From NCBI GenBank assembly GCA_000310025.1, contig FN649730.1:1673195-1711128 (forward strand): a stretch of 37,934 nt of DNA, given 5' to 3'. Both the position numbers and the translations under genes were made by a program. The notes beneath the pieces are model-generated. The model saw only the letters and a list, made by a program, of their open reading frames with translations. It ran no database searches and had not been told where the DNA came from. The DNA is from Ectocarpus siliculosus (taxonomy: Eukaryota > Sar > Phaeophyceae > Ectocarpales > Ectocarpaceae). Shown piece after piece: positions 1 through 37,934 of the stretch (position 1 is its first letter; each line of letters opens with the position of its first letter).

Positions 1-2158
1 CCCCCCCCCCGCGGCGCTCGGAGGGGGGGAAGGAGGAGCCTCCCGCGGTACGAGCGACGGGATCTGGGTGTCGGTAACGCCACTCCGTCCTCAAGGCGGC
101 CGCTGAGGACGTCGACAGGGGGGCGTCGGGGGAGGGGTCCCGCGTCGTTGAGGCACCAGGATGGGCGGCGCCGTTGACCTCCCCCTCGCCCCCGACCAAG
201 GCCTCGGCGATGTTCTCCATCTCTTCTTCTTCTTCCACCTCCTCGTCGTCCAAGGCCAGCTGCCGTCGCCGCCGCCGCCGCCGCTGCGTCCGTGGCTGCG
301 GCGTCTGCACGTCCCCCGCCACGCCCGCGGAAGGGGCGGCTACGTCGAAACGGTTCCAGCCGTACTTCGTCCACGACACGCTCGTGACACTGTCGCCACC
401 GAGGCCGTGAGGAGACGAGGACCCTGTTCCACCGGTACCGCTGCGCCCTCCCACGCGGTAGGGACCGCCACCGTCCTCTCCCACTGTCCCGGTGGAAGCG
501 GCAGTCTCTCTACCTTCCTCCCGTACGGAGTAGTAGCCGGGCGTGCCCCCCCTTTGGCCGTGGCCCTCATCCTGGAGCAACGCCCTTAGCTCCCTCGGCA
601 GGACCCCGTGCTTGACGGCGATCAGCACCCACCGCTCCAGGTACGCCGCCGTCTCCTCCCGGGTCAGCGTCGCCGCCGTGTCCGAGCACAGCGCGGGGCC
701 GTACACATCCGTGTTGGCGGTGATGCACCCGAGCAGGGTCGAGGCGCCCGGGTCGAAGGTGATGGTCACGTTGCGGTTGGGAGGAGCCATCTCCCTGGAG
801 CGCTCGTCTAGCGCCACCCTCGAGAAGGCGTCCCTCGCGTTCGGCCGCGGCCTGCCGCCGCCTCCGCTGCCGCCGCCGCTCCTGCCTTGCTGTACCGCCG
901 TTGCCCCCTTGCCGTTGCTGGCCTTAGTGGTGGTCGGCCAGCGGCCTGACGTCTTCGGGAACTCACCTCCACCGAGCCCAACGCTCGCTTCTGCGCCGGC
1001 CGCGTGGCGCGGGCTTGGCTTGAGCGGCTCGCTTAGGGCGTGGATCAACGCTTCCGTGGTGGATTTTCTCCGGCCGGAGGAAGGGGCACCGACGGGGACA
1101 TCCCGGAAGCCGCCGACAAACCCCACGGCCGGCGGGCACTTCCGCTGATGGCGCTGCTGCTGCGTCGAGGCGTCCTCCGCCGCTGCCTTGTCGTCGTCAG
1201 GGTGCTGCTGCTCCCCGCCACCGCCGCCGCCGCCGCTAGAAGTCTTATTCACCGCCCCCTTTCTTCGAGACGACAGCAGTGCCGGCTCCTCCGCCCTAGA
1301 TTCCGCCTCCGAAGCCATGTCCTTCCCCCCATTCTTCCCTTCGACGGGTGGGTCCTTGTCCTTCCGTCCGGGCGAGGATCGCGGCTGCGGAGCCCCCTCC
1401 CCCCTTGCCGCCCCGAGGGAGTGCTGCTGCCCGGTGCCCTTCGTACCCGGCAAGTACCTGCGCATCCGCGCCGAATCGTCCTTCTTCCTGTCGCCGCCCT
1501 GTAGGCCATTGCTGCTACTACTGACGCCGCCGCCGCGTCGTGCCCTATCGTCGGTGCCGGCAGCGCGAGAGCCCCCCCCGGCAAAGGCGGAAGGAGGGGG
1601 TGGTCGGCCGGCGGCGGAGGCACCACCACCACCACCACCACCACCGCGATTGTGGCCGTTCAGGCTCGCCGTAGAAGCTGCTGCCTCCACCGTTGCGGAC
1701 CCCGTTTCCGCCACCGCCATCTTCAGCCGCTGCTCCCGGGCGAGGGGGAGATCGCCGTGGAACGGGTCGGCGGGGTCCGCCTTCGCCTCCGCCACCGCCG
1801 CCGCCGCCACCGCGACGGGGTGAACCGCTTCCCCTACCTCTTCCTCCTCCCCGGCCACAAGCTCTCCTCCACAAGAATTTTCCGGTAATAATCTTCTTTC
1901 CGACGACGAACTTCCCCCCGCGCTAGAGGCAGACAACGGCAGGGACGGGGGCTGGATGCGACTCGACGTTTCTCTCTCGACCTCGTGCTGGCCGCCACCG
2001 CCGCACGCCGCGATGCTGGCCTCCTTATTTTGAACTCCTGTCACCGTCGCGAAAGACCGGTGCCCTCTTTCCCAATCTTCCCATGATCGCCTGCCGCGGT
2101 CCCTGCCACTTATGGTGTAGCCGCCGAGCTTCTTCTGTTTTTTGGGGGGGGGGTTCAT
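1..2158 (-). CDS. Low-complexity hypothetical protein, 3' end beyond window
   Basis: An uninterrupted minus-strand frame runs from an ATG at 2158 (first in-frame Met after a stop at 2234-2236) to the left edge, about 719 codons. I read it codon by codon and found no stop. The N-terminus is basic (KKQKK at about residues 6-10) with a Trp-rich WEDWERG segment. The middle is Gly/Ser/Ala/Glu-rich with Gly7 runs near residues 171 and 307. A more ordinary, probably folded segment lies at about residues 457-530 (contains TITFDPGASTLLGC, YLERWVLIAVKHG and LPRELRALLQDE), followed by a poly-Arg run and an acidic DDEEVEEEEEME stretch near 625-640. The family is not recognised. GC-rich DNA favours long spurious frames, but the mixed hydrophobic segment and the codon pattern argue for coding. 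Introns could exist that I cannot see. The overlapping plus-strand frames of about 200 residues look like shadows. Confidence 0.5.
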   Translation of the reverse strand, partial: MNPPPKKQKKLGGYTISGRDRGRRSWEDWERGHRSFATVTGVQNKEASIAACGGGGQHEVERETSSRIQPPSLPLSASSAGGSSSSERRLLPENSCGGELVAGEEEEVGEAVHPVAVAAAAVAEAKADPADPFHGDLPLAREQRLKMAVAETGSATVEAAASTASLNGHNRGGGGGGGGASAAGRPPPPSAFAGGGSRAAGTDDRARRGGGVSSSSNGLQGGDRKKDDSARMRRYLPGTKGTGQQHSLGAARGEGAPQPRSSPGRKDKDPPVEGKNGGKDMASEAESRAEEPALLSSRRKGAVNKTSSGGGGGGGEQQHPDDDKAAAEDASTQQQRHQRKCPPAVGFVGGFRDVPVGAPSSGRRKSTTEALIHALSEPLKPSPRHAAGAEASVGLGGGEFPKTSGRWPTTTKASNGKGATAVQQGRSGGGSGGGGRPRPNARDAFSRVALDERSREMAPPNRNVTITFDPGASTLLGCITANTDVYGPALCSDTAATLTREETAAYLERWVLIAVKHGVLPRELRALLQDEGHGQRGGTPGYYSVREEGRETAASTGTVGEDGGGPYRVGGRSGTGGTGSSSPHGLGGDSVTSVSWTKYGWNRFDVAAPSAGVAGDVQTPQPRTQRRRRRRRQLALDDEEVEEEEEMENIAEALVGGEGEVNGAAHPGASTTRDPSPDAPLSTSSAAALRTEWRYRHPDPVARTAGGSSFPPSERRGGG

Positions 2159-2873
2159 GCCAATCGATGGGGGGAGACACCGTGCCCGGGGGGGGGGGAG
2201 GGGGACGTACTCATGTTTCGCATGCCTTCGCGGCTAGACCACGCGTCCTCGAGAGGACGCGGGGAGAAATTTTCCCAAGCGACCGATCACCGATGGCCGA
2301 TCGTTCCTTCCTACTTTGCCAAAGGTGGCTCAAAGAGTGTTCCCTATCCTATCGATATCACTTTCCCGCCTTTTCAGCCCGTTTCCTATACCCCAGCGGG
2401 GGGCGGGGGGGGGGCGTACACATAATAGGTTTAACGTACACAACACAAGTTCGAGCAAGGACGGGGCTGGAGGTGGAAAGCGAAGGCTTCCTTACACGAA
2501 GAAACGTTCAAACTTCGAGTTTTACACGAGGCGAACGCTTGGTGGCGGCCCTCTCATTATGGGCTACGTATATTTGTCGCTGGCGGCGTGTTGTATACTG
2601 ACCGTAGTTGCTTCGAATGGTGGTTGCTTGGTGAGAACGGGGACGCGATGATTAGCGTTGCCTCGGAAGCAGGTGATGTTGGTTGTAGGTTGTTTGGCCA
2701 GCTTGGGATTTAGGTGGCCTATCGCGACAACCGTATGTATGTAGCACCATGAAATCGTACATATCTGGCCACGCGCGTGTACTATAATAATGCGACCCGC
2801 TGGTGGACCACCCCCAAGCCTGCACACGTTGAATAATGATCAAACGCTTGGGTGTGATTAACATACGTGGGTG

Positions 2874-3258
2874 TCACGACTTCTTGGTGCAAGACGAATA
2901 GGAAGTGTCACGGCAAGAGCGATGACTCTTGCAGTACGCGCAGGAAGGCTTTAACTTTTTGACTGTGACGGAACCACCATGCACAGAGAGCTGTACCTCC
3001 GTGGGCCTCCTAGCAGCAGCCTCCCCAACACACGCTCTCCTAGCGCCGGCATCACCCCACCCGCAGAACCCTCCGCCCATCGCCGCGGAGCCCAGCTGCA
3101 TCAAGGCGATCGTGTTGGATCCACAACGCATGGCGGCATGTGACCTGCCGCAAACAGCAGCGCCTCCACCGGCAGCGGCCCATGCTCCCGATACCGCCGG
3201 TCCCCCGCCCCCTCCCAGAAGCGCTCCGCCCAACAGCCCGCAGAGGAGTGCGCTGCCT

Positions 3259-3295
<37 letters not shown>

Positions 3296-3567
3296 TTCTC
3301 CTCCTCTTGCGCGAACAGCCCGGGATCCTTGCCGCCTCGCCTGTTGTTCCTCCCGGTCCATGTGTCGAAGAGCAGGCTGACTCCCGGCAAGTGCAACGCC
3401 TCCTCCGTATTCTCCGCCGCTGAGCCGTATCCGCGACGACAGGAGGGCGCGCGTTGCCCTTGTAGTGGCAGCAGTCCATTTCCGTCACGTTTGAGCGCGC
3501 GAGGCAGGCAGGCCTCCCCAGCCTTTTGCGGCGGAGCCTGCGTGTACCGTCGTCGCGAGGCAAGCAT
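2874..3567 (-). other. Possible coding region around a GCC repeat (ambiguous frame)
   Basis: On the minus strand several overlapping frames stay open across the GCC run. One reads through poly-Arg, one through poly-Gly and one through poly-Ala. The segment just upstream in one frame (ENTEEALHLPGVSLLFDTW) is protein-like, but no frame has a recognised domain or a convincing start. The 271-codon version starts inside the neighbouring inverted-repeat element, which argues against that start. It may be a small hypothetical gene or only GC-rich shadow frames. Confidence 0.15.
3259..3294. repeat. GCC trinucleotide microsatellite
   Basis: About 12 uninterrupted GCC units. Confidence 0.9.
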
Positions 3568-3662
3568 TCAGTTGACGTACGTGTGTCAACGTCGGTGGGG
3601 TGGACTACATGGTACTGCTGACACTGGGTGCATATGTACGGTAGCTGCTGCCACAAAGGCAT

Positions 3663-3883
3663 TACCGTATATGACACAAGATAACACACCCCCTTGGCCG
3701 ATTTTCAAAGCTCGATTTCTCAACAGCAGGAAGAGTCACGGCGCCGAAAACGGCAGCGTTGGAATCGTCTCGTCGAGAAATTTTCGAAAATGTATCGTTT
3801 TGTTTGTGCATCCTCTTCGTCGTGGAGTAATCGAGCTTTGGAAATCGGTCCAGGGGGTGTGTTATCTTGTGTCATATACGGTA
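3663..3883. mobile_element. MITE-like element with long terminal inverted repeats
   Basis: The first 31 bases (3663-3693) and the last 31 bases (3853-3883) are perfect reverse complements; the arm begins TACCGTATATGACACAAG. Similarity continues imperfectly inward for about 40 more bases, so most of the 221-bp element is arm. A TA is present at both outer ends, compatible with a TA target duplication of the Tc1/mariner type. There is no transposase, so it would be non-autonomous. Confidence 0.7.
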
Positions 3884-5674
3884 GTCTACTACTTTGCACG
3901 TGTACCTATGCTACATGGTCTCGTCCGCTAGGCCTCATGCTACGAAGTGAACTTCTTCAACGATTGCAAATCATTTGCACAGATGCCTGCTTAGCCACAA
4001 AAGAAGCAACCAACAGAGCCAAGATCCGTGACTGGTTGCAAGACGACCCAACCAGCCAACTATGTATGCACGGCAGGATTCATGTGTGTGAGAGCATGAG
4101 AGGGGCGGACAGCAAGTTGATGCAGGGAGTACTTCACGTCCGATGTTTCAAGAGCTTCGCATTTCCTTCCGGACATCTCTCGTACAGGAAGGGCGACTCG
4201 CAAAAACACTCACCAAATGACTTCTTCCGCCCGTGCAGCTCAACAACGTACGCCAGGCAACACCTGCTTGGAGCAGCGGTATGTAGTCACCAGCAAAGTA
4301 CACAAGTACAGGGTCAGGGGCTCAACAGCTAGGATTCGAAATATCGCGGTATAGACTATTCCACCTACAGTTTCGAACCCCCCGCCCGGCAACGTTGGAG
4401 CGCAGCACAGCAGCCACGCTGCCACCTTCGCTTACCACAGTGCAGTACGCACCGCGATGGCAGGAGTAGTGACACAAAGACGTTTTGGCTGGGTGGTGCT
4501 GCGAGGATCTCCATTTGTGGGAAAGGTGCGCAGGACGATTTGTGTGTATACTACTTGATACAGCAGGCAGTCCCTTGTGTGTGCAAACTGCTGCTGTGGG
4601 TGTAGAGCGAAGAGGTCAACAAAGGATAATCGTTTGCACGCGCGATTCTGTCCATTTCCTGGGTGGAACGTCGCCACACGCCAACAATCTGTGTGCATAT
4701 ATGCAAGCATTCGTTCTAGAGCAGGCTACAACAGAGTAGCAGCAGCAGAGAACCGAACAGGATGGTACACTGCGCAGAGATACATCAGTACTTAATGCCA
4801 ACGCCAACATATATGCTATCTCACTATTAGACTATGATGCATGCATGTAATGTGTCGTCCCTTCGTGTACTGCTGCTGACAGCACTACATATAGGGGAGT
4901 GCACATGTGTGTAACAAGCCCGCGCCTTGCGACTTTGTTCTGCGTTAGGCAGTTAGGGTTTTTGGATTTTGGTGTATATGCCGATTGTTCCCACCACTTC
5001 AATGTGACATGTGACACGTGCACATTCATGCATCCCCCATGCACAAGGACATGGCGGCTTTGGCAGGCGCGCATGTGTGTTCATGATCTACAGCATGGTC
5101 TAATCGCCTGTGGACAGCAGCATGCCTGTTGACCGGTTGTCTCCACACCTGGCATGCCCATCGGTCCCTTGATTCTACACAACAGCAGTGTGTGCAACAA
5201 CTGCGCTCATAGTACCCCTCCCCAATCTCTCTCTCTCTCTCGTTCTTTGTGTCGCTGGCTCTCTCGTGTTGGGCACCGACACAGCACGGAGCAACTGCGG
5301 CCGCGCCACGACTTGTTCCAGTTCGACGCGGCAACCTCTGCACCAATCTTACTCATGTTAGGCGAGTACCTTGGCGAAACGAGATGCTGAACTGCTTCAA
5401 ACATTGAGCACAGGTTTCCCCGTAACATGACACGACCCTCTGTGCTTTTGTTCGTTTGAAACATGGCACACTCGCGTGGACGTGTGCCGGTCGTTTTGAT
5501 TAATACTGGTCGCTCCGAACTCGATTTCGGTACATGTGTAGGACTTACCCTTGTGGTAGTAGCGATTCTCATGATGCCAAATCGCTGTTTCGAGACTGAC
5601 TTCACCCCCCCTTTGCCCGATTTTTTCCTACTGGCCCATCGAAACGCCAACCGCTACTATTGACGGCGTCGCAG

Positions 5675-8600
5675 CGGTGGCAGGCAATTGTCGACGGTGT
5701 CGACAGCCGGGGGCAATGGAGGCAAAGATGGGGAGGGCTGCGTCGTGGTGGTTACCTCTGGCAAAGGCGGAGTGGGCAAAACCACGACTGCTGCCAGTCT
5801 CTCGTACGGCCTCGCTCAGGTGTGTACGTGTTGAGATGGTGACTTGCCTTTCCCTCTCTCAGGTGGGACTGATACCATGGTACGGAATCATGCCTGTGGG
5901 ATTGATGCCATGCGTTTCCCTCTCTCAGGTGTTACGGAATCATGTCTGTGGGATTGATGTTCCCTGGCCGAGGTGTGCACGGAGCGATGTGCATGGGGAT
6001 GATGTCATGCATTCCAAAGGGCACTTTGCCGGGCTCGAAAACACGAAAGTGATTGGATTTTGGGTGACGCAATAGCAGTTGTTGAAAGGGAGGCAGGCCA
6101 CTACCCCTGGCCTGTTGCCTGGCGTCTTTGGATCCACAGGGAGTGCAGTGCAGTCATTGGCAATTCAATGGTGTTTGTCAACAAGAACTTGACCTGCCTC
6201 ATCATCTTTTCCTTGCCATTTCGAGGTGCGTAGAGAGACGAAGCCCGGTTTTCACGGGCTATGGCCCCAAATAGGGTTCTCCATGTGTCATTATCTGCCC
6301 AGAATAGTTCCCTATCACCAAAAAAACGGCACAATGGACCATATATCTGGGTAGATGTAGGTGAGAAACCGAGAGAGGACCCAAACATTTTTTCAGGGCG
6401 AATGAGAGACACTCGATTCAGAGCGGTGTTGCTGCCGCATTGGATGGGGTAAGGGGGTATGTTCTAGAGGGTCCGCAGGAATTTAGAGCAACTGGAATAA
6501 AAGAAGGGGTTAACAGGGTCTTCAACAGCGAGATGGCTACAGTACAGGGACCTCTATAGTGCCGGGTAGTGTCCAGAAAAAAAAGCGGCACTAGACCGGG
6601 CACCGGCAGTATTCAGATTAGTACCTCAATAGTGCGGCACTATTGAGGTTTCGAAAATACCTCAGTAGTGCCAGTCCGGCACTATTGAGAAGATGTTGAT
6701 TTCATGGTGTAGCGCTCAAGCTTTGCGGGGCCAACAGAGTACGATGTGGATCGAAATTGTGCGTGCTGTGTTGTTAAATAGTGGACGAAGCATAATCTCG
6801 GTCCTCGTTGCCCTCCTTCGATCTTACCAGATAAAAGAAGACACCTCAAAAAGAGAACCACGACAGGAAGCGCAACGCAAGAAAAAACACCCAACAATTT
6901 ACCACAGCTATACCCCCCACCCTCACTACGCAGCAGCAACTCTCTGATGTCTGCCTTGCGCATCCCCTTGGATGTTGCAAGAAAGAATCAAAAACAAACA
7001 CAACAACAAAAGCACGACAGGAAGCGCACCTCAAGAAAAAGAACAACCATTTACCACAGCTATACCCCCCACCCTCACAACGTAGCAGCAACTCTCTCAT
7101 GTCTGCCTGGTGCACCCCCTTGGATGTTGCGATAAACAAAAACAAACAAAACAAGAAAAGCACGACAGGAAGCGCACCAGAAGAAAGCAAACAACCATTT
7201 ACAACAGCTGTACCCCACCCTTACTCCGTAGCAGCAACAAACTCTCTCATGTCTGCCTGCCGCACCCGCTTAGCGGAATGCGCTGCAATCATCGCCATCT
7301 TCGCTTTCGTTAGGAAGAACGCCGCGTCTCCGTTGCCACTTCCATTTGCTGTCGCTTTGCGCTTGGCAATCCTGGTGACGCACTTACTGCAGATGCGGTG
7401 CGTCTCGTTGTCCTCCAACACGCTGCCGCAATTGCCGTGGAGCCGCCCGCCACATCCTCCTTGGCAGACGTGGCCATGAGGGGCTGGCGGCGTTCGGTCT
7501 TGTTGATGGCACGGTGCACCTTCCGCACATGGCATGGTACGCCGCTGCGTAGAGCTGTTCGGGTCTGCAGCAGCAGTTGTACCCTCTTTTCAGTGTGGCG
7601 CCTGTCCTCTGGCGTGTGTGCGTGGTGCGCGGTGCGTGTGTGTGTCTTTATTATTAGCATCGACCGCGCTAACCGGCTGACCAATGACAAGACGTCAGCC
7701 TCAGTGCGATTGAAAACACAAAACGCTTGTAAATGCCATTGTAACCGAGACCCCGTGAGTGTGTGTGCGCGTGTACAACAGTAGTGAACCGGCACTATTG
7801 CGGGGCGTCGTGGCGCCCAACCGGCACTCTAGCGGGTCAGCTCTCAATAGTGCCGGCCCGGCACTATTGAGAGCGCTGTCTGTGTCCAGAGATTTTACCG
7901 GCACTATATCGGGCACCAGCACTATATCGGGCACCAGCACTAAAGAGGTCCCTGCACTGTACTCAGCTTGGATAAAACACAAAACCTTGCAGCACCTTGC
8001 AGCTCGTTCTATCCCACCCGATCTGAACAAGAGCCGAGGATCGTTCCCGCATCAACCGCGCGTGTGACATCTCACGATTTTTTTTCGCTCGCACTTGTGT
8101 GCATACGCCATTCCAAATCTGTCAGGCGGGGCACCGAACGTGTGTGATCGATTTCGATATCGGGCTGAGGAACATGGACTTGCATCTCGGCTGCGAGCGG
8201 AGGGTGATTTTCGACTTCGTCAACGTCATACAGGTGGTGGTCGCAGATTGTGGTTCCCAGACCTTGTAGATGACATCGTCCGCAATTTTTTGTGTTATTG
8301 TTGCGGTTGTGTTGCGGTTGCTGCTGTTGTCGCTGTGGCTGTTGTTGTTGTTGATGTTGTTGCTGTTGTTGATGTTGTGGTTGTTGATGTTGTCGCTGTT
8401 TGCTGTTGTTGCTGCTGCCGTTGTCGTTGTTTTCATCGCTGTTGTTTTTGCTGTTGTTCTCGCTGTTGTTGTTGATGATGTTGCGTTGACACGGAACGAG
8501 TCAGTGAAAGAGACAGACAGACTCAGGAAACCTTCCCTCCAGCTGCACTGACTGTAGTGTGAGGCATGGCTTTGTCGCTCGCAATCCGGTGAAGCTTGGG

Positions 8601-11600
8601 CGCTGCTCCCTATCTCGCGCCAACCGCTTGCTAGTTTTCGCTGCCGTACTGTGGTCAGTCCTCTGTGATCTCAACAGACGCCTCTGGTTGGTTACATGTG
8701 TCCTTGACGACGCCTGGGTCGAAAGCTTCACCGTTTTCGGTATACTCTGGAAAACTTGAGGATAAGAACAGGCGCTCAGTTAAAGAACCATGTACATGGT
8801 CTTTGTTGGGTTAAACTATCTCCGAAGAGGAAACAAGTAGCGAGCCTCCGGCAGGCAGCAGAAGAGGATATTGAGTGGTCCCGCCTTCCGTATCATTCAA
8901 TATCTTGTCGTCACCATTTGGTGTCCTCTTGGATCCCCCGCCCCCCCTCTTTCAACAGGAGCAGTGCACGCTGAACCAGGCCCTGATACAGGACCGACGA
9001 AATCCCGGGCTCAGCCTGCTGGCGGCGTCTCAGACGAAGGACAAGGAGGCATTGACGCAGGAAGGGGTTACCCGAGTCATACGGGAGCTGCAGAAGAGTT
9101 TCGACTACGTCGTGTGTGACAGCCCCGCGGGGATCGAGTCAGGCGAGTCGAAAGGGGTCCCGCGCATGCGTTCGGGAGTGCTTGCTTGCCTGAAGTCGCA
9201 CTGCTGGTATGGCCGTTTATTTTACATGTGGGTCCCGAGCATGCGTTCGGAAGTGTAAGTGTTTGCTTCTCTGAAGCCGCACTGCTGTTGTGGCCAATTA
9301 TTTCACCTAGGGGGTGCATGCGTTCGGAAGTGTTTGCCTATCGGAAGTCACACTGGTGTGATAATATGTTTCACATAGCGGCCGCATTCGTTCGGAAGTG
9401 TTTGCCTGTCCGAAGTCACACTGTTGGTATGCATATGACCATGTATTTCACCACGGAAAAGGGTGCATGCGTTCGAAAGTGTTGGCATATCTGAAATCAC
9501 ACTGTTAGGACCGTTTGTTTCACCATGTGTTTTCTATCTGAAGCCATGCTGGCATGACCATTTGTTTCGCCACGGTGCAGAGCGGAGCAGAACGTTGGGC
9601 GCTCCCAGCAGGGATTCAATACAACCCTGGGGTTCCTCTTCGTGGGACTGGTTCTGTTTGTCGACGACAATGCACATGCACACGTGCATCGAACGATCAA
9701 CCTACGGGAACGTGTAGGACTCGGGGCCCTCTCTCCAATAGAAATTTCTGTTTTTGGACGACAATACACATGTTTCTGTTTTGTGGACGACAATACACAT
9801 TCACACTTTCATCCAACAACCGTTTTGGCCCCGGGGTCTGTCTCTCTCCATGGGGATGTTTCTGGTTGTCGACGACAATACACACGCACATGTAGACACC
9901 AATCGAGCACCCTAGAACATGTTTCTCCCCATGGGAGTGTCTCTGTTGGTGGTGGGCGACAATACACATGCACACGTAGACACCCAACAGTCACCCCAAA
10001 ACATGTTGGACGCCCCCCGGCAGTTGGGGTGCCCATCATCTAACCGCGTTTTTTTTCCGACGGCGGTAACAGGGGCGCGGCACGCCATGTACTTGGCAGA
10101 CGAGGCGGTGATTGTCACCAACCCAGAGGTGTCCTCGTGCAGGGATAGCGACAAGATGGTGGGGTTCATCGCCAGCAAGTCTAGGAGGGCGGAGACGGGG
10201 CAGGCGCCGGTGCGGCAGACGTTGCTCGTCACCAGATACGGTAAGCGACGGACCGTAGCCCCTTGTTGTTGTTGTTTTTTTGTTTTTTTTGCGGCGGGTG
10301 ATGTTGGTGGTGGTGTTTGTGGCTGTTGATGTTGCTGTCGATGTTGTTGTTGTTGTGGTGGTGGTGGTGGTGTTTTGCTGAAGGGATTTATGTTGTTGTT
10401 GCTGCTGCTGATGATGATGATGAGATCGTTTTTGTGGTGGTGGTGATGGTGGTGTTTGAAGGGGGTTTATGTTGTTGCTGTTGTTGTTGTTGTTGCTGCA
10501 GCTGCTGTTAGTATCTTCGTTGTGGCGGTGGTGGTATTTGTTGCGGGGGGTTGAGGCTGCCCTTGTTGTTGCTGTTGTCATTGTTGTTGTTTGTTACGGT
10601 TCGCCGCGTGCCCCCCCCAACACACATACACCTCCCTGCTGCCCCTCCCCCCCGCGCGCAGACCCCGCCCGGGCCGAGAGCAACGAGATGCTCACACTGG
10701 CGGACATCCAGGAGCTCTTGGGGCTGGAGGTGCTGGGGTTGATTCCGGAGTCGAAGGCGGTGCTGACGGCGACTAACCTCGGGCAACCAGTGATAGTGTC
10801 AGAAGGTGACCAAGTGACGATGGCCACTTACCGCCGATTTTTTTGGTTCGTGGTGTGCGCGATTTGCGGGGAGGCGTTTCGTGGGGGGGTGGGGTGCGGC
10901 GACGGAAAATTCGAGGAAGTTTCCTTTATTGGTCGTAGAGAGGCAGGAATTCGAGGCACCATGCGAAGGTCGGAACTGTTTTTCGAATGTGAAGACCGCA
11001 ACAACGAAAACAACACAGTTACAACAATAGCAACAGCAGCAGGAACAGAACCACAGGAAGAACGAGTAGTGACTCTTCGCCTGCCCCAGGTGTTCGGTGA
11101 CCCTATCCTCGTCTTGTGTTTCAGCCTGACCCCAACCGTGTAGCCTTGAGCATGAGGTCATGTCGCTGTGTGTGTCATGTAGACAACGATATCGCCATAC
11201 CCTTTCTATCACTGTCTTCCTTGCCCCAATGCTAGCCCTGCCCCTCCTCTCACACCCAGCTGTTTCGGCAGGAGAAGAACTTCCAATGTAACTGTCATCG
11301 CACAAACCACCACCAACCTTGTAAGACGACGTGCTCATTGTAACTGTCATTTGTTTGGCCACAAACCCTTTGACAGGAGACGACGTAAGCTGTCATCTAT
11401 GCTTACCACCAATTGACAAGAAATGACGCCTAACATCTACATCCAACCGTTTTGATTGGTGATCTTTCAACAACACTCGATCGGCGAGGTTTCTACTGTA
11501 ACTATCATCCATTGCCAACCGTTTTGACAGGAGACGACGCGGCGACGGCCTACAAGGACGCGGTCGATCGGTTCTTGGGGAAGACGGTGGACCTCAAGTT

Positions 11601-12372
11601 CGTGCAACCCAAACCCGCCGGTCTGGTGAGAATTTTTTACGTACAATCACAGAAAGACTATCCCCTTGGAGATAATACTGCAGCAGCCGAAGGGGATGTG
11701 TTGAAGTCTAAACGGTGAGTGGGAGATATACCGAAGGGAAAAGCTTACTTTGATAAGCCAATGCTTGTCTGTCTGTCTCTCGTGTCGTGACGTGATGATG
11801 CGAACATGCGGAGGTGATTTTGTGTAGCAGTTGTTGCGTACCACGCACAGGAGGTCATATACACTCTAGAACGCTGCGTGTGTTTCGGGATACCAATGCC
11901 TGTGTTGAAGACCAACTAGCGACCTCATCCCACCTACTGCGAAGTAGTTGCTACGAGGAATCGCTCCAATTCGCTCTGACTATGCAACCGAAATCAAACC
12001 AATAGACTACTCAGCGCACGAACCCCGCGACTATCGTTTATAGAAGCCGAAATCAAACCATTACACTAGCCAGCGCTGACTAGTCTGATGGTTTGGTTTC
12101 GGCTTCTGTATCACTCCTTCTCGCGGCCGTGACATGTCACTAGCCGTAGCTCTCTTGAATCAATACATCCTCCTTTCTCTCTACCACCCTAGCCGCCGCT
12201 GTGGTCGCATATCTTCATAGCGACACACAACCCACTTCCGTTTGCTGACCTTACCCCCCCAAACCCACGGTTGTTCCCCACGTACCTCTGCTCCATTCTC
12301 ACCCCGTTATCAAATACGACACCCGTCGGGCAACTAAACCAGCTCAAGAGGATGTTCGGTTCCAGCTCGTGA
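5675..12372 (+). CDS. minD: MinD septum-site ATPase, seven visible exons, 5' end not found
   Basis: MinD is a membrane-cycling P-loop ATPase that works with MinC and MinE to position the FtsZ division ring. Exons: 5675-5819, 8126-8233, 8959-9142, 10073-10240, 10662-10805, 11531-11625, 12343-12372. Together they give one open frame of 291 codons including stop, close to the usual 270 residues plus a short leader. Exon 1 has the deviant Walker A motif SGKGGVGKTT. Exon 2 has DFDIGLRNMDLHLGCERR. Exon 3 has ASQTKDKEALTQEGV and DSPAGIES. Exon 4 has NPEVSSCRDSDKMVG, ASKSRRAE and LLVTRY. Exon 5 has LGLIPES and GQPVI. The last exon encodes LKRMFGSSS, matching the amphipathic membrane-targeting helix. 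All introns are GT-AG except intron 3, which has a GC donor. The frame upstream of the P-loop (GGRQLSTVSTAGG) resembles a presequence end, but a stop at 5661 means the start codon is in an unidentified upstream exon. Family certain; mitochondrial location inferred. Confidence 0.93.
5849..5975 (+). repeat. Two-copy direct repeat in MinD intron 1
   Basis: The block TTTCCCTCTCTCAGGTG, followed by TACGGAATCATG and TGTGGGATTGATG, occurs twice about 59 bp apart just downstream of the exon 1 donor. Each copy contains a CAG/GTG resembling a splice junction. Confidence 0.6.
6861..7250. repeat. About 150-bp tandem repeat, 2.7 copies
   Basis: The motif CGACAGGAAGCGCA recurs at about 6861, 7014 and 7164. 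Each is followed by a purine-rich tract, ACCACAGCTATACCCC and CTCTCATGTCTGCC. The unit includes the last codons of the neighbouring transposase remnant. Confidence 0.7.
7221..7535 (-). pseudogene. C-terminal remnant of a pogo-like transposase
   Basis: This minus-strand frame has a Cys-rich stretch (CQGGCGGRLHGNCG, then HRICSKCV), followed by DAAFFLTKAKMAMIAAHSAK and RQADMRE. The last part matches the C-terminus of the transposase in the other element of this window at 30700-30795 (DAAFHLQKAKMAMIAAHTSK, RQTDMRQ). No catalytic domain is present, so this is a fragment. The Cys cluster may be a zinc-binding tail. It is carried by the intronic element 6540-7959. Confidence 0.6.
8285..8490. repeat. 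GTT-rich microsatellite in MinD intron 2
   Basis: Degenerate (GTT)n/(GCT)n DNA immediately downstream of MinD exon 2. It generates long Leu/Val-rich or Asn-rich frames that are not genes. Confidence 0.85.
9165..9560. repeat. Tandem repeat array of about 75 bp in MinD intron 3
   Basis: Five to six degenerate units, each starting GCATGCGTTCGGAAGTG and continuing with a TGAAGTCACACTG block and an ATTTGTTTCACC-like block. Units begin near 9168, 9239, 9316, 9384 and 9466. Confidence 0.75.
9640..10010. repeat. Second tandem array in MinD intron 3
   Basis: The core GACGACAATACACATGCACA recurs at about 9662, 9748, 9784, 9869 and 9957, mostly with a preceding TTTCTGTT and an intervening CATGGG/GGGGTCT block. 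The unit length is irregular (36-90 bp). Confidence 0.7.
10262..10600. repeat. TTG/GGT microsatellite in MinD intron 4
   Basis: Long degenerate (TTG)n and (GGT)n tract between MinD exons 4 and 5. An open frame at 10469-11143 fuses this tract with exon 5 and intron 5 and is not a gene. Confidence 0.85.
11280..11530. repeat. Degenerate repeats duplicating the exon 6 acceptor
   Basis: Blocks of TGTAACTGTCAT followed by TTTTGACAGGAGACGACG recur. A copy of the true acceptor plus the first exon 6 bases lies at about 11369-11386, about 155 bp before the real one at 11523-11540. A more degraded copy is near 11412. Confidence 0.65.
12042..12107. repeat. 20-bp inverted repeat in MinD intron 6
   Basis: AGAAGCCGAAATCAAACCAT (12042-12061) pairs with 12088-12107 with one mismatch, with a 26-base loop containing a further ACTAG/CTAGT pairing. 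A related single copy (CCGAAATCAAACCAATAGAC) lies just upstream at about 11989. It could be a small foldback element or an intronic hairpin. Confidence 0.6.
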
Positions 12373-13131
12373 AGATGCAGTCGGGCATCTGAAGCAGCTC
12401 AAGAGAATGTGAAGATGCAAGCGAAGCTCAATCTGGTGTAGACCCCCGTAGGGATTGCATGCTGCAAGGACTGTCCTCTATTGCCTAAGGGGAGAAAGAG
12501 ACGCCGTAAGTAACCCCCTCAAAAGGTTCGGAACATCCTTCTCGTGCACGGCTGGTTCTGGACGTTCTGGAAGGATACCCGTATACCTCGGCAAAGAAAG
12601 GACAACGTGTTAGGCAAGCGTCAGAGCGCAAGTTGTAGGAGGTACAGGAGACGGGATGGTAGCATACGAGGGAGACGCATTGTGCGAGTTAGGGCCGAGG
12701 AGACTGGACGGCAGGGTGGACGGTACCGTTACTTTTACGGGGATGTTTTGGGTGTTGTTTGAGGTTTGTTTGCTGGGACAAAGGCGAGCGGCGGGGCTGC
12801 TAAACCACCGGTCGACGAAGCAGGCATGGCAGGTGTTGCGGTGTTAAGCAAATGGCCGTGGTTAGCTGTAGACGTAGGTCTGTAAAGAAGTCATTGCCGT
12901 GGAAGGGGTAGATTGAAGACCCTGTTACAACAGTATTATTAGCAGCGAGCAGTCTTGTGTTTCTTTTAGAAGCAACGATCGTTTGCTGAAAAGTCAATTC
13001 GTGTCGGCTGCACGAAAGTTTGCTTTTTACCATGCCCCAACGAAATGACAAGTTGAAGGATTGGTCCTGATGACGTTGTTGTAGTTGTTCGAAGGACCCA
13101 CAGACCGACCACCAGCGGGAGGCGCCGTAGT

Positions 13132-13329
13132 CGGATCCTGGGAAAATCCATAGTCCACACGGCAGGCCGGGACGGATCCAGCCGGGCCGCACGGGGTAGT
13201 CTTGGTGCGGTTCAAGCGTGTTACTCCGGAGGAACATGGAAATTTCACGACGCTGCTGCTCGTCTCGGAAACGCGAACGAGTCGGAGACGGCCATATTAG
13301 ATGGTGTCATCGCGGCGTACCAGAAGTAA
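13132..13329 (+). CDS. Possible terminal exon, unknown protein
   Basis: This open plus-strand frame ends at TAA 13327-13329 and reads through GSLGAVQACYSGGTWKFHD and NANESETAILDGVIAAYQK, which looks like real protein. There is no ATG in frame nearby, so it would need an upstream exon; a candidate frame at about 12659-12760 (contains GTVTFTGMFW) is unproven. A minus-strand frame of 145 codons overlaps. The family is not recognised. Confidence 0.2.
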   Translation, partial: RILGKSIVHTAGRDGSSRAARGSLGAVQACYSGGTWKFHDAAARLGNANESETAILDGVIAAYQK

Positions 13330-15559
13330 GAACCAGAGGGGGACGAGGTTTTACGTCCCTTTTCTTCTTACGCCGCTTTTTTTTCTTATCGTCCCGTAGG
13401 TGGCGGAATCTGTCTCTTGTATTGGTATAAACCTGTATCCTGGTTTTTCCCGTTGTCGTCCAGGGGGTGCCATATACAGGGACGGCTAGCTGTGGCTCGT
13501 TTGGTATATTATCTTTCGCGCGAAAGAAGCCTCTCTTCTACCGTCGTCGGGTATATTTGGAGTTTGATTTTTTTTTTTTTTCGCAACTACGGAGCATTCT
13601 TGTAGGAGTCTATCGTGTACATGTTGGACGAGCTCGTTCGTTGTGTTTACCTTTTTCCTCCCTTGCGGTGATGCTTGTAGTAGTCGGAAGAGAACAATAG
13701 AAAAAAGAATATGAGCTCTCTCTGCACAAAAACACGCGCGTGCCCGACCTAGGCGCCTCTGACGACGATACCGAAACCCTTCAGCTTGGTATACAATGAA
13801 CTTTTTGTTTCTTTACGTGGAATCAGGTCCACGCCGAAATTTCCCCAGTCCTATAGGCTTCAGTTTCTGTTGGCGAAATTCTCAGACCTATATTCGATTT
13901 TGACCCCAGGCCGCATTTTCACTTAGTTTTAGAATTGGCGTTCTCCGGTTTCTCCTCTAAGAAAACGAAGTTGTTTTCTTCGGTCGATGCTCTCGAGATT
14001 CAACGACAGATTTTTGAATGAGTTCGAAGACGTGTTTTCCTCCTGCCCCCACCCGCCCCTCCTGCAAGTTTCATACCAAAGCTTCTGTCAGTTTTCGAGA
14101 AACTCGTTTCTTCTTCCATGACACCATTCGTAAATCTCCTTGGCGCGACACGGAACCGACGCGCAAACCACATTTTACCATCAACGTGCATGCTGACTTC
14201 CCGAACTCCACTCCACGAGCGATTTCAGTCCATCCAATAATGCGTAAGGCGGCAAGAGGTTCACGTGAACCACTATCAACAAGGTCCGTTGACCATTACT
14301 TCAGGGGCATCCGCGCACGTCCCTTCGTGTATTGTAGAGCATTCGGCTGTATGAGCCGTTGGTAACGAAGGAAACGCAAAGGAGGGGTGTGCTCTTTCTG
14401 TGATATGCATACTACGTTGTTTGTATTTTTTCCCTGGCTTGTTTCTGTTGTTGAGTAGTCAGTCGATGTTGCTCTGATCGCCTCTATGCATACAAGCGTT
14501 GTTTCGGTATGTCATCCACACATACTGTGTGGTGTGTCGAATAGATTCTTCGCAGCATCTAACGGCGACAAGCGACTGGTACACGAACCCTTTCGATCGC
14601 AGCACAAGGTCAACTACGGAATAATACAACCATGATGATAGGCCTGCCGTTGAAGGGTGCCACCTCTGTGCTGCCAACCTTCTGCGCCCTTGCCTATTTC
14701 AAGCAAACTGTATTGCTCCTATGTATGCATACATGCCGCCATTTTGTCCTGACATCCAATGCCGACGACGAGCAGAAACTCGGCAAATCCGTAAATAACG
14801 CACTTTAAGACCGATATGCTCCACTGATGCTCAGGCCATCGCCGTTTACTTGGGGCACGGTATCTTCGCGTCGGCACTTCGTCACTATAGCCTCGTGTGG
14901 TGTATACCACCACATGAACATATAGTCTAAACACAGAATTATAATGGTGACAAACCCAACCTCGCCATGTAAAACGAGGTGGGTTCCGTTTCTTGCATTT
15001 GATACATAACCCATCAGAACCTACCTTCCAGGAGCAAAGCGAACTCTGCGGGACACCGAAGCACGCAACTGCTACAAGGGGTCTTCTGCCTTGATTCACA
15101 TCGCCATAACACCAAAGGACACAAGCAGAACCAACATCAGGATACTCGAATGGGGCGTGGACGTCGGCAGTTCTAAAAATACCTCAAATTTCCATAGAAG
15201 GACAAAGCCCTCGATACGCAAAAGTAAGTGATGAAGCGGCGTTAAAATCGGAACCCCACAACGACCTGTGCCACATCTGACAAGCCCAACTATCCCCAAA
15301 ACGATCGATAGGCGAAAGAAATGAAAATCTATGTACTGATATATTTAGCAAGTGCTCAAGTAACAGTTTGTCTATTGCTGCTTTAACTGGGAAACAAGGA
15401 ATTCAAGACAAGCGTACGTAGCGCAACATCGCCATAGACCCAAGGGTATTTTACAGGGAACCTCAACACTTCGATTCCCCAGCAACCATTTCCCCCTAAA
15501 ACAGTTGATCGCTATTCTACAAGGCTGGGGTGTGTATCTCCAACGGGCACAATATGTTT

Positions 15560-16430
15560 CTTCTCATCCAAACAACGGTGAAGGCAACGTAAGAACTCGG
15601 AATAACGGGCGCCTGGTCAACTCTTGGTAGAAACCTGGACATCGACCTCGCCCTGCTTTGTTTTATTCCCCGATGGGCACCTCCATCGTCCATCCCAGGG
15701 ACATCCCATCTCAATGCAGAAGGCCTTCTTCCGCGAGACATCGCCTTTGAAAGCGTGGAAAATACGGCGACAAATTAATGCATTACCACCAATCGACAAC
15801 GCCACCACACGAACGCCCGCCCGAATTCACAAGGGTCGGAGAACCACCGTTGACCTCGATTCCGCGTCCTTCTCAAGGAACAAGGGAAAGGACACGACGG
15901 CACCTCGGCCTCAAGATTGGCTCACGCACCCGCGAACTGGTCAATGTTCTTGGTCCGTACCCATGCCCACTCTTCTCCTCGCCCACCCCTGTCCACGAGA
16001 TGCATCTTGGCGTCGAAGCTCGGGAAGGGAGACCTGCCCCGCATTCCATCAACTTCGAAACTCTTGATAACCTCCTTGAGTGTTTCGTAGGTGAACCCTT
16101 GCACAGGGGAAGGCCATCCCTAGATAGGCGGGTACCGAATGCGTGGTTTGAGAGGGCAGACGAAGAGGATAGACCGTGGTCGTCTGTGCAACTATGGGCA
16201 TTACCGCCCAAGGGGTTTGGGATCGAACCCCGGCGTGACAAAGCATGCCTACGGCTTCTTAGGCTCAACAGGGTCACGAATGGCAAGAAAAGCAAGCATC
16301 TGGAGGTTCACGTGCGTGCAGGATTCCACCACGTTCACCAACAAAACTCCTACGGTTTGGTGTACGACGTTGTGTTTACGTACTCTGGGCGTTACGTTTC
16401 ACTTTTTGGGATAAACGCACGCACATGACC
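15560..16430 (-). pseudogene. Broken minus-strand coding remnant, unidentified
   Basis: Several protein-like segments succeed one another on the minus strand in different frames separated by stops. In order they are HQTVGVLLVNVVESCTHVNL, FTYETLKEVIKSFEVDGMRG (with EEWAWVRTKNIDQFAG) and HAFKGDVSRKKAFCIEMGCP. This pattern suggests a decayed gene or retroelement, but I recognise no family motif. The plus strand also has a 216-codon frame here (15778-16428), so the call is tentative. Confidence 0.2.
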
Positions 16431-16553
16431 AGCAGATATCACAACAGAGGAAGTTCACTCGGAAAGTGCGATCCTTCACTAGTAACTACTCTTCTACGTT
16501 TTTGAGACCATCTTCCACTTCCAACAGTCTCCGACGCAACAAATCGGCAGCGC

Positions 16554-16847
16554 CTACAGTTGCTGCACCTGTTGTGCCCCGTGCGCTCCGGCCCCCTGGG
16601 GCAGCCCCTCCGCCCTACCGCCGTCCAGTCTCTCCCCGGCGATGCTCGCCACAGACTCGATGCCCGAGTTCAGTGATTCCTCGGCGAACTTGGACAAGGC
16701 TCCGCCAGCTACAGTCCCAAGGGTGGCCTCGAAGTCCACCTCAGGAATTGCAAGGCCAATGCACACCCTGAGCGCGATTGAGGCGAGGGCCCGACCTACC
16801 TCCGCAAACGGCATCGCCTTCTTTGCCCATCCCAGCAACTCCGTCAC
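16554..16847 (-). CDS. ROCO gene, last exon
   Basis: Follows acceptor GTGCAG in phase 0 after exon 17104-17332. It encodes VTELLGWAKKAMPFAEVGRA and a helical Ala/Gly-rich region ending at TAG 16554-16556. The domain after COR is not recognised. Just past the stop a different frame stays open and reads LLRRRLLEVEDGLKNVEE to a stop at 16494-16496, which looks like the original C-terminal helix. A one-base indel near 16560 may therefore have shortened the protein. Confidence 0.75.
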   Translation of the reverse strand: MTELLGWAKKAMPFAEVGRALASIALRVCIGLAIPEVDFEATLGTVAGGALSKFAEESLNSGIESVASIAGERLDGGRAEGLPQGAGAHGAQQVQQL

Positions 16848-19800
16848 CTGCACAGGGAGCACCAGCTGCGATATTCAAAGCGATGTGACTGTTTCCCGGC
16901 AGGGGGACGTGTGGTAATGGAAACGACGCGCGCGTTCGACCCGACATCTACCCTGCAGGCCACCGATGATGACACATCAACCGTGTAACACCGATTAGTC
17001 TCTGATACGACGGCAAGAACGGAACACGGGTGAACCAATAGACATATTTCAACAGGAGAGCGTACTCTCAACGTGCCGTGCACCGCATCGTTGGCCTACG
17101 CACCTCATAGCCTTGCCCTCCGGGGCCGCACTCCGCGAGGCTCCTGTCGTACGGGCAGAGGAAGAACACCCGCAGCTTTCGCGTCGCAAACCCCTTGCCC
17201 GTCCTCTTCCCGTCGACGCACCAGTTCCGCAGGGTGGCCGACCACTGCTCGAATGACCTATCTTTCTCCTCAAGGGGCTTCGCCCGGCTCTCGGGGGCGG
17301 GGAGCACGCACACCAGGCGGGGGATCGGCCACCTGAGCGTTCCATCGAAACAGACAGAAGGGCCCTGGCGTTACATGAAGGATTCGCATCCACAACATGA
17401 ACTTCTGCCCCCAACCTCTGAGGGTTGGGTACCACGGGACGATGTACAAGTAGCTTGAGTGTAGGCGGGGTGTTGTGCGGGCAACATTTAGCCACGCGTT
17501 TCCGATAGACAGGGCACCTAACGCTATGTATTAAATACTTGTACGAACAACATGCATTCGAACCGAACATACTACATGAGAACTCACCGTAGGAAGGCCA
17601 CGTCCTGCCTCATGCTTCTATCCATCATGAACTTGACGTTCATCTGGTCCCTCAGGACGTCCACGATACGCTCCAACAAAGCCTTGTGGTCACTGTCCGA
17701 AGAGATAACTGTCTCCTCGGACTCTCCACTACGGACAAGGCCAAGGCCGGGGAACCCGTACTTGTGGTCGTTGATAAGCTCGTGAACCTGGTCGCCGATG
17801 TCTTTCAGAGCCGTCCTCGCACTATCATCGTCGGACACGTTTCCCCTTGCATGGCATTCAATCCACGATGTTCCATCAATAGCCCGAACCTCGTACAGCA
17901 ACACCAAGTGGTTCTTGAACGCAAAACACACGCCTCGCTTCCAGCACGCCTTGATACGCCCCTCCCCGCGCCCACACCACGCCAGCAATCGAGGCACCAG
18001 CCCCGGGGGCACAGCATGTGCCCCAACAAGCTTCAGCTTCTGCGAATATATCGCACTTCCCATCTTCAGTTCTAAAATCTTCCCTGGATCCACGTTCAGA
18101 CCAGCTTTGTTCGGTAGACAGCTTGCGACAACGTAACGGTCCGGCACGAACGCGTGCTGACCATCACGTACTCGATACATGAACCGGACGTCAAGCAAGC
18201 TACCCACCATCACCTCGACGTCAGCTTCGCTCATCTCCAGAGGCGGTGCCTCTTGGCTTGCCTCGCCCAAGTCCATGTCTCGAAGCCACAGAAACTTGAG
18301 GTAGTCTTTGCTCACCTCTCCCGCCTTGACAAACCGCTTGTGCTGATCTGTGAGTGTCAATAGCATTGGCCTCACTGACGTGCACGCCTCCATCGCTTCT
18401 TCCACCTTTGCTTGCTGCCGCGGGTCTACCAACCGAACGTCGACCACGCGGCGGACCAGATCAGCAAACCGGGACGGGTTCACGTGGATGATGAGGTCCG
18501 CTGCTGAAGCCGCAGCACCAATGCCCGTGTTATGTTGCTCCTGAGAACCTCCACCCCCGTCAACCCCAGTCAGAAGAATCGCGCCATGAGCTTCGTGTGA
18601 CTTGACAGCGGCGAGAAATATGCGCCGTGGTTCACCAGCCCGGCGAAATAAGTTGGAAACCCGAGAGAACATGGATCCCTTTTGCTTGGTAAAAAGCGAT
18701 ACGGCCTCCGAGAATCTGACGAAGCTTCGACGTTTCTTGGGGTCCCCCTCCCCAAGCCTTTGCGCCACCGCTTCTCGTGTCCTGCCGGAACCACGTAAAT
18801 CCGCGCCCCTACGAACAGCTTCCAGCGTTGCGATGGCTGGCAAATAAGGTTCCGGTACGACGCTCCTCACGGATGGGAATGAGTAGCCGTCGTACCCGTT
18901 GTAGGCAAGGTGCTCTAAACGCTGCTGAAGCAGATCAATATCTTGCCCGTCCGAGGAAGTAAGGTCCAGGGCAAGCAACTCTTCTTTCAGCACAACGCGG
19001 AGGGGTTGGTAGCGGGGGTTCCCCTTCAAATCCGTGGTGTGTCCCTCTCCCAGTTCTGTTTCCACACGGTCCTTGGCTGAGTCACATTCGCAGCGCAATC
19101 GCGTCATGATCTCTTCCACATCTGTTGGTCACGGAGAAAGATAGGTGTTGTTGGACGACGTAGAACAATGTCTGCATTGAGCATGGACACCGAGTGCTCG
19201 GACAGAGTTCAGAGGCAAGATTTTATGTGCGGTTGTGCTCGCACATGTGCAACAGAATCGACCAACGAAAACTGCTGGGCCACCAGCCGTTGGAAAAGCG
19301 TAAAACCCTACGGTGTCATATGTTCGAGAAAAACCCTACGGTGTCATATGTTCGACCCAGCCGCGGACATCAACTCTTAGCACCCGAAAAATTGAACTTT
19401 CAACTATATTTTCTGCTCAATGTGCCCTGCAGGTGTCTTGCGCAGGGCGCGTGGTAGTCCCCATAACTCCGCGACTCTTTCTTCGTTACGCGACGCAATC
19501 GTGTATTGAACAAGGTTGCCACTTACGGCGATTCTAGACCCAGCCGACCCCATATGAGCGGCACCATCGGCGATCGCACCCAACACGTTGTTGTTGAGGT
19601 AAAGTTACGAGATACGAAGTAGACGCTTGCCATCACATGACCTACATCGCAACAGTTCGCCCTCACGACCGACCTTTCTTGAAGCGATCCGTTCGCCTGG
19701 TGCACTCGGCCGCATTCTCTGCAAATAAGTCGGTGTGCGTTCCCACCAGCAGCACAACGGAACCCGGGACTCTGGCCTGCAGAATCTCAAGCCACTGTTC

Positions 19801-22800
19801 GAGCGCATCCTCCCGTGACTGCCCCTCCGTATATGTGAACATATCTACAACCAGAACGAAGAGAGCGCCTGGTGTAAGGAACATCTGGGCCGCGCGACAT
19901 CGGGGAGGCAGGACATCGGGGAGAACGGTCGTGGTTAAGTGCCCGTAAGTAGCGCATGTCATGGCGTGTGCCTCAAAGGAAAGAGAGGCCGACGACAGCG
20001 ACAGCCAAACATGTTACCAAACAAAAGCCTTCTCTTCATACACTTGTTCAGGTGTTTCCTGCGATGGTAAGATCACTGCTTGTTTTCACGTAGGATTCAT
20101 GATCGCTCCTACCTGGTGCGTGTCGTAGTATGCTCTCTGCCCAGCAAAATCCCACAGGCTGACGTCTAGCTCGACATTCGGCCCACTTCCTTCGTTGGTT
20201 GGGCCAGGTCCTAGCTTGATGTCCCGTATCTCCACGCCAACGGTGCGCTCCTCGGGTTTCGGACAGCTAGAGCCGAGTCGGTCTTCGAGTCGGGTGGCAA
20301 TGCTGGTCTTCCCTGCCTCGCCCAATCCAACCAACACAACCTTCAGGCGGTTGGACCATGCCCTGCCGTAGTCATCCAAGTCCCTGAGGAAAACAGCCGC
20401 GTGGGCCATGCCCTTGTTCATCACCTCGGCTGGTGGCTCCTTCCAAGGGTTGTTTTCGGTGCCGACGGTCACGTTTCTAGCCGCAAACCCTTCCGCCACC
20501 AATCTAGGAAACACTGACGAATACAAAGGGCCAAAAGGTGAATTGAAAACGTGCATGGTGTTTTTGAAACATCGAGAAATCAACTCTATTGGGAGCTGAA
20601 GGAAGCTGTGGTACAGTTGCGCCCTTGTGCATGCTGAACACTGTCACGTCTGCGGTTGTTGGACCCAGGGGGTTTGTGTTGAAAATAGGTCTTGAAACAG
20701 TACATGTGCAGCCTTTGTGGAGAACAGCTGTGACCAGCCATCGGAGGGATGTAGATGTGATCGGCGCCTCTTCCAACCAGCACAATGCGAAGAACTGTGC
20801 TGAGAGAATTACCGCAGGACCGTTTTTCTAGACGCCGGGGAATTTTAATAATGTAAAAATCATGTTCGTATGCCCGCTGCTGTGCTGCTAATGCAGGACA
20901 CATCCCCAAGGAACTTGGAGCTCTAACTAACCTGGAGCTGCTTTGGCTGGCAGGAAATCAGCTCATCGGTGAGGGGTGTGTCAAACGAAGTAATTGAAGT
21001 TACCAATTTTCAACTTTTCTAGACGGTTGGTCCTGCCGATGCTAGGCGGGACAAGATGTACGGATTTATTCATACAGGGATTTTCTTTCTAGAACTGTCC
21101 TTAGTGATATTTCTCCCTACTGCATTCTTGTGCAGGACCCATCCCCAAGGAGCTGGGAGCACTTAGTAGGCTGGAGAAGCTTTGGCTCCACCGCAACAAC
21201 CTCACAGGTGAGAGAATCGAAGAAAAGTTGAAATTTTTCTTGTTCACGAAATAAGAATTCTGCCGACGTACTTGGAGTCATAAAAGTTATCCCGCTAGTT
21301 CTGAAGTTTCGTGGACGCCAGCTAGTGGGCGGGACAGCATCTCCGGAGATCGAACATCAAGAACAATTCGAAATTCAATACTTTCCTTGGTTTGTTCTTT
21401 TGACTTGCTGCGTTATCTACAGGGCACATCCCACCGCAGCTAGGGAATCTGCGCGCCTTGGAGAGCCTCTGCCTCGATCGCAACTCTTTAGAAGGTGAGT
21501 TCAGGAACTTTATTTCGACTTCTCAAGAAGTGGTGTATGCATGAATCCTGCCGATGCGTCGGCGAGATTCATGTACCTTGTGTCAACATATTTAGAAAAT
21601 AAAATGGATTTCATCTCCTGGACTCACCATCTAACTTGTTGATGCTGAGATTGAGTCTCTTCAAGGCGCCAAGCTTCCCTAGCTCCGGAGGGATAAGACC
21701 TGCAAGCAGGAGAGCAGTACGAGAAAAACAGAGAATTGACTAAATGCTTCTCCGCCTACTCACGCATCGGCGTGATTCATGCACGCTGCTTCTGACGACT
21801 TCGAAATCTCACCTGAGAGGTAGTTTGAGTGCAGATATAGACGCTGTAGCGCAGTAAGCTTCCCTAGCTCTTCCGATATCGGTCCTGCATTTATGGCCAG
21901 TAACGAATACGAGCTGGGAATTAGTAGAGAGTGCCCCGGCTTCTGCACCAGTGCATGGACGCCAACTACATACACGGGATTCATGTTGAAAATTCATGGG
22001 ATTTTTTTTCAACACATCTAAACAGTGTCTCACCGCTTAGCTGGTTCTCGTAGAGGTATAGCTCTTGAAGCGCTGCGAGCTTTCCCAGCGCCGGCGGAAT
22101 GGGACCTGTAAGTGGAAGAAGGAAAACGGAGTGATGGTTGCGGGTCAAAACAAAAATAATGCCCCGGCTTCTGGACCAGTGAGTGGACGCCAACTGTAGT
22201 GGGTGGGACACGATCTACGTAGATCGAATATCTCGAAAAGAGAGAGCCGGGTGATTAAATTCTATTTCCTCCGCAAACGTATATTACTTGTTTGCAGGTG
22301 CGATCCCGGCGCAGCTCGGCGCTCTCAACAAGCTCGCGAGGCTCGACCTGTCCGACAACCAGCTCAGCGGTGAGAGACTGATAGAACTTGAATACTTTGT
22401 TAATTTTTCTCATAACGTGTTCATGTCCCCCGGCGGCGACGGGAAAATGGACGCCAACTAGTAGGCGAGTACGAAATTTCAGAACTCGAAAGATATCTTT
22501 TGCTCTACGTAATTTCCCTATGTATTTTGTACAGGACTCATTCCCAAGGAGCTGGGAGCGCTGAGTAAGCTGGAAAAGCTTTTGCTCGCAGGAAACCGGC
22601 TCACAGGTGAGGAACCGACACAGGTCGATCTGGATTCAAGGTGAATCCCGCGCACGCAGTTGGCGTCTACTCACGTGCATCAGCGAGATTCGTACACGGG
22701 ACTCGCCGCAAAATCGGTCGTGGAACAGTCATCAAATCACATGTTGACTCACCGCTCAGCTGGTTGAAGGAAAGGTAGAGCTTCTTCAGTGCTGAAAGGT

Positions 22801-25800
22801 GCCCAAGCTCCGATAGGATGGGGCCTGCAAGCGGACGGACGGAACGGAGTAGCTCAGCGGGACAAAATAAAACACTCCCCCGCTTTCTAGAACATCCGTC
22901 CCGACAACTAGTTGGCTTCCACGAAACTTCAGAACTAGCGGGATAACTTCGTCTGTACCCTGCCAAACTGCCCTGCGTTGAATCGTTCATCTGCAGGCCA
23001 TATCCCGCCTCAGCTCGGACAGCTTGGCGCCCTCCAGTACCTCTTCCTCTCCGGCAACAAGTTAGATGGTAAGTTGAACAGATCAAAAAGAGTTTTGTTC
23101 TTGCGAGTTCTGCCTGCATCAATCCCGCGTACGCTTCCTCTCCGGCAACAAGTTAGATGGTGAGTTGAACAGATCAAAAAGAGTTTTGTTCTTGCGAGTT
23201 CTGCCTGCATCAATCCCGCGTACGCAGTACGCGGGATTCATTGGTGGAATCAGGTCGAGAAAAATATCCTTCCCCACGACGCACTCAAATCCGCCATAGA
23301 TACTCACCTGTGAGCTTGTTACTGTGTAGACTGAGCACCTGCAGGTCCCTGAGCTGTCCTAGCAACGCCGGGATTTCACCTGGATGAATATGGAATGGAA
23401 AGAGGTTCGAAATAAAAAATGAAGAGTACTGCGAATCTGCGTAGATCTTGTCCCACTCATTGGTGGGATTCATCCCGGAAGTGTTTGTTTTGCAAACATC
23501 AAAAATTGCTTGGGCTCAATGACTTACCGCTTAGCGCGTTCCCGCCAAGGTCGAGTTGTTGCAGCGCTGCGAGGTTCCCGAGCTCCGGCGGGATGGGACC
23601 TGTAAGTAGGAGTACGATACAAATTAATCTGCTTTCTCTATTTTCAAGACAACCGATCTCGGTAGATCTTGTCCCGCCTACTACTTGGCGTCCTCTTGAA
23701 AATCGAGAGGCGGGATAATATTTCTTGTTTTTTGTCGCGCTTGATTTGTATCGCCCTCCTGCTCGCAGGCCCCATCCCGCGGGACCTCGGGAACCTCGCA
23801 GCGCTACAATACCTCAACCTTGGAAACAACGAGCTAAGCGGTGAGTTATGGAGCGCAACATGATATTTGCATGATATTTGCAAATTCGGAGGAGACAAAA
23901 GAAAAATCCCCGCGCTTTNNNNNNNNNNNNNNNNNNNNNNNNNNNNNNNNNNNNNNNNNNNNNNNNNNNNNNNNNNNNNNNNNNNNNNNNNNNNNNNNNN
24001 NNNNNNNNNNNNNNNNNNCCCCCCCCCCCCCAAACGCCAGACAATTTCCTATATAAACAAGTCTATAGTAAATCCAATATATAAAGTGGGCACATTTCAT
24101 GCAAGGGGGTAGTACAATCCACGTAGCCCCTGCTCCAGAGTGCCGCAGCCCGCAGCCGCGGTACCGTCCGTAGCAGAGGAGCGAGGGAGAGCGAGAGCTT
24201 GGGGAGAGTGGTCACGATGAGCACAGTCTCCGTGGGGATTCCTATCAACAACCCCCTTCGACAAGACGGCTTGGCTCAACCGCGTCTGCCGAGAGCGAGC
24301 GGATGGCATGGAGTTTGTTTGCTGCTGCGGACACAACTTCGGCGACGGTTCAGGAGTCGACGAGGGCACCGCCTTGCAGCATGAGGCTTCGCACAAGCAC
24401 GAAGAGTGAGTGTAGAGGAATGGGAATCATTTTGTGAGATTGCCTTGGTTGCATTATAGTATAATCTACCTCGCAGCAGCAGCAGCAGCAGCAGCAGCAA
24501 TAGCAAGAACAGCACACACAACAACCCACACCAAGGTTGGACGCAACCAAGAGTGCGTGAATGCGGAGCCCTCGCGATGCAACTGCCGTCGTGTTGTACA
24601 CACCAAACGTGGTTGTACTGCTGCCCGTGTAGCTGGCAGCGGCAGCTGCGTGTGTGTTGTGCTGCTTCCCATGTAACTGGAAGCAGCAGTAGAAGGAGCC
24701 TCAACAGCAGAGGCAGAAGCCGCAGCGGTAGCTGAGCAGCATGACAACTTGTGACAACGTTTGAGAAAAAAATGCGCGAAATGCAGACCGGCACCACCCA
24801 CAAGGCTGTGTGCCACGGGGATATTCGTGCCTCTGCAGAAGAACTGGCCTTTACATTTTGGTGTCCCCTGCCCTTGCCTGCCACTTTCCGCACGCCCATC
24901 GCATGCGGGCAGATCGCGTTCGCCTGTTGCGAAAATCGCCCAGAAGAATAGCAGTGGCCACTGGGGTTGCACCTCGTGCCAGCACTATTTCGGCTCCGGT
25001 GAAGGGCTGACCCAGCTTCATGTGAACCAGCACGAGAGGTCGACCGCACACATGTAAGGGCGATGGCCGTCGGTGTCCGCAGTTGCATTCTCGAGTAATT
25101 TGGACTGCTCACTTGTGCTTACCAACATTTCAAGACCTCGCAAGACCCGTTACTTTGTCTATCCTCGCCGCACGCATGTCGCGCAAAGTATCAATGCGTG
25201 CATGCAGCTTTGTCAATGTGTGCGAATGCGTCGCCTACTACGCAACTTGGCACAGTATGTACAGTAGAACGATTAGATCATTATTCCGTCTCTCAACGGC
25301 GGATCAATCAATATTTATTCACATCCGCAGGCGTGGTGCTGAAGCTAAGCGTCAGAGGAATACAATGCTGAGGTTTTAAACCGACGAGCACTACGGGCGG
25401 CGGGAAGGGGCCGAGGGACGTGATGGATAGCAGCGGTGGCGCAAGCAGTGATGTTGAGGTGGTTACGACGGGAGTTGCAGGCGGGCGTGAGGGCGGAGCA
25501 GGCGCGGGTAGCGACGCTGAGGTGATTGCGACGGGAGTTGCAGGCGGGGGTGGAGGCGGAGCGGGCGCAAGCAGTGACGTTGAGGTGCTCTCGACGGGAA
25601 TTGCAGGCGGGCGTGAGGGCGGAACGGGCACGGGTAGCGACGGTGAGGTGGTTGCGACGGGAGTTGTGAACGGGCGTGAGGGTTGTGAGGGCGCGAGCAG
25701 CGAAATGGATGGAGCTTTCTCCGACGCTGCACACGAGAGTGGTTCGACCGATATGGTGCGCGTCCAAAACCCCCTCCGCTGCGCGGGATTACGTCCGAAT

Positions 25801-28800
25801 GTTCGGGAGCGTCTTCTCCAACACTACCCAGCAGCTTTGCATACTGTCGTCAAAAAGGGGCTGTCGTGGGAGGCTCGGATAGACCCGAATGGCGTGGCTC
25901 TTTACGCCGTGGAATCCGTCTCCCGCGGCATCCTGAGCCCAGGTTGTGCTGGAGCAGTGGAAGAACCAGGAGGCACATGCGAGCCGTGTGTGGACATCAA
26001 GGGCAGTAAGGTTTACAGAGGTGAGACCACGTAGCGAATAAAACGCGAAATAGGAAGGCACAACTAGGAAGGCAAGACAATTTAACTGTCGCACCCTCAT
26101 TCCACCACACATGAACTTTTTTTTAATTGGATTGTTCCCTCTGCACCCTTTCCGTCTTGGAGCAGATGTGGTTCAACGATCATCGTTGGAGCCAGAAGAC
26201 TCAAGGTTGAAGCACTTTGCTCTAGATTTGTTGACTCCTCACCAGCAACGAGGCAGGCTGACGCGGTGGAAGAAGAAGTTCGAAGTGCAGAAACTGTACA
26301 CTTTGAACCAACTCAGGAAGTGCGCGGCTTTGCATGGTCGTGTTGCACTCGCGAAGAGTATCTTCATTTACATGGCAGACAATGACGTGAATGACATTCG
26401 AAGGTTGATGGCTCAAGCGCGGCGAGACGGCTTGTCGCTGAGTGGTATCATGCATAGGTTAGAGCAGGCGGTGAATGGCAAGTATAGTGCCAAAGGGTTC
26501 AGCGAGGATGAGTTTGACTTGGCAATACTGGAGGGGCTTCGGGGAGTGAATATTAAGTACCATCATCCAAGACAAATTGCTTTTAGTTGTGGATGGGTGT
26601 TGCACGTGGCGAAGGTGATTCCACCGCCGTAGGCTCATCGACAGCCCCTCTTCGGTATGTTGCCGGCTTGAGTAAGCTTGGAATAATGACGTTTCGACGC
26701 ATGGGTATGTGTCATTTGGTTGTGTCCTTTCGCCACATTCGACCGAGGTCAAATGTCGTGGACTTGTCGCAGAGGCTTGGAGAAGTTCAAAGCTACTTGT
26801 AGCTGAGGGGTTGTCCTCAAGCACTACTGCTGTACTTCAAGACTTGAAAACCAAATAAGAAGTGTCCCCAGCCCATCACAGCTTATTTCAGTACATGAAG
26901 TAGCAATCTACACCTTCCTAGTAACAAGGTCCTGCTTGCACGTCATGCCGTAAACACCACCACACGCAAGCACACGCAATGGAGAAGGAGAAAGCCAAAA
27001 GAAAGCCTGTACGAAAATATTCAAAAAAAAAAAACTTTTTTCACCCCCCTCCCGGGGGGGGGGGGGGGGGGTAGGGTTAGGTGTCGGAAAAAAAAAAAAT
27101 TGTGCGCCCTTGGCGCTTTCCGTACAAAACTTTCGTGGACGCCAACTACATACACGGGATTCATCCTGAAAGTTCATGGGAATTTTTTCATTGCATCTAA
27201 ACAGTGTCTCACCGCTTAGCTGGTTCCCTTGGAGGTACAGACTTCGAAGCGCTGCGAGCTTTCCCAGCGCCGGCGGAATGGGACCTGTAAGTGGAAGAAA
27301 TAAAACGGAGTGATGGTTGCGGGTCAAAACAAAAATAATGCCCCGGCTTCTGGACCAGTGAGTGGACGCCAACGCATACCCGGGATTCATCTTGAAAATT
27401 CATGGGAATTTTTTTTCAACACATCTAAACAGTGTCTCACCGCTTAGCTGGTTCCCGTAGAGGTGCAGATCTTGAAGCGCTGCGAGCTTTCCCAGCGCCG
27501 GCGGAATGGGACCTGTAAGTGGAAGAAGGAAGACGGAGTGATGGTTGCGGGTCAAAACGAAAACAATGCCCCGGCTTCTGGACCAGTGAGTGGATGCCAA
27601 CTGCGTTCGTTGGCAGGACCGTTTTTCTAGACGCCGGGGGATTAATTTTGTTTTCTCCCGCCAACTTCTTGTTTTCCCTTCGTCTGGCCGGCAACATCCC
27701 GCCAGAGCTAGGAAATGTCCGACAGCTGCAGAGGCTGTGGCTCAGCCACAACCACCTCACACGTACCTATTGATGGTCGGTTTTAATTTTTTAATCCATG
27801 AATGAATCTCGCCGATGCATCGGCGAGATTCATACACGAGACTCACGCAAAATCGGTCGGGAAAGGGCTATCAAATCACGTGTTGACTCACCGCTCAGCT
27901 CGTTGTTCGTAAGGTAGAGCGCCTTGAGTGCTGAAAGGTGCCCAAGCTCGGATGGGATGGGACCTGCAAGCGGATGGACGGAACGAGTAACTGAGCGGGA
28001 CAAACAAAAATAACCCCCCGCTTTCTAGAACATCGGTCCCGCCTACGCATACACGGGATTCATCCATGGAACCCGGTTTCATTTCTAAAAACTCGTGGTA
28101 CCTGTAAGGTTGTTGCAGTAGAGCAGTTGGTGACACGGGACAAAAAACAACAATCCCCCGGCTTCTAGACCACCTACTCGCCTACTGCATCGAACATCGC
28201 CGATGCGTGAATGGACACATAAATATGTTCGAGAAAAAAAAGTATCAAATTTCATCAGTCTCTCACCACTGAGCTGGTTGAAATACAGGTCAAGCACCGT
28301 GAGCTTATTTAGAGCGCCGAGCTGCGCCGGAATCGCACCTGCAGAAGAGTAACACATTAGCGGGGGATATAGAAATAAATCACCCGGCTCTCTTTATTCG
28401 GGATATTCGATCTCCGTAGATCTTGTCCCACCCACTAGTTGGCGGGACAAGATCTACGGAGATCAGTCGTCTTCAAAATAGATAAGCGGGTGGTTTTTGT
28501 ATTTCCCCCGCAAACATGTAATACTCTTCTACAGGTGCGATCCCGACGCAGCTCGGCGCTCTCACTAAGCTCACGTGGCTCGACCTGTCCAACAACGAGT
28601 TAGATGGTGAGTCCCGGAGACCCAACGCGAAATACTACTTCGACTCGCAAGAATGATAGGCATGAATCTCGCCGATGCATAGGCGAGTAGGCAGTCACGT
28701 TCTCGGGCTCGGCGTTTCTATTAGGCGGGAGAAATATTGTGTTGTTCCTCGTTAGGGCCGTAATTACTTCCTCATTCGCTATAGCACTGCAGCAATAATC

Positions 28801-31800
28801 CCTTTCGCAAAACCAGCTAATTGGTTCGTCTATTGTTTCCCCCCGATCAAGGTCAGGATGAATCCCGCCGATGCCGGCTTCCCGAAGGGACATACATACG
28901 CATAGATGTCTCAAATTTTCCCAGCTGCGGCGGGATGGGGCCTGCAGCAATGAGCTAATAATCCGGATTAGCGAAGAGTAAACACTGTTTCCTCCCGCCT
29001 CGTCTACAACTACTCGGCCGGTACAGCAGCCGATATTCCAGAGGGAATCGTCGGGACATTTTCGGAAGACCGGGGAGCCGGGAATGTACGTCAAATTCGT
29101 TGCCTATGTGGACATCTTGCGCTAACCAGGAGATACACCGTAGGAACTGGGGGATATGTCAGAGTTCGGAGAGAGCTGCATCTCAGCGACAAACAACCTG
29201 GCAAGGTGAATTATTGGACGTTGACTACACAACCCATACCTGATGAGGTGAGCACCAGAAAAACGAGATTGACTGCATTCCTAAACACAGAAGTTGTAGA
29301 GAGCAAAAACGAGGAGGGGTTATCTCATCTCGACCACAATTCGCAGTTTGGTCGGTCGACCACATCCATCTTACAGTAGAGGTCCCTGTTTAAGGCCGCA
29401 AATTTAAGGCCGGTGGCCCTGTTTAAGGCCGGTGAAATCGCCTGCCCCAAATGCCTTCCTTTTTAAGGCCGCACAGGACATAAAAAGGGGTGGTCCCTAT
29501 TTAAGGCCTGTTGCAGCCTCCTCCCACCCTATTTAAGGCCGGTTTTGGGGTGACGCACGCAGGTTCGGCCGCATTATTTTCAAGCCACAACACAGCAGCT
29601 CTCGACATCTCCACACACACAACACACAACAGCCTATTGTAGCGTACCCCTATCGACCCAACCAGTAGGGGCATACATGCCTTGTGCGGCTGGTGAGCTG
29701 TACACCAGCCCATGGACATGGGGATCATCGCGGCCACCAAGGTGATCTACAGGAGGGAGCTACTCGACGTCAAGGTGTCAACCATGCTCGTGGCTGATGC
29801 ACTGCGCGCCGAGGCCAAGAAGCGTAAGATGGTGGCTGGGACCAAGGGCTTGGCGGAGGGAAATCACCCCCACGTGCTGGACGCGGCAGATCTTCTCAAG
29901 ACCGCCTGGGACAGCATCACCCCCAGGACGATCGCCAGGTATTGCTTCAAAATAGTTCAAGTGCTGTCCGTTTTTTCCGTCTTCAAGTTAGAACCCGGTG
30001 TTGCATTTTTTTAGTTGTGTGCCTTCGCAGGGCTTGCTGCTATTATGTACGTGTCGCTGTAGAAAATACGAAATAATTTGACATCGCTCGACAACTCGTT
30101 CGCCGCAATGTATCCTCGTTGCTGGTGCCCGACGCTCACAATCTCTACTGCGTTTGTATCGCTGCTCTTCCCGCGTCCCGTCCACCAGGTGCTTCGTGAA
30201 GGCCAAGACCCTCCCGGAAGAGATGGAGGCTGCGCTGACGACCGTGCACGGGAAACAGAGGCAAAGCAGCTCGGCGGGCTCTGCGGGAGGGCCAGTGCAG
30301 GGGCGTGCAGACAAGGAGCCGGTGGACCTTCTCGCGGAGACCCTCACCAGCATGAGCTCACGGGTGCGTGAAGCACAGGAGCGGTCCTGCGGTGTTGACA
30401 CGGAATTGACAGAACTGTTGGCCACCCTGGGTATCACTGCCAGAGAGCCTGCCAATGCCGCCGCTGTGCGAGCGGCTGAAGTGTGGGCGACGGTGGAGGA
30501 CCAGCCGGATGTGGTGGAAGCCATGCAGCAGGACGCGGTGGACGAGATGACGCAGCTGCTCGAGGGCAAGCTTCTCGCAGAGGAGAGCTCGGACGACGAA
30601 GCGACGGAGGAACCCACGGCTCGTATGGCACCACCGCCGTACGCGGCAGTGTCGTCGCACTTCGGGGCTCTGGAAACGGCAGCAGAGGAAAGCGGCAACC
30701 ATGACGCCGCTTTCCATCTGCAGAAGGCCAAGATGGCGATGATCGCAGCACATACTTCGAAACCAGCGAGGCAGACGGACATGAGGCAATTTTTGTAAAC
30801 TCGATACTTGTAGGCGCATGGGGGGGGGGCGTAAGTTGAGTGGCTTTCCCGGGTCCGGTATTGTAGATCAGTTTCAACAGCTGTCACGGCAGAGTCTTCT
30901 CTGCCAATTTGGTCGGTCGGTCGCCCTTGATCGTATGCAGGAACACTCTTGTTTTTTCAACCATCGTGTGCCGTTGCTATTGCATGCAGAAGATGTTTTT
31001 TTTTTTGTGTGTGTGTGTGCCGTCGTTGTTGGACGGGTAAATATTAACATGTGCAACATATGTAGATCGTTGTAGGTTTTTGTGGCGTATCTACGTCCTC
31101 TCAAACTGAGCAGCATCAGCACGTAAGCAGCACATTTGTCGACCCTTCGTGAGTAATTTTTTTCATTCTATGGTGTCCTTGCCGTCCGTACTTTCACGTC
31201 TTCAATTTTCACGTGACACTCTGCTTTTCTGTCGTTTAGGTTGGTTTTGTGACCTGGACCACGACATATATGTTGACCAGCTACAGTAATGTACAGTAGG
31301 GTAGTCACCAAGAGGGAGGCACTTGGTAATTTCTGTTGTTATTACAGATTGGCGGGTAATAACATTTGGAAACGTGCAAACATCATTTGACACGCTGTGT
31401 CGTCATTCAGTACATACATACGTAGCAGTGCCATGTGGTGCACATCCAACGCGGCGCTGTGGCACTGTGAGTGAGTGATATACACCCCTGCTGGCTTTCA
31501 GACATGTTTGAACCGGCCCGCTTCCCGCATAGCCTTGAGTGCGCTGCACTATTCCTCAACAAGGCCGGTACCGGCCTTATTGAGGAATTCATAATCCTGT
31601 ATAAGGCCTGTACCGGCCTTAAACAAGGGCCGTTTCCAGTAAGGCCGGGTGCCCTGTTTAAGGCCGGTTTGTACCTTCCACACTATGCGGCCACCTCTAC
31701 TGTATAGACTCTAGGCGGAAGCACGTGCAAGCAGCGCATGCCAAACACCTTGGAGGTCGTTGTTCAGCAGGTCAAGCCGCACTACGCGGCCCTCGAAGTT

Positions 31801-31926
31801 GACTTCGACTCCAAACCATGTTGATAGCGCAGCATCCGTGTCCCAGTTCTCTCTCTTCCTCCAGCTAGCCCCGCGCGCCGAACGAAACAGGGTAACCAGT
31901 CCGTCACGATCCGTCATCGAAGCCAT
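16554..31926 (-). CDS. LRR-Roc-COR (ROCO family) GTPase gene, whole locus
   Basis: Gene-level entry. Constant exons, 5' to 3' on the minus strand: 31749-31926 (N-terminal cap), 20113-20513 (end of LRR domain and start of Roc), 19674-19884 (rest of Roc), 17588-19121 (COR), 17104-17332 and 16554-16847 (C-terminal region). They sum to 949 codons including stop, and each LRR exon adds exactly 24 codons. Ten intact sense LRR exons lie between (28338 down to 21628), giving a product of about 1190 residues if all are used. ROCO proteins are Ras-like GTPases with a COR dimerisation domain; in brown algae the LRR forms are proposed pathogen receptors. No kinase domain is present. The locus contains eight antisense LRR exons, a pogo-like element in intron 1, a 100-N gap and a foreign gene block, so whether it is expressed as one gene is uncertain. 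Confidence 0.85.
17104..17332 (-). CDS. ROCO gene, penultimate exon
   Basis: Begins with one base completing the split Arg codon from the COR exon and ends in phase 0 at a GTGCGT donor. It encodes WPIPRLVCVLPAPESRAKPL, a basic loop (DGKRTGKGFATRKLR) and VFFLCPYDRSLAECGPGGQG. The ordered strand-like segments VCVLPAP and RVFFLCPYD resemble the extra C-terminal domain of brown algal ROCO proteins. The function of this domain is unknown to me. Confidence 0.8.
17588..19121 (-). CDS. ROCO gene, COR-domain exon
   Basis: A 1534-bp exon with acceptor CAACAG upstream of 19121 (phase 1 in) and donor GTGAGT after 17588 (phase 2 out). The first third links Roc to COR (NPRYQPLRVVLKEELLALDL, YNGYDGYSFPSVRSVVPEPY). 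The COR core includes SKDYLKFLWLRDMDL, VMVGSLLDVRFMYRV and FVPDRYVVASCLPNK. Later parts hold KACWKRGVCFAFKNHLVLLY and VHELINDHKYGFPGLGL. COR mediates dimerisation and GTPase control in ROCO proteins. There is no stop or frameshift across 510 codons, so it is under coding constraint. Confidence 0.9.
19674..19884 (-). CDS. ROCO gene, second half of the Roc GTPase
   Basis: Starts phase 0 after a CCCAG acceptor with MFLTPGALFVLVVDMFTY, directly continuing the DTHQ end of the previous exon. It contains the G4 nucleotide-specificity motif in LLVGTHTDLF and ends phase 1 at AAAG/GTCGGT. The split codon joins cleanly to the COR exon (Asp-Val-Glu-Glu). The donor is weaker than consensus. Confidence 0.85.
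20113..20513 (-). CDS. ROCO gene, LRR C-cap and first half of Roc
   Basis: Encodes the end of the LRR domain (NNPWKEPPAEVMNKG, the usual capping motif), DLDDYGRAWSNRLKVVLVG, the P-loop GLGEAGKTS, and the G3 motif WDFAGQRAYYDTHQ at the donor GTAGGA. I chose the acceptor TTCGTCAG before 20513 because it gives phase 1, the only phase compatible with the 72-bp LRR exons. An alternative acceptor lies about 85 bp upstream, so the first residues are uncertain. The G1 and G3 motifs are intact, implying a functional GTPase. Confidence 0.88.
20897..20968 (+). CDS. LRR exon L1 (antisense to ROCO gene)
   Basis: 72 bp, acceptor ATGCAG, donor GTGAGG, phase 1 at both ends. It encodes one 24-residue LRR with core IPKELGALTNLELLWLAGNQ. 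Intact, but on the strand opposite to the ROCO gene, so it cannot enter its mRNA as arranged. Confidence 0.85.
21136..21207 (+). CDS. LRR exon L2 (antisense to ROCO gene)
   Basis: 72 bp, acceptor GTGCAG, donor GTGAGA, phase 1-1. LRR core IPKELGALSRLEKLWLHRNN. Intact and antisense. The closest neighbour in sequence is L8 (IPKELGALSKLEKL). Confidence 0.85.
21423..21494 (+). CDS. LRR exon L3 (antisense to ROCO gene)
   Basis: 72 bp, acceptor CTACAG, donor GTGAGT, phase 1-1. LRR core IPPQLGNLRALESLCLDRNS. Intact and antisense. A 32-bp near-palindrome follows at 21541. Confidence 0.85.
21541..21572. repeat. Near-palindrome at the L3/L4 strand switch
   Basis: ATGAATCCTGCCGATG followed by CGTCGGCGAGATTCAT; the arms match with a few mismatches. 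Same sequence family as the perfect palindrome at 27802-27833. Confidence 0.8.
21628..21699 (-). CDS. LRR exon L4 (sense)
   Basis: 72 bp, acceptor TTGCAG, donor GTGAGT, phase 1-1. LRR core IPPELGKLGALKRLNLSINK. In sense with ROCO and the closest sense LRR exon to the Roc exons. Confidence 0.85.
21813..21884 (-). CDS. LRR exon L5 (sense)
   Basis: 72 bp, acceptor ATGCAG, donor GTGAGA, phase 1-1. LRR core ISEELGKLTALQRLYLHSNY. Intact. Confidence 0.85.
22034..22105 (-). CDS. LRR exon L6 (sense)
   Basis: 72 bp, acceptor CTTACAG, donor GTGAGA, phase 1-1. LRR core IPPALGKLAALQELYLYENQ. The exon and about 100 bp of flank on each side are nearly identical to L14 and L15, which lie 5 kb away beyond the gap. 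Confidence 0.85.
22211..22226. repeat. Perfect 16-bp palindrome at the L6/L7 strand switch
   Basis: CGATCTACGTAGATCG, a copy of the GATCTxCGxAGATC module that also occurs at 21339, 23434, 23655, 28409 and 28451. Confidence 0.85.
22298..22369 (+). CDS. LRR exon L7 (antisense to ROCO gene)
   Basis: 72 bp, acceptor TTGCAG, donor GTGAGA, phase 1-1. LRR core IPAQLGALNKLARLDLSDNQ. Intact and antisense. It is a paralogue of L19 (sense) and L20 (antisense). Confidence 0.85.
22535..22606 (+). CDS. LRR exon L8 (antisense to ROCO gene)
   Basis: 72 bp, acceptor GTACAG, donor GTGAGG, phase 1-1. LRR core IPKELGALSKLEKLLLAGNR. Intact and antisense. Confidence 0.85.
22753..22824 (-). CDS. LRR exon L9 (sense)
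   Basis: 72 bp, acceptor TTGCAG, donor GTGAGT, phase 1-1. LRR core ILSELGHLSALKKLYLSFNQ. Paralogue of L17 including the intron flank downstream of the donor. Confidence 0.85.
22997..23068 (+). CDS. LRR exon L10 (antisense to ROCO gene)
   Basis: 72 bp, acceptor CTGCAG, donor GTAAGT, phase 1-1. LRR core IPPQLGQLGALQYLFLSGNK. Intact and antisense. Its 3' third is included in the 91-bp tandem duplication that follows. Confidence 0.85.
23043..23224 (+). repeat. 91-bp tandem duplication covering the end of LRR exon L10
   Basis: 23043-23133 and 23134-23224 are identical except for one base at the donor (GTAAGT versus GTGAGT). The second copy holds only the last 26 bp of the exon (23134-23159) plus its donor, without an acceptor. 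Confidence 0.9.
23212..23238. repeat. Palindrome at the L10/L11 strand switch
   Basis: AATCCCGCGTAC (23212-23223) and its exact reverse complement (23227-23238) are separated by three bases. Confidence 0.9.
23308..23379 (-). CDS. LRR exon L11 (sense)
   Basis: 72 bp, acceptor ATCCAG, donor GTGAGT, phase 1-1. LRR core IPALLGQLRDLQVLSLHSNK. Intact. Confidence 0.85.
23528..23599 (-). CDS. LRR exon L12 (sense)
   Basis: 72 bp, acceptor CTTACAG, donor GTAAGT, phase 1-1. LRR core IPPELGNLAALQQLDLGGNA. It forms a close inverted pair with L13 only 170 bp away. Confidence 0.85.
23655..23668. repeat. Palindromic module at the L12/L13 strand switch
   Basis: GATCTCGGTAGATC, imperfectly palindromic, followed by the conserved TTGTCCCGCCTACTACTTGG module. 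Confidence 0.7.
23769..23840 (+). CDS. LRR exon L13 (antisense to ROCO gene)
   Basis: 72 bp, acceptor TCGCAG, donor GTGAGT, phase 1-1. LRR core IPRDLGNLAALQYLNLGNNE. Intact and antisense. Inverted paralogue of L12. Confidence 0.85.
23919..24018. other. Assembly gap (100 N)
   Basis: Exactly 100 N followed by a run of 13 C, typical of a placeholder gap of unknown size. More LRR exons could be missing here. Confidence 0.98.
24217..25053 (+). CDS. Zinc-finger protein gene, two exons, likely frameshifted
   Basis: Exon 1 starts at ATG 24217 (MSTVSVGIPINNP). After a C5 run at 24252-24256 the good reading is in the next frame (FDKTAWLNRVCRERADGMEF, then CCCGHNFGDGS and ALQHEASHKHE) up to a GTGAGT donor after 24405. 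Exon 2 from 24787 (acceptor AATGCAG) joins in the right phase and ends with CTSCQHYFGSGEGLTQLHVN and QHERSTAHM. The C-x2-C...H-x4/5-H spacing in both parts resembles C2H2-type fingers. The frame either stops at TAA 25055-25057 or splices at AT/GTAAGG. The CAG microsatellite at 24474-24500 lies in the intron. The extra C means either a pseudogene or a homopolymer sequencing error. The gene lies inside the LRR array next to the gap. Family not recognised; it could derive from a transposon. Confidence 0.45.
24474..24500. repeat. CAG microsatellite
   Basis: About nine CAG/AGC units within the presumed intron of the zinc-finger gene. Confidence 0.85.
25423..26632 (+). CDS. Unknown protein with four 21-residue repeats, two exons
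   Basis: Exon 1 is 25423-26020 (ATG chosen; the frame is open slightly further upstream). It has four 63-bp tandem units encoding variants of ASSDVEVVTTGVAGGREGG, then an ordinary region (NVRERLLQHYPAALHTVV, GLSWEARIDPNGVALYAVES) ending at GTGAGA. Exon 2 runs from 26166 (acceptor GAGCAG, phase 1) to TAG 26630-26632 and is Arg/Lys-rich and helical (KHFALDLLTPHQQRGRL, LRKCAALHGRVALAKSIFIY, ADNDVNDIRRLMAQARRDGL). The family is not known to me; the dense conserved-looking helical region suggests a multi-copy, possibly transposon-borne, protein. It sits between LRR exons L13 and L14, so it interrupts the ROCO locus. Confidence 0.55.
25440..25692 (+). repeat. Four 63-bp in-frame tandem repeats
   Basis: Coding repeats within the preceding gene; each unit carries GACGGGAGTTGCAGGCGGG or a close variant. 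Confidence 0.8.
26640..27130. other. Gene-free spacer with homopolymers
   Basis: Contains A10, C- and G-runs (27042-27072) and a poly-A near 27090. I see no gene. It separates the inserted gene block from LRR exon L14. Confidence 0.6.
27213..27284 (-). CDS. LRR exon L14 (sense)
   Basis: 72 bp, acceptor CTTACAG, donor GTGAGA, phase 1-1. LRR core IPPALGKLAALRSLYLQGNQ. Nearly identical to L15 and L6, differing mainly in the exposed positions between the core leucines. Confidence 0.85.
27441..27512 (-). CDS. LRR exon L15 (sense)
   Basis: 72 bp, acceptor CTTACAG, donor GTGAGA, phase 1-1. LRR core IPPALGKLAALQDLHLYGNQ. Tandem duplicate of L14 with a repeat period of 228 bp. Confidence 0.85.
27595..27615. 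repeat. Inverted repeat at the L15/L16 strand switch
   Basis: TGCCAAC and GTTGGCA around a 7-base centre. Confidence 0.7.
27691..27762 (+). pseudogene. LRR exon L16, splice-defective (antisense)
   Basis: The coding part is intact (IPPELGNVRQLQRLWLSHNH), but the acceptor AG is CG (GGCCG/GC) and the last exonic base is C instead of G (ACAC/GTACCT). Probably not spliceable. Its upstream flank (27613-27640) repeats the flank left of L1 (20814-20843). Confidence 0.75.
27802..27833. repeat. Perfect 32-bp palindrome at the L16/L17 strand switch
   Basis: ATGAATCTCGCCGATG is immediately followed by its exact reverse complement CATCGGCGAGATTCAT. Confidence 0.95.
27892..27963 (-). CDS. LRR exon L17 (sense)
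   Basis: 72 bp, acceptor TTGCAG, donor GTGAGT, phase 1-1. LRR core IPSELGHLSALKALYLTNNE. Paralogue of L9. Confidence 0.85.
28102..28130 (-). pseudogene. LRR exon L18, 3' fragment only
   Basis: Only the last 30 or so bases of a cassette remain (QLLYCNNLT with a GTACCA donor); the first half and acceptor are missing. Confidence 0.6.
28267..28338 (-). CDS. LRR exon L19 (sense)
   Basis: 72 bp, acceptor CTGCAG, donor GTGAGA, phase 1-1. LRR core IPAQLGALNKLTVLDLYFNQ. This is the first intact sense LRR exon after exon 1. Confidence 0.85.
28409..28464. repeat. 56-bp near-perfect palindrome at the L19/L20 strand switch
   Basis: The arms start GATCTCCGTAGATCTTGTCC on each strand, match at 23 of 25 positions and meet at a central ACTAGT. 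Confidence 0.92.
28535..28606 (+). CDS. LRR exon L20 (antisense to ROCO gene)
   Basis: 72 bp, acceptor CTACAG, donor GTGAGT, phase 1-1. LRR core IPTQLGALTKLTWLDLSNNE. Intact and antisense. Inverted paralogue of neighbouring L19. Confidence 0.85.
28870..28941 (-). pseudogene. LRR exon L21, degenerate (sense)
   Basis: The acceptor CTGCAG and the start (PIPPQLGK) are intact. The rest is shifted by one base (LRHLCVCMSLREAG reads in the next frame) and there is no donor at the expected place. Confidence 0.6.
29130..29205 (+). pseudogene. LRR exon L22, degenerate (antisense)
   Basis: Bounded by CCAG and GTGAAT, 76 bp instead of 72. An in-frame TAG replaces the residue before ELGDMSEF, and indels shift the end that would read LHLSDNNLA. 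Confidence 0.55.
29374..31702 (+). mobile_element. Pogo/Tigger-like transposon in ROCO intron 1
   Basis: The ends read CAGTAGAGGT in inverted orientation, with TA on both sides (29372-29373 and 31703-31704), as expected for pogo-type insertion. Many TTTAAGGCCGG motifs lie just inside both ends as subterminal repeats. It carries the 3' part of a DDE transposase gene (29712-30798). The element ends 47 bp from the donor of ROCO exon 1 and is in the opposite orientation to ROCO. It is 5'-truncated in coding content, so probably non-autonomous. Confidence 0.8.
29712..30798 (+). pseudogene. Pogo-like DDE transposase, C-terminal part, two exons
   Basis: Exons 29712-29938 and 30189-30798 join in phase 2. 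The upstream in-frame codons give HQPMDMGII, the third catalytic Asp motif of pogo/Tigger transposases (QPxDxG). The joined frame gives LLKTAWDSITPRTIARCFVK, the typical helix after the catalytic core. The C-terminal 200 residues are acidic/Ala-rich, ending DAAFHLQKAKMAMIAAHTSK. A TGA at 29694-29696 lies just upstream, and the first two catalytic Asp and the DNA-binding domain are absent, so it cannot be a complete transposase. It may still be translated from ATG 29712. Confidence 0.7.
31749..31926 (-). CDS. ROCO gene, first coding exon (LRR N-cap)
   Basis: ATG at 31926 (MASMTDRDGLVTLFRSARGA) is followed by SWRKRENWDTDAALSTWFGV and GRVVRLDLLNNDLQ, the usual N-terminal cap and first partial repeat of LRR-ROCO proteins. 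The donor AAG/GTGTTT gives phase 1, matching the LRR exons. A CAG just upstream of the ATG could be an acceptor of a 5'-UTR intron. Confidence 0.85.
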
Positions 31927-31929
31927 TGC

Positions 31930-33370
31930 TCCGGGAACCTGCACGGAGTTTACCCGTAGGTAGATGCTTTTATTTCGGCGGCACGGTTGTTTTTCGGTGC
32001 CCCAAACACCCCGCCAACCCAACTACGAATCTGAGTGTACAACGCTGCAATGTTGCAATCACCACATACCGCTGTACCTATCAACATCATCACCAGCCAT
32101 CACCAGATGAAACAGGTGATCACCAGGCAGCAGTGTGAGCAGAAAAATAAGCTCGTGATGTGTGGGAGATTGCCGGAGAATGCAACGAACGGTTCGCACG
32201 TTCCTGGTTCGCACCACCAACCCTGCTACATGTAGTCAAACCAGCCTCCCTGCTGCACTGCACGGCTGCACGGCGTTCAGCGGCTACGCTACACCCTCTA
32301 GCACGCAACTGCTGCGGATACCGCCGGAGATTAAGTGACCCCAACACGTTGCACATATGCCTTACGATGTAAGTTGTAGTCAGGCTCCCGCGCAGAGCTG
32401 TGGAGGTTGCAACATATCGTCCGTCTGTGCGACTGCCATATACCGTGTTCCCGTGCTATGCATACTACACGACTGCACGACACACCTGCTCGCTAACCCT
32501 AAGGCCAGATAGGCTCTTGCAGCCGTACTTCGAAAGACTGGCGATCTTTTTCAGTCAGCGCGGGAATGCGATCGGAAGCAAGATGTTGGACTTGACCGTA
32601 TTTCTAAGGCAGATGGAGCTGGTGGCTGGTCTGGTCTGGTGGTCTCGATTTTGTTTTTCTTGCGCTTTCAGAACGGTGCCCAGAACGTTCTTGCACCCCC
32701 CGACCCCAAGGAAACGGTAGGAGGCTTTTTTTGCGGGACTGTGGGAACGTTCCGCCTCTTCGCACACTTTCACACCTCACACAGCCCTATTGCATACATT
32801 TTGTTATCGTGAGCGACGACATAGCAGGGCAGCACTCCGGCACAGTGTGCCTGGCGGAGGGTCTAGAGATCTAGATGATGAGTCGACCGAAACTTAGGCA
32901 GGCGCAGAGGCGGCACACCACCAGTAGAAGACTAAAGTACAACGGTGATTTGTACTCGGCGGAGCCGGCATACCAGCTCCAAGAAGACGAATGGATCAGA
33001 GTGAGCGGACGCAAACGCTTTGCGCTATCGACTACTATAGTAGAACCTTTTGTTTAGCACAGCAACATCGGTAAACATACTTGCACGACAAAGCAACTAC
33101 ATATAGTACAGTACGGCTCCAAGGAAGGGCACTCTTCGTCATCCACCACACAGACACATCGGGCATTCAACAAGGGCATCGACGAGTCGCGAGCGAAGTA
33201 AACCTGTACAACCCAACGCGTTATCCATCGACCACGGGGATTATTTCACGTGTTCCCTGGTGGTTGCGCAGAAGATGCCAGTTGCTAAATCGAGGCTCAC
33301 ATTTTCCAAAACAACCCCGCGAAGTCTACTGTAGATATGCAGGTTGTTGTGATTCAGATAGCGCCTGCAT
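31930..33370. other. Upstream region of the ROCO gene, no recognised gene
   Basis: Should hold the promoter and 5' UTR of the minus-strand ROCO gene; I see no clear core promoter. A plus-strand segment at about 32520-32640 (YFERLAIFFSQRGNAIGSKM) and another ending at 33056 (LQEDEWIRVSGRKRFALS) look weakly protein-like but are unassigned. Confidence 0.4.
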
Positions 33371-33371
33371 A

Positions 33372-34038
33372 CAGTAGCGGCTACACGGTTTAAGAGAGGG
33401 TCGTGATGGTGACAAGCCCATCTTTCTCTCTTACATTGGGCTTTCTACAATACCGTGTTGGCTACGGTTTAAAAGAATATTCTCTTGAACCGTGAACATG
33501 TAGTTCTGAAGGCCGTGGAAGATTGACGATCTCATTTCAACCAGCGAAAGGAGTATGTTTGTGGACGACGTATCACTCATGCTACATCACGTCGTTAGAT
33601 TGTGCTAGCTCCACACATGCTCAATCTGTGTCTTGGCCAGCAATGTACGCACCGCAAGTACCGGGTACACTCCTGATGATACCTGTGTGTGTAAATTAAT
33701 CATGGCGTCGTGTGATCCAAGTATTCGCTGTACGTACATAATTCGTGGGTGATTTCATAAGTTCGGTGGGCCTCGTGCGAAGGTGTGCCGATTCTGGTAA
33801 AAGTCAATCGACGGATACCCTGCGAATCGGTTCCTCCTTAACACTGGCGTGTGATCGGGGACCACTGTGCAGTGGGTGCCTGCTGGGCTTGGTGTCTTTT
33901 CAGAGGTTCGATTTAAGAGAAATCTCAGAAATATGAGTATTTATCTCTTATATCGATTTTGGTCGTGACAAGCCAGTTTGACTCTCGGAAATCGGTACTT
34001 TCTCTTAAACATTTTCTCTTAAACCGTAGCCGCTACTG
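33372..34038. mobile_element. Non-autonomous CAGTA-type TIR element
   Basis: The ends read CAGTAGCGGCTAC(AC)GGTTTAAGAGA as an inverted repeat (a 2-base difference between ends), flanked by TA on both sides. GTTTAAGAGA-type motifs recur inside both ends. It is 667 bp with no coding sequence. It shares the CAGTA start and TA insertion site with the other two elements. Confidence 0.75.
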
Positions 34039-35046
34039 TATAGCAGTAGTAGCGCTTTGAGAGCTCCAGCGTCGCTCTGACCTGCATCACAGGTTGAAAA
34101 ACCCACGTACAGGTTTACAGACGGCTTTGTTTGCACGCACGCGCACTGGCTTTAGCGTATGATCGTAGGACAGGACACGGTGTAGCTGAACTTCGTACGG
34201 TACAATTCGAGTACCGTCGCAGGTCGACCATGTCTCTCTTCGCTGTGTGACACTATTTGAGTACTGATCGCAGAACTTGCATTGAGCCCTTTTTTGGTTT
34301 CTGTGCCGGTGCTGTGGATGAACAATGCTCCCACGGAATGCAGTATCCGATATATATTGTATGCAATATCCGATATATATTGTATGACGTGACCTCCAGC
34401 AAAGAGTTGGTTGTTGGTACGTATGGATCCATACCTGCCTGACATGGACACAAGGCAGACACGTGACAATCCTACGCGCCTGGCGGTAGAATGCTGCAGT
34501 CTTCAGAACAGAAAACAGTCCGGCGGCGGGCAAGCGGGGGGGGAGGGGGACGGGGTAGAGGTTAGGAAGGCGGACGAAAAACGACAAGGTTTCGCAGTGG
34601 AAGAGTCGGCAGCCTGACGATGCATCAAAGGCCATGTATTATAGTTAAATTCAACGTGGTCCACACACGCGCCTAGCAAGTCAATTGACAGGTTGCGATG
34701 CTTGGTGTTCTGTCGCGTACAATTATTTGCGGTGTTTCGCAGAATGTATACCACGAGATCGCAGTCAAGCGCGTACTACACGTTCAGGAGCGATGATGAG
34801 GTGTGCACACAACTTCATTTCGAAACTCTAGCCGTTTGGTAGCTAGTGAAGTGTCGGTTTATACATTGCTTCTATCCTTGCGGTATGCCCTGCACCCCCC
34901 CCCCAACTTTTTCGGTCCCGAGTAGTATCCCCACAACTGGAGTAGGGAGTTAGTGTTGCAGGGACAATTGATCCTGGTCTCAAGGTGCGGGAGAATTTGC
35001 GTGTTTTCGCGCGAGCTGCGTAGCCGCCAAGAGTTACCGTCAAGTG

Positions 35047-35101
35047 CTGTTGTTGCTGTCGTCGTCGTCATCGTTGCTGCTGCTGCTGCTGCTGCTGCTG
35101 C
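35047..35101. repeat. TGC/GTC microsatellite
   Basis: (TGT/TCG/TGC)n ending in about nine perfect TGC units. Confidence 0.85.
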
Positions 35102-35251
35102 CTTCGAGAAGAAAATCTCCATCAAGTTATCCTCCATGATACCCAAGGCAAAGCAATCACTTTCCGTGGACAAACCTTATCGGTGCATTCTGTGGAATGC
35201 CGACTGTAGATGTTCTGGCCGTTGACGTAAAGGGGGGGGGGGGTCAATGGT

Positions 35252-35899
35252 TTGGTGTTCAGGTCCTCTTGTTCACGTCCTCTTGTTCACGCCCTCTTGT
35301 TCACGGACCCATTTTTCGTTTTCCCTCTTCACCCTCCTTTCCCACGAATACACGTAGCAATTATTTTTCAGATTAGGTGTAACTGCGGTGGGTGCTCACA
35401 GATCGAGTTGGTCGCCTTTCGGAACGAAATCATGTTTGGTTTAGTTGCTGCACCCACTGCCATGTCATTCACGAAGAGGTGTTGGTTCGTGTCACCGCGG
35501 CCTCGGTCGATCGATGTCGATCGTACATGTAGCAATCGCACGCTCGATGCAACCGCTGCCTTGCTCTGTGATGACATGTCTGCCACTTCACGCTGCAACG
35601 AGTTAGTTTATACCAGGATGGACAGGGAGCATTTCACACACACACGCCCGTTTGGTTCCACCCGTTCAATTTCTGGAAGGAATCCTGTCCTGGGTATTCA
35701 CACATTTCAGGAACGACAAGCAGCACACCGGGATTACACAGACAGAAGGATGGCTTCTTTTTCTGCGTTTCAACGTGAGGCCTCGGTTTTGACAGCGAGA
35801 GAGGTGCAGCAAGCCTTTCCCTCGTCGGTATTTTTGGATACAGTGAGTGCCAACCACTGGTTCACTTGCGGCTTAAGAAACTGGCAGTTGTGGCCATGA
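35252..35899 (+). CDS. Unassigned open frame
   Basis: 216 codons, starting from a non-ATG or a weak start. The first part lies in a short repeated TCCTCTTGTTCACG tract. No domain is recognised. A frame of this length can arise by chance in this much DNA. Listed only because it is the longest frame in the right-hand region. Confidence 0.15.
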   Translation: MVFRSSCSRPLVHALLFTDPFFVFPLHPPFPRIHVAIIFQIRCNCGGCSQIELVAFRNEIMFGLVAAPTAMSFTKRCWFVSPRPRSIDVDRTCSNRTLDATAALLCDDMSATSRCNELVYTRMDREHFTHTRPFGSTRSISGRNPVLGIHTFQERQAAHRDYTDRRMASFSAFQREASVLTAREVQQAFPSSVFLDTVSANHWFTCGLRNWQLWP

Positions 35900-37105
35900 A
35901 AAAACTCCACATGTAAGCACGTTAGTTCTTACCCTTATGGAGAGCCGGCGCTCATCCAAGAATCAAGAATCCTGTATCAAAATCTCTTAAAGTAGGTGTT
36001 GGGTATTACGCCCCGCACAGATATTACGAAACGAACCCCGGGCCAAACACGGGTTCGACACTTTACGCACGAAAACTTGGAAAGACTTGGATGGGGATAA
36101 CCTACTGTGCCATCAAATCAACAGTAGCGTACAGGCAGTAGATCAATAATGCGGGATACACTTCGCTCAGCTTCTTGTTTTTCTCGGCGGCGTCAACGTA
36201 GACTATGTATGAATATTATAAATAGTACCAATAGGATATCGTACATTTTGCACAGGTTCATACAGGACGAGACGCGTCAGCCAAGACCTTGCCTGTGACA
36301 GCGACAAAAAGAGAGACAGCGGAAAGAAGAACAACCAATAATGCTCTGCGGTTTCGCGACGCGACAGAAAAAACAGGTGCGCTTCTGAACGGCGGCAGAA
36401 TATAACTACAACAGACAATTTTGTATCATCGTTGAACAACACCTAGAAGCCAATGTCAAGGATGCCATGACCATCTCAACCAGAGCGCCGCAGCTAGCTT
36501 GCCGAGAAAGAGACATCAGACAAGAGACCAGAGATGAAAACAAACAATCAATCAGTGAGGCATATCAATGCAACGCGCAAGGCAACGAGTTTACGTAAAG
36601 ACACATGACGACGAGTGGTATATACCAAACACGAATGGATGGACATTTCTCCTCTCTGCGCTGCTGGTCCTCACAACAATACAGAGCGACCGGCAACAAG
36701 CTTGAGTGGGCACATAAAACACGCACATACCACCACCACCGCCTGCTTCGTAGGCAAATAGATATCGACGACACGATAATTCTTGATAGAGCCAAGAACG
36801 TCTACTAGTTACGGGTGTTAAGCTTTCGAAACAAGTAAACACATTTCCGGGCACCGGCCAATTGTAGTACAAAAAAAACACTCATCTCGTTGGTGGATAG
36901 ATGTTCCGTGAGAAATTTCCAACGCCCTACAGGGCGTCGGCATCAAAACCACCTGCGGCCTTCGGTCGCCTTTGTTTCTCTCTGCATGCACGGGGATACG
37001 GTAATTCCATCCCCTCGGCGACCAGCCCGGGGAACGCAGGCCAACCTAACATACATGGAAAACTCCCAAATGCTCGAAACGCTGATAAAAAAGTATATAA
37101 TCGAC

Positions 37106-37133
37106 ATCATCATCACCATCATCATCATCATCA
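37106..37133. repeat. CAT microsatellite
   Basis: About nine CAT/ATC units. Confidence 0.85.
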
Positions 37134-37934
37134 CACTCCAGGTTAAAAGTAAGCTCAGGCACGAAGCGTACTCGTTACGTTATGACTGCCGCAGTATCAT
37201 TCTCAGCCCGAATGAACAATGAACGCCCCGAGTAAAGGCGACGCCAGGCAATATATTGCACAAAAATATACCGTGCAGACGCGCACGCCGCCGAAGTTCA
37301 GAGGAGCTCAAGATAAAAATCGGATTAGGCTCTTGGAAAAGCACGCTCCGCTCGCCGTTGATGGCGTCTCAAGCCAACTGGGTAGCACTGCGACAACCGC
37401 ACCCCCTCCCCACCCCTGCCACAAACGACAGGGGACGCCTCTACTCTGTACCACACCATCCACCAGGCCTCTTTCTTCCGTCCCGTTTTATCTCATGGTC
37501 CCGTCCCGTATCATCTCTTCTCCATCCCATTCCTACTGGCAGCCGCGGTGTTAGTTCGTGGCTGCCGGTTCATCTCCCTCGCATCTAGCAGGCTTCTCCC
37601 ACCCTCAGTAGCAGACGGAGAAAAACAAATGCTATAATAGACTACATCCCACGGCTTCAAAGAACAACGAAAACAAAGATAAAACCACCACCAGGATGCA
37701 TGGTACACTTCTCTCCCCTGGGCTTGTTATGACCCACGGGATAAAACCTACTGTCACGATCGGTGGTACTGCCCTGGGTTCTTGGCATTTCATTGGAAAT
37801 TGTAAAAGTACACTGGCTTTTTGCAGGTGTGAACAACAACAGCAAAAAAAAAAAAAAAGACCCAGAACAAGCTGTATGAATTAATCCAGCCTACAGTATA
37901 ATTCCAAGGAAGCCACAAAAGAACATCATCTATG

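Follow-up and report, generated by a model that had tools for sequence, protein, structure and literature searches.

The LRR part of a ROCO gene in Ectocarpus siliculosus, whose product is likely an immune receptor, lies in an array of exons on both strands, and arrays of this kind probably arose by orientation-blind, duplicative joining of cassettes at a short symmetric core by a putative activity. Direct evidence from this one genome consists of the cassette unit, homology block ends enriched at the core, random orientation, a spread over several chromosomes that includes identical copies, the higher breakage rate among antisense copies and the signature of selection that they carry.

We scanned both strands of the window (the whole stretch of DNA analysed, 37,934 bases) for 72-bp units between AG and GT with an open frame, a codon split at either end and a match to the LRR consensus. 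Eighteen LRR exons passed, all within 20897-28606 and none elsewhere, 8 on the plus and 10 on the minus strand. As the Roc domain places the ROCO gene on the minus strand, 10 exons are sense and 8 antisense, the same numbers of intact exons as in the initial annotation. Its statements that all have good acceptors, donors and open 24-codon repeats, and that the frame is preserved in either orientation, agree with the scan, the codon split being identical at both exon ends. As in brown-algal LRR-ROCO genes, the 18 exons each encode a single LRR in 72 bp, share one phase and lie upstream of Roc. In the list, exons with whole-cassette relatives come from the scan plus the cassette comparison, and intact exons without further remark from the window scan.

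17601-19128, minus strand: open stretch in which COR-B matches weakly (E 0.019, short of Pfam's cut-off)
20104-20520, minus strand: Roc domain exon (PF08477, E 7.7e-10, above Pfam's cut-off)
20897-20968, plus strand: LRR exon, intact, antisense
21136-21207, plus strand: LRR exon, intact, antisense; 11 whole-cassette relatives, 9 sense
21423-21494, plus strand: LRR exon, intact, antisense; 1 relative, sense (L009:3109)
21628-21699, minus strand: LRR exon, intact, sense; 8 relatives, 3 antisense
21813-21884, minus strand: LRR exon, intact, sense
22034-22105, minus strand: LRR exon, intact, sense; 15 relatives, 2 antisense
22298-22369, plus strand: LRR exon, intact, antisense; matches the 28267 cassette inverted (81% over 239 columns)
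22535-22606, plus strand: LRR exon, intact, antisense; 2 relatives, 2 sense
22753-22824, minus strand: LRR exon, intact, sense; 5 relatives, 1 antisense
22997-23068, plus strand: LRR exon, intact, antisense; 3 relatives, 3 antisense
23308-23379, minus strand: LRR exon, intact, sense
23528-23599, minus strand: LRR exon, intact, sense
23769-23840, plus strand: LRR exon, intact, antisense; forms a palindrome with the 23528 cassette (68% in 412 columns)
27213-27284, minus strand: LRR exon, intact, sense; 13 relatives, 2 antisense
27441-27512, minus strand: LRR exon, intact, sense; 15 relatives, 2 antisense
27691-27762, plus strand: LRR exon copy, antisense, acceptor broken (additional to the 18)
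27892-27963, minus strand: LRR exon, intact, sense; 4 relatives, 1 antisense
28267-28338, minus strand: LRR exon, intact, sense; 1 relative, sense
28535-28606, plus strand: LRR exon, intact, antisense; head to head with the 28267 cassette, the two forming a palindrome (76% in 354 columns)
28913-28941, minus strand: LRR exon fragment, sense (additional to the 18)
31750-31926, minus strand: ROCO exon 1 (67 genome matches at E <= 0.01), which we take to be an LRRNT-like cap

Where Roc-COR exons had been annotated, the Roc part lies above Pfam's cut-off but the COR part is weak; a search for COR-A gave one place, on C17, outside this ROCO gene. In genome searches, Roc and the LRRNT exon each matched the window once, in both cases on the minus strand. 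The plus-strand exons therefore do not belong to a second, convergent ROCO gene detectable by these searches, an alternative that the initial annotation had raised together with an assembly artefact. As to the latter, exon strand switches on either side of the single N gap (100 bases, 23919-24018), and N is absent from 17 of the 20 further loci described below, so that the gap cannot explain the mixed strands.

The comparison set comprised the window and 20 stretches of the same genome that share its intron motifs, i.e., 21 loci from one assembly. Intact LRR exons occur on both strands in 19 of them; in the 18 loci with an assigned gene strand, 151 are sense and 97 antisense. These counts exclude L010, L019 and L020, which are without gene strand; the strand of L007 was taken from L008, that of L012 from a Roc-like open frame judged by eye, and that of L015 from a head located some 6.5 kb outside the array. 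The mixed orientation first seen in one locus is thus real but not confined to it, such arrays being found genome-wide. Exon orientation along the arrays is random: 131 adjacent exons have the same and 133 a different orientation, against 131.2 +/- 7.7 the same after shuffling.

The introns carry short symmetric core words (ACGCGT, ATGCGT, ATGCAT, ACTAGT and similar), often with CGCC on one side and GGCG on the other. By a pattern defined by eye on the same introns later counted, a core word is present in 192 of 251 introns and absent from 59, compared with 272 of 1,255 shuffled introns containing one (13 of the 264 adjacent exon pairs were dropped for a length outside 60-450 bp or for N). ACGCGT alone was observed 93 times vs 12.7 in shuffles. 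The arms are looser than TCCCGCC-N8-GGCGGGA, because this strict pattern gives only 7 places (14 rows, both strands) and its reversed control 2. The following core words lie in the window:

21537-21542: ATGCAT, first of two in a tail-to-tail intron
21554-21559: ATGCGT, second of two in a tail-to-tail intron
21762-21767, read on the minus strand: ATGCGT, tandem junction
22457-22462: ACTAGT, tandem junction
22654-22660: ACGCAGT, tail-to-tail junction
22907-22912: ACTAGT, head-to-head junction
23222-23228: ACGCAGT, tail-to-tail junction
27372-27377, read on the minus strand: ATGCGT, tandem junction
27600-27606: ACTGCGT, head-to-head junction involving the broken 27691 copy
27815-27820: ATGCAT, tail-to-tail junction involving the broken 27691 copy
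28434-28439: ACTAGT, head-to-head junction

ATG ends the donor-side half in 30 of 64 cases in tandem and 34 of 64 cases in tail-to-tail arrangement; for acceptor-side halves the figures are 6 of 64 and 7 of 62. Half-cores appear to stay with their half-introns when cassettes move. ACT-ACT joins number 22 vs 4.5 expected, and direct words of ACT with ACG or ATG 46 vs 42.5 in shuffles. A putative joining activity would heed the central two bases, GC or TA, a rule somewhat broken by ACGAGT alone (17 vs 9.6 in shuffles).

The mobile unit is a single exon plus two half-introns. Among 705 homology blocks (at least 120 bp, at least 85% identity), 629 contain one exon, 68 none and 8 two, and their orientation is direct in 347 and inverted in 358. 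Of the block ends, 44% are found no more than 8 bp from a core vs 6.3% of positions, a 6.9-fold enrichment that makes the core a recurrent junction site like those of shufflon-type systems. Only 4.6% of the ends fall inside exons vs 31% of positions, and the 51% elsewhere in introns count against core joining. For intron-only blocks, 20.9% of 4,424 ends sit 0-4 bp past the core centre vs 3.5% at random. A base-by-base profile at 551 break points gave no sharp consensus and a second class at TTCTAGAA.

Cassettes are also dispersed. Members of 350 of the 387 whole-cassette relative pairs lie at different loci, related neighbours accompany 30 of the 387, and 58 blocks are at least 97% identical, two of them at 100% (252 and 243 bp) between contigs. 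An opposite-sense relative exists for 115 of the 150 exons with any whole-cassette relative. The initial annotation had proposed an invertible reservoir, and both orientations are indeed represented as in invertible cassette systems, but by related cassettes at different genome places rather than by one locus in two states, and with copying between loci in addition. Since 197 + 48 exon pairs share one flank only, cassettes are not invariably moved whole. When half-introns were clustered by single linkage, 308 segments were drawn together in a single cluster, and the counts do not rest on this clustering. We found 115 empty/filled site pairs and list ten with one exon and both flanks of at least 120 bp; these are not counted as insertions, because the same common halves may have joined independently.

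Six related arrays without the core motifs carry 37 exons on one strand and 1 on the other, with 61 direct and 0 inverted self-matches. Their core words number 1.5 per kb (core arrays 6.0, shuffles 1.8), and their introns are longer too, so that core and intron length are confounded in this comparison. Self-matches of at least 80 bp are 144 direct and 1 inverted in five NB-ARC loci, compared with 133 direct and 141 inverted in the core arrays. As a second example of mixed orientation the NB-ARC loci were ruled out (302 direct vs 3 inverted self-matches).

In the mechanism that we favor, the LRR part of the receptor would be assembled from mobile cassettes, each consisting of a 72-bp LRR exon, the 3' half of the preceding and the 5' half of the following intron, which would abut within introns at the core. 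As the core is symmetric and the same codon split occurs at both exon ends, a cassette could be joined either way harmlessly. Sense copies would be spliceable into the transcript, whereas antisense copies should stay silent inside an intron, presumably unused in mRNA. A recombinase- or transposase-like activity would create the junctions by cut-and-join at the core, including a duplicating step, in the germ line and over generations. Random insertion and inversion would supply new LRRs, and selection at four codons would retain the useful sense ones. Searches for such enzymes, which intron-split or weak matches can escape, gave a partial serine-resolvase match (PF00239) on C16, some 3 Mb away from the closest array, with none beside arrays, and one partial tyrosine-integrase match (PF00589) on C76, not beside an array. 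Only tentatively do we consider a site-specific recombination system with symmetric core and two-base overlap that excises, copies and reinserts LRR cassettes either way at many loci; it would be genome-wide, shufflon-like and intron-based, and perhaps inducible in some cells or by infection.

Break repair by microhomology would need no dedicated enzyme: the palindromic core would offer short identity usable both ways, and end joining or template switching would recreate the word. Core words that are short palindromes or near-palindromes, dense arrays whose introns are short (medians 136-194 bp), extra bases such as in ACTGCGT and the many block ends outside the core are consistent with it. 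However, mixed ACG/ATG cores number 91 of 216, near the 99 expected from free pairing, so identity beyond the central GC is unnecessary; units of just one cassette, and copies that recur unchanged on other contigs, are unexpected from random repair, and the NB-ARC loci are repeat-dense too, yet almost without inverted matches. We consider this explanation unlikely, and place at the same level the view of cassettes as a set of non-autonomous TIR transposons or MITEs that captured an LRR exon, have GGCG..CGCC termini and duplicate two target bases (GC). The latter predicts insertions outside arrays, but motif places fell inside the window or the retrieved loci in 28 of 28, 33 of 33 and 85 of 92 cases (the other 7 not retrieved), and a genome-wide MITE as the cause is weakened by the 28 of 28. 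The common cassette ends do form short inverted repeats (CGTTGGCG, CGTAGGCG / CGCCAACG, CGCCGATG), copies are dispersed and duplicated, and one apparent empty/filled pair of the ten listed (L008 vs L005) has GC flanks on both sides, possibly a 2-bp target-site duplication; resemblance between donor and acceptor halves is rare, though, with 16 pairs vs 573 + 398 within kinds, in which true terminal inverted repeats differ.

Somatic programmed rearrangement, proposed for brown algae by Zambounis et al. (as cited in PMC11378527), would make the assembly one state of loci reshuffled in each individual. Random orientation, a symmetric site and preserved frames all fit, but germ-line residence is needed, because cassettes carry substitutions and antisense copies break more; the 17 of 20 retrieved loci assembled without N and the lack of reported somatic recombinant loci, according to PMC11378527, also make it quite improbable. 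A combination of tandem duplication and unequal crossing-over with inversion at homologous introns of opposite orientation fits the NB-ARC loci and motif-less arrays but cannot join unlike halves at the core or spread single cassettes across contigs in random orientation, and can hardly account for the core arrays.

In the 18 strand-assigned loci, 35 of 132 antisense copies are broken vs 15 of 166 sense copies (p = 7.7e-5), with 27 of 55 nhmmer-only copies (E < 1e-3) scored broken without inspection. The antisense store, previously described as a standing reservoir, therefore looks transient, although 97 of 132 antisense copies are intact. Continuing or recent use of these exons, also claimed before, is favored by the intact copies and by a selection signature at codons 14, 16, 18 and 19 common to antisense and sense copies. 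The proposed dN/dS comparison gave the highest value, 1.95, for antisense pairs and 1.15 for sense pairs; plain relaxation would not predict such an excess.

Diversifying selection at these four LRR codons agrees with brown-algal LRR-ROCO genes. Nonsynonymous differences there number 1,246 of 1,653. In pairs below 4% flank divergence, 0 of 64 single-base changes at the four codons are synonymous vs 19% expected (16 two-base codon changes set aside), and 5 of 171 in the next divergence bin. Synonymous change is not clearly raised at these codons, and with the 0 of 64 this disfavors blind hypermutation compared with selection.

LRR exon shuffling in brown-algal ROCO genes is already known. The sections of Teng et al. 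(2024, PMC11378527) consulted here describe it with 72-bp single-LRR exons in one phase ("phase 2") and positive selection at LRR positions 14, 16, 18 and 19, all features shared by the arrays studied here. Those sections describe no junction site for exon shuffling, and a term search of the main text found antisense, orientation, reverse and opposite all absent. Neither random exon orientation nor the core was found in the literature searched; Zambounis et al. 2012, outside it, may mention antisense exons.

The arrays resemble the R64 shufflon (Rci, sfx sites) in having either-orientation segments between recombination sites that vary one protein. Artificially symmetric sfx sites yield excisions besides inversions, according to PMC11852207, and the symmetric core would likewise predict both. 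The shufflon differs in being bacterial and unspliced, with an asymmetric site (12-bp arms, 7-bp core) and four segments at one locus, whereas the algal cassettes involve many loci, introns and copying, and no enzyme is assigned. In lampreys, the VLR immune receptor gene is diversified from LRR modules stored beside it in mixed orientation, which are copied in the soma via coding identity and are not known to have splice sites. The algal arrays likewise hold LRR modules in mixed orientation at a receptor gene, but their boundaries fall within introns and change seems to take place in the germ line. Integron cassettes are single-gene mobile units arrayed at a short site, mostly in one orientation, and need IntI; the algal cassettes are similarly single units gathered in arrays at a short site, but with random orientation and no enzyme assigned.

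To our knowledge, adaptive immunity is not known in brown algae. For receptor diversification in these organisms, the arrays offer a well-defined unit, a candidate site and, within one genome, a comparison of core with core-less arrays, with which the mechanism becomes experimentally testable. If an enzyme exists, it would represent a new eukaryotic route of exon shuffling, blind to orientation because its site sits in introns, and, if the mechanism is confirmed, a new way of diversifying receptors.

Scanned in full, the window (C5:1673195-1711128) yields 18 intact 72-bp exons, each one LRR, with eight on the plus strand and ten on the minus strand, all inside 20897-28606; this bears out the number and two-strand arrangement reported in the initial annotation. 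The ROCO gene itself reads on the minus strand, as given by two of its exons:

31750-31926, minus strand, LRRNT-like exon 1
20104-20520, minus strand, Roc exon

Searches of the assembly (189 Mb, 492 contigs) showed no second Roc or LRRNT match within the window. A 92-bp direct duplication (23043-23225, 98.9% identity) covers an LRR exon's end together with the donor site. A DNA transposon-like insert (29375-31710) sits in the intron that follows exon 1; it has inverted ends rich in TTTAAGGCCG and a weak DDE_1 match below the cut-off (E 0.0017). Another insert, of about 3 kb (24019-27080), adjoins an N gap and a poly-C run; it contains direct repeats (25438-25703) and an open frame (26165-26629) whose sole Pfam match is a weak WY-domain, also below the cut-off (E 0.036).

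Mixed-orientation arrays are found genome-wide, beyond the window. Two of its intron motifs have 33 and 92 genomic occurrences (reversed controls: 0), and the 20 stretches fetched, together with the window, cover 33 of the 33 and 85 of the 92. These 21 loci hold 285 exon copies, 255 of them intact, as listed by a scan whose score rule differed slightly from that of the window scan. Intact exons lie on both strands in 19 loci, for instance 10 and 9 per strand in L003, 11 and 10 in L016, and 8 and 8 in L011, with just one exon opposite to the rest in L007, L015 and L017; the remaining two loci are L020, with three intact exons, all plus, and L019, with none intact. Along the arrays, the orientation of neighbouring exons is random: 131 neighbours have the same and 133 a different orientation, against a shuffled mean of 131.2 (sd 7.7). 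An LRRNT match lies inside the stretch in 14 of the 21 loci but a Roc match close to only four (the window, L004, L005 and L017), and assignment of the arrays to ROCO genes is in part an inference. The Roc exon near L005 (C11:4822532-4822945), beside its array, is 93% identical to that of the window, and these two may form a recent gene pair whose LRR parts have since been reshuffled.

All-against-all BLAST of the 21 arrays (at least 120 bp, at least 85% identity) yielded 705 homology blocks, of which 629 contained exactly one exon, 68 none and eight two; 347 were direct and 358 inverted, and 625 joined different loci. Both 60-bp flanks were common at 85% identity or more in 387 of 32,381 exon pairs; of these, 350 span different loci, and the neighbours are related in 30. 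Only one flank is shared in a further 245 pairs, and 105 of the 255 intact exons are without a two-flank relative. Two cassettes (an LRR exon with the adjoining halves of its two introns) are 100% identical on different contigs, over 252 and 243 bp. Taken together, these counts indicate that exons are copied one at a time, each with its half-introns, and in either orientation. Exon-less modules, such as GGCGTCCACGAAACTTCAGAACTAGCGGG, also lie between the core words described below and occur in both orientations in LRR arrays; all 28 genome places of this motif are inside the window or the fetched loci.

Cassettes appear to meet in introns at short symmetric words, here called the core (ACGCGT, ATGCGT, ACGCAT, ATGCAT, ACTAGT, plus the longer forms ACTGCGT, ACGCAGT, ATGCAGT, ACTGCAT and ACTGCAGT). 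The 264 adjacent exon pairs gave 251 usable introns, and 192 of them contain a core word, chiefly mid-intron, compared with 272 of 1,255 introns after shuffling. Within 8 bp of a core, block ends are 6.9-fold enriched, against 0.15-fold in exons. As the pattern was derived from the same introns in which it was counted, break contexts were also listed pattern-free. The base-by-base profile of 551 distinct break points is without a sharp consensus; words enriched 6-9 times around them include CCGACG, GTATGC and GCGTCC. Judged by eye, about 22 of 40 randomly printed break points lie at a core and a minority at TTCTAGAA, which may represent a second joining site. The most enriched intron 6-mer in the core arrays is TCTAGA (130 vs 7.9 expected; e.g., window 20814-20844 and 27613-27643).

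ATG occurs in 30 of 64 donor halves at tandem and 34 of 64 at tail-to-tail junctions; among acceptor halves the counts are 6 of 64 and 7 of 62. The half-core moves together with its intron half. Central-GC halves pair as 93 ACG-ACG, 91 mixed and 32 ATG-ATG, where free pairing predicts about 89, 99 and 28. ACT-ACT joins number 22 vs 4.5 expected, a count possibly inflated by head-to-head junctions descending from one ancestral junction. The four direct words combining ACT with ACG or ATG total 46 vs 42.5 in shuffles, with ACGAGT singly at 17 vs 9.6. Half-core pairing is thus roughly as expected if the two central bases governed which halves can join.

Six other arrays in the same genome served as controls; each begins with an LRRNT match, and they were picked for absence of the motifs and not for orientation. 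A Roc match is nearby in three cases (L028, L029 and L030). Their 72-bp exons comprise 37 intact along the gene direction and one opposite (L028), and their self-matches are 61 direct and 0 inverted. Core words reach 1.5 per kb there, compared with 6.0 in core arrays and 1.8 once core-array introns are shuffled, with core and intron length confounded because motif-less introns are longer. The NB-TPR family is likewise described as shuffled (PMC11378527); in five loci with NB-ARC matches, which we assume represent it, self-matches of at least 80 bp are 144 direct and one inverted, vs 133 direct and 141 inverted in the window and L001-L018. Orientation mixing therefore tracks the core arrays rather than LRR exons or tandem arrays in general.

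The copied unit, site enrichment, random orientation, dispersal and selection history are direct observations from one genome; beyond these, we infer an enzyme acting at the core and a copying step in the germ line. A symmetric site should permit inversion as well as excision, both of which are reported for shufflon sfx sites that were made symmetric artificially (PMC11852207). Candidates for such an enzyme are few: C16 has one partial resolvase match and C76 one partial integrase match. An Ectocarpus transposon paper lists tyrosine-recombinase elements (DIRS/Ngaro), and its accessible text is free of the term ROCO. ROCO exon shuffling itself is already present in the open literature searched. 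Antisense exons or a junction site were not found in the portions covered, and orientation may already have been noted elsewhere, as in Zambounis et al. 2012; the terms antisense, orientation, reverse and opposite are all absent from the main text of PMC11378527.

Gene strand could be assigned in 18 of the 21 loci. Sense copies number 166 and antisense copies 132 (p = 0.056), near what even arrival would give; 151 and 97, respectively, are intact and 15 and 35 broken (Fisher p = 7.7e-5). LRR codons 14, 16, 18 and 19 are reported as positively selected (PMC11378527), and changes between near relatives concentrate at the same codons. The twelve bases of these codons differ by 12% and the remaining exon by 1.1% in 24 pairs whose flanks diverge by 1.2%; below 4% flank divergence, all 64 single-base codon changes at the four codons are nonsynonymous. 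Exon pairs are non-independent in all these selection statistics. The youngest bin shows an excess of 10 times the flank in sense (13 pairs) and antisense (6 pairs) alike, and in older bins it is lower in antisense-antisense pairs (2.4 vs 4.7 and 3.9; 11 and 16 antisense pairs). In the dN/dS comparison proposed in the initial annotation, whole-exon values follow the opposite trend (antisense 1.95, mixed 1.35, sense 1.15), so relaxation in antisense copies is read from the older bins only. The annotation's suggestion that antisense exons are in recent or continuing use is partly supported by the intact antisense copies and the shared youngest-bin excess, and their more frequent breakage makes the store look transient. 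In our reading, antisense copies served in sense recently and are lost or re-inverted before most of them break.

Follow-up and report, generated by a model that had tools for sequence, protein, structure and literature searches.

In ROCO-type genes of this brown alga, which are candidate immune receptors, the LRR part consists of exon cassettes arrayed one after another between fixed boundaries. Neighbouring cassettes abut at a short, nearly dyad-symmetric seam, their orientation is close to random, and similarity between near-identical cassettes ends at the seams and rarely in the exons; some of these copies are inverted. On balance, these sequence features argue for a recombination site without direction, possibly served by an enzyme, as the probable means by which LRR exon cassettes are inverted and relocated. 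Along the array, each cassette begins at a seam and comprises, in order, a 5' half-intron, a single 72-bp LRR exon and a 3' half-intron, which borders the following seam. Exchange between two seams, at the core or a few bp off, would relocate and invert cassettes. Because such a site has no direction, cassettes would end up in either orientation, and palindromes would arise where like ends meet. We envision that the driver might be a sequence-specific cut at the core, made either by a recombinase or by a nuclease followed by end joining. Antisense exons presumably could not be read into a receptor; being mostly intact, they could come back through further inversion, and antisense cassettes may thereby constitute a reserve.

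The window, by which we mean the whole analysed stretch of 37,934 nucleotides, displays this organisation. As in the brown-algal ROCO class, its LRR array adjoins the ROC domain (Pfam PF08477) of a ROCO gene at 20113-20343 on the minus strand, which defines minus as the sense strand. Sense exons are E4 (21628-21699), E5 (21813-21884), E6 (22034-22105), E9 (22753-22824), E11 (23308-23379), E12 (23528-23599), E14 (27213-27284), E15 (27441-27512), E17 (27892-27963) and E18 (28267-28338). Antisense exons, on the plus strand, are E1 (20897-20968), E2 (21136-21207), E3 (21423-21494), E7 (22298-22369), E8 (22535-22606), E10 (22997-23068), E13 (23769-23840), E16 (27691-27762), which has lost its acceptor AG and was omitted from the exon alignment, and E19 (28535-28606). 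An exon fragment follows on the minus strand at 28912-28945 (profile match 28912-28939). With this fragment included and the assembly gap excluded, the window holds 10 strand switches, one fewer than the eleven of the preliminary description, and 8 same-strand intervals.

Each of these intervals contains a seam. Between same-strand neighbours, seams lie at 21032-21050 (E1/E2, core at about 21041), 21259-21279 (E2/E3, core GTA), 21757-21776 (E4/E5, overlapping ends), 21958-21978 (E5/E6, minus-strand core GTA), 22452-22470 (E7/E8, weak, score 9.6), 23450-23469 (E11/E12, overlapping ends), 27365-27384 (E14/E15, core GC) and 28038-28057 (E17/E18, core GC). Head-to-head seams are found at 22186-22207 (E6/E7, core TGTA at 22195-22198), 22900-22919 (E9/E10, core TA), 23673-23692 (E12/E13, core TA at 23682-23683), 27593-27613 (E15/E16, core TGC) and 28427-28446 (E18/E19, core TA), and tail-to-tail seams at 21547-21566 (E3/E4, core GC), 22670-22689 (E8/E9, weak, score 12.5, overlapping ends), 23215-23235 (E10/E11, core GCA), 27808-27827 (E16/E17, core GC) and 28668-28687 (E19/fragment, core GC). 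The nine palindromes reported earlier from between oppositely oriented exons are all present, seven of them good and two weak. By location, seven lie on a seam: 21541-21572 (arm complementarity 13/16), centred on E3/E4; 22905-22914 (5/5, 10 bp only) at E9/E10; 23212-23238 (12/13) at E10/E11; 27595-27615 (7/10) at E15/E16; the perfect palindrome 27802-27833 (16/16), centred on E16/E17; 28409-28464 (26/28), centred on E18/E19; and 28668-28687 (9/10) at E19/fragment. The other two, the self-palindromic 22211-22226 (8/8) within the 5' half-intron of E7 and 23655-23668 (5/7), also in a 5' half-intron, are off the seam and represent the GATCT module of one 5' half-intron type.

The same architecture recurs in a sample of 23 LRR loci from one genome in one assembly, which together comprise 316 LRR exons, 258 of them intact. 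Seventeen loci were picked for module matches or near copies and the remaining six by exon pattern; in these six, a seam was found in just 13 of 26 intervals. A ROC match was assigned near the array in 8 of the 23 loci, some of the matches being weak. Exons of 72 bp flanked by splice sites are the norm: 289 of the 316 profile matches have this length, AG precedes 298 and GT follows 284. A cassette is composed of about 90 bp of 5' half-intron, the 72-bp exon and about 67 bp of 3' half-intron, giving a block of about 230 bp. Of 293 pairs of adjacent exons, 10 were dropped because their spacing was below 20 bp or above 450 bp; the other 283 intervals have median lengths of 192.5 bp head to head, 136 bp tail to tail, and 165 and 162.5 bp between plus-strand and minus-strand neighbours, and these values are additive, in favour of the cassette model.

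A dyad near CGCCNAY-GC-RTNGGCG was located in 227 of the 283 intervals with seed motifs that had been typed by hand after inspection of the palindrome list; the 56 intervals with no seam above the cut were excluded from seam counts. In a fit with a bias of 0.5 bit per bp towards 2-bp cores, the core measured 2 bp in 158 of the 227 seams (GC in 127 and TA in 21, hence one or the other in 148) and had another length in 69. Both cassette ends, read inwards, begin approximately with RTNGGCGRG and so form a terminal inverted repeat; since the two ends start alike, the seam has near-dyad symmetry about a short, mostly 2-bp core that is complementary to itself. The proposal that recurring modules mark both ends of a cassette and form palindromes where like ends meet is borne out. 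Of the 134 same-strand intervals, 83% contain end profiles trained on strand switches, with scores exceeding the 99% level of shuffled sequence; outside the arrays, 11, 11 and 5 of 435 tiles passed. Seam-like joints were seen in two of three introns of L027, which belongs to a group whose LRR exons all lie on one strand, and in none of the two introns of L029; LRR arrays therefore offer no clean negative control.

Cassette orientation shows no evident order, with 149 strand switches against the 144±8 expected from shuffling across the 23 loci. Fewer antisense than sense exons are intact (44 of 61 versus 68 of 77, P 0.027), and no difference appears when open frame and length alone are considered (53 of 61 versus 71 of 77, P 0.40).

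How might the palindromes relate to the strand switches? They are more common there, which lends some appeal to a hairpin model whereby palindromes at the joints fold and thereby cause inversion or template switching. In the window, the 10 switches have higher best palindrome scores than the 8 intervals between same-strand exons (one-sided P 0.010). Over the 23 loci, 54 of the 149 switch intervals and 19 of the 134 same-strand ones reach a score of 7, and 21 and 8 of them, respectively, reach 10; from 12 upwards, switches taken together show no significant excess (P 0.16), and head-to-head switches alone still do. The reported tie between palindromes and switches therefore stands as a modest association and is lost at the highest scores except head to head. 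The window also holds a spacer-free 350-bp inverted pair (28262-28611, 74% complementary), and over 10-30 bp the arms of head-to-head seams resemble each other slightly more than random ends do (P 0.03-0.04), an excess that is not seen over 45-60 bp. However, similarity ends at the seam, rather than crossing it, about equally often in same-strand (584 of 632 stretches), head-to-head (255 of 274) and tail-to-tail contexts (204 of 223), and it does so less often at strong palindromes (mean 0.80, 29 seams) than at weak ones (0.93, 116 seams, P 0.0004). Arm identity bears no relation to the ending of similarity (rho -0.04), and at tail-to-tail seams the resemblance between the two arms does not exceed that of 3' ends paired at random (P 0.66-0.83). 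Exons flanking head-to-head and tail-to-tail seams have similarities of 0.580 and 0.585, against 0.579 for random exons; because they resemble each other no more than random exons do, inverted duplication of neighbours is ruled out as the rule. We consequently regard the hairpin model as very improbable. The seam-break and arm-similarity comparisons lead us to reject the palindrome as the suggested cause of the strand switches; palindromes rather look like by-products of cassette joints.

That the joints are points of rearrangement, on the other hand, is upheld by the positions at which near-identical cassettes cease to be similar. At an identity of at least 97%, 103 of 155 endpoints fall within 15 bp of a seam, a region that makes up 12% of the bases, and 9 fall in exons, which make up 29%; these endpoints were counted from both copies and hence are not independent. 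The 155 are what remained of 195 once those lying outside cassettes with a located seam at both ends had been dropped, and a whole exon was not required in the match, as such a filter biases against breaks in exons. In a set of 487 endpoints, 192 are at most 5 bp away from a true seam, whereas seams shifted by 25-75 bp attract 2-17. The breakpoint peak extends from about -2 to +4 bp around the seam centre, which would suggest a sharper process than expected of template switching along a palindrome. The outermost 10 bp move with the cassette, their identity being 0.94 and 0.97 at the two ends compared with 0.97 for the inner part.

Ordinary repair might conceivably produce such joints: scattered breaks could be mended by microhomology-mediated joining, or by short-tract homologous recombination through the 10-20 bp common to the seams, and no dedicated enzyme would be needed. 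The seams are indeed short and alike, yet degenerate, 69 of the 227 cores are irregular, and one copy shows an exchange about 10 bp inside the cassette end. The irregular cores and the displaced exchange also weigh against our preferred reading, as do the 56 intervals with no seam above the cut and the lower share of intact antisense exons. Against this, the exons are the longest stretch that cassettes share (random exon pairs are 58% identical over 72 bp) and contain very few of the endpoints, and these peak at the seam centre instead of spreading across the shared end. We consider this explanation rather unlikely.

A further alternative treats the cassette as a small, transposon-like element that carries terminal inverted repeats, hops and lands preferably at other cassette ends. 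Such a unit would account for the short inverted repeat common to both ends and its precise outer edge, as well as for near-identical cassettes being found across many arrays and in varied orders. The two modules examined speak against it: with up to two mismatches, all 21 listed places of TTGTCCCGCCNACTAGTTGG are within the sampled LRR arrays, as are 15 of 15 exact places of TGAATCTCGCCGATGC and 29 of 33 at one mismatch. This confinement of exact and near-exact copies means that no solo copies of the two end types examined were seen, and it rules out an ordinary genome-wide repeat family, a possibility that the preliminary description had set as a check. At looser settings both modules also match elsewhere, and so do their reversed controls; the dyad CGCCNACGCGTNGGCG at one mismatch occurs in 164 places versus 62 for its reversed pattern and lacks the specificity needed to probe the whole genome. 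In viral contigs, no exact match to the acceptor-side module was found. Moreover, neighbouring cassettes are separated by a single short core, not by paired target duplications. We consider a transposon-like origin unlikely.

Returning to exchange at a direction-free site, single-cassette inversions are visible at 96-100% identity. L010 contains the orders X(-)Y(+) and Y(-)X(-) and L015 the order Y(+)X(+), with segments inverted relative to their neighbours and joints at the site. Among within-array pairs of at least 95% identity, 10 are in opposite and 8 in the same orientation.

The arrangement resembles the bacterial shufflon, where coding segments lie two ways between short inverted repeats, and inversion re-orders them and alters a recognition protein (PMC5430464). 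The seams described here likewise place a short inverted-repeat site between segments. The shufflon, in contrast, resides on a bacterial plasmid, is served by the recombinase Rci and consists of partial reading frames at one end of a gene, whereas the present segments are spliced exons of a eukaryote with weak recombinase matches only. A search for recombinases returned four weak places for PF00589 and one fragment for PF00239; these are at most candidates. In the loxPsym/SCRaMbLE system, a palindromic spacer renders the site direction-free and yields inversion, deletion and relocation without preference, and non-identical spacers hinder exchange (PMC10850332). That system is engineered and uses Cre and an 8-bp spacer, unlike the natural, degenerate site with its putative 2-bp core. 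Genomic LRR cassettes also supply a receptor of variable LRR content in the lamprey VLR system, there through a gene-conversion-like process involving cytidine deaminases during lymphocyte development (PMC13428168), whereas the cassettes here have splice sites and fixed ends and are known from the sequence of one assembly. By inspection, neither a CACAGTG heptamer nor an A-rich nonamer, the V(D)J recombination signal that stands beside each segment, is in the cassette-end consensus.

Shuffling of LRR exons is already published. Brown-algal ROCO genes have 72-bp phase-2 exons with one LRR apiece, a ROC domain and extensive exon shuffling, much like the arrays studied here, and the paper that describes them suggests LRR-only loci as a reservoir, favours alternative splicing and states that no recombinase or recombined locus has been reported (Teng 2024, PMC11378527). 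A term search of its main text returned no orientation, inversion or antisense exons, and the genes are described there without a cassette boundary or joint sequence. In the searchable literature we found neither inverted LRR exons in brown algae nor the seam. Outside that search lies the 2012 paper of Zambounis, which reportedly described shuffling of LRR exons in ROCO genes of brown algae.

That brown algae rearrange their receptor genes is so far a proposal. With the unit and the joint defined and inversions of single cassettes visible, it becomes a question that can be tested by PCR and long reads, and the seam provides a bait sequence for an enzyme. Tentatively, and with considerable doubt, we suggest a natural eukaryotic form of symmetrical-site shuffling, in which a sequence-specific enzyme, in the germ line or somatically, might flip silent antisense LRR exons, of which each ROCO gene would retain a set, into a receptor. 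If true, this would explain how the combinatorial immune receptors that were suggested for brown algae in 2012 could arise.

Searches with related families gave matches mostly in long open frames for TPR and one place for COR. In pairing tests devised post hoc, after the data were seen, GATCT (TA-type) ends meet in 6 head-to-head seams versus 2.0 expected (P 0.0025), every one with a TA core. Head-to-head seams with a single GATCT end have a TA core in 5 of 10 and other cores in 5 of 10, indicating that core matching is not strict.

The LRR exons of these arrays are carried in cassettes (5' half-intron, exon and 3' half-intron) that have fixed ends, meet at a symmetrical joint, lie in random orientation and recur as inverted copies, and their breakpoints lie at the joint, seldom within exons. 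The window (contig C5, 1673195-1711128, in a genome of 189 Mb and 492 contigs) holds 19 such exons, E1 to E19, of 72 bp each, mapped at 20897-28606; 18 of them entered the exon alignment, E16 has lost its acceptor, and an exon fragment lies near 28912-28945. The ROC domain is located at 20113-20343 on the minus strand, which makes minus the sense strand and the plus exons antisense; the domain's closest named match is an Ectocarpus fasciculatus protein (62% of the query aligned, at 96% identity). The arrays are part of the shuffled ROCO LRR genes already described in the literature (PMC11378527). According to that paper, no recombined loci and no recombinases have been reported, and a term search of its main text found no mention of orientation, inversion or antisense. 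An assembly gap of N (23919-24018), followed by a run of C, lies within the array, and about 3 kb after the gap, up to 27100, are devoid of LRR exon matches. A second ROC exon copy, 85% identical to that of the window and with one in-frame stop, is found at C11:4822409-4822963, about 7 kb from array L014.

Twenty-three loci, 17 taken around hits of the recurring modules or near copies and six around other LRR exon hits, yielded 316 exons by profile, 289 of them 72 bp long and 258 fully intact. These are part of the genome's stock, because the exon pattern occurs at 546 places with at most two mismatches (reversed control: 1). Along the arrays, exons point either way practically at random: 149 of 283 intervals are strand switches, and 144 ± 8 are expected with orientations shuffled within loci. 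Two loci examined last, and part of no count, have exons on both strands; in each, an exact dyad separates a minus exon from a plus one. The series of exon-pattern hits at C13:1372942-1557920, with all 15 of the 15 exact places listed on the minus strand and longer gaps (561, 1095 and 577 bp in its locus L027), is a differently built LRR group.

Antisense exons are slightly more decayed and mostly keep their frame. Across eight loci with the sense strand set by a ROC hit, which is uncertain in part since the hits near L009, L010 and L011 (E 0.001-0.007) do not reach the family cut-off and a stop interrupts the copy near L014, 68 of 77 sense and 44 of 61 antisense exons are intact (P 0.027); by open frame and length alone, the counts are 71/77 and 53/61 (P 0.40). 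Left of the gap in the window, all exons are intact (7/7 plus, 6/6 minus). Slight decay with a largely kept frame would fit both recent turning and use of antisense exons as a reserve.

Median interval lengths over the 23 loci are 192.5 bp for head-to-head (HH), 136 for tail-to-tail (TT), and 165 and 162.5 for plus and minus same-strand neighbours. Such additive medians are expected if each exon, in either direction, is flanked by two unequal halves, the 5' one longer than the 3' one; located seams place these at about 88-98 and 65-70 bp. Two 14-bp end profiles, trained on switch intervals only, read inward G(85%) T(97%) N G(87%) G(97%) C(71%) G(82%) for 5' ends and A/G T(94%) N G(54%) G(78%) C(93%) G(83%) GGATTCAT for 3' ends. 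Outside the training set, 83% of 134 same-strand intervals score above the 99% level of shuffled sequence, and a seam above that level is present in 227 of all 283 intervals (window: 18/18); among 435 tiles outside arrays, 11 pass the same-strand model on either strand, 11 the HH and 5 the TT model. The core between the two ends measures 2 bp in 158 of 227 seams and another length in 69, and 148 of the 158 are GC (127) or TA (21). A profile-free 6-mer count found GTTGGC, CGTTGG and ACGCGT between 50 and 95 nt downstream of the donor in 31, 27 and 24 of the 134 same-strand introns, and between 6 and 44 nt in 3, 2 and 1. At array L021, a 62-bp palindrome from 4984 onward lies on a same-strand seam whose left side resembles a 5'-type end, implying that half-introns of both types are exchangeable.

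If cassettes move as units, similarity of near-identical copies should end at seams. With matches of at least 80 bp and at least 97% identity, the zones up to 15 bp from a seam, which make up 12% of bases, take 103 of 155 endpoints, and exons, with 29% of bases, take 9; at 99% identity the counts are 34 and 1 of 47. The share at seams climbs from 47% at 90% identity through 57% at 95% to 66% at 97%, a trend that recent events should produce. True seams have 192 of 487 endpoints within 5 bp, versus 2-17 for seams displaced by 25-75 bp, and 187 of the 343 endpoints within 30 bp of a seam lie at -2 to +4 bp of its centre. All seam types end similarity equally often (HH 255/274, TT 204/223, same-strand 584/632). 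Two cassettes, X and Y, are arranged in L010 as X(-)Y(+) (4759-5287) and again as Y(-)X(-) (6950-7502; Y 100% identical, X 96%), and in L015 as Y(+)X(+) (5326-5855; 96% each); a single cassette has been turned and its neighbour left unturned. Cassette pairs adjoining in two places (n=56, at 90% identity, comparisons counted in both directions) comprise 22 collinear, 20 with changed order and 14 with one member turned, and within-array pairs of at least 95% identity are opposite in 10 cases and equally oriented in 8.

What, then, are the palindromes at strand switches? All nine noted in the preliminary description are present in the window; seven lie on a cassette joint, and the other two, 22211-22226 and 23655-23668, are copies of the GATCT module, a palindrome or near-palindrome in its own right that is part of one 5' half-intron type. 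A modest association of palindromes with strand switches holds across the 23 loci (score at least 7 in 28/74 HH, 26/75 TT and 19/134 same-strand intervals). Where the score is 8 or more and the interval has a located seam, palindrome axis and seam centre are no more than 4 bp apart in 20/21 HH, 11/12 TT and 8/12 same-strand cases. That palindromes cause the strand switches is not supported: strong-palindrome seams are not broken more (the share of matches ending at the seam is 0.80 for 29 such seams versus 0.93 for 116 others). TT arms resemble each other no more than 3' ends paired at random do (P 0.66-0.83). HH arms slightly exceed random likeness over 10-30 bp (10 bp: 0.667 versus 0.625, P 0.03), of which GATCT ends may account for part, and show no excess over 45 and 60 bp (P 0.15, 0.35). 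The palindromes look like by-products of the joints.

How might cassettes be exchanged? From the assembled sequence of one genome, we infer a sequence-directed cut at the seam core. End joining after the cut, or repair by short homology, is possible, given the seams with cores other than 2 bp and one copy in which the exchange point is displaced inward from the cassette end by about 10 bp. At HH seams, GATCT ends meet each other 6 times versus 2.0 expected (P 0.0025), always around TA; HH seams pairing a GATCT end with another partner have TA in 5/10, and clean GC or TA cores occur in 1/8 same-strand seams with GATCT ends and 61/101 with other ends (P 0.02). This small test, made post hoc, hints that cores may need to match for exchange. 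Family searches identified no enzyme (PF00589: four places, one over the cut-off; PF00239: one fragment); the only tyrosine- or serine-recombinase family matches over cut-offs, C76:55488-55793 and C16:5122087-5122275, are both partial. In its way of working, the seam system resembles the shufflon (PMC5430464) and loxPsym sites, whose spacers are palindromic (PMC10850332), and in its stock of LRR cassettes it resembles lamprey VLR loci (PMC13428168); it is classed with none of the three. Within the window, the end of E10 and its 3' half-intron are tandemly repeated at 23069-23156, where the second copy (23135-23156) amounts to part of an exon but has a donor of its own; the seam end CGCGTACGC closes the repeat unit.
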